Below are positions 1-64,000 of a DNA stretch of 64,000 nt, in pieces. Under the pieces are notes generated by a model. That model was not told the origin of the DNA. It made no database searches and saw nothing but the letters and a program-made list of their open reading frames with translations. The stretch spans positions 186,001-250,000 of the forward strand of contig JAESII010000004.1 in NCBI GenBank assembly GCA_016756725.1, written 5' to 3'. The translations under genes and the position numbers were made by a program. The DNA comes from Synergistaceae bacterium (GTDB lineage Bacteria > Synergistota > Synergistia > Synergistales > Aminithiophilaceae). How positions within the stretch are numbered: position 1 is the first letter of the stretch; every line of letters starts with the position of its first letter.

Positions 1-456
1 CTGGTCGGCCAGGGTGGTGACGTTTTCCCTGCCCGACGCGGCGGCGGCCTGGTCCATCATCTTGCGCCGGAAAAGGGTGCCTTTCAGCCCCATGCGGCGC
101 CCCCTCTCGTTGACCCGCTCCATGCCGAGGCGATCGAGAAGGACATTGGTGGCCGTGTTGTCGCTGTCGAGGATCATGAGCCGGGCCAGGTCCCCCAGGG
201 ACCAGAGGGGGTTGTCGAGGAGCGTGACCAGGCTGTAGGGGACCTTCTCGGCCTCGCTGACGGCGATCCGTTCCTCCCAGGAAAGGCCCTCTTCGAGGAG
301 GGCCGCCAGAAGGAGGACCTTGATGGTGCTCGCCGCAGCCAGGGAACGCTCGGCGTTCCGGCTGTAGAGGACCCTGCCGTCGCGGCAGCGCTGGAGCAGG
401 ACCGCCACCGTCCCTCCGGCGGCGTCACAGCGTTCGTCGATCCCCAGATCCTTCAC
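1..456 (-). CDS. Class A beta-lactamase-like serine hydrolase (C-terminus cut by window edge)
   Basis: GTG at 456; open frame to the edge: VKDLGIDERCDAAGGTVAVLLQRC...AASTIKVLLLAALLEEG...NTATNVLLDRLGMERVN; STIK matches the SxxK active-site motif. Confidence 0.75.
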   Translation of the reverse strand, partial: MKDLGIDERCDAAGGTVAVLLQRCRDGRVLYSRNAERSLAAASTIKVLLLAALLEEGLSWEERIAVSEAEKVPYSLVTLLDNPLWSLGDLARLMILDSDNTATNVLLDRLGMERVNERGRRMGLKGTLFRRKMMDQAAAASGRENVTTLADQ

Positions 457-541
457 GATTGCCCTTTCCCTCCTTCCGATGGCGGGCCTCAGGGCGTCCG
501 GTCCCACGGACCGGACGCCCTGAGGCGGGTCGGTTCCGAGA

Positions 542-2137
542 TCAGCGTCCCTCGATGACGACATTCCCCATGTACCAGGTGCCCATCATGGTCCGCTCCA
601 GTCCCTTCAGGTAAGGCGGAATGACACAGTCGTCGACGGGGAAGAAGAGAGGCAGGATCGGCATGTCCTCCATGAAGAGGGCATGGGCCTTGTACATGAC
701 CTCATCCCGGGCCGTTCCCGAGAGTTCCCGGGCCTGCTGGATGAGGCCGTCGTACTCGGCGTTGTTCCAGCGGGGCCAGTTGGTGCCGGCGCCGGTGGTG
801 AACATCTCCAGGAAGGTCATGGGGTCGGGATAGTCGCCCCACCAGTTGCCCCGGCCGATGTCGTAGTTGCCCTCGCGGCGGGTGCTGGCATAGACCTGCC
901 ATTCCTGATTGGCCAGCTCGACGGTGATGCCCAGGTTCTTGCGCCACATCTCCTGGACGGCTTCGGCCAGGGCCTTGTGATCGTCGGCCGTGTTGTAGAG
1001 GAGGGTGAATTTGGGGAAACCCTTGCCGTCGGGGAAGCCCGCCTCGGCGAGGAGCTTCTTGGCCTCCTCGGGCTTGGCCTTTCCTTCCGGATCGAGGCCG
1101 AAGGTGCCGGAGGTGCGGCTGAAGTCGGCGCCGGTGCTGTCCTTCAGCCCCTCGGGGACGAGGCCGCAGGCGGGAATTTCCGAGCTCTGGCGGACCTTTT
1201 CGACGATGGCCTTGCGGTCGATGGCCAGGGCAAGGGCCTTGCGGACCCGCACGTCGTCAAGGACCTCCCGGGTCGTGTTGACGGTGTAGAAGAAGGAGAC
1301 GATCCGCGGGTAGGCCACGTAACCCTCCATCTTGGCGACGCGGGGCAGTTCCTGGATGGGTATGTTCTCAAGGATGTCCAGTTCGCCGTTCTCGAAGGCC
1401 GTCAGCTCCGTCGAATGCTCGGGGATCACGACGGCGTCGATCCGGGGCAGCCTGACGTTGGCCGCGTCCCAGTAGTGGGGGTTCTTTTCGAGGACGACCA
1501 GGTCGGGGCGGAAGGTGGTCATCGTGTAGGGACCGTTGCAGAGGTAGGTCTCGGTCTTGCGGGCCCAGTTGTCGGGCGCCTCGGACACCACGTCCTCCCG
1601 GACGGGCATGAAGACCATGAAGGCCACGAGGTTGAGGAAATAGGGCGTCGGATCCTCGAGGGTGACGACGAGGGTCTTGTCGTCGGGGCAGGAGATGGCG
1701 ATGTCCTCGGCCTTGCCCTCGCCCTTGTAATAGGCCTCGCCGCCCTTGATGTAGTAGAAGATGAAGGCGTAGCCCGACCCCACGGTGGGGTCGAGGGAAC
1801 GTCTCCAGGAGTACTCGAAATCCTGGGCCCGGACGGGTTTGCCGTCGGACCATTTGGCGTCGCGGAGCTTGAAGGTGTAGGTTTTGCCGTCCTCCGAGAG
1901 GGTCCACGACTCGGCGATGCCCGGCACGAGTTCACCGTTGCGGTCTCTCAGGAGACCCTCAAAGCAGTGCTCGATGACGAAGCCCCCGACGAGATCGCCG
2001 TTCAGGACGGGATCGAGCGTCTTCGGCTCCCGGGCCAGGTTGTAGCGGAGAACCTGCTCCGAGGCCGTCGCCGGCAGGGCGACGCAGAGCCCCATGAGGG
2101 CGACAACAAGCAACAGGACAACGGATCGTTTCATCAT
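542..2137 (-). CDS. oppA: Peptide ABC transporter substrate-binding protein (OppA/SBP_bac_5)
   Basis: Signal peptide; LRYNLAREPKTLDPVLNGD...EGLLR; first gene product type of adjacent opp operon. Confidence 0.93.
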   Translation of the reverse strand: MMKRSVVLLLVVALMGLCVALPATASEQVLRYNLAREPKTLDPVLNGDLVGGFVIEHCFEGLLRDRNGELVPGIAESWTLSEDGKTYTFKLRDAKWSDGKPVRAQDFEYSWRRSLDPTVGSGYAFIFYYIKGGEAYYKGEGKAEDIAISCPDDKTLVVTLEDPTPYFLNLVAFMVFMPVREDVVSEAPDNWARKTETYLCNGPYTMTTFRPDLVVLEKNPHYWDAANVRLPRIDAVVIPEHSTELTAFENGELDILENIPIQELPRVAKMEGYVAYPRIVSFFYTVNTTREVLDDVRVRKALALAIDRKAIVEKVRQSSEIPACGLVPEGLKDSTGADFSRTSGTFGLDPEGKAKPEEAKKLLAEAGFPDGKGFPKFTLLYNTADDHKALAEAVQEMWRKNLGITVELANQEWQVYASTRREGNYDIGRGNWWGDYPDPMTFLEMFTTGAGTNWPRWNNAEYDGLIQQARELSGTARDEVMYKAHALFMEDMPILPLFFPVDDCVIPPYLKGLERTMMGTWYMGNVVIEGR

Positions 2138-2242
2138 CAGAGTCCCTCCCTATCACCGTTTAGGTTTGCCTTTCCTCGCTGCGTGTTCGACGGCGGCGCC
2201 TTTCTTTGTCCCTTCTGCGACAGGCGTCCCTCCTTTCGCCGG

Positions 2243-3232
2243 TCAGGCCCCGAAACGGCGGCAGGCCGCCCAGTGGCGGGGCGCAATCTCCGTCAGGACC
2301 GGAGTTTCCTCGGCGCACCGGGCCTCGGCATAGCGGCAGCGGGTCCTGAAAAGACAGCCCGAAGGAGGGTCGAGAGGGCTGGGGACGTCTCCTTCAAGGA
2401 CGATGCGGCTGCCCCTTCCCCGGCCGCCGATGACGGGAATGGCCGAGAGCAGGGCCTGGGTGTAGGGATGCTGGGGATGGGCGTAAAGATCCTCCTTCGG
2501 GGCCATTTCGACGATCCGGCCCAGGTACATGACGCCCACCCTGTCGGCCAGGTGGCGGACCATGGAGAGGTCATGGGCGATGAAGAGGTAGGTCAGACCG
2601 AACTGCTCCCTCAGGTCTTCCAGCATGTTCACCACCTGGGCCTGGATGGAGACGTCGAGGGCCGAGATGGGCTCGTCGCAGATGACGAACTCGGGGTCCA
2701 CGGCCAGGGCGCGGGCGATCCCGATGCGCTGGCGCTGGCCTCCGCTGAACTCGTGAGGGTAGCGCATGGCATGGTCGGGGTTGAGCCCCACCCGACCCAG
2801 AAGTTCGTGGACCCGTTCGAGCCGGCCCTTCCCGCGGGCGAGGCCGTGGATGTCCAGAGCCTCGCCGACGATGTCCCCGACGGTCATGCGCGGGTTCAGC
2901 GAGGCGTAGGGATCCTGGAAGATCATCTGCATCCGCCGCCGGTAGGGCAGGAACTCCCTCTCGGCCAGGCCGGCCACGTCGACGCCGTCGAAGCGGATCT
3001 GGCCCGCCGTGGGCTCGTAAAGGCGCACGAGGAGCCGTCCCGTCGTCGACTTGCCGCAGCCCGACTCCCCGACGAGCCCCAGCGTCTCGCCGCGGGCGAT
3101 GAAGAAATCGACGCCGTCGACGGCCCGGAGCATTCTTGGGCGGGAGAGAAGGCCCGCCTGTCTGACGGGAAAATGCTTGGCCAGTCCCTTCACCTCGATC
3201 AGGGGCTTTTCGCCGGCCCCGAGGACAGTCAT
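2243..3232 (-). CDS. oppF: Oligopeptide ABC transporter ATPase OppF-like
   Basis: Walker [10 protein letters not shown], signature [16 protein letters not shown]-terminal oligo_HPY-type Cys region. Confidence 0.95.
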
Positions 3233-4305
3233 CCTATCGCCCCTTTCCGCAGCCCCAGCCGGAGGGCTTCCGGCGCGCCGTCATCGTGAAGCCAGCAGGC
3301 CGACCGTCTCCCCCGGGGAAGGCCATAGAGGCGGGGGGGCCGCTCCCGACAGATCCTCAGGGCCCTGGGGCAGCGCTCGACGAAGGGGCAGCCCCTGGGA
3401 GGACGGAGCAGATCAGGCGGCGATCCCGGGATGGGCACCAGCCTCTGGCCCCGCTTCTTGCCCCCGTAACCGGGAAGGGCCCGGAGCAGCCCCATCGTGT
3501 AGGGGTGGAGAGGCTCGTCGAAGAGGTCCTCCGCCGAAGCCTCCTCCATGACCTGGCCGCCGTACATGACGAGGATGCGCGAACAGACCTCGGAGACGAC
3601 GCCGAGGTCGTGGGTGATGAGGATGACGGCCGTCCCGATGCGGGATCTCATCGCGTTCATGAGGTCGAGCATCTGGGCCTGGATCGTCACGTCCAGGGCC
3701 GTCGTCGGCTCGTCGGCGATGAGGAGCGACGGCTCGCAGGCCAGGGACATGGCGATCATCGCCCTCTGGCGCATGCCGCCGCTGAACTGGTGCGGGTACT
3801 GGCGGGCCCGCTTCTCCGGCGAGGGAATCCCCACGAGGCGGAGCCCGTCGACGGCCCGCTCCCAGGCCTCCTTCTTCGAGATCTTCCGATGGAGACGGAG
3901 GACCTCGACGATCTGATCCCCGACGGTGAAGACGGGGTTGAGGCTCGTCATGGGGTCCTGAAAGATCATGGCCAGGTCGTCGCCGCGGAGGCAGCGCATC
4001 TTCCTCTCGTTCCAGCCGAGGAGGTTCTCCCCCCGAAAGAGGACCTTCCCCTCCGTGACGCGCCCCGGGTGGGGCAGAAGGCCCATGATGGACAGGGCCG
4101 TCACGCTCTTGCCGCTGCCCGACTCGCCGACGATTCCGAAGGCCTCCCCCTCGCGAAGGGCGAAGTCGATCCCCCTCAGGGCCTTCACCTCGCCGACATG
4201 GGTGAAAAAGGAGGTGGAGAGTCCTTCGAGGCGCAGCAGCTCCGGAGCCTCCGTTCCCGATGGGGCCCCCCGCGAGGGGGCCAGAAGTTCCTGGCTCGTC
4301 GTCAT
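3229..4305 (-). CDS. oppD: Oligopeptide ABC transporter ATPase OppD-like
   Basis: Walker [42 protein letters not shown]. Confidence 0.95.
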
Positions 4306-4318
4306 CGCCCGCCCCTCC

Positions 4319-5290
4319 TCACTTGCGGAGCCTCGGGTCGAGGGCGTCGCGGAGGCCGTCGCCGACGAAGTTGAAGCCCAGCATGGTCACGCAGATCGCC
4401 GCCGCGGGGAAGAAGAGCTGGTAGGGGTAGGACCGGAGCCCGCCGAGGGCGTCGGCGCAGAGGGAGCCCCAGGAGGCCATGGGGGCCGAGATGCCGATGC
4501 CGATGAAGCTCAGGAAGGATTCGGTGAAGATCGCGCCGGGAATCATCATCGTCGCCGTCACCAGGATGGGGCCCATGGCGTTGGGAATGAGGTGACGGGT
4601 CAGGATGCGCCACTTGCCCGCCCCCAGGACCTGGGCGGCGAGGACGAACTCCTGCTCCTTCAGGGAGAGGACCTGGCCGCGGACGATGCGGACCATGCCC
4701 ACCCAGTAGACGAGTCCCAGGGCGATCAGGATGTTGTGCAGCCCCGTCCCGAGGAGGACCATGAGGAGGATTGAATAGAGCATGAGGGGAATCGTCGAGG
4801 CCACGTCGACGATGCGCATGAGGATGTTGTCCCAGCGGCCGCCCATGAAACCCGAGAAGCCGCCGTAGAGGACGCCGATGACGCAGCTCGTGGCCGTGGC
4901 GATGATCCCGACGAGAAGGGAGATCCGGCCGCCGATCATGACGCGGACGAAGAGATCCCTCCCGTGGGCGTCCGTCCCGAACCAGTGTTCGGCGCTGGGG
5001 AACTCGTAGGTCCGGTCGAGGTTCTGTTCGCGGTAGGAGTGACTCGACAGGACGGGGCCCAAAAGGGCGAAGGAGAAGATGACGACGAGAAGAAAAAGGC
5101 CGAAGAGGGCCGTCGGATTGCGGCGGAAGCGGGCCCAGGCGTCCTGAAGGTAGGTCAGGCTGGGCCGGTCGATGCGCTCTCCCTGCTGCTCCGAGGCGGG
5201 AATGGGCTCCCAAAGCGGGGGGGCGACGGGGCCAGAAGGGGGAAAAAAGTTCCCCTGAGGTGACGGAGCCATGGCGGGCACCTCCCTCAC
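4319..5290 (-). CDS. oppC: Peptide ABC transporter permease OppC-like
   Basis: FGTDAHGRDLFVRVMIGGRISL and following EAA-type permease region. Confidence 0.95.
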   Translation of the reverse strand: MREVPAMAPSPQGNFFPPSGPVAPPLWEPIPASEQQGERIDRPSLTYLQDAWARFRRNPTALFGLFLLVVIFSFALLGPVLSSHSYREQNLDRTYEFPSAEHWFGTDAHGRDLFVRVMIGGRISLLVGIIATATSCVIGVLYGGFSGFMGGRWDNILMRIVDVASTIPLMLYSILLMVLLGTGLHNILIALGLVYWVGMVRIVRGQVLSLKEQEFVLAAQVLGAGKWRILTRHLIPNAMGPILVTATMMIPGAIFTESFLSFIGIGISAPMASWGSLCADALGGLRSYPYQLFFPAAAICVTMLGFNFVGDGLRDALDPRLRK

Positions 5291-6207
5291 TTGCCGACCT
5301 TGATCCGCGGATCAAGGAGCCCGTAGAGGAGATCGACGGCCAGGATGGCCGTACAGAGAATGATCGACTGGAAGAGGGTCAGCCCCATGAGCACCGTGTA
5401 GTCGCGGTTGGTGACGCTTTCGACGAAGAACTTGCCCATTCCGGGAATGGCGAAGATCTTCTCGACGACGAAGGAACCGGTGATGATGGCGGCGATGAGG
5501 GGGCCGATGTAGGTGACGACGGGGATGAGGGCGTTCCGCAGGGCATGGCGGAAGATGACCGAACTCTCGGGCACCCCCTTGGCCCGGGCCGTGCGGATGT
5601 AATCCTGCTGGAGGACCTCGACCATCGTCGAGCGGGTGAGGCGGAGCACGAAGGAGAGGGAGTAACCGCCGAGGGCCGCCACGGGCAGAACGTAGTGCTT
5701 CCAGGTGCGGAGGCCGAAGGAGGGGAACCAGCGCAGCCTGGCGCTGAAGACGTAGATGAGCAGCGTGGCCAGGACGAAGCTGGGGATGGTCTGGCCCAGG
5801 GTCGCCACGAAACGGATGAACTGATCAAAGACCCGGCCCCTCTGGACCGCCGCGAGAACACCGAGGGGGACGCCCAGGGCAAGGACGACGATCACGACGA
5901 GAAGGCCGAGCTTCATCGAGACGGGGAAGCTCTGGCCGATCATCTCCTCGACGGAGACGCCGATCTTCTGGAAGGAGGGACCGAGGTCCCAGGTCAGGAT
6001 CCCCTTGAGATAGTCCAGATACTGCTTGGGCAGGGGATCGTTCAGGTGATACTTGGCCTCCAGGGCCTGGATGACGGCATCAGGCAGCTGCTTTTCCTGC
6101 TGGAAAGGGCCGCCCGGAACGGCGTGCATCATGAGAAAGGTCACCGTCACGACGGCCCAGATCGTCAGCAATACCGAGATGAAGCGATGGAGCAGAAAGC
6201 GCGCCAA
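5287..6207 (-). CDS. oppB: Peptide ABC transporter permease OppB-like
   Basis: N-terminal TM, RLTRSTMVEVLQQDYIRTARAKG permease motif. Confidence 0.95.
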   Translation of the reverse strand: MARFLLHRFISVLLTIWAVVTVTFLMMHAVPGGPFQQEKQLPDAVIQALEAKYHLNDPLPKQYLDYLKGILTWDLGPSFQKIGVSVEEMIGQSFPVSMKLGLLVVIVVLALGVPLGVLAAVQRGRVFDQFIRFVATLGQTIPSFVLATLLIYVFSARLRWFPSFGLRTWKHYVLPVAALGGYSLSFVLRLTRSTMVEVLQQDYIRTARAKGVPESSVIFRHALRNALIPVVTYIGPLIAAIITGSFVVEKIFAIPGMGKFFVESVTNRDYTVLMGLTLFQSIILCTAILAVDLLYGLLDPRIKVGK

Positions 6208-6433
6208 ACCCTTCCCTCCTCTTCAGCTCATCGGCGATGATCGGCTTCGGCAAGGCCCTTGACAAAAAGGGCCTCTGTCCTCATCGTTTTTGCATAAAAG
6301 CGTCAAAGATATCCAATATTCACCTTACCGCACTGTCCCGGGAAAGGCAATTCCCCCGATTCCATTAACTTGAGTGCATTCAGAGGGAAGACCGCCCTCG
6401 GGCAACAGGATCGGAAGAAAGGGAGTGTTTTGC

Positions 6434-7375
6434 GTGCGCAAAGTCCGCCCCCTCGCCGACGGCGATCTCATCGGCCTCGTCGCCCCCTCAAGCCCCTCGA
6501 CGGGCGAAGCCGTTGAAGGAGCCATCAGAGCCGTCGAAAAAATGGGCTTCTCCGTCCGCCTCGGCAGGAGCTGCCATGCCGCCCTGGGCTACATGGCCGG
6601 GCCCGAGGAGCTCCGGGCAGCCGATCTCAACGCCTTTTTCGCCGACGACGCCGTGAAGGCCATCTTCTGTCTCCGCGGCGGCGACGGCGCCATCCGCCTG
6701 CCCCCTCTCATCGACATGGCCGTCGTCGCCGCCCACCCCAAGATCTTCCTGGGCTACAGCGACATCACCATCCTCCACCTGATGTTCACCCAGAAGGGGG
6801 GATTCTGCACCTTCCACGGTCCCATGGTCGTCACCGACTTTCTCCGGAAGACCTTCGCCGGCTACGAGGAGGACTGCCTCCTGAAGGCCCTCAGCGACAG
6901 CCGTCCCCTGGGGGAGATCGTCCCCTTCGAGGGGGCCCCCGCCATGGAGGGTCTCGTCGGAGGCTGCGCCGAAGGGGAACTGACGGGAGGCAACCTGGCC
7001 CTCGTCTGCTCGCTCCTGGGAACGCCCTGGGAGATCGACACGAGGGGCAAGGTGCTCCTTTTGGAGGACACCGATGAACCGGTCTACCGCATCGACCGCA
7101 TGCTGAGCCAGCTTCGCCTGGCGGGCAAGCTTGAGGACGCAGCGGCCGTCGTCCTCGGTCAGTTCACGAACATCACGGCCAAAGATCCCAAGAGGACCTT
7201 CCGGCTCGAAGAGATCTTCGAGGCCGTCGTCGCCCCCGTCGGGAAGCCGACGGTCCTCAACGCCCCCTTCGGCCACGGCACGAAAAAGGCGACCCTCCCC
7301 CTGGGGGCGAGGGCCGCCGTCGACGGCTCGCGGGGAACGGTCACCGTCATCGAATCGGCCGTCGAGGGAGCCTAG
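6434..7375 (+). CDS. LD-carboxypeptidase / S66 (LdcA/MccF) family
   Basis: IGLVAPSSP, GDGAIRLPPLID, GYSDITILHL, GGNLALVCSLLGTPWEIDTRGKVLLLEDTDEPVYRIDRML; ORF opens at 6374, GTG at 6434 aligns with the usual N-terminus. Confidence 0.9.
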   Translation: MRKVRPLADGDLIGLVAPSSPSTGEAVEGAIRAVEKMGFSVRLGRSCHAALGYMAGPEELRAADLNAFFADDAVKAIFCLRGGDGAIRLPPLIDMAVVAAHPKIFLGYSDITILHLMFTQKGGFCTFHGPMVVTDFLRKTFAGYEEDCLLKALSDSRPLGEIVPFEGAPAMEGLVGGCAEGELTGGNLALVCSLLGTPWEIDTRGKVLLLEDTDEPVYRIDRMLSQLRLAGKLEDAAAVVLGQFTNITAKDPKRTFRLEEIFEAVVAPVGKPTVLNAPFGHGTKKATLPLGARAAVDGSRGTVTVIESAVEGA

Positions 7376-7397
7376 GACTGAGGCCGCCCAAGACGCG

Positions 7398-7431
7398 GCG
7401 AGGGGAGGTGCCCTGCGGCACCTCCCCTCGC
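7398..7431. terminator. 15-bp perfect hairpin between convergent genes
   Basis: GCGAGGGGAGGTGCC-CTGC-GGCACCTCCCCTCGC. Confidence 0.65.
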
Positions 7432-7447
7432 TTATGCCGTTTTCTCG

Positions 7448-7882
7448 TCAGCCTTCGAGACGGAGCAGCCGTCCCTCGTCCTTTGCCCTCTTGGGCAGCC
7501 GGAGAGAGATGACGCCGTTGTCGAAGGAGGCCTCTCCCCTTTCGGGATCGATCTCGGCGGGGAGCCCCAGGCTGTAGTTGAGCTCGCTCCGGCGGCGGCA
7601 GCAGTGATAGGTCCTTCCCTCCTGAACCTCGCCGGGCTGCTCCTGAGACTCCGCCTTCCCCCGGACGAGAACCCGGTCGGCGAAAAGACGGACCTCCACG
7701 TCTTTAGGGGCGTAGCCAGGGGCATCGATCTTCACGAAAAGATCGTCGCCCTCCTCGTAGATCTCGACGGGAAGATCGCGGCCGGCGGCAGAGTAGAGGT
7801 TGTTGAAGCTCCGGAAGAAATCGTCCACCTCGGGAAAAACGGAAAAGACGTTCGGCCTGGACCAACGGGCAAGACTTCTCAT
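7448..7882 (-). CDS. Hsp20/alpha-crystallin small heat shock protein
   Basis: IYEEGDDLFVKIDAPGYAPKDVEVRLFADRVLVRGKAE...VISLRLPKRA. Confidence 0.93.
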   Translation of the reverse strand: MRSLARWSRPNVFSVFPEVDDFFRSFNNLYSAAGRDLPVEIYEEGDDLFVKIDAPGYAPKDVEVRLFADRVLVRGKAESQEQPGEVQEGRTYHCCRRRSELNYSLGLPAEIDPERGEASFDNGVISLRLPKRAKDEGRLLRLEG

Positions 7883-8042
7883 GACCCATACCTCCTTGAC
7901 TGAGTGATTTTTGCTGATAGGTCAAGGATAGTCATAAGATCAGTTAAAGTCAAATCCCTATTCGTGTCCGTTTCGGCAATTGTTCCTGATGGTAGGCAAA
8001 TAATTTCGATTTATGCCTGTGATCTCCGATTATCTCCGATTT

Positions 8043-9293
8043 TCACTGCCTCTGACCTTTCTCTTCCCAGGAGATCTGAAAGGCGTCGAAGAGCCTCCCG
8101 AAGGAGAAGGTCCCGAGGGTGAGATTCCTCTGGGGCGCCCTGTCGGTGTTGGCCATCCCCTGAAGGAGGGCCGGCGAGGTGATGCCCGTCCTGATGGAGA
8201 AGGAGGCCTCGATGTAGGCGGCCAGCTTGTCGCAGGACTTGAGGATCTTCCCGTCCAGGGCGAGGGCCCCCTCCTCCCGGGAGAGGCGCTCCAGCTCGTC
8301 GAAGGAGAGGCGTCCCCTCTTCTCGCCCGAGGCGAGTCGGACCTTGTTGTCGAACTCCTCTTCGGTGAAGAAGCGCAGATCCTCCTGCCAGTGTGCCGGA
8401 AGAAGGGGATAGATGCGCTCCTCCATGGCCTGGCGCTCATACTCCTTGACCAGCTCGTCGAGGCCCTCGATGGAGTTCTTGACGGGCGAGATGATGTCCC
8501 GCGTCAGCACTTCGGGCAGGTCGTGGAAGAGCCCTCCCAGAAAACCGCCGACGCGGCGCGACGGGGAGGCGCCGATCTCGACGGCGACGAGGTAGAAGAG
8601 GATGGCCACGAAAAGGAGGTGTTCCAGCACCGACGTCTGGGGGATGCGCGGCGTCTGGGCCCAGCGCTTCTGGAAGCGGAGCTGGCCCACGAGATCGACG
8701 AACTCGTAGATGCCCCGGTTGCGGTTTCCGCCGAGACCCCGCTGGAGAAGCATCTCCTCGATGGCCGCCAGGTTGCGGTGCTCCTTGATCTGGGATTCGA
8801 TCTCCTCACGGGTCTTTTCGATGCCCGAAAGGGGCCGGCTCAAGTCGTAGACGAGATCGAACTCCCACTGGGTGGCCATGTAGTGGGCCCCCTTGAGGAG
8901 GGCCTTCTCCTCAAGGCTGTAGTCGTCATCGAGCAGGTAGGCCCGGAATCGGTCGGGGAAACCGCCGGCGAGGCCGGCCAGATCCCTCTCGAGCTGGTTC
9001 AGGACCCAGCGGTTCACCTTCTCCCCCTGTTCGGCCATCATGCGGTGAAAGACGGGAGGTTTGATGTCGGTGAGGACGACACGGTGAAGGAGCTCGAAGA
9101 TGGACCCCTCGATGAGCCGTTTCCAGTCAACGGCCCGTCCCCGGTCCTCCTCGGTCCGGGCGACGACATAGGCGATGATCATCTTGTGGGCCTGTTTGGC
9201 CATCTCCGTGAACTGGATGGGCCGGGGATGATCGTTCCAGCGCTCGATGTTGGAGGCCGAGAAGATCCGCTCGATCAGAGAGGAACCGATCAT
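8043..9293 (-). CDS. HD-domain (YfbR-like) phosphohydrolase, two HD-like segments
   Basis: SVLEHLLFVAILFYLVAVEIG...GGLFHDLPEVLTRDIISPVK; ATG at 9293 (ORF extends upstream to 9794). Confidence 0.8.
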   Translation of the reverse strand: MIGSSLIERIFSASNIERWNDHPRPIQFTEMAKQAHKMIIAYVVARTEEDRGRAVDWKRLIEGSIFELLHRVVLTDIKPPVFHRMMAEQGEKVNRWVLNQLERDLAGLAGGFPDRFRAYLLDDDYSLEEKALLKGAHYMATQWEFDLVYDLSRPLSGIEKTREEIESQIKEHRNLAAIEEMLLQRGLGGNRNRGIYEFVDLVGQLRFQKRWAQTPRIPQTSVLEHLLFVAILFYLVAVEIGASPSRRVGGFLGGLFHDLPEVLTRDIISPVKNSIEGLDELVKEYERQAMEERIYPLLPAHWQEDLRFFTEEEFDNKVRLASGEKRGRLSFDELERLSREEGALALDGKILKSCDKLAAYIEASFSIRTGITSPALLQGMANTDRAPQRNLTLGTFSFGRLFDAFQISWEEKGQRQ

Positions 9294-9319
9294 GGAAAAA
9301 GACCTTCCTTTCTGCACCG

Positions 9320-10045
9320 TCAGGGTTTGAGGGCCGATGCCGTCAGGCTCAGGCCCATGGAGATCAGAACGACAAGGGCGAGGAGTCGAAAGAGCCGTTC
9401 CGGAACGCGGCGGGCCAGGACGATGCCGAGGAGCGTCCCCGCCGCCAGAGCCGGGAGACAGGCGAAGTAGAGCCCCATCGTCGGCCTGGCGATCATGCCC
9501 TTGGCCAGGAAAAGGACCGTCGTCACCACGTTGAGGCTCAGGAAGTAGCCCGCCAGGGTAGAGCGGAAGACGTTCTTGTCCGCCCCCTGGTTGGCCAGGA
9601 AGAGGATGACCGGCGGCCCGCTCATGGAGAGGCTTCCGTTGAGAAGGCCGCTGGCGAAGCCGACGGCCAGAAGGGCCCAGAGCCGGGGCGGCAGGGGGCG
9701 GCGGAAGCCGAGAAGAAGGGCCAGGGCGGAAGCGGTGACGAAAAGCCCCGCCGTGAGGCGCAAGGCCGAAGCCGGGAAGAGGTTCAGAATCCACAGCCCC
9801 GGCAGGAGGCCCGCCACGCCGCCCAGAAGCAGGCCGCCCAGGGTGCGCCGGGAGAGATGGCTCCCGCAGTCAATCCAGACGGCCCCATTCATGGCCAGGC
9901 TCAGCAGGACCAGGAGAGGAATGACGAGAGTCCCCTCGAAGAAAAAAAGGAGCAGGGGAACGGCGAGCAGGGAAAAGCCGAAGCCCGTACAGCCCTGAAG
10001 AAGGCTCCCCAGAAAGACGGGCAGACCGGCCTGGATGATTTCCAC
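9320..10045 (-). CDS. TauE/SafE family sulfite exporter-like membrane protein
   Basis: LGSLLQGCTGFGFSLLAVPLLLFF; two repeated TM halves; GLLNGSLSMSGPPVILFL. Confidence 0.9.
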   Translation of the reverse strand: MEIIQAGLPVFLGSLLQGCTGFGFSLLAVPLLLFFFEGTLVIPLLVLLSLAMNGAVWIDCGSHLSRRTLGGLLLGGVAGLLPGLWILNLFPASALRLTAGLFVTASALALLLGFRRPLPPRLWALLAVGFASGLLNGSLSMSGPPVILFLANQGADKNVFRSTLAGYFLSLNVVTTVLFLAKGMIARPTMGLYFACLPALAAGTLLGIVLARRVPERLFRLLALVVLISMGLSLTASALKP

Positions 10046-10110
10046 GACGACAACCTCCTCGAGAAAAGGACGGGGGGCAAAGGTCCCCTTCAGGTCGATT
10101 CTAACCCAAA

Positions 10111-10138
10111 AGGCCCCCTTCCGTCGGGAAGGGGGCCT
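10111..10138 (-). terminator. Intrinsic terminator of the metal permease gene
   Basis: AGGCCCCCTTCC-loop-GGAAGGGGGCCT followed by TTTT on the minus strand. Confidence 0.75.
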
Positions 10139-10155
10139 GACCGTGGAAGACGCCT

Positions 10156-11196
10156 CTAATGGCGGTCACAGCCCGCCCCGCAGCCACAGGAAGGGGAGGA
10201 AGGACGGAAAATGCGGATCAGCCCCGGCAGGGCCGTCGCGGCGAGGATCAGCGCGGCACCGACAGAGACGCCGAAGGGGAGAACCTCGGCGGCCTCGCCC
10301 ATGACTGCCGACGGTGACCGGCCCAGGACACCGTAGAGGGCATCGACGGCGAGGCCGAAGGCGAAGGAGACGGCGGCGATCGCCCCCAGGTAGAGGGCGA
10401 CGAAACGGCGGCCGTAGGTCCGAAGCAGCACCGACAGAGAGGCCATGTTTGTCGCCGGTCCGGCCAGGAGGAAGACAAGAGCCGCACCGGGGGAGACACC
10501 CTTGAGGATCAGCGCCGCCGCCAGGGGCGTCGACGACGTGGCACAGACATAGAGGGGAACGCCGACGAGAAACATGACGGCCATCGAGAAAAGACCGCCG
10601 CCGAGGAAGCGGCCGAGAAGATCTTCAGGGACGAAGGCTGCCACGGCTCCCGACAGGACGACGCCGACGAAGAAGGCGCCGGCCATGTCCGCCCAGAGAT
10701 CGCCGAAGGCGTAACGAATCCCCCCGAGGACGGTCTCACGGCGCCACCGGTCGCCCTCCTGAGACGGCGGGGCCATCTCGGAGGGCGGCCCGGTGACGTT
10801 GATCGTCAGTCCCGCCACGACGGCGGAGACGAAAGCCGCCAGAGGCCGGGCGACGGCAAGAATCGGATCGAGGAGGGCATAGCTGACGGCGATGGAATCG
10901 ACGCCCGACTCGGGTGTGGCGATGAGGAAGGAGGCGACGGCACCCCTGGTGGCCCCCTGCCGCCCAAGGGACTGAGCCACGGGCAGGACGCCGCAGGAGC
11001 ACAGAGGCATGGGCACTCCGACGAGGGCGGCCTTGAAGACGGAAGCCACCGGCCCTCTCCCCAGGGTACGGCTTACCGTTTCCGGCCGGAGCAGCGCTTT
11101 GAGAAGACCGGCGATGACGAGGCCGAAGACCATAAAGGGAGCGGCGGCAAGAAACATCGCCAGGGAGCTCTGCAGCAGTTCTTCAAGGATCTTCAT
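10156..11196 (-). CDS. SO_0444-type Cu/Zn efflux permease (DUF318-like)
   Basis: GVPMPLCSCGVLPVAQSLGRQGATRGAVASFLIATPESGVDS; Cys-rich tail CGCGAGCDRH; adjacent ArsR. Confidence 0.85.
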   Translation of the reverse strand: MKILEELLQSSLAMFLAAAPFMVFGLVIAGLLKALLRPETVSRTLGRGPVASVFKAALVGVPMPLCSCGVLPVAQSLGRQGATRGAVASFLIATPESGVDSIAVSYALLDPILAVARPLAAFVSAVVAGLTINVTGPPSEMAPPSQEGDRWRRETVLGGIRYAFGDLWADMAGAFFVGVVLSGAVAAFVPEDLLGRFLGGGLFSMAVMFLVGVPLYVCATSSTPLAAALILKGVSPGAALVFLLAGPATNMASLSVLLRTYGRRFVALYLGAIAAVSFAFGLAVDALYGVLGRSPSAVMGEAAEVLPFGVSVGAALILAATALPGLIRIFRPSSPSCGCGAGCDRH

Positions 11197-11606
11197 CGCT
11201 TTGACCTCCCTTCACTGTGGGCCCGATGGTCCAGGCCGATCTTGAGGATCGCCTCGACGTGATCGTCGTCGAGGGAATAAAAGAGCATCTGCCCCTCCCG
11301 GCGTCGCCGGACCAGGGCCAGCTGACGGAGATGACGCAGGTGATGGGAGACGGAGGATTCGCTCGATCCCAGGAAGGCGGCGAGATCGCAGACGCACATC
11401 TCCCCGCCCCGCAGGGCCAGCAGCAGGCGAAGCCGGGTCGGATCGCCGAGGGCCTTGAACATGGGGGCAAGTTCCTCGGCCACCGAGGCCGACCCGGCCT
11501 CATCGTGGGCCCTCCGGACCCGTTCAGGATGAACGCAGTGGACCCGGCAGGCCTCACCGTCATTTTCGGACAGGGACTCTTCCCGGGGCGATTTTTTGCC
11601 TGTCAT
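11193..11606 (-). CDS. ArsR/SmtB-family metal-responsive repressor
   Basis: LGDPTRLRLLLALRGGEMCVCDLAAFLGSSESSVSHHLRHLRQLALVRRRREGQMLFYSL; ORF opens at 11663, ATG at 11606. Confidence 0.9.
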   Translation of the reverse strand: MTGKKSPREESLSENDGEACRVHCVHPERVRRAHDEAGSASVAEELAPMFKALGDPTRLRLLLALRGGEMCVCDLAAFLGSSESSVSHHLRHLRQLALVRRRREGQMLFYSLDDDHVEAILKIGLDHRAHSEGRSKR

Positions 11607-11621
11607 CGATCTCACTCCTTT

Positions 11622-11650
11622 GATATTTGAACATATATTCATATATTCAA
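11622..11650. promoter_or_regulatory. ArsR/SmtB-type operator
   Basis: AT-rich imperfect palindrome TTTGAACATATATTCATATATTCAA just upstream of the repressor gene; core TGAACATATATTCA. Confidence 0.65.
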
Positions 11651-11776
11651 GTGCTCCCGTCAAGAGGGCGGGAGCACTTTTGTGACCTTTTCGTGACGGA
11701 TCTGAAAGAAGGACAAGGGGCAGGCCGTCTAGACTGGAGGCATCGACAGAGAGGCAAATCCGAAAGGAGGACGACC

Positions 11777-13876
11777 ATGACCGTCCGGAAACGGCTCTGG
11801 CTCCTGACCTCGCTATTCATCGCCGTCATCGCCGTGCTGTCTGTCAGCGCCTACGTCAAGGGGAGCGACGTCATCGAGGAGAGTCTCGACCATTTCGGCA
11901 ACGACAAGGCACGTTCCACGGCTCTTGCCGTGGAACGCTACTTCGACGGGGTGATCCTTCTCGTGGAGACCCTTGGCCAGGCCCTGTCCGAGAGAGGTAC
12001 GGCCCTTGCCGAAGAGCCACTGCCTCTCCAGTCGGCCCTGAAGGGCCATCTCGAGGGAAACGGCCTTTCCCGAGGCATCGGCGAGCTCTACTTCGCCTCC
12101 TCCCGTGGCGGCCTTTTCGTGACGGCCCGAGGCTGGCAGGCGCCGAAGGATTTCCAGCCCCGCAGGCGTCCCTGGTATCAGGCCGCCGTCGATGCCGGTC
12201 AGGCCACCCTCTCCCTGCCCTACCGGGACAGCATCACCCAAGAGATCGTCGTCACCGTGTCGGCTCCCGTCTTCGACGGGAGCCATCGGCTTTTGGGTGT
12301 CATCGGCGCCGACCTGGCTCTGGACCGGCTGACCTCTCTTCTGGAAGAGGAAACGGTCCTGGGCCGAGGGGGAGCCCTCCTCCTCGACCGGGGGGGCAAG
12401 GTCATCCTCTCCCCTCGGGAGGAATGGAATCTGACGGAGAATATTCTCGTTCCCTCCGACCGGATCGGGGCCGATCTGGCTCAGGCGGGACAGGATCTTC
12501 TCATGGCCGAGGCGGGACAGAACGACTTTACCCTCGACGGCAAGGCCATGCGTCTTTATCATCGCTTCACCCGTCACGGCTACATCGTGGCTCTCGAGTT
12601 TCCCCTCGCCACGATCGGCGAGATGGCCCGGTCCTTCACGAACCTTCTTGCCGCCGTCGGCTCGGGAGCGCTTCTTCTCGTCCTGGCTCTGGTCATCCCC
12701 ACCGCGCGAAGCCTCACGCGCGGCCTGGCCGTCCTGAAGGAAGGGACGGAGCGGCTCGCCTCAGGGGACCTGACCGTCTCCTTCGAGGAGGAGTCCGGCG
12801 ACGAGATGGGGGCGATCGGGGGACTCCTGGCGACGATGAGGGACCGTTTGGCCCTCTCCCTGGACCGGACGGGAAAGCTCATGGGGGAGGCCTCCCGACT
12901 GGCCTCCGGTCTCGTCGGCGAAGCGGAGCGCTCGAGAAAGGCGGCGGCAGGAACGGCAGAAAGCCTCGGTGAGGCCGCGGCGAAACTTCAAGGCAGCGTC
13001 GCCGCCCTTCAGGAGGTCAGCGGCAGCGTGGAAGAGACGGCGGCAGGGACGGCGGAAGCGGCCCAGCTTTCGGGACGGTGTGCCTCCGCCGCGACAAAGA
13101 CCCTGGCTCTCGTCGAAGGCGGGATCGGCTCGGCCGTGACCGTTCTCGAAGGACTCGACCAAGCCCTGACGCGGAGCGAGGCGAGCAGCCTCTCCGTCGA
13201 GAAGCTGCAGGATAGGGTCGCCCTTGTCTCCCGCTTTGCGACGACGATCGCCGCCATCGCCGACCAGACGAACCTGCTGGCTCTCAACGCAGCCATTGAG
13301 GCTGCCCGGGCAGGAGAGGCGGGACGGGGCTTTGCCGTCGTGGCCCGATCGGTCCGGGACCTTTCGGAGGAATCGGCTCATGCGGCGGGAGAGATCCAGC
13401 AGATGACCGAGGAACTTCTGAAGCAGACGGGACAGAGCCAGGAAGAGGCCCGAAAGACGCGGGACATCCTGAGGGCCGTCGCCGACGGGACAGGAAGGGC
13501 AAGAGCCGATCTGGAAGAGGGACGTCGCGAGGCCCGCCTCGTCGCCTCCTCGACGGGCGAGATCGCCGCCTTCGTTCAGCAGCAGGCCGCGGCAACCCAG
13601 GAAATGACGGCGGCCCTCGACGAGGCCGTCGCCGCAATCACCGACGCGGCATCGCGCATCGACGCGCTGCACCCGGTGACGGGAGATACGGAAAGGAGCG
13701 CGGCAAGGACGGCCCTGACCGCGGAGGAGATGGGAGCCAGGGCTCGGGAGGTTCACGAGGCCTTCCGCCACTTCATCCTCCCCGACGGCCAGACCGAAGG
13801 AGACGGGCAGGCCGCCCGGCCCGGCAAGACGCCCCAGGCGCCCCGCTCTGGCAGCATCGCCCTGGGACGGTGCTGA
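11777..13876 (+). CDS. Methyl-accepting chemotaxis protein with extracellular Cache-like sensor
   Basis: SD AAAGGAGG then ATG; two TMs, [43 protein letters not shown]. Confidence 0.93.
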
Positions 13877-13894
13877 AAGACGGCCCCGGCGGGC

Positions 13895-14542
13895 CTACCG
13901 CCGCCTGGCCCTGGCCCGCTCCAGAGCCTCCAGGCCGAGGCGGAGGTGCTCCTCCATGAGCCGGCAGGCCCCGTCGCCGTCGCCGCCTCTGAGGGCCTGA
14001 ACGATCCTGCCGTGTTCGACGGAACTCTCCCGCTCCTCCTCCTCGCCAGTGGGAAAGAGGAGGTGGTAGACGGCGGTCCGGGCCAGGAGGGGCGCCAGCG
14101 TTTCGGCCAGGACGGCGTTCCCCCCCGCCCGGGCCAGAAGAAGGTGAAAGCCTGCGACGGTGCCGAAGGGCCCGGGAGGATCGCCCTCTTCCGGGTCACC
14201 GGGGCAAAGCGATTGTTCCAGTGCCGCCAGGACGACGGGATCGGGGTGGGCGACAGCCCGCCGGAGGGCCAGAAGTTCCAGGTTGGCCCTGACTTCATAG
14301 GCCCCCCGGATTTCGTCGACTGAGGGGTCGCGGAGTCTGGCTCCGCCTCCGGGCAGAAGCAGGGCGATCCCCTCGGCGGCGAGGCGCCTCAGGGCCTCCC
14401 GGACGGGCGTGCGGCTGACGCCGAGCCGCTCGGCCAGGGAGAGGGCCGCCAGCCTGTCGCCGGCGCCGATTTCCCCGTCGACGATGAGGCCGACGATGGC
14501 TCCGTAGGCCCGCTCGGCGGCCGTGAGGTCCCGGGAACTCAC
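13895..14542 (-). CDS. GntR-family regulator, FCD subfamily
   Basis: GDRLAALSLAERLGVSRTPVREALRRLAAEGIALLLPGGGARL; FCD-type C-terminus. Confidence 0.93.
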   Translation of the reverse strand: MSSRDLTAAERAYGAIVGLIVDGEIGAGDRLAALSLAERLGVSRTPVREALRRLAAEGIALLLPGGGARLRDPSVDEIRGAYEVRANLELLALRRAVAHPDPVVLAALEQSLCPGDPEEGDPPGPFGTVAGFHLLLARAGGNAVLAETLAPLLARTAVYHLLFPTGEEEERESSVEHGRIVQALRGGDGDGACRLMEEHLRLGLEALERARARRR

Positions 14543-15676
14543 CTAGAGCCCCGAGTCCTCCAGCTCCCGCAGGAAGGCCGAGATGCGCTCCAGCCCCTGT
14601 CGGAGCATGGCGGGATCGAAGGCGTAGCCGATGCGGAGCCACCGGTCCCGGTCGAAGCAGCTTCCGGGTACGATGAAGGTACCGTCGCGCTCGAAAAGCC
14701 TGCGGCAGAATTCCTCGGAAGAGAGGTCGTAGTCGTAGTGGACGAAGGCCGTCGTCCCTGCCCGAGGCGGCACGTAGTCGAGGCGGCTTTCGCCCTCGAC
14801 CCACTGGCGGAGGACCTCGGCGCTTCTGCGGACGATGGTGCGATTCCGCTCCAGGAGGCGCTCCTGGGACTCAAGGGCCACCGTGGCCAGAAGATCGTCG
14901 AGACGGCCGCAGCTGATGGTCGTGTAGTCCCTGTGGGAAAAGGCCCGGGCGATGAAGGAGGCCGGTCCGACGATCCAGCCGACGCGCAGCCCCGCCAGGG
15001 AGAAGACTTTCGACATGCTCCCCGTGCTGATGCCCTTTTCGTAGAGGTCGGCCACGGAGGGGACGTCCAGGGCAGGATCGTGGACGAGACCGCGGTAGAC
15101 CTCGTCGCAGACGATCCAGGCCCCGACGGAACGGGCCACCTCGACGAGGGCCTCCAGGCGGTCCCGCTCCATGAGGGCCCCCGTGGGGTTGTTCGGGTTG
15201 TTGAGGCAGATGAGGCGCGTCCTGTTCGTGACGAGGCCCGCCAGGGCCTCCGGGTCGGGAAGGAAGCCCTCTTCGGGACTCAGGGGGAGGAGGGTGACCT
15301 TGGCCCCGAAGGATTCGGGGATGCCCGTGAGCTGCTGGTAGGTGGGCCAGACGGAGACGACCTCGTCGCCGGCCTCGACGAGGGTGTAGAGGGCAAGGAA
15401 GTTAGCCGCCGCCCCGCCGTTCATGATGAGGACGTTCTCCCGCCTCTGGCCGCTGTAGAGGTCGGCCACGAGGTCCCGGAGCCGGTCGCTTCCGGGAATG
15501 TCGCCGTAGGAGAGCCGCAGGGAGCGGATCTCCTCGAGGAGTTCCTCCTTCCGTCCCGAAAGGTCGAGGAGGGCCTCGACGGTGAGGGAATCGACGCAGG
15601 TTTCGGCGATGTTGGTGACGGCGTCGTTCTCATAGGTGTTCATCCACTCTTCGACGCCGAAGGGACGGATCTTCAT
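14543..15676 (-). CDS. PLP-dependent aminotransferase class I/II
   Basis: CLNNPNNPTGALM, ICDEVYRGL, STGSMSKVFSLAGLRVGWIV. Confidence 0.9.
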   Translation of the reverse strand: MKIRPFGVEEWMNTYENDAVTNIAETCVDSLTVEALLDLSGRKEELLEEIRSLRLSYGDIPGSDRLRDLVADLYSGQRRENVLIMNGGAAANFLALYTLVEAGDEVVSVWPTYQQLTGIPESFGAKVTLLPLSPEEGFLPDPEALAGLVTNRTRLICLNNPNNPTGALMERDRLEALVEVARSVGAWIVCDEVYRGLVHDPALDVPSVADLYEKGISTGSMSKVFSLAGLRVGWIVGPASFIARAFSHRDYTTISCGRLDDLLATVALESQERLLERNRTIVRRSAEVLRQWVEGESRLDYVPPRAGTTAFVHYDYDLSSEEFCRRLFERDGTFIVPGSCFDRDRWLRIGYAFDPAMLRQGLERISAFLRELEDSGL

Positions 15677-16686
15677 GATCGGGCACCTCCCTGAGATGAG
15701 TCGTTCCTGGAACGGACGAGAATATCGATGAGCCGTCCGTCGTCGACGTTGCCGCCGGAGACGACGAGCCCCACCTTGCGGCCCGAAAGATCGAGGCGAC
15801 CGCTGAGAAGGGAGGCGACGACGGTTGCCGCCCCTCCCTCGATGACTTCGTGGTGGTGGCCGTGGACGAAGGCCATGGCCGACCGGAGCTCCTCCTCCGA
15901 GGCGGCGTCGAGCCCGTCGAGACGGTCCTTGAGATAGTCGAAGAGGGGCTGGGAGGCGCCGCCGCAGAGGGCGTCGGCGACGGTCTCCTCTTCCCTGACG
16001 GGGACGACCTTGCCGGCCCGGAAGGCCTCGGGCCAGGAGGGGTTGGCCGCGGCGTGGGTTCCGTAGACCCTGAGGGCCGGCCTGATTCCCTTGGCCGCGG
16101 CGACGACGCCCGAGATGAGGCCGCCGCCGCTGATCGGACAGAGGATGACGTCCAGATCGGGCTCGTCCTCCATCATCTCCAGGGCCACCGTTCCCTGGCC
16201 CGAGGCGATGTGGAGGTCCTCGAAGGCCGAGACGTAGGTGAGCCCCTCGCCGTCGCGGAGGCGGAAGGATTCGGCCTCGGCGTCGTCATAGACGGAGCCG
16301 ACGACACGGAGATCGACGTAGTCGCCGCCGAGGCTGACAATGGCGCTGCGCTTGGTCTCGGGACAGGCGCCGGGGACGCAGATGACGGCCCGCGTCTTCA
16401 GAAGCCGGGCCGCCGTGGCCACGCCCTGGGCGTGATTGCCGCTGGAGGCCGTGACGACGCCCCGGGCCCTTTCGGCCTCGGAGAGGGCGAACATCTTGTT
16501 CAGGGCGCCGCGGATCTTGAAGGAGCGACATCTCTGGCGGTTCTCCCACTTGACGTAGACGTCGGCGCCGCTGAGCTCGCTCAGCGGGTGGGAGTACTCC
16601 AGGGGCGTCCGGTAGATGCGGCCCCGGAGAAACCTGGCCGCCAGCAGCACGTCAGGCAGGGTCGGTTCGATCTTTTTCGTCGTCAT
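15673..16686 (-). CDS. PLP-dependent threonine/serine dehydratase family (EutB/BhcB-like possible)
   Basis: RTPLEYS...VYVKWENRQRCRSFKIRGALNKMF...VTASSGNHAQGVATAARLL. Confidence 0.88.
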   Translation of the reverse strand: MTTKKIEPTLPDVLLAARFLRGRIYRTPLEYSHPLSELSGADVYVKWENRQRCRSFKIRGALNKMFALSEAERARGVVTASSGNHAQGVATAARLLKTRAVICVPGACPETKRSAIVSLGGDYVDLRVVGSVYDDAEAESFRLRDGEGLTYVSAFEDLHIASGQGTVALEMMEDEPDLDVILCPISGGGLISGVVAAAKGIRPALRVYGTHAAANPSWPEAFRAGKVVPVREEETVADALCGGASQPLFDYLKDRLDGLDAASEEELRSAMAFVHGHHHEVIEGGAATVVASLLSGRLDLSGRKVGLVVSGGNVDDGRLIDILVRSRNDSSQGGARS

Positions 16687-17711
16687 GGCATCGTTCCTTT
16701 CCTCGCCCCTTGGGCGATCTCGATGAGGTCGTTGAGGACGCCGTAGGCCGTATCGTTCAGATCGGGCCCCTCCTGGGCGATAACGACGGGGTGCATCCGG
16801 TCCGTCTCGATGCGGACGATGGCGCCGTAGGCGTCGACGAGGGCAAAGGGGTCGTCGCAGGGGACGGCCTCGACGGCCACGGAAGTCTCGACGGAACTCC
16901 CCCTGCGCCGGCCCCGGCAGACGAGTTTGAGCCTCCTGCCCTCATCGAGGGCCTTGCGGGCCTCTGTGGCGGTGATCGCCCCGATTCCCTGGCGGCTGAC
17001 GTCAAAGGGGGTCACGTCGGCACCCATGAGGACGTTGGCCAGGGCCGCCGTCTTGGCGGCGCCGTCCCAGCCGTCGACGTCGTGGGAGGGATCGGCCTCG
17101 GCGATGCCCGCGGCCTGGGCTGCGGCGATTCCCTCCGCCAGCGTTCCTCCCCGTTCGAGATGGGCCAAGATGGCGTTGGTCGTGCCGTTGAGGATGCCCG
17201 AAAAGGCCTGGACCCGGCAGCCCTTGAGGCCCGCCCGGGCCAGGTTGAAGAGGGGTGCCCCGTCCATGACGGCCGACTCGAAGAGGAAGGGGGCATTCCT
17301 GGCCGACGCCAGGGCCTGGAGCTCGCCGAAGGCGAAGGCGACGGGGCCCTTGTTGGCGGTGACGACGGCCCGCCCTCGCTTCAGGGCGGCCCGGATGTGG
17401 GAGAGGGCCGGCTCTCCCCGCCCTTCGATGGAGAGGGGCGACAGCTCGACAAGGACGTCATAGTCGAGGGTCTCACTGGCCTCAAGGGGCGTCAGGGTCG
17501 TGGCCGCCCGGTGGTCGGCGGCGAAAGAGCCCCCTTCCTTGAGGTCATCGACGGCCCGGGCCAGATCGAGGCCGGGACCGGCGAGAGAGCCCCGGCTGCG
17601 GGTGAAGATTCCGACGGCCTCGAGGCCGCCGTCGATGAGGGACGGATCGGCAGAGACGATCTCGGCCAGTCTGCGGGCCACGTTGCCGAAGCCGATGAAA
17701 AGAACTTTCAC
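16683..17711 (-). CDS. Homoserine dehydrogenase family
   Basis: FIGFGNVARRL; VVTANKGPVA; FSGILNGTTNAILAHLERGGTLAEGIAAAQAAGIAEADPSHDVDGWDGAAKTAALANV. Confidence 0.9.
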   Translation of the reverse strand: MKVLFIGFGNVARRLAEIVSADPSLIDGGLEAVGIFTRSRGSLAGPGLDLARAVDDLKEGGSFAADHRAATTLTPLEASETLDYDVLVELSPLSIEGRGEPALSHIRAALKRGRAVVTANKGPVAFAFGELQALASARNAPFLFESAVMDGAPLFNLARAGLKGCRVQAFSGILNGTTNAILAHLERGGTLAEGIAAAQAAGIAEADPSHDVDGWDGAAKTAALANVLMGADVTPFDVSRQGIGAITATEARKALDEGRRLKLVCRGRRRGSSVETSVAVEAVPCDDPFALVDAYGAIVRIETDRMHPVVIAQEGPDLNDTAYGVLNDLIEIAQGARKGTMP

Positions 17712-17744
17712 CGTAAAAGGGCCTCCCTTCCCTGCCTCCTGTCC

Positions 17745-18149
17745 TCAGACATTGAGGGCTTCCGTAACGGCCTCGGAGAGAGGCCAGACCGTCGGTCAAC
17801 TCCGCCTTGAGGGGCCAGCCGTAGCCGACGGGCCTGTGGCGGCGGTCCGTCGCGAACCAGCGACCGGGCCCGACGTAGGAGACGGGCACCTCCGTCTCAG
17901 CCGTGGAACTCACTTCGGCGATCCCCGCCTGAGGGCGGCCATCGCCGAAGTGATCGGGATAGTGATCGGGATAGGGAAGAAGCAGGTCCTCCAGGACCAG
18001 GCCTTTTTGAGGAACCGGTCCCGGACGGAGCTTTCGGTGAGGTTGTTCCTGATGCGGTCGTAGCCGAGCTGTTCCTGTGATTCCTTTTCGATGGCCCTGG
18101 GGACGTCCTTCACGGCAAGGCACCTCCCGACAGTGATGGAATGGGCCAA
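17745..18149 (-). pseudogene. Apparently frameshifted small gene of unknown family
   Basis: VKDVPRAIEKESQEQLGYDRIRNNLTESSVRDRFLKK / GLVLEDLLLPYPDHYPDHFGDGRPQAGIAEVSSTAETEVPVSYVGPGRWFATDRRHRPVGYGWPLKAEL / VWPLSEAVTEALNV* run in three different frames. Confidence 0.5.
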
Positions 18150-18181
18150 CCGCTCCTCCTCCCCGAAGGGCGAAAGGCGGC

Positions 18182-19177
18182 CTACATGTCGACGACGACG
18201 CCCAGGCCCCGCTCTTCGGCCCGACGGAGCGCCAGGTCGGCGGTGATGATGTCCTGGAGGGCCATGCCGGTGCTGTCGAAGAGGGTGACCTCGTCGTCGC
18301 CCCGACGCCCCGGCGCCTCTTTCCTGAGAACGGCACCGAGCTCCGTCACCGCCTCGGCGGCGATGAGGCCCTTCTCGTAGGCGTGGCGTATCTCGCCGTG
18401 ATCGAGGGTCTGGGCCCGGGAGTCGACGAAGAGGGAAGCCCGGGCGACGAGTTTCTCGTCAAGCTCCCGCTTTTCCTTCGAGTCGGCGCCGATGGCGTTG
18501 ACGTGCGTTCCGGGCCCGATGGCCTCGTCGGCGATGAAGGGTTCCCGCGAAGGGGTGCAGGTGACGACGACGTCGGCCCTCGAGAGGGTCTCGCCGAGAT
18601 CGCCCCAGGGAGCGACGGAGAGGGACAGACCGGGAAAGCGGGGAGCCATCTCCTTGAGGTAGAGACGGTTCATCCTGTCGTCGGGGCTGGTGACGGCGAC
18701 CTCCTTCAGGTCGGGAAGGACCGCGGCGAGTCCTTCAAGCTGGGCCCGCCCCTGGGCTCCCGCCCCGGCGATGAGAGCCCGCCGGCTTCCGGGCCGTGCC
18801 AGAGTGCGGGCGGCCAGGGCCCCGGCGGCGCCGGTTCGGAGGTTCGTCAGGGCCATGCCGTCGACGATGCCCCGAGGCTGACCCGTCTCGGAGCTCAGAA
18901 CGACGACGAGACCGGCCAGGGCCGGCAGCCCCCGGAGCAGGGGATTATCGGCGACCCAGGCCACGACCTTGAGGCCGAAAAGGCCCGCTCCGGAAAGATG
19001 GCCCGACTTGATGTCCATGTCACGCCGACCCGGCTCGAAGTCGTGGTAGATCGTCGGCCAGAGCCCGGCCTCGCCGCCGCCGTAGAGACGGTAGGCCCGA
19101 TCGACGCAGTCGATGGCCTCCTTCATGGAGACGAGCGACGACACCTGGGCGGCGTTGAGAACCCTCATGCGGTACAT
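18182..19177 (-). CDS. Ornithine cyclodeaminase / mu-crystallin family
   Basis: ALTNLRTGAAGALAARTLARPGSRRALIAGAGAQGRAQLEGL; GPGTHVNAIGADSKEKRELD; ATG 19177 with SD. Confidence 0.9.
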   Translation of the reverse strand: MYRMRVLNAAQVSSLVSMKEAIDCVDRAYRLYGGGEAGLWPTIYHDFEPGRRDMDIKSGHLSGAGLFGLKVVAWVADNPLLRGLPALAGLVVVLSSETGQPRGIVDGMALTNLRTGAAGALAARTLARPGSRRALIAGAGAQGRAQLEGLAAVLPDLKEVAVTSPDDRMNRLYLKEMAPRFPGLSLSVAPWGDLGETLSRADVVVTCTPSREPFIADEAIGPGTHVNAIGADSKEKRELDEKLVARASLFVDSRAQTLDHGEIRHAYEKGLIAAEAVTELGAVLRKEAPGRRGDDEVTLFDSTGMALQDIITADLALRRAEERGLGVVVDM

Positions 19178-19200
19178 GGTCTCCCCCCTCTGGGTGAATT

Positions 19201-19214
19201 CACTGGATTCAGTG
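19201..19214. promoter_or_regulatory. Candidate operator of the OCD/GntR operon
   Basis: Perfect palindrome CACTG-GATT-CAGTG 24 bp upstream of the first gene of the operon. Confidence 0.35.
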
Positions 19215-19260
19215 TAGCGCCACGGACCGGACCGGTAAAGGCCGCCTGGGCGAGACAGGG

Positions 19261-19286
19261 CAAGGCCCGGCAAATGCCGGGCCTTG
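19261..19286 (-). terminator. Hairpin after the coiled-coil membrane protein gene
   Basis: CAAGGCCCGGCAAATGCCGGGCCTTG, no clear U-tract. Confidence 0.5.
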
Positions 19287-19312
19287 CGTCAGCGGTCGCG
19301 ATCGGCTCCCTC

Positions 19313-19756
19313 TCAGTTCTCCGGAAGGGCCTCCCCTTCGACCCTGGGAGCCAGCAGGTTCTTGAGCAGTTCGGCGTTGCGCTGCAGCTCCTTGTCGAGA
19401 ACTTCCGCCAGATGACGGATACTCTCGTCGGCGGCGGCGTCACGACCGAGCTTCTGCTGGTAGGCCTCGAGGTGGGCCGCCATGGCCTGAAAGGCCTCCT
19501 GGTTGGAAAGCAGAGCCGCCTCAAGCCGGTCCATTCCTTCGGCAAGCTGCTCCACCTGAACGGCGTTGCCGTCGAGAACGGCATTGATGCGTTCCTCCAT
19601 GCGCCCCAGCCGGAAAATGACGGCCGAGAAAAGGGCCAGACAGAGAATGACCAGGAAAGCCATGAACATGACCCGCTCCATCGGTCTTCCCGGTCCCGTT
19701 CCTTCGCCTCCGCACAAGCCGATTTTCTTCCCGAAGGCCTCAAGCTGATCCCACAT
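19313..19756 (-). CDS. Single-TM coiled-coil protein, unknown function
   Basis: SD AGGAGG, ATG 19756; TM VMFMAFLVILCLALFSAVIF then heptad-rich region. Confidence 0.7.
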   Translation of the reverse strand: MWDQLEAFGKKIGLCGGEGTGPGRPMERVMFMAFLVILCLALFSAVIFRLGRMEERINAVLDGNAVQVEQLAEGMDRLEAALLSNQEAFQAMAAHLEAYQQKLGRDAAADESIRHLAEVLDKELQRNAELLKNLLAPRVEGEALPEN

Positions 19757-19920
19757 TTCAGCTCCTCCTCTCACTTCATAAAGGGCAATAAAGCCTCGGA
19801 AATAGAATAGTGCAAAAAGGGACTTCTGCCAAGCGAGAAGAGGCCTTCTCCCCTCCCTCCTGCCCTTCTCGGACGGCTCGGCGTATAATGGGCAAAACCT
19901 CTTCAAAGGTGGGCTGTCCC

Positions 19921-21216
19921 ATGGCTGTCATCACGGTCATCGAATACAACGGACCCGATCCTCACGAGACCCTGGCCTGGAAGTTCGTCGACGGAAGCGG
20001 CCACTCTGACGAACTGGGCACGTGGACGCAGCTCGTCGTCCGCGAGGCCCAGGAGGCCCTGCTCTTCCGCGACGGCAAGGCCTTTGACCTCTTCGGGCCG
20101 GGCCGGTACACGCTCTCGAGCGACAACATCCCCCTTCTGCGGAACTTCGTCAACCTCCCCTTCGGCGGCAAGTCGCCCTTCAAGGCCGAAGTCTGGTACG
20201 TCAACACCGTCCATTCCCTGGACGTCAAATGGGGCACGACAGGGCCCATCCAGATCCAGGATCCCCGCTGGGGCGTCTTCCTGCCCGTCCGCTCCTACGG
20301 CCAGTTCGGCCTGCGCGTCACCGACAGTCGCAAGTTCCTCGTCAAGCTCGTCGGCTCCGTGCCGTCCTTCGACAGGGAGGCCCTGGTCCGCCACTTCCGG
20401 GGGCTCCTGGTGAGCCGCGTCAAGGATCTCCTTTCGACTTACATCGTCATCGAGAAGAAGAGCGTCTTCGAGCTGAACGCCCACATCAACGAAATCTCGG
20501 CCCATATGGAATCCAGCCTGGCCCCCTCCCTTGCCGCCTACGGACTGGAGCTGGTCAATTTCTTCGTCACCTCCGTCAACGTCCCCGAAGAGGACCCTGC
20601 CGTAAGCCGCCTCAAGTCGGCCCTGGCCCACAGGGCCGAACTGGAGATCCTCGGCACCGACTACCGCCAGCAGCGCTCCTTCGACGTCCTCGACAGGGCC
20701 GCCGGCAACGAGGGAGGCGGCGGGACGATGCAGGCCGCCATGGGCGTCGGCATGGGCTTCGGCATCGGCGGAGCCCTCGGCGGAGCGGCCAAGGAGCTTT
20801 CGGGCCAGCTCAACGCCGGCGAGGGACGTCCCTGCCCCTCCTGCGGGACGGCCAACGCCGCGGGAGCCCTCTTCTGCAGCCGCTGCGGCGAGAGCCTCCA
20901 GAGGGAGAAGGCCGGCCGATGCAGCGCCTGCAACGCTCCCCTCCTCCCGGAAGCCCGCTTCTGTCCCTCCTGCGGCAGAACGCTCAAGCGGTGCGCCTCC
21001 TGCGGCAACGACGTTCCCGACGAGGCCGGACGCTGCCCTGAGTGCGGCGCCCCTCAGCCCCTGCCCTGCCCTCACTGCCAGGCCCCGGTGACGGAGGAGA
21101 TGCGCTTCTGCCCCCGCTGCGGCAAAGCCCTGACCGAAAGCTGCCCCGACTGCGGCACGGCCCTCCCCAGGGAAGGCCGTTTCTGCCCCAACTGCGGCCG
21201 CAAGGTCCGCGACTAA
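19921..21216 (+). CDS. SPFH-domain protein with five C-terminal zinc ribbons
   Basis: ITVIEYNGPDPHETLAWKF...VREAQEALLFRDGKAFDLFGPGRYTL; five CxxC...CxxC modules (CPSCG/CSRCG, CSACN/CPSCG, CASCG/CPECG, CPHCQ/CPRCG, CPDCG/CPNCG). Confidence 0.88.
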   Translation: MAVITVIEYNGPDPHETLAWKFVDGSGHSDELGTWTQLVVREAQEALLFRDGKAFDLFGPGRYTLSSDNIPLLRNFVNLPFGGKSPFKAEVWYVNTVHSLDVKWGTTGPIQIQDPRWGVFLPVRSYGQFGLRVTDSRKFLVKLVGSVPSFDREALVRHFRGLLVSRVKDLLSTYIVIEKKSVFELNAHINEISAHMESSLAPSLAAYGLELVNFFVTSVNVPEEDPAVSRLKSALAHRAELEILGTDYRQQRSFDVLDRAAGNEGGGGTMQAAMGVGMGFGIGGALGGAAKELSGQLNAGEGRPCPSCGTANAAGALFCSRCGESLQREKAGRCSACNAPLLPEARFCPSCGRTLKRCASCGNDVPDEAGRCPECGAPQPLPCPHCQAPVTEEMRFCPRCGKALTESCPDCGTALPREGRFCPNCGRKVRD

Positions 21217-21232
21217 CGAGGAGGTCTCCGCC

Positions 21233-21937
21233 ATGGCCCGTGCCCGCAAGATGAACGTGATCCTCCTTGTCATGACCGTCGTCGTCCTCGCCGCAACGGC
21301 GACGGTCCTTTTCGTGACCCACCCCGCCGAGGCTCGGGAGACCCGGTTCTGGACGACGCTGGGCTTCATCGGCCTGGCCCTTCTGGCCACCTTCGCCCTC
21401 TCGGCCGGCCAGAACGTCCTCCCCCTCGACGGCGGGGCGACGCCTCTGCCTCTCTACATGGGACTGGGCTCGATCGTCTTCGCCTACGACGCCTTCGTCG
21501 TCGCCGTCCCTCTCCTGCTCTGGAAGGGGCTGGACCTTTCGGCGACGACCTATGTGCTGGTCCATATCGTCGGGGTCGCCTTCTTCCTCGTCCTCGCCGG
21601 GGCGGGCCTCATGACCCTGATGGCCTCGAAGGGGCGGGCCGAGGAGAATCGAAGCCAGTCCCTCGACTGGTCCCGCAGAAGCGACGAGGCCGAAGCCCTC
21701 GCCCGGAGGGCCCGGTCAAGAGACGACGGCGAGACGGCCCGGGCCTGGGAGGAGGGAGCCCAGGCGCTGCGCTACGCCGACCCCGTCGGGACAGCCTCCT
21801 CCTTCCCCCTGGAAGAGCGCATCGGCGGGATTCTAACTCGGGCTCTCGGGGCTGATGAAACCGATGAACCCGACCTTGCCCGAGACCTGGAAGAGACGGT
21901 GCGCCAAAGAAATGCCCTGCTTCGGCGGGAAAAATAA
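21233..21937 (+). CDS. Multi-TM membrane protein with cytoplasmic tail, unknown
   Basis: Four predicted TMs then charged tail; tightly follows the SPFH gene. Confidence 0.75.
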   Translation: MARARKMNVILLVMTVVVLAATATVLFVTHPAEARETRFWTTLGFIGLALLATFALSAGQNVLPLDGGATPLPLYMGLGSIVFAYDAFVVAVPLLLWKGLDLSATTYVLVHIVGVAFFLVLAGAGLMTLMASKGRAEENRSQSLDWSRRSDEAEALARRARSRDDGETARAWEEGAQALRYADPVGTASSFPLEERIGGILTRALGADETDEPDLARDLEETVRQRNALLRREK

Positions 21938-21964
21938 CCGATGAAACGCTGAAAGGAGATTCCC

Positions 21965-22582
21965 ATGGACCCCGTCGCGACAAACAGCCCCCGCCAATGC
22001 CGCTCCTGCGGCGCCGAGAATCCGCCCGAATCGGCCTACTGCGCCTACTGCGGCAGCCTGCTGCCGGCCGGTCCGGAAGAGCAAACCGAACCGGCAAGAG
22101 ACGGCACCCCGCCGGACCGTGCCGTCCCCATCGGCGACCGCTTCGGCGCCTCCAGGGCCAGCTTCAAGCGCATCGGCCTGGTCTGGTTTATCCTCCTCTC
22201 CATCATCACCCTGGGCATCTACCCGGCCTGCTGGGTCATTCTGAGGCGCAAGGATTTCAACGCCCTCAACGGGACAGAAAAGATCGCCGACTGGGCGGCC
22301 TTCCTGCCCCTGGGGCTGGTTCTGCTCTTCCTCTTTCTCGGCACGACGCTGACGGAAGGACAGGGGGCAAAGGTCTTCAACCTCTTTTCCTTCGCCGTCT
22401 GGATCTGGCTGGCCTTCAAGATGCGCCGGATCCTGAGGGATCACGTGGCCGCCGTCGCCCCCGATTACGCCGAAAGCAACGTCGCCCCTTCCGCCCTCTG
22501 GACGGTGCTTTTCACCCTTTTTTACATCCAGCATCAGATCAACCGCCTCATCGACGTCGACATCCTGAGACGCAGAAACTGA
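21965..22582 (+). CDS. Zinc-ribbon plus DUF4234-like membrane protein
   Basis: CRSCGAENPPESAYCAYCGS; ILLSIITLGIYPACWVILRRKDFNAL. Confidence 0.78.
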   Translation: MDPVATNSPRQCRSCGAENPPESAYCAYCGSLLPAGPEEQTEPARDGTPPDRAVPIGDRFGASRASFKRIGLVWFILLSIITLGIYPACWVILRRKDFNALNGTEKIADWAAFLPLGLVLLFLFLGTTLTEGQGAKVFNLFSFAVWIWLAFKMRRILRDHVAAVAPDYAESNVAPSALWTVLFTLFYIQHQINRLIDVDILRRRN

Positions 22583-22631
22583 AAGGCGCAAAAAGGAGGC
22601 GGGCTTAAAGCCCGCCTCCTTTTTGCGCCTT
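22583..22631. terminator. 23-bp perfect inverted repeat, bidirectional terminator
   Basis: AAGGCGCAAAAAGGAGGCGGGCT-taa-AGCCCGCCTCCTTTTTGCGCCTT. Confidence 0.85.
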
Positions 22632-22646
22632 AGCCTCAGAAGCCTT

Positions 22647-23132
22647 TCAGTTACCCGAAAGTTCCTGGATGATCTGGTCCGCCAGGACGCGGGAGGCCTC
22701 AAGGACCCCTTCCTGGCCCGTGTCGCTGGCCGTCTCGAAACCCAGGAGAGCCACGCCGCTTTCGACGTCGACGAGACGGGCCGCCAGGGTGTAGAGCCCG
22801 CCGGCGGCGTTGACGGAACCGACGATGACGTAGCGGGCGCCGAGATAGTGGCCCACCTTGACAGCCGTAGCATCGTCGACGAGGCCCGAGAGGCTGAGCC
22901 GGTGTTCGGCGGCCACGGCGGCCACCTGCCCCTTCTCGACGACGATCCAGTCCGGCTCTTCGGCGAGGCGGCCCCGAAGCTGTTCCGCAACGGCACCGCC
23001 CAGGAAGAGGGGGCAGCCGACGGTGCGGAAATCGGTGACGGCCAGGGTCATTTCGGCCAGAGCCGGACCGGCCGCAAGGACCAGAAGGGCCAGAGCCGCC
23101 ACGATCATGGCCGCAGGCCTGCGTTTTCTCAC
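22647..23132 (-). CDS. Exported CsgG-like protein
   Basis: Signal peptide; LAVTDFRTVGCPLFLGGAVAEQLRGRL...VVEKGQVAAV...LSLSG...ARYVIVGSVN...ARLVDVESG. Confidence 0.75.
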   Translation of the reverse strand: MRKRRPAAMIVAALALLVLAAGPALAEMTLAVTDFRTVGCPLFLGGAVAEQLRGRLAEEPDWIVVEKGQVAAVAAEHRLSLSGLVDDATAVKVGHYLGARYVIVGSVNAAGGLYTLAARLVDVESGVALLGFETASDTGQEGVLEASRVLADQIIQELSGN

Positions 23133-23183
23133 CGTTTCTTCCTCCCCTCGCGCCCCGTCAAAGACGGGGCGTCAGATTTCTGC

Positions 23184-23921
23184 TCAGGCGAAAAGGGCAC
23201 CGATGAGCCGGGCCACGCCGTCGACCTGGGCCTGGAGCCTGGCCACGGCGTCACGGAGTCCCTGGACCTCGCCGTCGACGAAGATCTTGCCCGAGGCGAA
23301 GGAGAGCTCGGCCAGAACTTCCTTGGCCTTGGCCGTCTCCTCCTCGTTGTGGAAGGCCCGGGCCTTGTGGAAGCGGAGGACGTCGCGGAGCTTGGTCTTT
23401 CCGGCCAGAAGGCCCTTGCCGTCGCGGACGAGAAGCTGATCCGTGACGAGATCCCGGCCCAGACGCTCCTCCATCCAGAGGATGACTTTCGAGTCTCCTC
23501 CGATACCGGCATGGTAGGCCATTTCCGAAGCCGCCAGAGTACGCAGCTTCTCGGCGTCGCCCCAGAAGCTCACCATCCGGTCAAAGCCCTTGTCGAGAAC
23601 CTCCGTCATCAGGGCCTTGCCCTTTTCGTACTCCCCGGTGCGGAGGTAGCTGGCACCGACGAGAAAGGCCAGGTCGGCGTTATCGGCCGTCACCTGGGCC
23701 ACCAGGGCCTCGGCGTCAAGGAGGTTCTGCCCCTCCAGATAGCCCTTGGCCAGGAACACGGTCAAGGCCTTTTCGGTCTGCTTGGCCGTCTGCGCGCTGG
23801 ACGACGAACCGCCGTCTCCTCCTCCGCCGCCGCCTCAGCCGAAGGCCGTCGCCGCGACAAGCAGGAAGGCCAGGGCCGTCAGGGCTGCGAGGACAGTCCC
23901 TTTCTGCGATGATCGTTTCAT
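23184..23921 (-). CDS. Exported TPR-like protein with in-frame TGA at codon 29 (lipobox Cys position)
   Basis: ATG 23921: MKRSSQKGTVLAALTALAFLLVAATAFG-TGA-GGGGGGDGGSSSSAQTAKQTEKALTVFLAKGYLEGQNLLDAEALVAQVTADNADLAFLVGASYLRTGEYEKGK; no other stop in this frame until 23184. Confidence 0.65.
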
Positions 23922-23963
23922 GTCTCCTCTCTCCTTTCCTCTTGCGCGAGTGAATCCTCGACG

Positions 23964-25136
23964 CTACTGGAGCAGCTCCGCCAGTTTCTCCGCCAGGGAG
24001 GGATCCAGACCTTTCAGGACCTCCCGTTCCTCTTCCGCCCCCTTGCGGTTTCCCCTCAGGTATTGGGCCATGGCGAGGAGAAAGCGCACCTGGGCGTTTT
24101 CCGGTTCCTGATCTCGCGCCGGCAGGAGAACGCCGACGGCATCCTCGGCCGCGCCGACTTCGATGAGCAGCTGTCCCAGGGACAGGTAGGCCGGAATGTA
24201 GCTCCCGTCGGCCTCGATGGCCGCGACGAGAAGGTCGACGGCCTCATCGAGGCGCCTGCGGTTCTTGAAGGCCTGGCCCTTGAGGAAGAGAGCCTCGGCC
24301 AGGCGGGGGTTGAGCTCCAGGGCGCGGTCCAGAGCGGGCGTGGCCTTGTGGTCGTCACCCATCATGAAGTAGGCCTTCCCCACGAGGAGATGCGCCTCGG
24401 CAAAGGAGGGGTCCCAGGTGACGGCCTGCTGGGCCGCCAGAAGGCTGTCGTTGTAGCGCCCCGCCTGATAGTAGACGCCGGCCACGATGAAGCGCAGCAG
24501 CCCGTCCTTGGGGTTGAGCCTGGTCATCCTCTCCCAGTGGGGCAAGGACCGCCGATAGTCGCCCAGATTGTAGTAGCCCAGGGCCTCGTAAAGGTAGTAG
24601 CGGTAGTCGTCCATGGGGGCTCCTTCCGTCGGGGCCCCGCCGCTGAAGAAGGCGATCATCTCGGCGGCCAGGTTTTTCGTCGCCAGCGTCACGCCCTGTT
24701 CGCCGTCGCGGGAGGTCTGCTCGAAGCTCTTGAGGACCGCCCCCGATTCGACGTCGACGAGGCGGGCCGTGAGGACCAGAAGGGAGCCGAAGCGGCTCAC
24801 GGCGCCGAGGACGAAATAGCGGGCCCCCACGAGGCGGCCGGCCTTGACGGCCGTCTCGGTGGGGACGACGCCGGAGAGGGCCAGCTTCTGCTGGTTCGCC
24901 ACGGCGCCGAGCTGGCTCCGCTCGACGACGGTCACCTCCCGGGTGCCGATCAGTTCGGTGCCGAGGATCTCGCTGACCGAAGAGCCCAAAAAGAGGCTCG
25001 ACCCCTGGGAGAGGAAGGGGTTGACCGCCACGGTCAGAGCCGCCTCGGCCGCAGGGGCCGGGGCCAGGAAAAGGAGCAGGGCAACGAGAGTGGCCGCAAG
25101 GGCTTTCAGAACCCTCCCTCCTCTCGGGATCATCAC
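23964..25136 (-). CDS. Exported CsgG-like domain plus TPR repeats
   Basis: LTVAVNPFLSQGSSLFLGSSVSEIL...VVERSQLGAVANQQKLALSG...ARLVDVESG; TPRs YYNLGDYRRSLPHWERMTRLNPKD, GDDHKATPALDRALELNPRLAEALF. Confidence 0.85.
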   Translation of the reverse strand: MMIPRGGRVLKALAATLVALLLFLAPAPAAEAALTVAVNPFLSQGSSLFLGSSVSEILGTELIGTREVTVVERSQLGAVANQQKLALSGVVPTETAVKAGRLVGARYFVLGAVSRFGSLLVLTARLVDVESGAVLKSFEQTSRDGEQGVTLATKNLAAEMIAFFSGGAPTEGAPMDDYRYYLYEALGYYNLGDYRRSLPHWERMTRLNPKDGLLRFIVAGVYYQAGRYNDSLLAAQQAVTWDPSFAEAHLLVGKAYFMMGDDHKATPALDRALELNPRLAEALFLKGQAFKNRRRLDEAVDLLVAAIEADGSYIPAYLSLGQLLIEVGAAEDAVGVLLPARDQEPENAQVRFLLAMAQYLRGNRKGAEEEREVLKGLDPSLAEKLAELLQ

Positions 25137-25143
25137 GAGGGGA

Positions 25144-25860
25144 CTACCGGGGCCCTTCCTGCCAGCGGTGGGTCATGGCGTCGTAGACGTAGATCTTCTC
25201 GGCGCTGTAGATCGAGACCTTATAGGGCTCGACGATGGCCGCCTGAGGCACGATCCCCTCCTTCACCACCCACTGGCGCACCGTCGTGTCGTAGAGGATG
25301 GCGTCCTTCTCGTCCCAGGCCACGGCGAGGTTGTCGCCGAGCTGGGCCTGCCTTACGGCGAAGTTGCCCGCCGTCTGCCAGGCCTTGAGAAGGGGGTCGT
25401 AGACGACAAAGCCCTCGGTGCAGGTCATGGCCGCCATGTTGCGCGAAAGGAGAGGACCTTTGATCTTGCCCGGCAGGGCCTCGCTCACCACCCACCGCCG
25501 GTCGCGGCTGTCGTAGACGGCAGCGCGGCCCGGCTCCCAGGCCAGGGCCAGCTCGTCCGAGAGCAGACCGGAAAGAGGAGCGAAGCCGTCCTGGGACATC
25601 CACTGGTGGACGCGGATGTCGTAGACCCAGACGGAACGGTCGTTCCAGACGAGAGCGAGGTTGTTGTGGGTCCGGTGACCCTTGGGATAGAAGTCGTTGA
25701 GGATCGATGGCTGGCCCAGGGTCGGGTCATCGACGCGCACCGTGACGCGGTCGACGAAAAGCCGCACTTCGGCCACGACGGGCTGGGGCAGGGAAAGGAT
25801 CAGAATCGCCGTCACCACGGCAAAGAAAAGACACACAGAAGGCTTTCTCACCGTTCTCAC
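25144..25860 (-). CDS. Exported repeat protein (five VYDxxxxxW-type repeats), unknown
   Basis: VWVYDIRVHQWM, AAVYDSRDRRWV, FVVYDPLLKAWQ, AILYDTTVRQWV, IYVYDAMTHRWQ. Confidence 0.75.
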   Translation of the reverse strand: MRTVRKPSVCLFFAVVTAILILSLPQPVVAEVRLFVDRVTVRVDDPTLGQPSILNDFYPKGHRTHNNLALVWNDRSVWVYDIRVHQWMSQDGFAPLSGLLSDELALAWEPGRAAVYDSRDRRWVVSEALPGKIKGPLLSRNMAAMTCTEGFVVYDPLLKAWQTAGNFAVRQAQLGDNLAVAWDEKDAILYDTTVRQWVVKEGIVPQAAIVEPYKVSIYSAEKIYVYDAMTHRWQEGPR

Positions 25861-25913
25861 CCTTTCTTGATCTGGAGGAAGCTGACGATCCCGGACGAAG
25901 GCGCCGGGGAGAT

Positions 25914-26741
25914 TCAGGACCGTTTGAGCCGGATTCTTTCCCCGTCGATGCCCTCCAGGGAGAGGGCACTCTCCGTCTTGAGCAGGGCCTGGGCCAGATC
26001 CTGGGCGCTCCCGGGGAAGGTGACGGCCACGACGGCGACGCCGCCGGAGAAGCGGGAAAGCCTCGCTCCCGTCGCTCCCGCGCGGGTGCAGCTCTCGACG
26101 ACGGCGTGGGCCTCGACGAAGGACCGGAGCCCCGACACCTCGACGGTGAAGCCCTTCGCCTCGGCCGGAGCGGCTTCGGCCGGGGCGCCGTCGATCATGC
26201 GCTTCGCGGCGAGGCGCGTTGCCGCCTCGAGGGCCTTCTGGCCCGCCTCGGCGGCGGTGTAGCCCACCTCTTTGGCCGTCGTCGTGTCGGCGTAGATCTG
26301 GCGGCCGCTTGAGCCGAGACAGGCCGTCAGGGCCAGGTCGGCCGTGGCCGTGAAGAGGCCGAACTCGTTGCGCACCGGCGCGGGCACCGCGGCCCGTCCC
26401 GAAAGGAGGACATCGAAGCCGAAGGAACGGCTCAGCTCCAGGATGGCCTCGACATTTCCGTCAAGGGCCAGGGCGGCGGCCTTGGCCTGACGGATCCGCT
26501 CGAGCTGCTTCTGGTCGACGGCGCGGAAGCCTCCGTCGAGGAGGGAACGGATGAGGATCGATTCGGCCGTCAAACCGTGCTGGGCCGACGAGGCCCGGAC
26601 GAGGACGGCGATGCTTCGGTTCCTGGGCAGGGCCGATTCTGCCCCCCAGGAGGCATGGCCGCTCAGAAGCAGCAGGGCAAAAAGCGCCGCAAGGCCGAGG
26701 GGCAACGGGAGAAGGCGCCGGAAAAAGGCCATGGCCGCCAC
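25914..26741 (-). CDS. Exported CsgG/LpoB-like protein
   Basis: Signal peptide; SIAVLVRASS...AESILIRSLLDGGFRAVDQKQLERIRQAK...SFGFDVLLSGRAAV. Confidence 0.6.
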   Translation of the reverse strand: MAAMAFFRRLLPLPLGLAALFALLLLSGHASWGAESALPRNRSIAVLVRASSAQHGLTAESILIRSLLDGGFRAVDQKQLERIRQAKAAALALDGNVEAILELSRSFGFDVLLSGRAAVPAPVRNEFGLFTATADLALTACLGSSGRQIYADTTTAKEVGYTAAEAGQKALEAATRLAAKRMIDGAPAEAAPAEAKGFTVEVSGLRSFVEAHAVVESCTRAGATGARLSRFSGGVAVVAVTFPGSAQDLAQALLKTESALSLEGIDGERIRLKRS

Positions 26742-27188
26742 CTACCTCACCGTGGCATCAAAGAGGACGCACTCGTCGAAGAGCCGTTCCAGGGGGAGGG
26801 TGACGCCGAGGACGTAACGGTCCCCCTCGACGGCGGCATAGTCGACATGGCCCTCGACGACCCTCCCCGAGACTTCGATGGACCGGAGCCGCTCGGGCAG
26901 GCCGTAGCGGATCTCGTAGAGGAGGAGGAGGAGCTTCCGCTGCGCGTCGAGGGCCGCTCCCCGTCGCGCCAGGAGCCTGGACTGAGGCGCCCCGTCCTTG
27001 ACGAGGGCCGAACCCTCGACGGAGACGGACCGTCCCGCCCAGTCGACGTGACCGAACCGGAAGGCCTGGATTCCCTCGACGGCGCCGTTGTTGCGCCAGA
27101 TCCGGTCCAGATCGGCCTCGGAGAGGGCCTCCGAAGGAAAAGCGGCGAAAAGCAGGCCGACACAAAGAAGCAGGCCCAGCCGCCTCAT
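26742..27188 (-). CDS. Exported LPP20-like protein
   Basis: Signal peptide; SRLLARRGAALDAQRKLLLLLYEIRYGL. Confidence 0.6.
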   Translation of the reverse strand: MRRLGLLLCVGLLFAAFPSEALSEADLDRIWRNNGAVEGIQAFRFGHVDWAGRSVSVEGSALVKDGAPQSRLLARRGAALDAQRKLLLLLYEIRYGLPERLRSIEVSGRVVEGHVDYAAVEGDRYVLGVTLPLERLFDECVLFDATVR

Positions 27189-28321
27189 TCGAGCCGCTTC
27201 CCCTCGACGGTGCTGGCTGTCAGGCCCGTCACCTCGACGGAGAGCCTCTCCAGTTCCAGGGCCAGAGCCTCGGCCGTCTTTTCGGTGACCACATCCAATT
27301 CGACCTTGCCGCCGCCGAAGGCCCTCTGGTAGACGGCGACGACGCCATCGGTCCCCTCAAGGGCCTCCTTGAGAACCCGGACCTGGCTGAAGGAGACCTT
27401 ATCGACGACGACCTTGACCGTCCTTCCCGGCATGGCCCCGGCCGAGCCGCTCACCAGGGCATAGGCCACCTTGTTGACCAGAGCCGAAGCGGCCTGGGGA
27501 GCCGTCTTTTTGAAGGCCTTGACGGCCCCGTCCTGGGCGGACGTCCCCTTGTCCCGGGCCTCGAAAACCTCTGTTCCCAGCACGTAGGCCGTCTGGGCGA
27601 TGACGGCCTTGAGCTGGACCTGGGAGCGGACGCCGAAAAGGGTGACTCCCTCGATCTTCTGCCGGGTGTAGGCCACGCCCTGGGCCTTGCCGTAGATGAG
27701 GACGTCGGCCCGGAAGGTCTGGGCCAGCTCCTGCAGTTTCGCGACATCTCCCGTCTCCCGGGCCAGGTCGAGCTGCCGCTTGTCGAGGGTGCCGGCCTGG
27801 CCGGGATCGACGAGAAGATAGCCGGCCCGCTCGAAGACCTGAAGCACCTCGCCCTCGACGGTGGAGAGGAAGGGCCTCTCCCCCTCGATGGCCTCATCGA
27901 CGAGGACCATGACGCGGGGATTGCCCAAAGCGTCGATGACGACGGGCCCCAGAACGCCGTCGAGGGCGCCGGTGGCGACGACGCAGTCGGCCTCGATGGT
28001 CAGGATGCCGTCCTCCTCTCTCTCGGAAAGGACCGTGAAAGAAGTCACGATCCCTTGAGCCTGAGAGAAGACCTTGTCCCGGATGACCTCGAAGTCCTTC
28101 ATTTCCGTGATGCCCTGCACGTAGGCGCCAAGGCCCTTCTCCAGGGCGTCCCGGTAGGCCTGACGCCTGGCCTCCTCCCGGGCCCGGTTCAGATCGCCGT
28201 TCTCGACGGCGGCCATGCCCTCGGCGACGACGCGGATCGTCTCGTCGGCACCGGCGACAAGGGGACAGAGCAGGACGGCCATGACGACGATCAGGGCCGA
28301 AAGACGGCCGAGCCCCTTCAC
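27185..28321 (-). CDS. Exported FlgT-N-like protein
   Basis: Signal peptide; REEARRQAYRDALEKGLGAYVQGITEMKDFEVIRDKVFSQAQGIVTSFTVLSERE. Confidence 0.65.
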   Translation of the reverse strand: MKGLGRLSALIVVMAVLLCPLVAGADETIRVVAEGMAAVENGDLNRAREEARRQAYRDALEKGLGAYVQGITEMKDFEVIRDKVFSQAQGIVTSFTVLSEREEDGILTIEADCVVATGALDGVLGPVVIDALGNPRVMVLVDEAIEGERPFLSTVEGEVLQVFERAGYLLVDPGQAGTLDKRQLDLARETGDVAKLQELAQTFRADVLIYGKAQGVAYTRQKIEGVTLFGVRSQVQLKAVIAQTAYVLGTEVFEARDKGTSAQDGAVKAFKKTAPQAASALVNKVAYALVSGSAGAMPGRTVKVVVDKVSFSQVRVLKEALEGTDGVVAVYQRAFGGGKVELDVVTEKTAEALALELERLSVEVTGLTASTVEGKRLE

Positions 28322-28325
28322 GACG

Positions 28326-29183
28326 CTACCTCTTCACGACGGAGACACGGCAGGGGACGCGGAAATCGTAGGCGCTTCCGCGGATCTTGGCGGCGTCGCC
28401 GTTGGAGACGACGAGATCGACGTTCTGCGGCCCCACGACGCGGACGGCCTTGACGACCAGCGGCGAATCGGTGACGCGGGGCGCTCCCCGGGCGTAGTCG
28501 AGATGATTGTGGTAGTCACAGAGCCCCGAGGAGAGAAAGCGCTCCCGGTCGACGGAACCCAGGCCGTAGACCTCCTTGCCTTTTTCGTCGACGATGCGGA
28601 AAGTCATGGCCGGAATGAGGGGCAGGTGACGGGCGTCGACGACGAGGCCCGTGTAGCTGCCCGAGGGTTTCCGGCCCGGAGCGGGAGCGGCCGGGACGGC
28701 CTTGGGGGCGGGCTTTTCCGGCAGGGCGGGAAGGACGGCCCGACGGACCTGCTCCAGCTTGACCCGTCCCCGGACGGTGTAGATCTCGCCGTCCCAGAAG
28801 GCCTCGAGGATCTCGACGTTTTTGATCATCCCCTGCACTTCGGTGCGGACCACGTCGCTGGCCATGAAGTCCCTCATCGTCGTCCGCGAGTCGACGCGGA
28901 CGCCCTGGAGGAACTCGAGGAGGTTCCGCTGGAGATCGACGACGGCTCCGCGGCGGGCCAGGAGCTTGCCCTGGGCCGTATCGGCCTTTCCCGCCGGGGC
29001 GACGGCCTCGCCCTGGGCCTCGATGTAGCCCTCGGTCCAGTCGATGCGGGCCCGCTCCGTCTCATCGACGACGGTCGTCTCCGGCGGGGCCGGGGTCACC
29101 TCGGCCGTGACGGTCTCCTGGGCCCCAAGGCTGAGAGGAAACAGCATCACCACAAGGACGAGAAACGCAACTCTTCTGATCAC
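28326..29183 (-). CDS. Exported LPP20-like protein
   Basis: GTG 29183; signal peptide; QGKLLARRGAVVDLQRNLLEFLQGVRVDSRTTMRDFMASDVVRTEVQGMIKNVEI. Confidence 0.65.
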   Translation of the reverse strand: MIRRVAFLVLVVMLFPLSLGAQETVTAEVTPAPPETTVVDETERARIDWTEGYIEAQGEAVAPAGKADTAQGKLLARRGAVVDLQRNLLEFLQGVRVDSRTTMRDFMASDVVRTEVQGMIKNVEILEAFWDGEIYTVRGRVKLEQVRRAVLPALPEKPAPKAVPAAPAPGRKPSGSYTGLVVDARHLPLIPAMTFRIVDEKGKEVYGLGSVDRERFLSSGLCDYHNHLDYARGAPRVTDSPLVVKAVRVVGPQNVDLVVSNGDAAKIRGSAYDFRVPCRVSVVKR

Positions 29184-29324
29184 GGGACTCTCTCCTTCCC
29201 TGCCGACAACGGCTCCATCGTCATCCACGATCCTGCCTCTCCGACCTGCTAAAGACTAAAACTCTTCCTGTTTCACTTTAGCACAGGAAGAAAAAGGGAA
29301 CGACAGATGTAGGCAATATCCAGA

Positions 29325-29924
29325 TCAGAAACCGGGAATCTCAAGCCTGCTGTAGCCGGCGGGAATCTCGAAGCGCGACTCCGTCACCGATCCGACGACG
29401 ATGTTGCGGTAAAGGACCGTCGACGTCCCCTCCGGGGACTGGCTGACGGCCTTGAGGGGAAAACCGAGCTCCTTGGAGAACCAGATCAGCGTCGACGTCT
29501 CGGGCGATTCGGGATCGACGAGGCGGATCTTCTCGCAGAGGAAGCCTTCGACCGTCTCCTGGCCCAGCTCCTCCATCTTCATGGTCTTTTCGCCGTCACC
29601 GTCTTCCTGGAGCGACTCAAGGTCCATCGGCGCCATGGTGGCTCCGGGGGAGGCGTCCTTGCCCATCTCCATGTAGGCCTTCTGGTCATGGATGAGGATG
29701 AGGACCGTCCCCTCCCTGCCCTCGGTGATGACGTCCGTCCTGCCCATCGGACCGGTCAGCTCCTGGCGCTGCTTCTCGCCGAGGACATAGATCTTGCCCG
29801 TCATGGCCCCCATGGGGCCTTCGATCTCCATGGCGGCCTCGAAATTGGCGGCCCATCCCGCCGGAACGAGGAGGAAGAGAGAGAAAAAAACGGAGAGGAA
29901 AAACCTGATAAACGATCCTTTCAC
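29325..29924 (-). CDS. Exported DUF4412-like protein
   Basis: GTG 29924; signal peptide; NFEAAMEIEGPMGAMTGKIYVLGEKQRQEL. Confidence 0.75.
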   Translation of the reverse strand: MKGSFIRFFLSVFFSLFLLVPAGWAANFEAAMEIEGPMGAMTGKIYVLGEKQRQELTGPMGRTDVITEGREGTVLILIHDQKAYMEMGKDASPGATMAPMDLESLQEDGDGEKTMKMEELGQETVEGFLCEKIRLVDPESPETSTLIWFSKELGFPLKAVSQSPEGTSTVLYRNIVVGSVTESRFEIPAGYSRLEIPGF

Positions 29925-30117
29925 GGCACATAGCCTCCCTTTTAAACGTTCTTGTTTCAGAGTGTAAGGCCTGAAGCGGCAGGGACACAACAGGGGACGT
30001 GAAATTAAAGGGACGGACCTGACGAATAAGGCAAAGGCCCTGTAAGTGCTGAAGGGAAAGAATTCCGTTCAGGAAAATGCTATAGTGAGAGAATCATCAC
30101 GGAAAGGCAGGACCGCC

Positions 30118-31686
30118 ATGAGAGGTTCTCCCGGCGTCGTCAGAAAAGCCCTGATCTCCGTCATCCCGGGCCTTGTCCTCGTCCTGGGCTTCCTGCTCCT
30201 TTTCGGCCTCTCCCTGGACCACAGAAGCCGCCGCGAGACCTATCTGGAGGACCGGACGCGGGAGACGATCAACAGCCTCTGGGCCATCATCGGCGCCCTC
30301 CGCCCCTTCGCCGAGTCCGTCATCGAGGGAAACGTCTCCTCCCTGGACACGAAGGCCGCCGTAGAGGCCGCCATGGACGCCGGCGCCGGTCCCTACCGGA
30401 ACACCTTGGGAAACACCCTCCGTCGAACCCTGAAGGCCCCTTACGACGTGATCTGCTCCAAGGGTTTCCATCAGCTGCAGATCTGTTTCCCCGATTCGAC
30501 GGCCTTCGTCAGCTTTCTGGCCGGGTGCTCCGACGAGACGACTCCGGCGGAGGCGAAAACGAGCTTTCTCGTCGAGCTCGCCAATGCCTCCCTTCACCCC
30601 GTCGAGGGCTTCGAGACGGGCCAGACGCTTTCAGGGTACTTCTTCGTCTATCCTTTGGCCTCGGCGGAGGGGCGCCCTCTGGGAGCGGTCAAGCTGGGCC
30701 TCTGTCCCAACACGATCCTCCCCCTTCTGGAGGACCTGATGGGAGGCACCTTCTTCGTCCTGCTGCCCCAGAAGGAGCTGGAGGACGAGGGCGTCCTTCC
30801 GTCGCGGAAAAACCTGATCCCCTTCCCGGGACTGGCAGACTTTCTCGTCCCCGACACCCTCCTCTCGCACCACCGGTCGGCGAAAGGGCCGGGCCTGAAG
30901 ACGATCGAGACCCTCTGCGGCAACCTCGGCCCCGCCGAGAGGGCCCTCCTTGGGGACCGGATCGCCTTCTCGACTCCCCAGAACGCCGCCCCTAGTCCTT
31001 TTCGATTGACCTTCATCCCCCTTCTTTCCTTCAAGGGGGAGCTCGTGGCCTATCTGGCCGGATTCATTCCCGACGGCACCCTCCAGGCCCAGGAGCAGCT
31101 CTACTCGGTCCTCCTCGCCGGGACGGCCCTGACCTTCGCCCTGCTGGCCCTTCTGCTCTGGTTCTCGCTGCGCAACCACCTGACCGTCGCCAGCCTCGCC
31201 ACCTGGGACGCCCTGACGGGGGCCATGTTCCGCGAGCCCTTCCTCCGCGAAGCAGAGCGGGAGGTGGCCCGAAGTCTCCGCCATGGCCACCCGCTCTCGT
31301 GGATCATGTTCGATATCGATCATTTCAAGGAGGTCAACGACACTCTGGGACACGCCGCCGGCGACCGCCTCCTGAAGTCGCTGGGGGAAGCCCTCCTCCA
31401 GAGCATCCGGCCCTCGGACAGTCTCGCCCGTTGGGGCGGCGACGAATTCCTCCTTCTCGCTCCGGAGACGTCGGAACTCCAGGCGCTGCGGCTGGCCGAG
31501 CGGATCATGGCCGTGGCCGCCTCGCTGGACGTCCCCGGGGCCCCGCTGAGGCTGAGCGTCGGCATCCATCTCCACCATCAGGAGGACAGCATCGACGACA
31601 GTCTTCGCAAGGTCGACGAGGCCCTCTACCGGGCCAAACGGGCTGGGCGAAACCGCGTGGTCCGCTGGAGCGCCGGCCGGACTTAG
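30118..31686 (+). CDS. Membrane-bound diguanylate cyclase
   Basis: Two TMs around extracellular sensor; RWGGDEFLLLAPE; SWIMFDIDHFKEVNDTLGHAAGD. Confidence 0.93.
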   Translation: MRGSPGVVRKALISVIPGLVLVLGFLLLFGLSLDHRSRRETYLEDRTRETINSLWAIIGALRPFAESVIEGNVSSLDTKAAVEAAMDAGAGPYRNTLGNTLRRTLKAPYDVICSKGFHQLQICFPDSTAFVSFLAGCSDETTPAEAKTSFLVELANASLHPVEGFETGQTLSGYFFVYPLASAEGRPLGAVKLGLCPNTILPLLEDLMGGTFFVLLPQKELEDEGVLPSRKNLIPFPGLADFLVPDTLLSHHRSAKGPGLKTIETLCGNLGPAERALLGDRIAFSTPQNAAPSPFRLTFIPLLSFKGELVAYLAGFIPDGTLQAQEQLYSVLLAGTALTFALLALLLWFSLRNHLTVASLATWDALTGAMFREPFLREAEREVARSLRHGHPLSWIMFDIDHFKEVNDTLGHAAGDRLLKSLGEALLQSIRPSDSLARWGGDEFLLLAPETSELQALRLAERIMAVAASLDVPGAPLRLSVGIHLHHQEDSIDDSLRKVDEALYRAKRAGRNRVVRWSAGRT

Positions 31687-32564
31687 ACGTCGGCGCCCAG
31701 GAAGCGGCGGGCCGCAAGACCGATGAGGAAGGAGACGGCCGCCACACCGAGACTGATGGAGACCATTTCGGCGAAGTTGCGGCGAAAGGAGATGTCGCGG
31801 ACGACGGCCATGAAGAAGGTAAAGATGACGATGACCGCCACGCCTCCGGCGAGGGTGAAGGCCAAGGCCAGCAGAGGATGATGGAAGACGAAGAAGGGCA
31901 GGATCAGGACGGCCACCGTCGCCAGGTAGGCCGCCCCCGTGTAGAGGGCCGCCTTCAACGGATGGCCGTCGCCTCCTTCGGACTTCTGGGAAAGGTACTC
32001 CGAGGCCGACATGGAAAGAGCCGCGGCAATCCCCGTGATAAGCCCCGCCAGGGCGACCGTCGCCGAATCGGCCAGAGCCAGGCTCAGGCCGGCCAGGGCG
32101 CCGGTGAGCTCGACGAGGGCATCATTGAGGCCGAGGATCATGGAGCTCATGTAGCGGAGGCGCTCCTCGTCGAGAAGGCCGATGAGCGATTCCTCGTGAC
32201 GGGTCTCGTCGGCGATGATCTCCCTCGTCTCGGGAAAGACGTCGACGAGGCTCTCATAGCCCCCCTGAGCCCGATCCTCCCTCTTTTCCAGGAGCTTGAT
32301 GGCGAAAGTGAAGCCGAAGAGGCGCGCCAAAAGCAGGTAAAGCCGGACCCGCCACATCTGGGGCCGCACCTCCGTCCCCGTGTAACCCTGCCAGATGGCG
32401 CCGTGGCGCCGCTCGTCGGCGGCGACGCGCTTCAGGACCTCGCCGTTTTCGCCTCCCACCCTCCGGGCCAGGGCCTCGTAGAGGGCCGCCTCGGTGAGCT
32501 CCGTCCTCTGGAAGGCAAGAAGACGCCCTCGCAGAGCGTCATCGTGAACGACTTTCTCCTCCAC
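31683..32564 (-). CDS. VIT1/CCC1-type transporter with N-terminal ferritin-like domain
   Basis: GTG 32564; AADERRHGAIW...ADETRHEESL; SSMILGLNDALVELTGALAGLSLAL; SASEYLSQKS. Confidence 0.88.
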   Translation of the reverse strand: MEEKVVHDDALRGRLLAFQRTELTEAALYEALARRVGGENGEVLKRVAADERRHGAIWQGYTGTEVRPQMWRVRLYLLLARLFGFTFAIKLLEKREDRAQGGYESLVDVFPETREIIADETRHEESLIGLLDEERLRYMSSMILGLNDALVELTGALAGLSLALADSATVALAGLITGIAAALSMSASEYLSQKSEGGDGHPLKAALYTGAAYLATVAVLILPFFVFHHPLLALAFTLAGGVAVIVIFTFFMAVVRDISFRRNFAEMVSISLGVAAVSFLIGLAARRFLGADV

Positions 32565-32598
32565 CCCTCCCACTCCTTTCCTGACGGCCCCGCCCGAG

Positions 32599-33207
32599 CT
32601 AGGAGCGGGGGACCCTGTTGGCGAAACAGTCCTGACAGAGGGCACGTCCCCGATGAAGGCGCATCTTCGTCTCCATGACCTTCTCGCCGCAGGCCTCGCA
32701 GAGCCGGCTCGGCTCCATGGGAGCGTGAGGCGGCGCGTCGAACAGGACGGGACCGACGAGAAAGAGTGACTCCAGATCGGCCTCCATGAGGGCCCGAGCC
32801 CTCCCGTCGCGAAGCTCGGCGAAGGCCCGGCGCTCGTCGTCGCTCAAGGTGCCGGCGTTGCTCCGGACCTGGAAGACCCTATAGGCGTCGCTTTGCTCCT
32901 CAGGCTGGGGTCTGGGAACGATCCGGACGGCCTTGCCGTCGCGGCGGCGGTAGAAGCTGAAGGCCGTCTTGCCCACGTTGCGGATGATCAGATTGCCCTT
33001 GCCCACGGTGCAGCCCGTCAGGAACTGGACGGCGTCGACGGCGCAGTTGTCCGACTCGGCGACGGCAACGATCTCCTCGTCCCCGCAGTGGCCGACCTCG
33101 CAAAGAGCGAGCTCGGCCAGCCGAACGCCCATGGCGAGACCGGGACACCAGTGACCGTGGAAGGCCACGACGGCCTCCAAGGTCTTTTGATTCAGTGCCG
33201 TTCCCAT
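32599..33207 (-). CDS. FmdE-family protein with C-terminal zinc finger
   Basis: FHGHWCPGLAMGVRLAELAL; DAVQFLTGCTVGKGNLI; CEACGEKVMETKMRLHRGRALCQDCF. Confidence 0.9.
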   Translation of the reverse strand: MGTALNQKTLEAVVAFHGHWCPGLAMGVRLAELALCEVGHCGDEEIVAVAESDNCAVDAVQFLTGCTVGKGNLIIRNVGKTAFSFYRRRDGKAVRIVPRPQPEEQSDAYRVFQVRSNAGTLSDDERRAFAELRDGRARALMEADLESLFLVGPVLFDAPPHAPMEPSRLCEACGEKVMETKMRLHRGRALCQDCFANRVPRS

Positions 33208-33429
33208 CGTGTTCTCCTCCTCCTCATCGCCTTGATGATTTCTGATCCTCTTGATCGGCGTCATCTGGACGGAGACGGGCCCAGGCCCTCACCGATCTCA
33301 GTGAAAACCTCCTTGTCCTTGGTGCGCCTCCCCTTCTCTGCGCGCCGACGAGGCCTTCCGTCACCTCGTCGGCGTGTCCTTCCCGAAGGAAGCCTCTTTA
33401 GGAAGACTTCCCCGAAAGACTCCGTCCCG

Positions 33430-34245
33430 ACGATCAGGCCCCTCTGTGGCTTGAGGCCAGGGACAAGAGGCCTGACGGCCTCCTCCTGATTCTCCTCAAT
33501 GGCATCTCCGGGGAAGACCTTCGAAGCGCGACTCGGCGGAGCGGAAGCCCCTTCCCGGCCCTCTTCGAGGCCTCCGCCGACGGCATTCTCCTCTTTAGAC
33601 GTCGAGGGAACCCTCCTCGACGTCAATTCCAGCCTCTGCCGGGCCCTGGGCCGGGCTCCCCCCGAACTGTACCACAAAAACGTCGCCGACCTTCTGGCTC
33701 TCGCCGACAGGTCCTTCCTTCAAAAGGTCGTCCTTGGGGCTGCGGAGGGTTCCATCCGGTCAAGGAGGAGCGCCTCCGTCTGGCTCTCGACATGAATCGT
33801 CACGGCATCTGGGATTTCAACCTCGCAAGAGACGGAATCCACCTCACCCCCGGCTGATTCCCGCCTTCTGGGACTGCCCGTCCGGGAAGAGCCCCTGCCC
33901 TGGACGGGCTTCTACGAACGGCTTCACCCCAAGGATCAGGAGGAGACGGACGGCCTCGATCGCGAAGGGCTGACGGGAGAGCGACCCCTCTCCCCGGAAT
34001 GCCGCTTTTGCACCGTCAAGGGAGACTGGCACCGGCTCCTCGTCCGGAGCCGTCTTGCCGATCGCCTGAGGCAGGCCCTTTCGGACGTCATCGCCTCCCC
34101 CGATCAGCCCGTGACGGCCAGCTTCGGCGTGACCCAGCGGAAGGGGGGCTCTCCCTTTTCGACCTCTTCGAGCGGGCCCACCGGGCCATGGGCCGGGCCA
34201 AAAGGCTCGGCAAGGATCCTGTCATGGGCTGGAGCGTCCTCAAGG
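33430..34245 (+). pseudogene. Degraded PAS-PAS-GGDEF signalling gene
   Basis: FPALFEASADGILLF / DVEGTLLDVNSSLCRALGRAPPELYHKNVADLL / EERLRLALDMNRHGIWDFNLARDGIHL / ...VTASFGVTQRKGG / SLFDLFERAHRAMGRAKRLGKDPVMGW lie in different frames; GGDEF core missing. Confidence 0.75.
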
Positions 34246-34878
34246 GAGCTTTGGGGCGATCCGAGCGAGGCTTTCCAGAAGGCGCCGCGCCGCCCGGCGG
34301 GGATCGTCGGCGGCCACGACGGCCGAGACGACGGCGACACCGGCCGCGCCGGCCCGGAGCAGGCCGGACAGGTCCCTTTCGGTGATGCCGCCGATGGCGA
34401 CGGAGGGGATCGTCACAGAACGGCAGACCGCCTCGAATCCTTCAGGACCGATGACGACGGCGTCCTCCTTGGTTCCTGTCGGGAAGACGGCTCCCACGCC
34501 GAGATAGTCGGCCCCCTCCTCCTGGGCCTCCCTCGCTCCCCGGACCGTCCGTGCCGAGGCGCCGATGACGAAACCCTCCGGGACCAGGCGACGGGCGGCG
34601 ACAAGGGGCAAATCGTCGGCACCGAGATGAACGCCGTCGGCTCCCGCGGCCAGGGCCACGTCGAGACGGTCGTTGACGATGAAGAGGGCGCCGTGGCGGT
34701 CGCAGAGCTTCCGGAAGACCAGGGCCTCGTCGTAAAGCTGGCGCGACGAGGCCTCCTTGTGTCGCAACTGGAGGGCCGTGGCCCCGCCCTCGAGGGCTAA
34801 CCGGGCCTGTTCGACCAGGGAAAGACGACCCCCTCGGGAATCGGGGATGACGTAAAGCAGAAGCCGGCTCCTGTCCAT
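34240..34878 (-). CDS. thiE: Thiamin phosphate synthase
   Basis: LQLRHKEASSRQLYDEALVFRKLCDRHGALFIVNDRLDVALAAGADGVHLGADDLP; AIGGI. Confidence 0.95.
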   Translation of the reverse strand: MDRSRLLLYVIPDSRGGRLSLVEQARLALEGGATALQLRHKEASSRQLYDEALVFRKLCDRHGALFIVNDRLDVALAAGADGVHLGADDLPLVAARRLVPEGFVIGASARTVRGAREAQEEGADYLGVGAVFPTGTKEDAVVIGPEGFEAVCRSVTIPSVAIGGITERDLSGLLRAGAAGVAVVSAVVAADDPRRAARRLLESLARIAPKLP

Positions 34879-35693
34879 CAGAGAACCTCATCGCGGCCGA
34901 AGGGACCGGCGATGCGGGCCCTCCCCTCTTCCAGGTCCGACCCGCCCAGTGAGGCCAGCCCGTCGATGAAGGCCTGCCGATAGCGGGCTGGCCCCGCTGC
35001 CGGCAGGGCCCTCTCGGCGGCGAGGCGGAAGGCCAGCAAGGCGGCCAGGCCCGCCGAAAGAGGATCGGCCACGGCCAGGCAGGCGGCCATGACGCTGCCG
35101 AGGCAGCAGCCGCTGCCGACGAGGGCGGGCAGGCGGGGCGAACCGCCCCGCACCGTCCACAGACGGCCCTGGAAGCAAAGACGATCCTCGGGGCCGGTGG
35201 CCACGAGCAGGAAGAGCCCCCCTCTTGCGGCCAGGGAGAAAAGCCCTTTCGTCACACCCTCCGCCTGGGCCGCCTCGACGCCGTGCAGGATCCCCCCCGT
35301 TTTGCCGAGACGGGCCATTTCGGCCCCGTTGCCCTTCACCGCCATCGGGCGGCCCGACGCGAGGAGGCCGTCGATCCAGGCCGTCCTCCAGGCCGTCAGG
35401 CCGTACCCGACGGGATCGACGAGACAGGGACGGCCTTCGCCGAGGCCAGCCAGGGCCTCGGCGAAGGCCTGGGGACTGCCTCCTGTCGCCATGCCCGTGT
35501 TGAGCAGCAACGCGTCGGCCCGGGAGGCGATCTCCCGGGCCTCTTCAGGATGAGCGGAGAAAACCGGCGAGGCCCCGACGGCAGCGGTGACGTCGGCCTG
35601 CCAGGAAGCCGCGACAGCACTGGTGAGTTGATGGACCAGAGGGCGCCCCTTCAGGCCCTCCCAGGCCGAAGCGACATCGAAAAGGGGCCTCAT
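34878..35693 (-). CDS. thiM: Hydroxyethylthiazole kinase
   Basis: PLVHQLTSAVAASWQADVTAAVGASPVFSAHPEEA; LVDPVGYG; VKGNGAE; GSGCCLGSVMAACLAV. Confidence 0.93.
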   Translation of the reverse strand: MRPLFDVASAWEGLKGRPLVHQLTSAVAASWQADVTAAVGASPVFSAHPEEAREIASRADALLLNTGMATGGSPQAFAEALAGLGEGRPCLVDPVGYGLTAWRTAWIDGLLASGRPMAVKGNGAEMARLGKTGGILHGVEAAQAEGVTKGLFSLAARGGLFLLVATGPEDRLCFQGRLWTVRGGSPRLPALVGSGCCLGSVMAACLAVADPLSAGLAALLAFRLAAERALPAAGPARYRQAFIDGLASLGGSDLEEGRARIAGPFGRDEVL

Positions 35694-36502
35694 TTTCGCC
35701 CCGCCAGCCAGGGTGGCACGACGGCATGCCCCACGGGACCGGGCCCCCGTCCGGGTCGAAAACCGTGACGAAGGGCGAGCTGAAGGTAGGCCAGGCCCCT
35801 CTCGACAGCCGCCGCCGGCGGGAGGCCTGCGGCGCGCTCGGCGGCAATGGCGGCGCTGAGGGTGCAACCCGTGCCGTGACTGTCGGCCGTCTCGAGGCGG
35901 GAATGGCGGAAGAGGCGCACCTCGGAGCCATCGAAGAAGAGATCGGTCACGACCGGCCCCGAACCGTGTCCCCCCTTGACGAGGGCCGACGAGGCTCCCA
36001 GTTCGACGAGGCGGCGGGCCGCCGCCTCCATCGAAGGGACATCGTCGACGGGAAAACCGACGAGGCGCGACGCCTCGGGGAGGTTGGGCGTCACCACCTC
36101 GGCCAGGGGCAGCAGCCTCTTTCTGAGGGCCTCCTCGGCTCCGTCGTCGAGGAGGACGGCACCGCTGGTGGCGACCATGACGGGATCGACGACGAGGGCC
36201 GGAACGGGAAAGGCGGAAAAGACGTCGGCGATGACCTCGATGAGTTCGGCCCGGGCTACCATGCCCGTCTTGGCGGCGGCGACGGGAAAATCGGAGAGGA
36301 CGGCCTCCATCTGGCGGCGCAGGCTCTCGCAGGAGGTGACCTCGACGTGGGTGACGCCCAGGCTGTTCTGGGCCGTCAGGGCCGTCACAGCGCTCGTGCC
36401 GAAGACGCCGAGGGCGGCGAAGGTCTTCAGATCGGCCTGAATTCCGGCGCCGCCTCCGGAATCGCTGCCCGCCACGGTGAGGGCGATGGCGCGGTAGATC
36501 AT
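35690..36502 (-). CDS. thiD: HMP/HMP-P kinase
   Basis: TVAGSDSGGGAGIQADLKTFAALGVFGTSAVTALTAQNSLGV; VDPVMVATSG; DSHGTGCTLSAAIA. Confidence 0.95.
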   Translation of the reverse strand: MIYRAIALTVAGSDSGGGAGIQADLKTFAALGVFGTSAVTALTAQNSLGVTHVEVTSCESLRRQMEAVLSDFPVAAAKTGMVARAELIEVIADVFSAFPVPALVVDPVMVATSGAVLLDDGAEEALRKRLLPLAEVVTPNLPEASRLVGFPVDDVPSMEAAARRLVELGASSALVKGGHGSGPVVTDLFFDGSEVRLFRHSRLETADSHGTGCTLSAAIAAERAAGLPPAAAVERGLAYLQLALRHGFRPGRGPGPVGHAVVPPWLAGRK

Positions 36503-37431
36503 GGCTGCACCAGGAGATCGGCGACGTCGACGGACCGGGCGAGGACTCCCTTGTCGTGAAGGTGATCGGCGAAGGCCTGCCACCGGGCCTCATCCAGGTG
36601 CTGGCGGCGGGGGAAAAAGGCGACGGTCCTGGCGAAGACGGCCTCCTCGAAATCGCGGTCGGCCTCGGGAAGGGCCTTGAAGAAGAGGTCGAGGGCCCCC
36701 TGGGAGTCGGCGTCGATGGCCGCCACGGCCTTCTCGAGGGCGGCGTTGAAGCGGCTCACCCGATCGGGCCCCGACTGAACCCATTTTGGCGAGGCGACGA
36801 TGACGAGCTCGCTGAAGGGGGGGAAACCCAGCTCCTCAAGGGTGAAAAAGGCCCCCTCATAGCCCTCGCGCTCCAGCGTCGTCACCTCGTAGTTCCGGTA
36901 GGCGCCGATGACGGCATCGGCCTTTCCCGTGATGAGGGAGGGAACGATGGAGAAGTGGACGTGGACGGTCTCGACGTCGTCGACGCCCCTGTCGGCCAGG
37001 GCTGCCTTGAGGAGCCGCTCGAAATCGGGTTCCGTGTAGCCCACGGTCCTGCCGGCCAGGTCTTCGGGCCTCTCGATGCCCTTGCCCTTCAGGAAAAGGA
37101 CGACGTTGAGAGGGCTATCGATGAGCGTCGACGTCACGGCCGGTCTGTGCCCTTCCGAGGCGGCGAGGAGGGCCTGGCTCTCGTAGGTCACGGCCAGATC
37201 GACCTTGCCGGCCAGGGCCAGCTTGAGGGCCGTCGCCGTGTCCGAGGGAGCCAGGATCTCCACATCCAGGCCGACCTCGGCGAAGTGTCCTCCGTCACGG
37301 GCCACGAAGAGGGGAAGGTGATCCATGTTGGGAAACCAGTCGAGCATGACCGTCACCTTCTCCGAGGCGGTGGCCGGAAGGGCGAGAAGAAGGGCGAGAA
37401 GAAGGGCGAGGAATCTGCTGATGCCTTTCAT
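36499..37431 (-). CDS. thiY: HMP-precursor ABC transporter binding protein (ThiY/NMT1)
   Basis: VTVMLDWFPNMDHLPLFVARDGGHFAEVGLDVEIL. Confidence 0.88.
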   Translation of the reverse strand: MKGISRFLALLLALLLALPATASEKVTVMLDWFPNMDHLPLFVARDGGHFAEVGLDVEILAPSDTATALKLALAGKVDLAVTYESQALLAASEGHRPAVTSTLIDSPLNVVLFLKGKGIERPEDLAGRTVGYTEPDFERLLKAALADRGVDDVETVHVHFSIVPSLITGKADAVIGAYRNYEVTTLEREGYEGAFFTLEELGFPPFSELVIVASPKWVQSGPDRVSRFNAALEKAVAAIDADSQGALDLFFKALPEADRDFEEAVFARTVAFFPRRQHLDEARWQAFADHLHDKGVLARSVDVADLLVQP

Positions 37432-37456
37432 CGTGAAAACCTCCTGTTCTGTCCGT

Positions 37457-37981
37457 TCAGAAGCGGTCCCGGTCACCGCCGAGACCGACCTTGCGCAGCG
37501 ACGTCAGCGCCAGCAGGCCCAGGACGGAGCCGGGAACGCTGCTGACGAGAAAGGCCGGCACGAGGACGCCGGCGGTGACGGTCCGGCCCAGGAGCGGGCC
37601 GACAAGCCAGGCCGACAGCAGGGCACCGACAAGACCCGTTCCCAAAGGCTCGGCCAGGGCCGCCCAGTCGCGGCCCAGAAGGCGCCAGGCGAAGCCGACG
37701 GCGAGGGCCCCGGGGATGCTGCCGGGAAAGGCGAAGGGCGTTCCCGTCCCGAGGAGATTGCGGATCAGGCTCGCCGTGAAGGCCACGCCGGCAGCCCACC
37801 AGGGGCCGAGAAGGACTCCGGCCACGGCGTTGACGGCATGCTGGAAGGGAAGGCACCGGGTGGGGCCGACGGGCACGGACAGCCCCGAAAGGAGGACGGC
37901 CGTCGCCGCCAGAAGCCCCGCCAGGACGAGGGAACGCAGCTCGGAGCGGACCGGAAGGGAGTCGAATCGTCTCATCATCAC
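37457..37981 (-). CDS. thiW: ECF transporter S component ThiW
   Basis: LSVPVGPTRCLPFQHAVNAVAGVLLGPWWA; genomic context with thiM/thiE. Confidence 0.88.
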   Translation of the reverse strand: MMMRRFDSLPVRSELRSLVLAGLLAATAVLLSGLSVPVGPTRCLPFQHAVNAVAGVLLGPWWAAGVAFTASLIRNLLGTGTPFAFPGSIPGALAVGFAWRLLGRDWAALAEPLGTGLVGALLSAWLVGPLLGRTVTAGVLVPAFLVSSVPGSVLGLLALTSLRKVGLGGDRDRF

Positions 37982-38715
37982 TCACCTCCTTTCCATCGGA
38001 GCAGTCGCCGCTCGAGACGGTCGACGGCGATCCAGAGGGAAAGGCCCATGAAGGTCAGGGCGAGGACGGCGGCGAAGACGAGATCGGTCTGAAGTCTGGC
38101 GTTGGCCTGGATCATGAGATAGCCCAGGCCGGCCTTGGCGCCGACCCACTCGCCGATGACGGCGCCGATGGTGGCCACCGAGAGACCGGCCTTGAGGCCC
38201 GCCAGGAGGAAGGGCAGGGACCAGGGCAGATGGAGGACGACGAAAGTCCGGATCGGGCCGGCCCCGAGGAGGCGCAGAAGATTCCGGTAGTCGTCATCGC
38301 AGTCGCGCAGTCCCGCCAGGAAGCTGACGGTGATGGGAAAGAAGACGACGATGGCCGCCATGACGACCTTGCTCCCCGGACCGTAGCCGAACCAGAGGAT
38401 CAGCAGGGGGGCCAGGGCGAAGACGGGAATGGCCTGAGAGGCCACCAGGAGAGGGGCCAGAAAGGCCTCGAGGGAGGGGACGAGAAAGAGAAGAAGCGCC
38501 AGGGGAAGGGCGACGGCCAGGGCCAGGGCCGACCCGGCCAGGATTTCTCCTCCCGTCGTCAGGGCCTGAGAGGCCAGAAGGGGCAGATGGGTCCAGAAGG
38601 CGGCGGCGACGGACGACGGCGGCGGCAGGATCAGAGGCGACAGGCCGCTGAGGCGGCAGCCGCCCTCCCAGAGGAGGAGCAGGAGGCCCAGGAGGATCGC
38701 CGGAAGCCGCCTCAT
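37978..38715 (-). CDS. thiX: ABC transporter permease (ThiX)
   Basis: SsuC/TauC-type permease: AIPVFALAPLLILWFGYG; GAVIGEWVGAKAGLGYLM. Confidence 0.88.
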   Translation of the reverse strand: MRRLPAILLGLLLLLWEGGCRLSGLSPLILPPPSSVAAAFWTHLPLLASQALTTGGEILAGSALALAVALPLALLLFLVPSLEAFLAPLLVASQAIPVFALAPLLILWFGYGPGSKVVMAAIVVFFPITVSFLAGLRDCDDDYRNLLRLLGAGPIRTFVVLHLPWSLPFLLAGLKAGLSVATIGAVIGEWVGAKAGLGYLMIQANARLQTDLVFAAVLALTFMGLSLWIAVDRLERRLLRWKGGE

Positions 38716-39449
38716 CGCCGAACCTCCCGGCGGAGGCTGGCCAGAAGCCGTCCCTTGAGGGCCGCCCAGCGCGGTTTCTCGACGGGCCGGGGGCGGGCCT
38801 CGTCGAGGACGAGCCTTTCGACGACCGTCATCGGGGCCGCCGAAAGGAGAACGATTTCGTCGGCGAGGCGAAGGGCCTCCTCCACGTCGTGGGTGATCAT
38901 GACCGTCGTCTTGCGATGGGAGAGATGAACGTCGAGCAGGAGGTCCTGGAGATCAAGGCGGGTCACGGCATCGAGGGCCGACAGAGGTTCGTCGAGAAGG
39001 AAAAGGTCATGGCCGGTCATGACCGTCCGGGCCAGAGCCGCTCGCTGCCTCATCCCCCCCGAGACCTGGCCGGGACGGCTGGCCGATCGGTCACCGAGGC
39101 CGACCGATCGGAGCAGCGAGGCGGCGAGGCGACGGTCCTCGTCCGTCACCGATCCCGCTGCAAGACGGGGAAGGAGGACGTTCTCCTCGAGGGAAAGCCA
39201 GGGAAGGAGCAGATCGCGCTGCTGCATGTAGGCGACCCGTCCCGTCAGGTCCGGACAGGGCCGTCCCCGCCAGAAGAGCGCTCCGCCATCGGCGGGGACA
39301 AGACCCGTGAGGACGTTGAAAAGAGTGCTCTTCCCGCAGCCCGAAGGGCCGAGAAGGGCCACGAAACGGCCGTCGTCGACGTCGAGGGAGAAGCCGTCGA
39401 AGACGGTCGCCGTTCCGTAACGTTTGGTCAGTTCCTGGAAGCGTAACAG
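38712..39449 (-). CDS. thiZ: ABC transporter ATPase (ThiZ)
   Basis: [29 protein letters not shown]-terminus LLRFQELTKRYG; ORF opens at 39563 inside the riboswitch, so 39449 (CTG) is my proposed start. Confidence 0.85.
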   Translation of the reverse strand: MLRFQELTKRYGTATVFDGFSLDVDDGRFVALLGPSGCGKSTLFNVLTGLVPADGGALFWRGRPCPDLTGRVAYMQQRDLLLPWLSLEENVLLPRLAAGSVTDEDRRLAASLLRSVGLGDRSASRPGQVSGGMRQRAALARTVMTGHDLFLLDEPLSALDAVTRLDLQDLLLDVHLSHRKTTVMITHDVEEALRLADEIVLLSAAPMTVVERLVLDEARPRPVEKPRWAALKGRLLASLRREVRR

Positions 39450-39509
39450 AGGGAATTCCTCCTCGGGCGGATCAGCCGAACGAGGAGGCAGGGGGCACGG
39501 AGCCCTTCT

Positions 39510-39600
39510 TGACTTCCCTTCGCCGGCATGACCCGGATCAGGTTCAAGGGGTCGGGGCGTCAAGCCCCCTCTCAGCCGGTCTCACCGACTCCCCCAGCGC
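39510..39600 (-). promoter_or_regulatory. TPP riboswitch (THI element)
   Basis: Minus strand GGGGGAGTCGGTGAGACCGGCTGAGAGGGGGCTTGACGCCCCGACCCCTTGAACCTGATCCGGGTCATGCCGGCGAAGGGAAG. Confidence 0.97.
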
Positions 39601-39690
39601 TTATGCGAGCTCTGGCTCGTGATGGAAGTTCAGGCCCCTAGGGCCTTTCGTGGCGATTCTACCAGGAATGGCCCCTTTCGTCCAAGGCGG

Positions 39691-40803
39691 TCAGAAGCGG
39701 CGCCGTCCCCGGATCGACCAGACGCAGGCAGCCGTCGTGATGGGCACCGTCAGGAGGAGCCCCACCGTTCCCGCCAGGCTCCGGGCCAGCTCCTCCGCCA
39801 CGGCGGGATCGTTGAGGATGCCCCGCCAGGTCGGTCCCGACGAGGCGATGAGGACCGTCAGGGGGAGAGAGCTTCCCAGGTAGGCGAGGACGAGGGTGTT
39901 GATCATGCTTCCCAGCACCTCCCGGCCCACGCCGAGCCCCGAGCGCCAGAGGGCTCCGGCATCGAGGGAGTCGGCGTAGTCGCCGATCTCGGCCAGGGCG
40001 GAGGTAACGGAAATGGCCACGTCCATGACGGCGCCGATGGAGCCGATGATGATCGCCGCCAGGAGGAAGCCCCGCAGGGAAAGATCGGGGAAGGACGAGG
40101 CCAGAAGAGCCCCCCCCTCACCGGCCAGCCCCGTCAGCTGCCAGAGCCAGACCATGAGGGCCCCCGTCAGGGAGGCGGCCAAGGCTCCGCCGACGGCGCC
40201 GAGAAAGGCCACAAGACGGTAGCGTCGGCGGCGGACGACGAGGCCGATCGTGCAGGCCGAGACGAAAGCCGCCGTCAGAACGGCGAAGGGAACGGGCTCC
40301 ACGCCGCGGAGCAGGGCCGGAACATAGCCGAAAAGGAGGGCCGCCAGGGAGAGGAGCAGCCCCAGAAGGGCCCGGAAGCCGGCCGCTCCGGCACAGGCCA
40401 TGATCATGGCCGCCGTAAAGACGAGCATTCCCACCACGTAGGGCATGCGGAAGGCGTCGCTGACGGAGTAGAGCTCAGCCCCGTCGTCGAAGATGTCCCG
40501 CATGAGGATGTACCGTTTCCCGGGACGGAGCTCAAGGGCGCTGCCGGCGAGATGCTCCACCTCGATCTCCCGCCAGAGCCCCTTCTGGACGCCCGTCAGG
40601 AGCTGGACCGAGATATGGCGGCGCACCGTCTCCCACTGGCCGTCTCCGGCCTCGTCCCGGGGAAGGGGGTCGGAGACGTCGCCCATGACGACGATCCAGC
40701 CGTCGCTGTGCTGCCACCGGGCCAGGACGAGCCTGTCAGCGGCAAAACCCGCCAGAAGGGCCACGACAAGTGCCAGCAAAAGTCCGATGAATAATCGCTT
40801 CAA
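39691..40803 (-). CDS. YibE/F family membrane protein
   Basis: GAVMDVAISVTSALAEIGDYAD; SMINTLVLAYLGSSLP; TTG 40803. Confidence 0.9.
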   Translation of the reverse strand: MKRLFIGLLLALVVALLAGFAADRLVLARWQHSDGWIVVMGDVSDPLPRDEAGDGQWETVRRHISVQLLTGVQKGLWREIEVEHLAGSALELRPGKRYILMRDIFDDGAELYSVSDAFRMPYVVGMLVFTAAMIMACAGAAGFRALLGLLLSLAALLFGYVPALLRGVEPVPFAVLTAAFVSACTIGLVVRRRRYRLVAFLGAVGGALAASLTGALMVWLWQLTGLAGEGGALLASSFPDLSLRGFLLAAIIIGSIGAVMDVAISVTSALAEIGDYADSLDAGALWRSGLGVGREVLGSMINTLVLAYLGSSLPLTVLIASSGPTWRGILNDPAVAEELARSLAGTVGLLLTVPITTAACVWSIRGRRRF

Positions 40804-40866
40804 TCGATCTGCCTGCCTTTCCTGGGGCGCTGCCTCTATCCTATCACGGCCGGCCCCTACCGCGAG

Positions 40867-40927
40867 GGCCCGGTGCGAGGAAAAGGGGAGCCCTTCCTGG
40901 GAGCTCCCCTTTTCCTCGCACCGGGCC
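40867..40927. terminator. 25-bp perfect inverted repeat after the feo operon
   Basis: GGCCCGGTGCGAGGAAAAGGGGAGC-11 nt-GCTCCCCTTTTCCTCGCACCGGGCC. Confidence 0.75.
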
Positions 40928-40942
40928 AGGCGGAAGGCGACG

Positions 40943-41278
40943 CTACCCTGTGAGGGGTTCGCGCCGTTCCTTCTGGAGCAGGTAGCGCTCGCACTGCTGG
41001 ACGACGTCGTAGCCGAGGAGAACGCCAAGGATGAAATCCTCCTCGTCCGAATAGTCCGTCAGCGACGGCTTGCCCATCTTGCGGATCACCTCGACGCAAC
41101 GGGGGGCACCGAAGAAGATGTTGATCCTCCTGGAGCCGAGGGGAAAGACGGCGTAGGCGATATCCCACCGCCGGAGGCGCTCGGCCATGGCCTCCAGGCA
41201 GGAGGCGTCGGCGGTGTGGAGGATCAGGCGCCGGACGCCCTTGCGGTATTCGTAAAGATGGTGATTGAAGACCTCCAT
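40943..41278 (-). CDS. DUF2023 family protein
   Basis: MEVFNHHLYEYRKGVRRLILHTADASCLEAMAERLRRWDIAYAVFPLGSRRINIFFG; behind feoB. Confidence 0.82.
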   Translation of the reverse strand: MEVFNHHLYEYRKGVRRLILHTADASCLEAMAERLRRWDIAYAVFPLGSRRINIFFGAPRCVEVIRKMGKPSLTDYSDEEDFILGVLLGYDVVQQCERYLLQKERREPLTG

Positions 41279-41291
41279 GGCCGGATCCCCC

Positions 41292-43319
41292 CTAGGAGAG
41301 GCCGAGCAGGCGCCCGACCTGGTAGACGGCAACGGACAGTCCCCAGGCGACGGCGGTGGTGTAGAGGACCATGAAGGCCGTCCACCTCCAGCTTTTCGTC
41401 TCCTCTCTGAAGGCGGCCACGACGGCAGCGCAGGGAACGTAGAGAAGGGCCATCACCATGAAGGCATAGGCCGAAAGGGGCGAGAAGTACTGGGGCAGGA
41501 CCTGGACCAGATTGACGCCGTCGACGGCCAGGAGCGTCCCCAGAGTACCGACGACGACCTCCTTGGCGAGAAAGCCGAAAAGAAGAGCCACGGCGGCCTG
41601 CCAGAAACCGAAGCCGGCCGGTGCGAAGAACCCCGCCGTCATGGCCCCGAGGCGGCCGATGTAGCTTTCCGCCGAGCCGTACTCCACGCCCAGGGGGAGA
41701 CTCGCCAGGACCCAGACGACGATGACGGCCAGGAAGATGAAGGTCCCCGCCTTGCGGAGAAAGAGAGATCCCCGCTCCCAGGCGCTTCGCAACACCGCCT
41801 TCGGCCGGGGCAGATGGTAGGGGGGAAGCTCCATCACGAACTGGGACGATTCGCCCTGGAAAAGGGTGCTGCCCAGGATCTTGGCGGCAATGACGGCGAC
41901 GGCGATGCCCAGGAGGTAGAGGGAGAAGATGACCGTTCCCGCCCGGGCACCGAAAAAGGTCCCCGCAAAGAGCAGAAAGACGGGCAGTCGCGCCGAACAG
42001 CTGATGAAGGGAAGGACGAGAAGGGTGATCATCCGGTCCCGGCGCCGTTCGAGGATGCGCGTGGCCATGATGGAGGGCACGTTGCAGCCGAAGCCGACCA
42101 GAAGGGGCATGAAACTTTTGCCGTGCAGCCCCAGCAGGCGCATGATGCGGTCCATGACGAAGGCCCCCCGGGCCATGTAGCCCGAATCCTCAAGGACGGC
42201 GATAAAGGCGAAGAGGAAGAAGATGTGGGGGAAGAAGACGACCACGGAACCGACGCCGCCGATGACGCCGTCGACGAGAAAGCTCGACAGAAGAGGGGAC
42301 GCCCCCACGCCGTCGAGCCAGAAGGCCAGGCTCTCGCCGAGGCCGCTCAGCAGCCCGTCAAGCCCGTCTGCAGCGGGATCGCCGAGGAAAAAGGTCACCT
42401 TGAAGACAGCCCAGGCCGCCAGGAGAACGAGGGGCAGACCCAGGAGGCGATGGGTCACGACCCGGTCGATCCGGTCCGAAGGCGTCAGGGCCTCCCGCAC
42501 CGTTTTGTCGCGGGAAACGACGCGGGCTGCCAGGGAGGAGACGAAGGCCCAGCGCCTTTCGATGAGGGCCGTCTGCAGATCATAGCCCAGCGACGCCTCA
42601 ACCTCCGCTGCCGCCTCGTCCAGCTCACGCCGGATCAGCCAGGGGGCTTGGGTTCTCTCCAGGGCAGCCAGAGCCGCCTCGTCCTCCTCGCCGAGGCGGA
42701 TCGCCGCCAGACGGGGCGGGAGTGACAGTTCCCTGGCCAGATCGCCGACGAGATCGGCGAGACCGTCGACGATGGGCGACAGCTGGGGGCCGTAGGGAAC
42801 CTCTAGGAACTCGGTGGAGAGATCTTGATCGAGGAGGGAGGCGAGCCGTCCCTTGAGGGCCATCACTCCCTTGCCGCTGGCGGCGAGGGTGGGCACGACG
42901 GTCACGCCCAGGAGATCCTCCAGAGCCTTTTGGTCGATCTGGAGCCCCCGGGCCTGGGCCACGTCCCCCATATTGAGGGCCACCACGAGAGGGAGGCCGA
43001 TCTCACGGAGCTGGACGACGAGGTAGAGGCTCCGCTCCAGGTTGGAGGCATCGACGACGACGAGCACCAGGTCGGGCCTCTCGGCCAAGAGGTAATCGGA
43101 GGCGATCTGCTCGTCCGCCGAGGCCGCCCCGAGGCTGTAGATGCCCGGGAGATCGACGACGGCCACGTCCTTGCCCTCCAGGGTCAGGCGCCCCTCCTTG
43201 CGCTCCACCGTCACGCCGGGCCAGTTGCCCACCTTCTGACGCGACCCCGTCAGGGCATTGAAAAGGCTCGTCTTTCCCGTATTGGGGTTGCCCGCCAGGG
43301 CGATGACCTTGCCGGCCAT
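41292..43319 (-). CDS. feoB: Ferrous iron transport protein B
   Basis: ALAGNPNTGKTSLFNALTGSRQKVGNWPGVTVERKEG; gate/Nramp-like TM region. Confidence 0.97.
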   Translation of the reverse strand: MAGKVIALAGNPNTGKTSLFNALTGSRQKVGNWPGVTVERKEGRLTLEGKDVAVVDLPGIYSLGAASADEQIASDYLLAERPDLVLVVVDASNLERSLYLVVQLREIGLPLVVALNMGDVAQARGLQIDQKALEDLLGVTVVPTLAASGKGVMALKGRLASLLDQDLSTEFLEVPYGPQLSPIVDGLADLVGDLARELSLPPRLAAIRLGEEDEAALAALERTQAPWLIRRELDEAAAEVEASLGYDLQTALIERRWAFVSSLAARVVSRDKTVREALTPSDRIDRVVTHRLLGLPLVLLAAWAVFKVTFFLGDPAADGLDGLLSGLGESLAFWLDGVGASPLLSSFLVDGVIGGVGSVVVFFPHIFFLFAFIAVLEDSGYMARGAFVMDRIMRLLGLHGKSFMPLLVGFGCNVPSIMATRILERRRDRMITLLVLPFISCSARLPVFLLFAGTFFGARAGTVIFSLYLLGIAVAVIAAKILGSTLFQGESSQFVMELPPYHLPRPKAVLRSAWERGSLFLRKAGTFIFLAVIVVWVLASLPLGVEYGSAESYIGRLGAMTAGFFAPAGFGFWQAAVALLFGFLAKEVVVGTLGTLLAVDGVNLVQVLPQYFSPLSAYAFMVMALLYVPCAAVVAAFREETKSWRWTAFMVLYTTAVAWGLSVAVYQVGRLLGLS

Positions 43320-43320
43320 G

Positions 43321-43593
43321 TCAGCACCCCCCACAGCGAGCACAGCCCGCACAGCCGCGACGGACGATGACCCTTTCGGCCTCATCGCGGCGGAGGCTGA
43401 GCTCGATGCCCCGATAATGGACCGTCAGGGGGTCGGCAAGCGGCGCTTTCCGCTCCATGCGGAGCTCCGTTCCGGGCACAAGTCCCATGGCCAGCACCCG
43501 CCCTTTCAGGGAAGGCTCTCCCTCGACGCGCACGACGATGGCCTTCTCGCCCACTTCCAGTTCTTTCAGATTCCGTTCCTTTTCTCTCACCAA
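43321..43593 (-). CDS. feoA: FeoA domain protein
   Basis: LKELEVGEKAIVVRVEGEPSLKGRVLAMGLVPGTELRMERKAPLADPLTVHYRG. Confidence 0.92.
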   Translation of the reverse strand: MVREKERNLKELEVGEKAIVVRVEGEPSLKGRVLAMGLVPGTELRMERKAPLADPLTVHYRGIELSLRRDEAERVIVRRGCAGCARCGGC

Positions 43594-43678
43594 GAGACCC
43601 CCTGTTCAATAGATCAAACTTAGAGAGACGTCCAAGAAAAGGCCCCGGAGGGGCCTGGAGGAAAGACAATGTCTCACC

Positions 43679-43912
43679 TCAGTGTTTTTCGGGCAGGACG
43701 AAGATCTTGTGGGCCATGCCGCCTCCGAGGGCAAAGCGTGATTCCCCCAGGGCCAGCAGAAGGGGCGCCCCGGACCGGACGAGAGTGATCGTCGCCCCGG
43801 GGACGATACCCAGATCGGCCAGGCGCTTGCGGAAGGATCCGCCCCCTCCCAGGGAGGCCACCTGGAGAGGAACGCCTTCGGGTGCCGCCGTCAGAGGACA
43901 CAAGGCGAACAC
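43679..43912 (-). CDS. Second FeoA domain protein
   Basis: VPLQVASLGGGGSFRKRLADLGIVPGATITLVRSG. Confidence 0.85.
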   Translation of the reverse strand: MFALCPLTAAPEGVPLQVASLGGGGSFRKRLADLGIVPGATITLVRSGAPLLLALGESRFALGGGMAHKIFVLPEKH

Positions 43913-44580
43913 TCCCCTTCGGCGGGACAGACCCAGACTGTGGCCGCCTCACTGCGGCGAAGGGAGAGACGGGTGCCCAGAAGTTCCAGCTCCAGGGGAT
44001 CGCCGAGAGGGGACCGCTTGCGGAAGAGGACCCTCTTGCCCGGGACGAAGCCCATCTCGAGAAGCTTCTTGCGCAGAGGGCCCTCGGCGGTGACCCGCAT
44101 GATCCGCCCCTCCCCTCCGGGTTCGAGCATGGCCAGAGGCCGGGGGAGAGAGGCCGACTCGCTGAGGCGGCGCGTCAAAGCCTGAGCCCAGTCCGTTCCC
44201 TCTCTCATTCCCTGGGCGAGATAATCCGTCAGCAGGAGAAGACGGCTTTCCGATTCGTCATCCAGATTATGTTCGATGAGGCAGGCGATCTCCTCGCCCT
44301 TGAGGCGGGGAATGCCGAGGAGACCCGTGAAGAGAAAGGTCAGGTGCTCGTGGCGCCGGTAGATCCTCAGGGCCCGCCGCCTCCCCGCCTCGGTGAGGGC
44401 CGGCGTCCCGTAACGCTCGTGATCGAGAAGGCCCTCGCCGACAAGGCGCTTCAGGGCCGAGACGACGGTGCCCTTCGTCACCCCCAGGCTCTGGGCAAGG
44501 GAGGTGACGGTGGCGACACGGCCCCGGACCTCTTCGGCGAAAATTTCTTCCAGGTAATCTTCGATGCGCGAGGAAAGCAG
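43891..44580 (-). CDS. DtxR-family metal-dependent repressor with FeoA-type C-terminus
   Basis: SSRIEDYLEEIFAEEVRGRVATVTSLAQSLGVTKGTVVSALKRLVGEGLLDHERYG; HEHLTFLF; no ATG/GTG/TTG near the expected start, CTG at 44580. Confidence 0.85.
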   Translation of the reverse strand: MLSSRIEDYLEEIFAEEVRGRVATVTSLAQSLGVTKGTVVSALKRLVGEGLLDHERYGTPALTEAGRRRALRIYRRHEHLTFLFTGLLGIPRLKGEEIACLIEHNLDDESESRLLLLTDYLAQGMREGTDWAQALTRRLSESASLPRPLAMLEPGGEGRIMRVTAEGPLRKKLLEMGFVPGKRVLFRKRSPLGDPLELELLGTRLSLRRSEAATVWVCPAEGECSPCVL

Positions 44581-44650
44581 AGCGATCCACCCCTTTCTCC
44601 ACCGGAAGAGAGCCCGGCGAAGAAAGTTTACAGCATCAAACTCAGGGCGG

Positions 44651-45850
44651 TCAAGAGGCGGAAGCGAAAAAATCCTTGAGCCGCTTGAGGCCTTCCCCGA
44701 TTTCGGCCTCCGAGGTGGCGTAGCAGAAGCGGATGAACTCGCCCCGTTCTCCCTCATAGGGCGTGCCGAAGCAGTTGCGGGCGAGGACGGCGACGCCGGC
44801 CTCGTCAAGAAGGCGCTTCTGGAGGGCCTCGGCCGAGGGCAGCTTGAGTCTCCTGCAGGCCTCGGTGACGTTGGCGAAGAGGTAGAAGGCCCCCCGGGAA
44901 GGGCGGCAGGTCAGGCCGGGCAGGGCGTTGAGGCCTTCGGCCAGCAGATCGCGTCGCCTCCTGTAGGAGGCCGTCATGGCCGCCACCCCCTCCTGGGGAC
45001 CGTCGAGGGCCGCGATGCCCGCCACCTGGGTGAAGGCGGCCGTGCAGGATACGGAGTTGGTCAGCAGCGTCGTGAAGGGCTCGACGAGGCAGGAGGGCAT
45101 GACGCCGAAGCCGAGACGCCATCCCGTCATGGCGAAGGTCTTGGAGAAACCGTCGACGATGACGGTCCGGTCGGCCAGATTCTCCACGGCCAGAGCGGAG
45201 ACGAAGTCGCCCTCATAGACCATGGAGGCGTAGACCTCGTCGGAGAGGACCCAGAGATCGTGTTTTTTCGCGATGGCGCCGATCCGCTCCAGCGTCTGCC
45301 GGGGAATGACCGATCCCGTCGGGTTATGGGGCGAGTTGAGGAGGATCATGGCCGTCCGGTCCGTGACGAGCGACTCGAGCTCGTCGGGATCGACGACGAA
45401 GTCCCTCTCCTCTCTCAAGGGAAGGAGAACGGGCGTCGCCCCGGCATAATGGACCAGCGACTCGTAGGCGGGAAAGCCCGGGCTGGGGACGATCACTTCC
45501 TGCCCGGCGTCGACGCAGGAGAGAATGGCGCAGAAGAGGACGGGCTTGACGCCGGGGGTGACGACGATCTGCGAGGCCTCGACGGTGACGCCTCGCTCGC
45601 GCCTGAGGAAACGGGCCACGGCCTCCCGGAAGGCCACCGTCCCTCCCGTCGGAGTGTAGTGGGTCACGCCGTCGCGGATGGCCCGGATTCCGGCCTCCTT
45701 GACGTGATCTTCCGTGTCGAAATCGGGCTCGCCGATGGCGAAGCTGACGATCCTCCTCCCCTGGGCCTCCAGCGCCTGGACGCGGGCCAGGACCTCGAAG
45801 GCCCCCTCGCCGGAGAGTTTGCGGCTCCTGTCGGCAATTTTCATGATCAT
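44651..45850 (-). CDS. PLP-dependent aminotransferase (aspartate aminotransferase family)
   Basis: ILLNSPHNPTGSVI; DGFSKTFAMTGWRLGF. Confidence 0.92.
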   Translation of the reverse strand: MIMKIADRSRKLSGEGAFEVLARVQALEAQGRRIVSFAIGEPDFDTEDHVKEAGIRAIRDGVTHYTPTGGTVAFREAVARFLRRERGVTVEASQIVVTPGVKPVLFCAILSCVDAGQEVIVPSPGFPAYESLVHYAGATPVLLPLREERDFVVDPDELESLVTDRTAMILLNSPHNPTGSVIPRQTLERIGAIAKKHDLWVLSDEVYASMVYEGDFVSALAVENLADRTVIVDGFSKTFAMTGWRLGFGVMPSCLVEPFTTLLTNSVSCTAAFTQVAGIAALDGPQEGVAAMTASYRRRRDLLAEGLNALPGLTCRPSRGAFYLFANVTEACRRLKLPSAEALQKRLLDEAGVAVLARNCFGTPYEGERGEFIRFCYATSEAEIGEGLKRLKDFFASAS

Positions 45851-45856
45851 CGCCGC

Positions 45857-47113
45857 CTATCTGCCGTGAAGCCGGGAAGCGGCCACGAAGGAGAGCCCCG
45901 AACGGGTCAGGGCCTCGGCCGTCCTGTTCACGGCGATGTGCTTGAGGAGGTAGTTCCCCTGCAGGGCCTCCATGGCGCCGCTCGACTGGACTTCGTCTCG
46001 GCTGCGGAAGTAGTCGAGGATGCTTGAGGTATGCTCCTGCCCGACCTCGTCATCGGGGTCGCCGCCCTCGTGCTTGGCCGAGATGTTGGGGACGGACCGG
46101 GCGATCTCCAGGAGCTGGTCGCGGCGGAGGTAGGGCTGACGGACGATGGAGCGGTAGGTCTCGGTGATGTGGTGCTCGATCCGGACCTGGTCCTCCAGAC
46201 CCAGTTCCCGACGGAGCCGGGCGATCTCGCGGAGACAGTCGTCGTCGACGGAGTTGGAGATGTTGAAGCCCTCAAGTGGCGTCGAGCCGTCGCTGCGGGC
46301 GAAAAGACGGGCGCCCAGAAGGGTCCAGAGGACGGCGAAGGGATTGTCGTTGCCCATGAAGACGGAAATCTTGAACTTGATATCGACGCCGATGCGGTAG
46401 AGGAGGTAGGCGGCGAGCACCGTGCCGGGGTTGATATTGAGGACCTGACAGACGCCGTAGTTGGTGTAGTAGTGGAGGTACTCGTCGATCCACCGCAGGA
46501 CGTGTCCGTTGGGCTGGCCGATGCCCCCGAAGTAGCCCGTGATCGTGTCGGGACCGCCGAGGTGGACGTTGGAGCCGTCGGTACCTTTCGTGTCCAGCGT
46601 CTCGACGACGCTGGCTCCGATGATCTTCATCGCCGCCGCCACTGCGGGAAGATCGCCGTCGCGCTCCTGTTCCTTCATGTTGCGGACCCGGATGAAGCGG
46701 CCCGGCAGAAGTTCCCCCTCGGCGATGGCCCGCTTTGCCTCGGCGATGAGCCAGGGAAAGTACTGGAGGGCGCTGATCTCGAGGGTGACGGCACAGCTCT
46801 CGTCGACGACAGGGGCCTGGCCGTCGACGAGAGCTGCGGACCGGTACTCCGAAAGGGAGACGAAGGAACCACGGTCCCTCTCCTCCATGAGCCACTCGAG
46901 ATCCTTCAGATGAGGCGCATTGCGGCGTTCGAGCCGCTTCAGGAGACTTTCCAGGCGTCCCGCCTCACGGGCCTTCTCGTTGATCTCCTCAGGCGTTCCG
47001 TATTTGCCGACGACCCGCAGCAGATCGCGGACCAGGGGATTCTTGCCGTCACTCAGATAGCCGCTCAGTTCTGCGAAGACCTTTCCGTCCAGTTCCAGTT
47101 TTCTTTCGAGCAC
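45857..47113 (-). CDS. Conserved-looking protein of unknown function
   Basis: GTG 47113 preceded by GGGAGGG; 419-codon ORF with EISALQYFPWLIAEAKRAI...GTDGSNVHLGGPDTITGYFGGIGQPNGHVLRWIDEYLHYYTNYGVCQVLNINPGTVLAAYLLYRIGVDIKFK. Confidence 0.85.
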   Translation of the reverse strand: MLERKLELDGKVFAELSGYLSDGKNPLVRDLLRVVGKYGTPEEINEKAREAGRLESLLKRLERRNAPHLKDLEWLMEERDRGSFVSLSEYRSAALVDGQAPVVDESCAVTLEISALQYFPWLIAEAKRAIAEGELLPGRFIRVRNMKEQERDGDLPAVAAAMKIIGASVVETLDTKGTDGSNVHLGGPDTITGYFGGIGQPNGHVLRWIDEYLHYYTNYGVCQVLNINPGTVLAAYLLYRIGVDIKFKISVFMGNDNPFAVLWTLLGARLFARSDGSTPLEGFNISNSVDDDCLREIARLRRELGLEDQVRIEHHITETYRSIVRQPYLRRDQLLEIARSVPNISAKHEGGDPDDEVGQEHTSSILDYFRSRDEVQSSGAMEALQGNYLLKHIAVNRTAEALTRSGLSFVAASRLHGR

Positions 47114-47150
47114 GATGATCCCTCCCATTCGTTCTTCACGGCCGACAGGC

Positions 47151-47190
47151 AAAAAAAAGAGGCCAGGTCCCCCTTCGAGGGCCCTGGCCT
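47151..47190 (-). terminator. Leader terminator (attenuator candidate)
   Basis: Minus strand AGGCCAGG-gccctcgaaggggga-CCTGGCCT C TTTTTTTT, 37 nt before the start codon of the downstream gene. Confidence 0.8.
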
Positions 47191-47207
47191 GAAGCTGACC
47201 GGCAGCA

Positions 47208-47285
47208 CTAAGGCGCGCCGGCCCCTCCAGGAGGGCCGTCGCACATAGCCATGGCGGCAGCGAGGAAACGCTTTGTCAGGTCCAT
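47208..47285 (-). CDS. Candidate 25-aa leader peptide
   Basis: AAAGGAGG SD, ATG 47285, MDLTKRFLAAAMAMCDGPPGGAGAP*. Confidence 0.6.
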   Translation of the reverse strand: MDLTKRFLAAAMAMCDGPPGGAGAP

Positions 47286-47332
47286 GTCCTTCAGGCCTCC
47301 TTTCGGGCGCGTCGCGCCACAAGTTGCGGAGA

Positions 47333-47361
47333 ATCATAGGGCAGACGAAAAGGGCTGTCAA
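47333..47361 (-). promoter_or_regulatory. Sigma-70-type promoter of the leader transcript
   Basis: Minus strand TTGACA-17 nt-TATGAT. Confidence 0.75.
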
Positions 47362-47533
47362 CCCCCAAAAGTCAGCTTCCCCCCCGGCAGGGCCTCTTCA
47401 AGTTCCGTGACCTTCCCGTCTCTTGCCGGTAGAATCTTGAAATCCCTTCGAGGCACTTGGAGCGAGTCCGCTTTTGGTCTAAAATGATCAGGCTCTTTGC
47501 TCTCTTTTTCGACCGCAAAAGGAGGTCTCTCCC

Positions 47534-48667
47534 ATGGGAAGCCGCTCGGTCTCTCTTTTTTTTCTCAGCTTCTTCACCCTCTACGGTTGCGCCAACCTCT
47601 ACCTCTGGACCTGGATGCTCCGGGTTCTGCCGCCATCGGCTCTGCGCCGGGCCCTCTCTTTGGGACTTCTCTTCCTGGCCCTGGCCTACCCGGCGGGGCG
47701 GTTCGGCTCGCGCCGCTACGGCGGTTTTCTCTGGGAATCGCTCCACGACCTGGGAAGCCTTTTCCTGGCCTTTTTGGCCACGGCCGTGGCCGTCGGCCTC
47801 CTCGTCGAGGCGGGCCGTCTGATCCTGCGCCTGGGGGGAATCCGGTTCACCCCGAAAGCGGCGAAGGCCGTCTTTTTCACCGTCCTGGCCCTCATCGGCG
47901 CCGTCACCGCCGGCGGGGCACTGGCGGCGCGCCTTCCCCGGGTGAGGGTGATCGATCTCGAACTCCCCCGCCTTGACGGGCAGGGGCACGAGATGACGGT
48001 AGCCTTCGCCTCCGATCTTCATGCCGGATCGGCGATCCACAACGCCCGCCTCCGGTCGATGGTCGAGCTGATCGGAAACCTCAAGGCTGACCTGATCCTT
48101 CTCGGCGGAGACCTCGTCGACCGCTCCGTCACGGAGGCCATCGAGGAGGACCTGGCCGGCGAGCTCTCCCGCCTCGATCCCCCCCTGGGCCTTTTTGCCG
48201 TCGCCGGCAACCACGAGTACTATGCCCGGCTGGAACCGACGGTGGCCCACATCGAGGAAGGCGAGGCGAAGGTCCTCCTCGACGAGGCCGTGACGGTCGC
48301 CGACACGATCCTCCTCGTCGGACGCCACGACGTTCAGGCTCCCCGCTTCGGCTATCGCCGCGCCTCCCTGGACGAGCTCCTTCAGGGCAGGACAGAGGAG
48401 CTCCCCGTCATCGTCGTCGACCACACGCCGCGGGACATCGACGAAGCGGCCGCGGCAGGCATCGCCCTCCAGCTTTCGGGGCACACCCACCGCGGCCAGA
48501 TCTGGCCCTTCCATCTCGTCACGGGCCGACTCTTCGACGTTGATTACGGCCTGGCCCGCATCGGCGGGACCTGGGTCTATGTCTCCAACGGCCTCGGGAC
48601 CTGGGGGCCTCCCGTAAGAACGACGGGGCGCCCCGAGGTCGTCCTCTTCAGGCTGACCTTCCGCTAG
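47534..48667 (+). CDS. Membrane-anchored metallophosphoesterase
   Basis: FASDLHAGS...LILLGGDLVD...FAVAGNHEYY...LQLSGHTHRGQIWPF. Confidence 0.93.
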   Translation: MGSRSVSLFFLSFFTLYGCANLYLWTWMLRVLPPSALRRALSLGLLFLALAYPAGRFGSRRYGGFLWESLHDLGSLFLAFLATAVAVGLLVEAGRLILRLGGIRFTPKAAKAVFFTVLALIGAVTAGGALAARLPRVRVIDLELPRLDGQGHEMTVAFASDLHAGSAIHNARLRSMVELIGNLKADLILLGGDLVDRSVTEAIEEDLAGELSRLDPPLGLFAVAGNHEYYARLEPTVAHIEEGEAKVLLDEAVTVADTILLVGRHDVQAPRFGYRRASLDELLQGRTEELPVIVVDHTPRDIDEAAAAGIALQLSGHTHRGQIWPFHLVTGRLFDVDYGLARIGGTWVYVSNGLGTWGPPVRTTGRPEVVLFRLTFR

Positions 48668-49668
48668 TCCGCCGAGGGGCGCCACCGGGCCTTGTGAACG
48701 TAGTCGCTGTTGATCAGTCCCGGGATGGGCCGTCCTTCCAGCCAGGCCTCGACGGAGTCCAGGGCGCCCCGGACCTCCCGGTGGAGGGCTTCCGGCGTCC
48801 AGGAGGAGATGTGAGGCGTCAGCGTCGCCCCTTCGACGCCGACGAGAGGATGATCGGCCTCGGGAGGCTCGACGGTGAAGACGTCAAGAACGACGAAGCC
48901 GAGATGGCCCTCCCTGAGGGCATTCTCCAGGGCGGCCTCATCAATGAGCGGCCCCCGGGCGCAGTTGACGATGCCCGCTCCGGGTTTCATCAGGCCCAGC
49001 TCGCGCTCGCCGATGAGACCCTCCGTCTCGGAGCTGAGGGTGCAGTGGAGGGAAAGGATGTCCGCTTCGGCCAGAAGGCCGTCGAGGTCGTCGGTGAAGG
49101 TCACGCAGGAGGGCTCGCCGCCGCCGCCGTAGTAGGGATCGTAGACGGAGACGGTGCAGGCAAATCCCTCAAGTCGTCGGGCCACTTCCCGGCCGATGGC
49201 CCCGTAGCCGATGAGCCCCACCTTCTTGCCCCGGAGCTCGCGGCCGAAGAGGTCCGTCGTCGTCCGCTTCAGGCCCAGCCTGATGGCTGACGTCACGAGG
49301 GGATAGCGACGGAGCGAGGTGAGCATGGTCATGACGGCATATTCAGCCACCGTCGACGAATTGGCGCCGGGCACGTAGGTCACGGCGATGCCCCTTTCGG
49401 TGGCGGCGGGCACATCGACGTTGGAGGGCTTGCCGCCGCACTTGGCGATGATGCCGAGGCGGCCGGCGGCATCCATGTCTTCGGCGGTGAAACCGCTGCT
49501 GGACGTGATGATGACGCCGTCGGACAGGACGGCCAGGTCCCGGGCCTGAGCGGCCGTGATGGGGCCGTCGGGGTAGAAGAAACGGACCTCGGCCTTCTCT
49601 CCCAGCGACGCATACCAGGTCTCGGGTCCCTCGGGCTCGATGACGGTGATGATCTTTCTTTCGGACAT
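48664..49668 (-). CDS. D-isomer-specific 2-hydroxyacid dehydrogenase
   Basis: GKKVGLIGYGAIGREVARRL; SLHCTLSSETEGLI; NCARGPLIDEAAL. Confidence 0.9.
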   Translation of the reverse strand: MSERKIITVIEPEGPETWYASLGEKAEVRFFYPDGPITAAQARDLAVLSDGVIITSSSGFTAEDMDAAGRLGIIAKCGGKPSNVDVPAATERGIAVTYVPGANSSTVAEYAVMTMLTSLRRYPLVTSAIRLGLKRTTTDLFGRELRGKKVGLIGYGAIGREVARRLEGFACTVSVYDPYYGGGGEPSCVTFTDDLDGLLAEADILSLHCTLSSETEGLIGERELGLMKPGAGIVNCARGPLIDEAALENALREGHLGFVVLDVFTVEPPEADHPLVGVEGATLTPHISSWTPEALHREVRGALDSVEAWLEGRPIPGLINSDYVHKARWRPSAD

Positions 49669-49967
49669 AGGGGTTCCACCTCCAGGGCGAAATGAGTGAT
49701 GAAAGGAACGGATGACCCCGTCCCCGTTCATTCATCTTCCCCCGGAACGGCCCGGGACACAAGGGACGAGTCCCAGCAAGACGGGAAAGGGCTAGAATGG
49801 AAGAATCCCTGGAACCGGCCCCCTCGGGAGTGCCTCACGATAAATCCGTCCCCTCCCGGCGGTGACAACGATGGACTGAGGCCCCTGGCACCGGTCAAAA
49901 GGGCAACGGGAGCCCCTTGCGGAACGGATAAACAGTGAGTAGAGTTTCCCTTTGGAGGTGTTCCACG

Positions 49968-51527
49968 ATGAAAAAACGAAACCGACGGAGCCTGTGGGCC
50001 CTGACCCTTACGGCCCTGATCCTTTGGGTCTCCCCTCTGGCGGCCCAGCCCCTTTCCGAGGAGGAGACCTTCGGACAATCCGACTTCGCCATCGCGGCCT
50101 ACCCGGAAGAGGCCGTCGTCACCCGTCACCGGGGGACCTTCGGAGGCCGTGCCGTGGCCTATACGGCGACGGCCGAGCTGATGCCCCTTTTCGACGGCAG
50201 GACCGGCAACGAGCGAGGGCGCCTCTTCTACGTGGCCTACCAGGCGGAGGGGATCAAGCGCCCCGAAGTCCGGCCCATCACCTTCATCTACAACGGAGGT
50301 CCCGGAAGTCCCTCCCTCTGGCTCCACATGGGCGCCCTGGGACCGAAACGGGCTCCCGTGGCCGACGACGGCCTGACGGCAGCCAGACCCCCCTTCGTCG
50401 CCACCGACAACGGCGAAAGCCTCCTGGACCTGACGGACCTGGTCTTCATCGACCCCATCGGGACGGGCTTCTCCCAGACGACGCCGCCCGGCGACGACGA
50501 GGCGGGACGCGACTTCTGGGGCGTCTGGGAGGACGTCCAGTGGGTGGGCGAGTTCATCCGCCTCTTCCTGAGCCGCCAGGACCGCTGGCTCTCTCCGGTC
50601 TTTCTCATCGGCGAGAGCTACGGGGGGATGCGTTCCTGCGGCCTCGCCTCACACCTTCAGGATATCGGCATCGAACCGTCGGGCATCGTCCTCATCGCTC
50701 CGGCCATCAGCTACGGCGACCTGGAGAGCGACAGCGTCAACGACCGCCCCTTCATCCACGCCCTGCCGACCATGGCGGCGACGGCCTGGTATCACGGCAG
50801 GCTCTCCTCGGCCCTCCAGGCCCTTCCCGTCGAGACCGTTGCCGAGCGGGCCAGGGCCTTCGCCTCGGGCCCCTACCGGGAGGCCCTCTGGCAGGGAGCG
50901 GCCCTGACCGAAAAGGCTCGGGCCGAAATCGCCCAGGGTCTGGCGGAGCTGACGGGCCTTCCCGAGTCGCTTTTTTTGAGGCGCAACCTGCGTCTGGACA
51001 TCGATCGTTTCGCCGGCGACCTCCTCGGAGAGACGAGACGCTTCGTCAGCCTCTACGACGGCCGTCTCACGGGACACGGCTTTGAGTACCGCCTCTGGGA
51101 GGATCCCCTCATGGCGCGGACCGGCACGGCCTTCGTCACCGCCTTCCAGGGCTACCTCCAGCAGGATCTCCAGTACCTCACCGACTGGGGTTACAAACTC
51201 TCCGGCAACGAAGCCTTCCAGAGCTGGAACTGGCTGTCGGGAACGGAAAACGGCTTCCGCGGAAGCCCCAATACCGTCCGGGAGCTGGAACTGGCCATGA
51301 GGCGCAACCCCTGGCTCAAGGTCTTCGTCGCCATGGGCCAGTACGATCTGGTCTGCCCCGCCGACTCCATCACCTACAGCCTGAGCCGCGTCGACCTGGC
51401 CGGAGGGCTCGATCCGATGACCTTCAGGACCTACCCGGCAGGCCACATGATGTACCTCCACGAGGAATCGCTGAAGGCCCTCAAAAAGGATCTGGCCGCC
51501 TTCTACGGCGAGGTCCTCAATCCCTAG
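49968..51527 (+). CDS. Secreted S10-family serine carboxypeptidase-like peptidase
   Basis: TFIYNGGPGSPSLWLHMGALGP; LIGESYGGMRS; AGHMMYLHEESL. Confidence 0.9.
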   Translation: MKKRNRRSLWALTLTALILWVSPLAAQPLSEEETFGQSDFAIAAYPEEAVVTRHRGTFGGRAVAYTATAELMPLFDGRTGNERGRLFYVAYQAEGIKRPEVRPITFIYNGGPGSPSLWLHMGALGPKRAPVADDGLTAARPPFVATDNGESLLDLTDLVFIDPIGTGFSQTTPPGDDEAGRDFWGVWEDVQWVGEFIRLFLSRQDRWLSPVFLIGESYGGMRSCGLASHLQDIGIEPSGIVLIAPAISYGDLESDSVNDRPFIHALPTMAATAWYHGRLSSALQALPVETVAERARAFASGPYREALWQGAALTEKARAEIAQGLAELTGLPESLFLRRNLRLDIDRFAGDLLGETRRFVSLYDGRLTGHGFEYRLWEDPLMARTGTAFVTAFQGYLQQDLQYLTDWGYKLSGNEAFQSWNWLSGTENGFRGSPNTVRELELAMRRNPWLKVFVAMGQYDLVCPADSITYSLSRVDLAGGLDPMTFRTYPAGHMMYLHEESLKALKKDLAAFYGEVLNP

Positions 51528-51546
51528 CGGCAGAAGGAGCCCCCCT

Positions 51547-52569
51547 TTGACGTGGAAACGGTCCCTGCCCATCCTGGCCCTGATCCTCATCGCCGCCGTC
51601 CTCTTCCTCCGCCCCGGAGAGAGGCCCTTCGAAGAGAGACGGGCCTTCCTGATGGGGACGGCCGTCCTTGTCCGCGCTCAGGCCGACGAAGCCGTCCTCG
51701 ATGAAACGATGGCCCTTCTGCGTGACCTCGACCGCTCCCTTTCGGCCCACAGCGAGAGCTCCGAGATCGGAAGGGCCAACGGCAAAAGCGGAACAGAGGT
51801 CTCCCTTTCGCCCCGGACGGCCCGACTCCTCGAGAGGGCTCTCCTCTGGGCGGAGAGGACCGGAGGAGCCTTCGATCCGACCCTCAGACCGCTGACCCGC
51901 CTTTGGCTGGGTGACGGTTTGGAGCATGAACCCCCTTCCCCTGAGGCCGTCGCCGAGGCCCTCCGTCATGTGGGCTGGTCCCGGGTCCGCCTCGACGGGA
52001 AAAAGCTCCTTCTCGAACCGGCCATGGGCCTCGACCTGGGAGGCATCGCCAAGGGCTACGGCGCCGACGAGGCCGTCTCGCTGCTGCGGCACAAGGGCGT
52101 TTCCTCGGCTCTCGTCGATCTGGGCGGCAACATCGTCGTCATCGGCGAGCGACCGGGAGGCGGTCCCTGGCGAATCGGCATCCAGGACCCCCGCAAGCCC
52201 CGGGGCGAACGGCTCGGGATCGTCGAGGTCCGGGACCGTTCCGTCGTCTCCTCGGGCAACTACGAGCGCTTCTTGCTCTGGCAGGGCGAGCGCTACGGCC
52301 ACATCGTCGACCCCGCCACGGGCTTTCCGGCCCGGTCCGACCTCGAAGGCGTCACGGTCCTTTCGGAAAGCTCCCTCGACGGCGACGCCCTGGCGACGGC
52401 GCTTTTCGTCCTCGGCCGCGAGAGGGCCCTCGCCCTGACGGAGGATCTGGAAAGGGACGGGTACGCCTTCATCCTCGTCGGCGCCGACAGGCGGATCGAC
52501 CTCTCCCCTTCCCTGACCGGCCTTTTCCGCCTTGAAGCGGAGGAATACCGCCTTGAAACGGGGCGATAG
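51547..52569 (+). CDS. apbE: FAD:protein FMN transferase
   Basis: GAFDPTLRPL; LDLGGIAKGYGADEAVSLL; ALVDLGGNIVVIG; HIVDPATGFPA. Confidence 0.93.
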   Translation: MTWKRSLPILALILIAAVLFLRPGERPFEERRAFLMGTAVLVRAQADEAVLDETMALLRDLDRSLSAHSESSEIGRANGKSGTEVSLSPRTARLLERALLWAERTGGAFDPTLRPLTRLWLGDGLEHEPPSPEAVAEALRHVGWSRVRLDGKKLLLEPAMGLDLGGIAKGYGADEAVSLLRHKGVSSALVDLGGNIVVIGERPGGGPWRIGIQDPRKPRGERLGIVEVRDRSVVSSGNYERFLLWQGERYGHIVDPATGFPARSDLEGVTVLSESSLDGDALATALFVLGRERALALTEDLERDGYAFILVGADRRIDLSPSLTGLFRLEAEEYRLETGR

Positions 52570-52927
52570 GGCCGTCGCCCTCCTTCTGGGCCTTCTCCTG
52601 GCCGCCTCTGCGGTGCCCCTCCTCTTCTCCTCCTCGACGGCACCTCGCTGGGCCGTCGTCTACGTCGACGGCAGAGAATGGCGCCGCCTTCCCCTCGACG
52701 GCCCCCTTGAGGAGGTCGAAGTCGTCCTCGAAGGAAGGCGGAGCCTTCTTTCCGTCGGCGAAGGGCGGGCCCGCTTCGTCGAGAGCTCCTGCCCCGACGG
52801 CCTCTGCGTGCACCGCGGGTGGCTCGACGGCCCCGGCGAGACCGCCCTCTGCCTGCCCAACCGGATCGAACTGCGCCTTGAAGGAAAGGACGACAGGGAG
52901 GAGGCCGTCGATGGACAGACCTACTGA
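52553..52927 (+). CDS. NusG domain II-like membrane-anchored protein
   Basis: VVYVDGREWRRLPL...VRFVESSCPDGLCVHRGWLDGPGETALCLPNRIELRLEG; ApbE/Gx context. Confidence 0.82.
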   Translation: MKRGDRAVALLLGLLLAASAVPLLFSSSTAPRWAVVYVDGREWRRLPLDGPLEEVEVVLEGRRSLLSVGEGRARFVESSCPDGLCVHRGWLDGPGETALCLPNRIELRLEGKDDREEAVDGQTY

Positions 52928-53483
52928 TTCGTCGGGAGCCTCGAGAATTCTCACCGTAGGCCTCCTGACGGGACTATCGCTGACGCTGAGCGTTGCCGAA
53001 AACGCCCTTCCCCTTCCCCTGCCGGGCGTCAAACCGGGACTGGCCAACGCCGTCACCCTGCTGGCCCTTCTGCTCTACGGGCCGAAGACGGCCTGGCCCG
53101 TCCTGATCCTGCGTCTCCTTCTGGCCGGCCTCTTTTCGGGTAACTTCTTCGCCTTCGGCTGCAGCGTCGCCGGCGGCGTGACGGCCATGGCCGTCATGAC
53201 CGGCCTGCTCCGGCTCTTCGGCGACGAGATCTCCACACCGGCCGTCAGCGCCGCCGGAGCCGTGACCCACAACGGAGCCCAGCTTCTTTTCGTCGTGGCC
53301 CTCCTGAAAAGCCCGGCCCTCCTGGCCTACCTGCCCGTCCTCGTCGGCTTCGGCCTCGTCTCGGGGTTGTCTGTGGGCCTTCTGGCGGGGTGGACGGCAG
53401 GGAGGCTCCTTCGGATCAGAGGCGACGGCAGAACCTCCTGTAATGACGGCACTCCCGCCGAACGGCCTCAAAGGGGCCGATAA
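52911..53483 (+). CDS. Gx transporter family (heptaprenyl diphosphate synthase component I-like)
   Basis: LPGVKPGLANAVTLLALLLYGPKTAWPVLILRLLLAGLFSGNFFAFGCSVAGG. Confidence 0.88.
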   Translation: MDRPTDSSGASRILTVGLLTGLSLTLSVAENALPLPLPGVKPGLANAVTLLALLLYGPKTAWPVLILRLLLAGLFSGNFFAFGCSVAGGVTAMAVMTGLLRLFGDEISTPAVSAAGAVTHNGAQLLFVVALLKSPALLAYLPVLVGFGLVSGLSVGLLAGWTAGRLLRIRGDGRTSCNDGTPAERPQRGR

Positions 53484-53510
53484 TCATCAGGGATTATCCC
53501 CGAAAAAGAG

Positions 53511-54377
53511 GTGCCATTTGCCGTGACGACACTGAGAATTGTCTGCGCCGGGAGCATCCTGAAAGCCCTGGAGAAGGCGGCGGAAGATTTCCGCCGCTCC
53601 CACGGAGACCTTACCTTCCGGTTCGTCTCCGGTGGAAGCGTCGAGCTCGCCCGGGAACTGCTGAGAGGGCAAGAGGAGGCCGATCTCTTCTTTTCCGCCG
53701 ACCACAGCCTTCTGACAGGGTGGTTTCTCGATGGGGGGAAAGCCTCTCTCGTCAGGCCTCTGGTGACGAACGCCAAAGTTCTCGCCTTTCCCCGGCAATC
53801 CCCCTACCGGGAGGAGCTGCGCTGCGGGAACTGGTACGGGCTTCTTGAAAGACCGGGCATCATCCTGGCCCACACGGCACCGGACAACGACCCCGGAGGC
53901 TATCGGACCCTGCTCGTTCTCCGACTCGCTGAGCTCCATTACGATGAGCCGGGCCTCTTCGACCGCGTTTTACGCAACCCCTCCCGCCTCGTCCTCCCGC
54001 CCAGGACCACCCATGCCCTTGTGGACCGCCTCCACGACGAAGGCCGTATCGACTTCATGATCCGTTACCGCTCCTCCCTCCAGGGAGAACGTTACGACTT
54101 CCTCTGCCTTCCGAAAGAGATCGACCTCAGCGACCCGACGATGGCAGAGACCTACGCCAAAGCCCGGCTGGAAATCCGCGGACCCGACGGCCGTCACCAA
54201 ACCGTCTGCGGAGAGCCCATCCTCTACGGGGCAGCCCTCTTGGCCGACAGCTGCGCCGCCGGGGAAGCAAAGGCCTTTCTGGATCATCTGTTCTCCGTCA
54301 GCGGAGGGCAGATCCTTCGTGAATGCGGTTTCGGCACCCTTGATGCGGAAGGGGGAGCGACGGACCGGACCGCTTGA
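53511..54377 (+). CDS. Molybdate/tungstate-type binding protein (ModA/WtpA-like), no evident signal peptide
   Basis: LRIVCAGSILKALEKAAEDFRRSHGDLTFRFVSGGSVELARELLRGQEEADLFFSAD; NDPGGYRTLLVLRLAE. Confidence 0.82.
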   Translation: MPFAVTTLRIVCAGSILKALEKAAEDFRRSHGDLTFRFVSGGSVELARELLRGQEEADLFFSADHSLLTGWFLDGGKASLVRPLVTNAKVLAFPRQSPYREELRCGNWYGLLERPGIILAHTAPDNDPGGYRTLLVLRLAELHYDEPGLFDRVLRNPSRLVLPPRTTHALVDRLHDEGRIDFMIRYRSSLQGERYDFLCLPKEIDLSDPTMAETYAKARLEIRGPDGRHQTVCGEPILYGAALLADSCAAGEAKAFLDHLFSVSGGQILRECGFGTLDAEGGATDRTA

Positions 54378-54431
54378 CGGCAACGGCAAAGGCCGATAGA
54401 GTGTTGCCTCAAGCATACAAGTTCATATGGA

Positions 54432-54547
54432 GGCCTCCGAGCTCTCCCGTCTAAAGGAGATGATCCCATGACGGCGAGCCGTCGGGTGCAGCTGGAAACG
54501 GCTGTGCCTCCCGTCCGGAAAGGGGGGATACTCGCACGTCCGAGGCC
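54432..54547 (+). promoter_or_regulatory. Candidate molybdenum/tungsten cofactor (Moco/Tuco) riboswitch
   Basis: P1 GGCCTC/GAGGCC; internal stems TCTCC/GGAGA, GACGG-CGAG-CCGTC; conserved-looking GCCTCCCGTCCGGAAAGG segment. Confidence 0.6.
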
Positions 54548-54577
54548 ATTTCTCATGAAGAAATGGCTCATTTTTTT
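54542..54577 (+). terminator. Intrinsic terminator (riboswitch expression platform)
   Basis: GAGGCCATTTCT-catga-AGAAATGGCTC followed by A then TTTTTTT; 5' arm shares GAGGCC with P1. Confidence 0.75.
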
Positions 54578-54593
54578 AAAGGAGAGTGGTTTG

Positions 54594-55661
54594 ATGTTTC
54601 GTCATCTGCAACCCCGCCGTCTTGCCCTCGCCGCCGCACTGGTGCTCGCCATCGTGATGGCCCTGCCCGCCTTTGCCGCCTCACCTCGTCTGGTCAAAGA
54701 CCAGCTCGGCCGCGAGGTGGCACTGCCCGAAAAGGTCGAAAGAGTGGTCTGCCTCGAGCACCATGCCCTGGACATCATCCTCCAGCTCCAGGCTGGCGAC
54801 CGCCTTGTCGGTCTCCTTCAGAAATGGGAAAGCCTCCTGGCCGGCGCGGACCGGATCTATCCCCGGCTGAAGGAGCTCTCCACCCCCGGCGACCTCCAGT
54901 CCGTCAACATGGAGGAGCTGCTCAAGCTCGAACCCGATGCGGTCATCATCACCCACTACGCTCCGAAGGAGATGTGGGAACCCATCGAAAAGGCCGGCGT
55001 TCCCGTCATCCTCCTTTCCTTCTACGTGGCCGATCTCGAGGAGGCCTCCAAGCTCAACCCCAACCTCAAAGACCCCGACAAGGCCTACACGGAAGGAATG
55101 AAAGAGGCCGTCCTCATCCTGGGAGAGACACTGGGAGAAGAGGAGCGCGCCCAGGCGCTGGTCACCTTCATCGAGGAGAAGAGGACTCTCGTCGCCCAGC
55201 ACCTGACCGACATTCCCGAGGACAAACGCATTCGCTGCTACATGGCCAACCCCGATCTCCACACCTACGGAACGGGCAAATACACGGGCGTCATCATGGA
55301 CCGGGCCGGCGGCCGGAACGTCGCCGCCGAGATCAACGGCTACCAGCAGGTCAACATGGAACAGATCCTCCTCTGGGATCCGGAGGTCATTTTCGTCCAG
55401 GCCCGCTACGAAAAACTCCTTGACGAGATCAAGGACTCCTCTTCCTGGCAGAAGACCAGCGCCGTCCGCGACGGGAAGGTCTACCTCTGCCCCGAATACG
55501 TCAAACCCTGGGGACACCCCTGCCCCGAATCCTTCGCCCTCGGGGAACTCTGGATGGCCAAGAGGCTCTATCCCGAGGCGTTTGAGGACGTCGATCTGGC
55601 CTCCGTCGTCGAGGAGTTCTACCACACCTTCTACGGCGTCCCCTACGGAGGGAATCACTAG
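54594..55661 (+). CDS. FecB/BtuF-type ABC transporter binding protein
   Basis: Signal peptide; PRLVKDQLGREVALPEKVERVVCL; YTGVIMDRAGGRNVAAEINGYQQVNMEQILLWDPEVIFV. Confidence 0.9.
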   Translation: MFRHLQPRRLALAAALVLAIVMALPAFAASPRLVKDQLGREVALPEKVERVVCLEHHALDIILQLQAGDRLVGLLQKWESLLAGADRIYPRLKELSTPGDLQSVNMEELLKLEPDAVIITHYAPKEMWEPIEKAGVPVILLSFYVADLEEASKLNPNLKDPDKAYTEGMKEAVLILGETLGEEERAQALVTFIEEKRTLVAQHLTDIPEDKRIRCYMANPDLHTYGTGKYTGVIMDRAGGRNVAAEINGYQQVNMEQILLWDPEVIFVQARYEKLLDEIKDSSSWQKTSAVRDGKVYLCPEYVKPWGHPCPESFALGELWMAKRLYPEAFEDVDLASVVEEFYHTFYGVPYGGNH

Positions 55662-55731
55662 TCTCCACTGACGCCGTTCAGCCGTGCCGGGGCGCTTCTC
55701 CCCGGCTTTTTTGCTCAGGAGAACAATCGAC

Positions 55732-56751
55732 ATGACCTCAGGAATCAAGCGGAGCACCGTCCGGCATCTTTTCCTCTTCATCGGGCCTCCCCTCGCCATG
55801 CTTCTTCTCTCGTTCGTCGTCGGGCGGTATCCCATCCCCCTCGGCACGGTCTTCAAGATCATGGCGGCCCAGTTTCTCCCTCTCGAACAGGACTGGCCCG
55901 CGACGCTGGAGGCCGTCGTCCTCCAGATCAGGATGCCCCGCATCTTCGGCGCCTTTCTCGTGGGAGCGTCTCTGTCCGCCTCAGGGGCCGCCTTTCAGGG
56001 GATCTTCCGCAATCCCCTCGTCTCTCCCTACATCCTGGGCGTCGCCGCCGGGGCCGGTTTCGGCGCCTCCCTGGCCATTCTGCTCTCTTACGGGACGATC
56101 ATGCTTCACCTTTCGGCCCTCGCCTTCGGCCTCCTGGCCGTCCTGGCCGTCTTCGCCATCAGCCAGAGCCGGGACAGGACGCCGACGCTGGTCCTCGTCC
56201 TCTCCGGAGTCGTCGTGGGGGCCTTCTTTTCGGCTCTGACGTCCATCGTCAAATATGTGGCTGACCCCTTCGAAAAGCTCCCGACGATCATCTTCTGGCT
56301 CATGGGGTCCCTGGGACGGGTGACGCCGGAGATCATCGCCGTTGCCGCGCCTCTCACGGCAAGCGCCCTTCTCGCCCTGGGAGCCATGAGATGGCGGATC
56401 AACGTCCTCTCCCTCGGCGAAGAGGAGGCACTGGCTCTCGGGATCGACGTGAGAAAAGAACGGGGGACCGTCATTTTCCTCTGCACCATCCTCACGGCCT
56501 CTGCCGTCTGTCTCTCCGGCATCGTCGGATGGGTCGGACTGGTCATCCCCCATCTGGCCCGAATGACGGTGGGGCCCGATTTCCGCAAACTCTTCCCCGC
56601 CAGCATCTCCATGGGGGCCTTCTACGTTCTGGCCATCGACAACCTGGCGAGAACCCTCTCACAGGGCGAAATACCTCTGGGAATCCTGACGGCCCTGATC
56701 GGGGCTCCCTTTTTCGCCTGGCTGCTGACGAAAAACAGGGTGGGATGGTAA
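55732..56751 (+). CDS. FecCD-family ABC permease
   Basis: RMPRIFGAFLVGASLSASGAAFQGIFRNPLVSPYILGVAAGAGFGA; FVGLVIPHLAR-like region. Confidence 0.95.
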   Translation: MTSGIKRSTVRHLFLFIGPPLAMLLLSFVVGRYPIPLGTVFKIMAAQFLPLEQDWPATLEAVVLQIRMPRIFGAFLVGASLSASGAAFQGIFRNPLVSPYILGVAAGAGFGASLAILLSYGTIMLHLSALAFGLLAVLAVFAISQSRDRTPTLVLVLSGVVVGAFFSALTSIVKYVADPFEKLPTIIFWLMGSLGRVTPEIIAVAAPLTASALLALGAMRWRINVLSLGEEEALALGIDVRKERGTVIFLCTILTASAVCLSGIVGWVGLVIPHLARMTVGPDFRKLFPASISMGAFYVLAIDNLARTLSQGEIPLGILTALIGAPFFAWLLTKNRVGW

Positions 56752-57545
56752 TGCTTCTGGAGATGCGACAGGGGTCCTTCGCCTACGGGAGGGACCGGGA
56801 GATCTTCGGCCACGTCGACCTGACCCTGGAGGAAGGAGACGTCCTCTGCCTGCTGGGGCCCAACGGAGCGGGCAAGTCGACGCTCCTCCACTGCCTTGAC
56901 GGGATTCTTCCCCTCTCCAAGGGGGAAATCCTCCTGTCGGGCAAGCCCCTGGTCCACCTGAGCCGCCGTCAGATCTCGCAGCAGGTCGCCTTCTTGCCCC
57001 AATTCCATAGGACCTCTTTTCCCTTTCGGGTTCTCGACATCGTCCTGATGGGAAGGACGCCTCACCTGGGCTTCTGGACCTCTCCGGGAAAAAGGGACGA
57101 GGACCGGGCGAGGGAAGCCCTCCACGCGCTGGATATCCTCCACCTGAGCGATAGCCCCTACACGCAGATCAGCGGCGGCGAAAGACAGCTTGTTCTCCTG
57201 GCCTCGGCCCTCGTCCAGGAACCACGCCTTCTCCTGCTTGACGAACCGACGTCACATCTCGATTTCGGCAACCAGGCCCGGTTCCTGCAGATCGTGAACC
57301 GTCTGGCCCGCCAGGGGATGGCCATCGTCATGACCACCCATTTCCCCGACCATGCCCTCCTCACGGCCTCAAAGGTCATTCTCCTCAAAGACGGAAGGAC
57401 CCGGGGGGGAGGCGATCCCGTCGAAACCCTGACGGAGTCCCTCATCGGCGAGATCTACGGCATCAAGGTCCGCCTCGTCCACCTGGAAGCGGAGGACATC
57501 CGAACCTGCGTGCCTCTCCTTTCAGCCAAGGCAGGACAGCCCTAA
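56751..57545 (+). CDS. FecE-family ABC ATPase
   Basis: LLGPNGAGKSTLLHCL; ISGGERQLVLLASALVQEPRLLLLDEPTSHLD; TAATG overlap with permease. Confidence 0.95.
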   Translation: MLLEMRQGSFAYGRDREIFGHVDLTLEEGDVLCLLGPNGAGKSTLLHCLDGILPLSKGEILLSGKPLVHLSRRQISQQVAFLPQFHRTSFPFRVLDIVLMGRTPHLGFWTSPGKRDEDRAREALHALDILHLSDSPYTQISGGERQLVLLASALVQEPRLLLLDEPTSHLDFGNQARFLQIVNRLARQGMAIVMTTHFPDHALLTASKVILLKDGRTRGGGDPVETLTESLIGEIYGIKVRLVHLEAEDIRTCVPLLSAKAGQP

Positions 57546-57549
57546 GGCC

Positions 57550-57604
57550 AAGACGTGACAGAGGAGGCCCCCGCTTGAAGCGGGGGCCTCCTCTGTCACG
57601 TCTT
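57550..57604. terminator. 26-bp perfect inverted repeat between convergent genes
   Basis: AAGACGTGACAGAGGAGGCCCCCGCT-tga-AGCGGGGGCCTCCTCTGTCACGTCTT; no strong U-tract. Confidence 0.65.
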
Positions 57605-57711
57605 TAGGGAGCTCCCTTTCGGAAAGGGTCCGTCGTCCCGTCTCCTGGAGAGTCTGGGGCTGGGGGAGGTCCCGGTTACCGGCAACGCGAATGATCCCCT
57701 TCGCTGCAGAA

Positions 57712-58536
57712 TCACTCCTTGGGGGGGATCTTCCCCTCTCCCGAAGGGGTGACGAGGATGGCATCGACGGGACACTTCTCGACGCATTTGCCGCAGCCCA
57801 CGCAGAGAGAACCGTCGATGACGGGCAGGTTGTTCTTCATCTCGATCGCCTTGACCTCGCAGACCTTGGCGCAGAGGCCGCAGCCGATGCAGCCGTCGGG
57901 ACAGACCTCACGGACCTGGGCGCCCCGGTCGGCGTTGTTGCAGGCCAGACGGACGGGCTGGGAGAGGGGGATCATCTCCAGGACGCCCCGGGGGCAGGCG
58001 TCGACACACTTGCCGCAACCGACGCAGAGGTCGCGATCGACGACGATGATGCCGTCCTTGACGCTGAGAGCTCCGAAGGCACAGGCGGGAATGCAGGTTC
58101 CGAAGCCGAGGCAGCTGTAGCTGCAGGCGTTCGGCCCTCCGCCGGGCAGGACGGTGGCCTTCCGGCAGTCCCGGATGCCCTGATAGATGTAGGCCTCGAT
58201 GCCGCGGTCACAGCTCGTGCGGCAGCGCACGGCGGCCACCTTGCGCTCCTCGGCCTGGGCGTCGCTGCCCATGACGGCGGCCAGAGCGGCGGCCAGGTCG
58301 CCGCCGCCGACGGGGCAGATGTTCGTCGGCGCCTCGCCGGCGGCCACCTTCTCGGCATAGATGTCACAGCCCTCGTAGCCGCAGGCGCCGCAGTTGGCCC
58401 CGGGCAGGAGGGCCCGCACCGCTTCCACCTTGGGATCGACGGGAACGGCGAACTTTTTGGAGGCAAAGGACAGGAGGAGGCCGAAGGCCAGGCCGAGCCC
58501 GCCGAGAGCGATTACCGGGTAAAGGAGGCTCTCCAT
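57712..58536 (-). CDS. rnfB: RNF complex subunit B
   Basis: GANCGACGYEGCDIYAEKVAAGEAPTNICPVGG; several CxxCxxCxxxCP clusters. Confidence 0.96.
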   Translation of the reverse strand: MESLLYPVIALGGLGLAFGLLLSFASKKFAVPVDPKVEAVRALLPGANCGACGYEGCDIYAEKVAAGEAPTNICPVGGGDLAAALAAVMGSDAQAEERKVAAVRCRTSCDRGIEAYIYQGIRDCRKATVLPGGGPNACSYSCLGFGTCIPACAFGALSVKDGIIVVDRDLCVGCGKCVDACPRGVLEMIPLSQPVRLACNNADRGAQVREVCPDGCIGCGLCAKVCEVKAIEMKNNLPVIDGSLCVGCGKCVEKCPVDAILVTPSGEGKIPPKE

Positions 58537-58555
58537 CGTTCACACATCCCTTCGC

Positions 58556-59134
58556 TTAAATGATGCCCTGGAAGCCCATGAAGGCCAGGGCCATGAGCCC
58601 CGCCGTCACCAGAGAGAGGGGCAGACCCCGTAGCGCTTCGGGCACGTCCTGGGCCGTTTCGGCCATGCGCTCCCTCAGGCCGGCGAAGAGGATCAGGGCC
58701 AGCATGAATCCTCCCGCCGTCCCCAGAGAGTGGACAAGGGACTCGACGAAGCCGAAGCCCTCGCGGACGTTGAGGACGGCCACCCCCAGAACGGCGCAGT
58801 TCGTCGTGATGAGGGGGAGGAAGATCCCCAGCGAGCGGTAGAGGGCGGGCCAGAACTTTTTCATGACGATCTCGACGAACTGGACCACCGAGGCGATGAC
58901 GAGGATAAAGGCCATCGTCGACAGGTAGGTGATCCCCAAAGGCTCGAGAATGCCGTAGTAGACGAGCCACGTCACGGCCGAAGCCAGAGTCATGACGAAG
59001 AGGACGGCAAACCCCATCCCCCGGGCCGTGCCCATCCGCGACGAGACGCCCAGGAAGGGGCAGACGCCGAGGAAGCGGGCCAGGACGATGTTGTTGACGA
59101 GCATGGCGCCCAGGAAGAGCTCGACCCAATGCAT
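58556..59134 (-). CDS. rnfA: RNF complex subunit A
   Basis: [39 protein letters not shown]. Confidence 0.96.
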
Positions 59135-59811
59135 CAGGCTTCAGCCCCCTTTCCGGCTGAGGGACAGTCCTCGCCGCAGAGCTGGCAGCTCCCGCAGCCC
59201 GTCTTGGCGATGGAACCCTTGCGGCGGAGCTGGACGACCCGAACCAGAGCCAGCAGAATGCCGAGGGCGATGAAGGCCCCGGGAGCCATGGAGAGGACCA
59301 GAGCCGGCTGAGCCCCCGAGGGGAGGACGGCCCTGCCGAAGAGGGTTCCGGCGCCGAGGATTTCGCGGACGCCGCCCAGCGTCGTCAGGGCTGCGGCGAA
59401 GCCGAGGCCCATGCCGACGGCGTCGAAGAGAGAGGCCATCAGGCCGTTCTTCGAGGCGTAGGCCTCGGCCCGGCCGAGGATGAGACAGTTGACGACGATG
59501 AGGGGGATGAAGATCCCCAGCGACCGGTTCAGCCCCGGCGTCCAGGCCTCGGTGACGAACTGGACGATAGTGACGAAGCCGGCGATGATGACGATGAAGG
59601 ACGGAATCCGCACCGTGGCGGGGATGAAACGCCGGATCAGGGAGATGACGGCGTTGGAGCAGAAGAGGACGGCCAGAACGGCCAACCCCATGCCGAGGCC
59701 GTTGGTGGCGCTCGACGTGACGGCCAGGACGGGGCACATGCCGATGGCCTGGACAAAGACGGGGTTCTCCTTGATCAGGCCCGCCCAGAGTCGCTCCTGA
59801 AAGAGCTTCAT
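59134..59811 (-). CDS. rnfE: RNF complex subunit E with Cys-rich tail
   Basis: [50 protein letters not shown]; tail [16 protein letters not shown]. Confidence 0.95.
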
Positions 59812-60365
59812 GACACACCGCCTCCCTTCACCTGGCGGAAGACGTCGAGGGCCCTGTTAACGCCGTCGGCGACGGCCCGGGTCGTGATGGTGGCACCCGA
59901 GATGGCCTCGATCTCGTTGGGACCGGGCTGCTGCTTGGTGACCTCCACGGGGCCCGTCATGCCCCGGAAGTGGGCCCGGAAGGGCTCCTCGGCGGCCTTG
60001 GCTCCCAGGCCCGGCGTCTCGGCATGAGAGAGAACCTCCAGGCCGGTGACGGTTCCTTCGCCGTCGACGCCGACGAGGAGACGGATGTCGTCGCCGTAGC
60101 CGGGCGCATCGACGGTGATGCAGTAGCCGACGAGACGATCGCCGGCGAGGCCTTCTTCGACGGAGACGACCGCCCATGACGGGTCTCCCTCGACGGGGCG
60201 GAAGGTCTCCGCCTCAGGCAGGGCCCTTCGGAGGGCTTCGGCCCGTTCCCGTTCGCGGGTCAGGCGGATCGGCTCGGCCGTGAGGTTCTGGATGAAGCCC
60301 AGGAGGACACCCGTGACGGCGGTGACGATCAGCAGAATCAGGGCGGGACGGTAGGTGCTACCCAC
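59808..60365 (-). CDS. rnfG: RNF complex subunit G
   Basis: FMN-binding domain: VLSHAETPGLGAKA; EAISGATITTRAVADGVN. Confidence 0.94.
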   Translation of the reverse strand: MGSTYRPALILLIVTAVTGVLLGFIQNLTAEPIRLTRERERAEALRRALPEAETFRPVEGDPSWAVVSVEEGLAGDRLVGYCITVDAPGYGDDIRLLVGVDGEGTVTGLEVLSHAETPGLGAKAAEEPFRAHFRGMTGPVEVTKQQPGPNEIEAISGATITTRAVADGVNRALDVFRQVKGGGVS

Positions 60366-61296
60366 GGGAACTCACCTCCCCGAAGCGGCGGGGCTTGACG
60401 GCCCTATCGATGAGGGGCGTCACGAGGTTCATGATGAGGATGGCGAAGGAGACGCCCTCGGGATAACTGCCGTAAAGACGGATCAGGGCGGTGATGACGC
60501 CGCAGCCGAAGGCGAAGAGAATCCGGCCTTTGACGGTCATGGGCGACGTCACGTAGTCGGTGGCCATGAAGATGGCCCCCAGGAAGAGGCCGCCGGCGAA
60601 GATCTCGTAGAGGCCGTTGCCGGTGAGAAAACCCTCGCGGCCGAGCAGCCACGTGAGCAGTCCCGTCGTGGCGATGTAGACGACGGGAATCTCAGGCGTG
60701 ATGACACGGCGCCAGAAGAGCCAACCTGCGCCGATAAGGAGAGCCAGGACCGAAGTCTCGCCGAGACAGCCGCCGACGTGGCCGACGAAAAGATCGGCCA
60801 CCGAGGGCAGGGACTGGCCGCCCTCCTTGAGGATGCCCAGTGCCGTCGCCGCCGAGACGCCGTCGACGGTCCAGGTCGTCATGGCTCCGGGCCAGGAGGC
60901 GAGAAGGAAGGCCCGGGCCGCCAGGGCCGGGTTGACGACGTTCTTGCCCAGGCCGCCGAAGAACTGCTTGACGATGACGACGGCGAAGACGGCACCGATG
61001 ACGGCCATCCAGTAGGGGAAGGTGGGGGGGACGTTCATGGCCAGGAGGACGCCCGTGACGAGGGCACTGCCGTCCCTGACGGTGACGGGCTTTTTGAGGA
61101 GCCTCTGCCAGCCGTATTCGGCGGCCACGGCCGAAAGGGCCGTGACGGCCGTCAGGACTAGGGCCCTGAGGCCGAAGAAATAGGCGCCGGCCGCCAGGGC
61201 CGGGACAAGGGCGATAAGGACGTCGACCATGACGGTCCGCACCGACGAATTGGCGTGGACGTGCGGTGACGTGGAGACGATCAGCTTCTCATTCAC
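60358..61296 (-). CDS. rnfD: RNF complex subunit D
   Basis: VSTSPHVHANSSVRTVMVDVLIALVPAL; TTWTVDGVSAATAL; ATDYVTSPMT; GTG 61296. Confidence 0.95.
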   Translation of the reverse strand: MNEKLIVSTSPHVHANSSVRTVMVDVLIALVPALAAGAYFFGLRALVLTAVTALSAVAAEYGWQRLLKKPVTVRDGSALVTGVLLAMNVPPTFPYWMAVIGAVFAVVIVKQFFGGLGKNVVNPALAARAFLLASWPGAMTTWTVDGVSAATALGILKEGGQSLPSVADLFVGHVGGCLGETSVLALLIGAGWLFWRRVITPEIPVVYIATTGLLTWLLGREGFLTGNGLYEIFAGGLFLGAIFMATDYVTSPMTVKGRILFAFGCGVITALIRLYGSYPEGVSFAILIMNLVTPLIDRAVKPRRFGEVSSRG

Positions 61297-61300
61297 GGCG

Positions 61301-62638
61301 TCACTTCCTCCTTCGGGCGCCAGCGGTGCGCTTGGCCTCCCGCAGGCTCTGGACGAGGTAGCGCATGGAGGGGCAGGTGTAGGAACAGGAGCCGCACTCG
61401 ATGCAGTCCATGCCGCCCTCGTCGACGAAGGCGTCGTAGTCCTCCAGAAGAGCCAGGCGGTTGAGCCGGTAGGGCTCGAGTCCCATGGGGCAGACTTCGA
61501 CGCAGCGACCGCAGCGGATGCAGTCCTGCTCAGGTTCGACGAGGGTCGCCGATCGGAGCTGGGCGACGAGACCGGACGTACCCTTGACGACGGGAACGTC
61601 CAGGCGGGTGAGGGCAAAGCCCATCATGGGACCGCCGGCGATGACCTTGCCCGGCTGCTCCCGGAAACCGCCGATGGCCTCGAGAAGATCGGCCACGAGC
61701 GTGCCCAGGGGGACGAGGTAGTTGCCAGGCTGAGCAACGGCCTCGCCGGTGACGGTGACGACGCGGTCCATGAGGGGGCGTCCCTTGGCGACGGCCAGGT
61801 ACATGTTGCGCACGGTGGCCACGTTCTGGACGAGACAGCCCACGGCACAGGGGAGCTTGCCCGAGGGAACGGCGCGGCCCGTGACGGCGTAGATGAGCTG
61901 TTTTTCCGAACCCTGGGGGTACATGACGGGGAGGCCCTTGACCTCGACCTCGCCCAGGGAGGCCGCGTCGTAAGCCTTGCGGAGGGCCTCCATCGCCTCG
62001 GGCTTGTTCTCCTCGAGGCCGACGACGACACGGGCGTCGGGGAAGATCCGCCTGAGGAGCTTCGTGCCGTTGACGATGTCCTCGGCATGCTCTCTCATGA
62101 CGCGGTCGTCACAGGTCAGGTAGGGCTCGCATTCGGCGCCGTTGAGGATGACCGTGTCGATGGGCGCATCGGGCGGGGGCGACAGCTTGACGGACGTGGG
62201 GAAACAGGCTCCGCCGAGACCGACGATGCCCGACCCGCTGACGATGGGAAGGATCTCCTCACGGGAGAGTTCCTCCCAGCGGGGCCTCTCGTCGAAATCG
62301 ACCTCTCGGGCCTGGCCGTCGCTTTCGACGACGATGGACAGGGCTCTGCCGCCGACGATGGGGCGGACCTCGATGGCCCTGACCTTGCCGGAGACGCTGG
62401 AATGGATGGACACGCCGAGCTTCCCCTCCGGCGGCGAGGCGATCAGCTGCCCCCGAAGAACCTCCTGCCCCTTCTCGACGAGGGGCAGACAGGGAGCGCC
62501 GATGTGCTGGCCCAGGGGAAAGACGTGAATGCCGCCGGGGGCGACGGGAGTGATGGCCTTATCTCTCGTCAGCTCCTTGCCTCCGTCGGGGTGGACACCT
62601 CCCCGAAACAAACGGTGCCTCACAGCACCACCTCCCAT
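61301..62638 (-). CDS. rnfC: RNF complex subunit C
   Basis: GGACFPTSVKLSPP; LNGAECEPYLTCDDRVMRE; CIRCGRCVEVCPMGL, CIECGSCSYTCPS. Confidence 0.96.
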   Translation of the reverse strand: MGGGAVRHRLFRGGVHPDGGKELTRDKAITPVAPGGIHVFPLGQHIGAPCLPLVEKGQEVLRGQLIASPPEGKLGVSIHSSVSGKVRAIEVRPIVGGRALSIVVESDGQAREVDFDERPRWEELSREEILPIVSGSGIVGLGGACFPTSVKLSPPPDAPIDTVILNGAECEPYLTCDDRVMREHAEDIVNGTKLLRRIFPDARVVVGLEENKPEAMEALRKAYDAASLGEVEVKGLPVMYPQGSEKQLIYAVTGRAVPSGKLPCAVGCLVQNVATVRNMYLAVAKGRPLMDRVVTVTGEAVAQPGNYLVPLGTLVADLLEAIGGFREQPGKVIAGGPMMGFALTRLDVPVVKGTSGLVAQLRSATLVEPEQDCIRCGRCVEVCPMGLEPYRLNRLALLEDYDAFVDEGGMDCIECGSCSYTCPSMRYLVQSLREAKRTAGARRRK

Positions 62639-62936
62639 AGGTTATAGAAAAAGAAGTCTCATCAGCCCTCAGGCCGACGCAAGGAAGAGAGGAGGGCCTT
62701 CCGCCTCCGTTGCAGCGGAAACCTCCTCTCCGGGAACGCCTCCAGGTGCTTCTCCTCTGTTGACGCCTGGTGCCGGAATGGCTTGACGGGTGCGCAAAAA
62801 AATCTTACCCACATTCAGAGGATAGCACAAGAGCAGAAGAAGGAATTCTCCCTCTGGACAAAAGCCTTTTCTCCACTATAAAGGTGAAGGAGATTCTCCA
62901 CCGCCATTTCCTGTTCCACAAAGGAGGCATTCGGCC

Positions 62937-64000
62937 ATGACAGACCGCAACGGACCGTCCCTTGCCGCTCTTCTGCTCCTGGCGGCGCTGGCTCTCTCTT
63001 TTGCCGTTCCATCCCCTGCCGCTTCCGGAGGGACCTACGTCATTCTCGACGCCTCGGGAAGCATGTGGGGACAGATCGACGGCAAGGCCAAGATCGTCGT
63101 CGCCAAGGAGGTTCTGTCAGGCCTCCTCGCCAACTACCCTGACGGAAGCCCCCTGGGCCTTGCCGTCTACGGCCACAGGAGAAAAGGGGACTGCGGCGAC
63201 ATCGAAGAACTGGCTCCCTTCGGCCAGACCGATCGCCAGGCCCTCATTGCCTCCGTCAACAGCCTCAACGCCCGGGGGATGACGCCGCTGACGAGCTCCA
63301 TTCTCTTCGCCGCCGAGAGGTTAAAGGCCGTCGAGGATGAAGTCACCGTCGTCCTCATCTCCGACGGCAGAGAGACCTGCAGGGGCAACCCCGTCGAAGC
63401 GGCGGCACACCTCCGAGCCAAGGGGCACCGCTTCACCCTTCACGTCATCGGCTTCGACGTCTCCGACGAGGAACAACGGCAGCTCGAAGCGATCGCCCAG
63501 GCAGGGGGAGGACGCTATTTCAACGCCGCCGATACCGCCCAGTTCCGCAGCGCCGCCGAAGAGGCCACGGCGACGACGTCGAAGACCGAGCGGGGGTGGC
63601 TTCGTCTCAAGGCCTACCGCAACGGCGAACTCTTTCAGGCACCGCTGACCGTCACCGGAGAAGGGAAGCCCCCCTTTCAGGGCCTGTCCGTCGCCGACGA
63701 CGACGATCCGGGGCTCCTGCTGCCCCCCGGGGTCTACCGGGTTACCGTCGGCGACGGAGGCTCGCCGGCACAGACGAAAGACCTCGACCTCACCGTGACA
63801 GGGGACAAGACCGCCGAGGCCGCCGTCGCCTTCGAGGCCTCGGCCCTGAAGGTTTCCGTCCTGGGCGACGGCGGACCTCGCGGGGCCACGATCGCCGTCC
63901 TCCTCAAGGGAAAGACCGTCGCCGAGGCTCACACCTACGGGGACAATCCCGTCACCTTCCCCGTCCCGGCGGGAACCTACGACGTCGTCGTCACCGACGG
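62937..64000 (+). CDS. Secreted VWA-domain protein (runs off window)
   Basis: Signal peptide; YVILDASGSMWGQIDGKAKI (MIDAS DxSxS); VVLISDGRETC; Ig/CarboxypepD-like repeats follow. Confidence 0.9.
   Translation, partial: MTDRNGPSLAALLLLAALALSFAVPSPAASGGTYVILDASGSMWGQIDGKAKIVVAKEVLSGLLANYPDGSPLGLAVYGHRRKGDCGDIEELAPFGQTDRQALIASVNSLNARGMTPLTSSILFAAERLKAVEDEVTVVLISDGRETCRGNPVEAAAHLRAKGHRFTLHVIGFDVSDEEQRQLEAIAQAGGGRYFNAADTAQFRSAAEEATATTSKTERGWLRLKAYRNGELFQAPLTVTGEGKPPFQGLSVADDDDPGLLLPPGVYRVTVGDGGSPAQTKDLDLTVTGDKTAEAAVAFEASALKVSVLGDGGPRGATIAVLLKGKTVAEAHTYGDNPVTFPVPAGTYDVVVTD

Follow-up and report, generated by a model that had tools for sequence, protein, structure and literature searches.

The attenuators of the thr, leu, ilv, trp, his and phe operons of Proteobacteria combine a leader open reading frame (ORF) carrying sensing codons with alternative hairpins and act on amino-acid targets, and the locus described here is built likewise. 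A survey published in 2013 found Rfam leader motifs for His, Leu, Thr and Trp only, and their origin was placed in gamma-proteobacteria (PMC3766115). The trp, ilv and cys leaders of Actinobacteria also have short ORFs with sensing codons before terminators (PMC1262725, PMC11857589, PMC10272879). In the trp attenuators of Actinobacteria, different species share conserved short complementary triplets, and the survey describing them detected no RNA element upstream of the methionine or threonine operons of this phylum (PMC1262725). Regular leader peptides outside Proteobacteria are represented by the histidine leader attenuators of Firmicutes, which serve one amino acid only (PMC2965389, PMC9413887); the his genes of Synergistetes have been reported to be under the control of the repressor HisR (PMC9413887). 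A survey that included Thermovirga lienii (Synergistetes) reports uORF candidates, two of them located before shikimate genes and carrying Phe/Tyr codons; for this species, its main text gives the SLH motif alone and no multi-amino-acid family (PMC6429828).

No description of attenuators in Synergistota was found in the open-licence literature. In this work, we analyse a putative leader-peptide attenuator located in a 64,000-nucleotide stretch of a Synergistaceae genome (this whole stretch is called the window) and compare it with related leaders of the phylum.

Organisation of the locus

The initial annotation had placed on the minus strand a promoter, a Shine-Dalgarno sequence, a 25-codon leader ORF, a terminator with U8 and a downstream gene, and each of these elements was found where it had been read. 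The features of the locus, given in window positions, are as follows:

47361-47333, minus strand: sigma-70-type promoter TTGACA-17-TATGAT (TTGACA 47361-47356, 17 nt, TATGAT 47338-47333)
47303-47296, minus strand: leader Shine-Dalgarno AAAGGAGG, paired with strand 1 in the minimum-energy fold of the untranslated leader
47285-47208, minus strand: leader ORF of 25 codons, MDLTKRFLAAAMAMCDGPPGGAGAP, from ATG (47285) to the stop codon TAG (47210-47208)
47261-47244, minus strand: predicted sensing codons 9-14 (Ala Ala Ala Met Ala Met), 9-24 nt 5' of strand 1, the same position as family-wide
47237-47225, minus strand: strand 1 (GGCCCTCCTGGAG), predicted 5' side of the antiterminator, coding for Gly-Pro-Pro-Gly, from covariation with the terminator 5' arm
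47223-47197, minus strand: predicted hairpin P2, which contains the leader stop codon and lies within the antiterminator, from the swap test and the fold
47194-47180, minus strand: predicted 3' side of the antiterminator (CTTCAGGCCAGGGCC), which shares positions with the terminator 5' arm, from the swap test, the fold and distinct helices
47190-47151, minus strand: intrinsic terminator hairpin with arms AGGCCAGG (47190-47183) and CCTGGCCT (47167-47160), one C and U8 (47158-47151)
47113-45857, minus strand: controlled gene 1, encoding a 418-aa uncharacterised protein from a GTG start at 47113 (418 aa plus stop, 419 codons)
45850-44651, minus strand: controlled gene 2, encoding a class I aminotransferase (PF00155, E 3e-73)

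The intrinsic terminator thus precedes the first structural gene of the operon, and a translatable short ORF with its Shine-Dalgarno sequence sits between promoter and terminator. The promoter agrees with the consensus at 11 of 12 positions; promoter-like sites with at least 9/12 agreement number 2 in 3 kb, compared to 0.2 +/- 0.5 in shuffled sequences. As had been noted earlier, the leader lacks a long run of one codon. Elsewhere in the window, a TPP riboswitch (39498-39605, minus strand) and a molybdenum cofactor riboswitch (54423-54541, plus strand) both match at the Rfam gathering score, and the minus-strand gene at 43891-44808, directly upstream of feoB, encodes a single chain that combines a DtxR/MntR-type repressor with a FeoA domain.

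The contig is assigned to Synergistota by its nearest relatives. A DNA search of 61 related genomes detected the leader in every examined member of the window's genus. In two sister species, represented by leaders L113 (MSRRGPFLLAAAAMCGGPPGGAGAP) and L114 (MNQAKRFLVAAAAMATGGPPGGAGAP), the leader frame, the stop position, the terminator and the promoter, including TTGACA-17-TATGAT, are all retained. Homologous loci without the mini-ORF would have spoken against the initial annotation; the mini-ORF proved to be conserved. Since the leader anatomy recurs in two sister species, and its architecture in more than 100 related leaders, it represents more than chance. The six codons at the stall position read AAAMAM, LAAAAM and AAAAMA within the genus. 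In the genome carrying L114 (G001), gene 1 (418 aa) was not found in the search. An apparent remnant of its start, recognised by eye, lies between the leader and the aminotransferase gene (L114:1690-1903), so that this genome, which retains leader and aminotransferase without gene 1, represents a natural deletion.

Predicted alternative RNA structures

Because alignments cannot hold both alternative structures in one register, pairing was assessed by per-sequence duplex energies and by a swap test rather than by column-wise pair counts. In the swap test, the pairing energy of each leader's own strands was compared with that of strands exchanged with leaders from other gene groups. Strand 1 and the terminator 5' arm paired better with their own partner than with swapped ones in 111/119 leaders, a count that, like the others given here, does not represent independent trials since the leader sequences are related. 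Counted by downstream-gene group, own pairing was better in 37/38, and within groups in 74/94. Own pairing exceeded swapped pairing in 91/119 leaders for hairpin P2, and in 75/119 for hairpin P1 (strand 1 paired to the ORF end), a result weakly supporting P1, which was used in building the covariance model; the controls gave 62/119 and 57/119. In the metQ group, the antiterminator had no advantage (-12.8 for own pairing versus -13.0), probably because the core is spaced differently. Across the family, the antiterminator occurs as 73 distinct helices, such as GGGTCCC/GGGACCC, GACCCTC/GGGGGTC and GGATCCTCG/CGGGGATCC, and each of the 152 matches read has a closed hairpin ahead of its U tract. Judged by sequence comparison, the antiterminator is supported by covariation and is mutually exclusive with the terminator.

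In the window, positions 47237-47225 pair with 47194-47180 and enclose P2. When the RNA is folded from strand 1 onward, this antiterminator is the minimum-energy state (-51.8, versus -47.8 with the terminator forced), and it has already formed at 60 nt, before the terminator 3' arm exists. With strands 1-2 masked, the terminator alone remains. In the minimum-energy fold of the untranslated full-length leader, strand 1 is taken up by the Shine-Dalgarno region and the terminator is present.

A probable attenuator family across Synergistota

The initial DNA search also matched leaders before genes for homoserine dehydrogenase (L115), metN (L116) and the 418-aa protein (L117), with weaker matches before aspartokinase (L124) and further 418-aa genes (L099, L105). 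A covariance model was built from 11 leaders, of the Met/Thr/Ala type only. At E<=0.01, it matches 118/188 Synergistota genomes, with up to 13 copies per genome. Among 50 genomes of other phyla, sampled because they carry homologues of the 418-aa gene, 3 match, marginally (best E 2.9e-4). In Synergistota, leaders of the Val/Leu/Ile and Phe/Tyr types are recovered by this Met/Thr/Ala-built model with E values of 1e-7 to 1e-13.

A recognisable ORF is present in 147 of the 152 matches read, and in 122 of these 147 leaders its frame relative to the RNA scaffold is the same. Codons for Gly-(X)-Pro-Pro-Gly have a frame and position common across the family. Most sensing codons are located 9-24 nt 5' of strand 1 (family-wide median 16 nt), and the leader stop codon is found at a median of 27 nt downstream of the start of strand 1. 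No His-type leader occurs among the family matches read. From these comparisons, the window element is assigned to a Synergistota family in which a single RNA scaffold is combined with interchangeable sensing codons.

The window's own genome (G000:C8, C9; L161, L163, L164, L165) contains family members before ilvN (leader codons SLVLVLIS), two metQ-type genes (MMMCTMMM and MMMC) and a sodium:solute symporter gene (RFFYYG); two further matches (L162, L166), in which no convincing leader is seen, are probably false. ORFs of about 45-75 codons, sharing the conserved C-terminal motif WRGPFEGY/F, directly follow branched-chain attenuators in L180, L186, L189, L215, L261 and L268. Two groups of membrane proteins (L178, L190, L196, L199, L250 and L258-L260, L284) are located behind aromatic/Ile or Leu/Val/Ile attenuators; their representatives L250 and L258 have no Pfam match, and both groups are likely to be amino-acid transporters.

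Sensing codons and the downstream genes

The proteins encoded downstream were clustered and representatives were named, which gave 71 distinct labelled leaders for a permutation test. The residues expected from the downstream gene account for 49% of the sensing segment of 11 residues, compared to 20% (sd 2.5%, max 28%) in 10,000 permutations. Sensing segments by downstream gene are:

acetolactate synthase small subunit (ilvN): VLVLVLLIS or VVVVII
ilvC: IIIVVV
ilvD: ILIIIV
leuA: SLSLLL
panB: VVVVVDV
PALP enzyme (ilvA-like): AIIIIT
PaaK-like ligase: FFFSFYYY
family-3 solute-binding protein: FFFSFFF
sodium symporter: FYFYFWF
metN, metQ, metY: MMMC
aspartokinase: AMTMTS
homoserine dehydrogenase: TTTTTMTT

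In their logic, the leaders rich in Thr and Met that precede the aspartokinase and homoserine dehydrogenase genes are similar to thrL. Leaders before the 418-aa gene in relatives read MMMCTTM, TTCTTM, TSMMMC and AMMMR, that is, methionine, in some cases with threonine. The signal predicted for the window's genus is alanine together with methionine, and it is the weakest step of our explanation, being uncertain because Ala codons are common in GC-rich leaders. The match of sensing residues to targets thus emerges from sequences of the family as a whole, and for the window leader taken alone the Ala/Met identity is plausible.

The putatively controlled genes

The 418-aa protein has no Pfam or NCBIfam match, and homologues with 58-85% identity are spread over many bacterial phyla and are also present in some archaea; a cultivated relative, the strain of CP074691.1, encodes one that is 85% identical. 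Their genes neighbour those for aspartokinase (L096, L098, L099, L105), homoserine dehydrogenase (L041, L071, L084) and aminotransferases (the window, L002, L107). Within the stretches examined, a panB homologue is found around the 418-aa gene in 53/109 loci (L002-L110; e.g., L028:4056-4922 and L008:6284-7156), usually directly beside it. Since panB adjoins the 418-aa gene in the company of homoserine dehydrogenase, aspartokinase and aminotransferase genes, an unusual route of homoserine metabolism is suggested. Our best guess is that the 418-aa protein belongs to the homoserine/threonine/methionine branch; it is speculative that homoserine is reached through PanB plus an aminotransferase.

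A confident structure model of the protein (pLDDT 90.5) is TIM-barrel-like, and a fold search with it returned TIM-barrel-like matches at a TM of about 0.35, with a best E of 1.2e-4 to class II aldolases. These matches are too weak to name the function. A PDB sequence search with the protein gave chance kinase matches only.

Proposed mechanism and alternative explanations

The proposal of the initial annotation, a leader-peptide transcription attenuator before the operon of the uncharacterised gene and the aminotransferase, is strongly supported by comparison, and we consider it highly probable that a ribosome-mediated attenuator controls this operon. The sequence comparisons on which this reading stands point to a promoter, a conserved leader ORF, sensing codons in a fixed place, an antiterminator exclusive with the terminator and agreement between codons and target genes. 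With ample charged tRNA, the ribosome would reach the stop codon at 47210 and cover strand 1 and P2, so that the terminator (47190-47151) would form and transcription would stop. Under shortage, the ribosome would halt on codons 9-14 and leave strand 1 (47237-47225) free to pair with 47194-47180 around P2 before the terminator 3' arm is made, and the operon would be transcribed. If the leader were not translated, the Shine-Dalgarno region would pair with strand 1 and the terminator would form. That a halted ribosome should free strand 1, and one at the stop codon cover it, follows from the distances of the sensing codons and the stop codon to strand 1, together with the general size of the ribosome footprint.

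The initial annotation had proposed a different switch, in which GGCCUGAAG, adjacent to the Shine-Dalgarno sequence of the leader, pairs with CUUCAGGCC and thereby both prevents terminator formation and hides the leader ribosome binding site. The complementarity is real and perfect in the window (GGCCTGAAG, 47297-47289, with CTTCAGGCC, 47194-47186; -20.5 kcal/mol), but it is conserved neither in the sisters nor in the family: GGCCTGAAG is replaced by GGCCGAGAC in both sister species, where the energy falls to -13.2 and -11.8 kcal/mol, and own pairing beats the median swap in just 49/115 leaders, a share that does not exceed chance. The minimum-energy fold, moreover, engages the Shine-Dalgarno region with strand 1, and we regard this switch as very improbable. 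About equally improbable is an arrest peptide, in which nascent PPGGAGAP before the stop codon would stall the ribosome in response to a small molecule, as in TnaC/Erm leaders. In the window's genus, the leader peptides do contain Pro-Pro and end with Pro, but the final Pro is absent outside it, the C-terminal residues follow the RNA partner, and the upstream residues change with the target gene; conservation of the near-stall peptide beyond the needs of RNA pairing, as expected of a TnaC/Erm-type leader, was not seen. The residues equivalent to PPGG vary as GGP, GDP, GSP and VGP, and since their codons co-vary with the terminator 5' arm, PPGG reflects RNA structure and not a stalling signal. 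Of the sensing elements suggested in the initial annotation, the Ala/Met-rich run upstream of PPGG is thus retained and PPGG is discarded.

A metabolite-binding riboswitch or a T-box that contains an ORF incidentally would likewise be expected to show a conserved RNA structure ahead of an amino-acid operon; we give it scarcely any credence. No Rfam family matches at gathering score and none is credible below it: the Thr, Leu, His and Trp leader families fail to match even at E<=10, and the T-box stem I specifier loop and antiterminator have no Rfam match in the window leader. Furthermore, the sensing codons, their frame, the start codon and the Shine-Dalgarno sequence are conserved across targets of different pathways. 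If the ribosome-mediated attenuator is accepted, the attenuators of different pathways could still have arisen independently and converged on one layout without a common scaffold. Strand 1 must lie between the sensing codons and the stop codon in any case, GC-rich terminators look alike, and sequences outside the core differ; nevertheless, the reach of the Met/Thr/Ala-built model to leaders of other amino acids, with almost nothing outside Synergistota, and the fact that the Gly-(X)-Pro-Pro-Gly codons keep one frame and one position speak against convergence, which we hold to be rather unlikely. The history that we propose instead, on which our judgement is evenly balanced, is that one ancestral attenuator was copied to many Synergistota operons and re-programmed by exchange of the sensing codons only, a translated analogue of the T-box; a methionine switch would further have turned towards alanine in the window's genus, and the regulon would mark the 418-aa protein as an undescribed enzyme of homoserine/threonine/methionine metabolism.

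Comparison with known systems

The attenuation mechanism itself is classical; the shared, re-programmable scaffold, its phylum and the methionine class appear to be undescribed. A methionine(/cysteine) class, not found in the literature searched, is thereby added to the leader-peptide attenuators. A little-studied, amino-acid-fermenting phylum gains a predicted codon-readable regulon of more than 100 operons in which the leader names the controlling amino acid. Testable predictions of function follow for unannotated genes, such as that of the 418-aa protein, an uncharacterised enzyme gene which the switch ties to methionine/threonine metabolism, and those of unnamed membrane proteins with aromatic or branched-chain leaders. 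The family also provides a natural series for the change of attenuator specificity.

The attenuators of Proteobacteria differ in that the Synergistota scaffold is single and serves many amino acids, and the actinobacterial leaders, unlike the Synergistota family, do not have a scaffold common to pathways. Closer in this respect is the T-box, which likewise uses one scaffold for many amino acids, has its specificity set by a codon and reads tRNA charging. However, the T-box is untranslated and binds tRNA directly, whereas the reader in Synergistota would be a ribosome in a conserved ORF.
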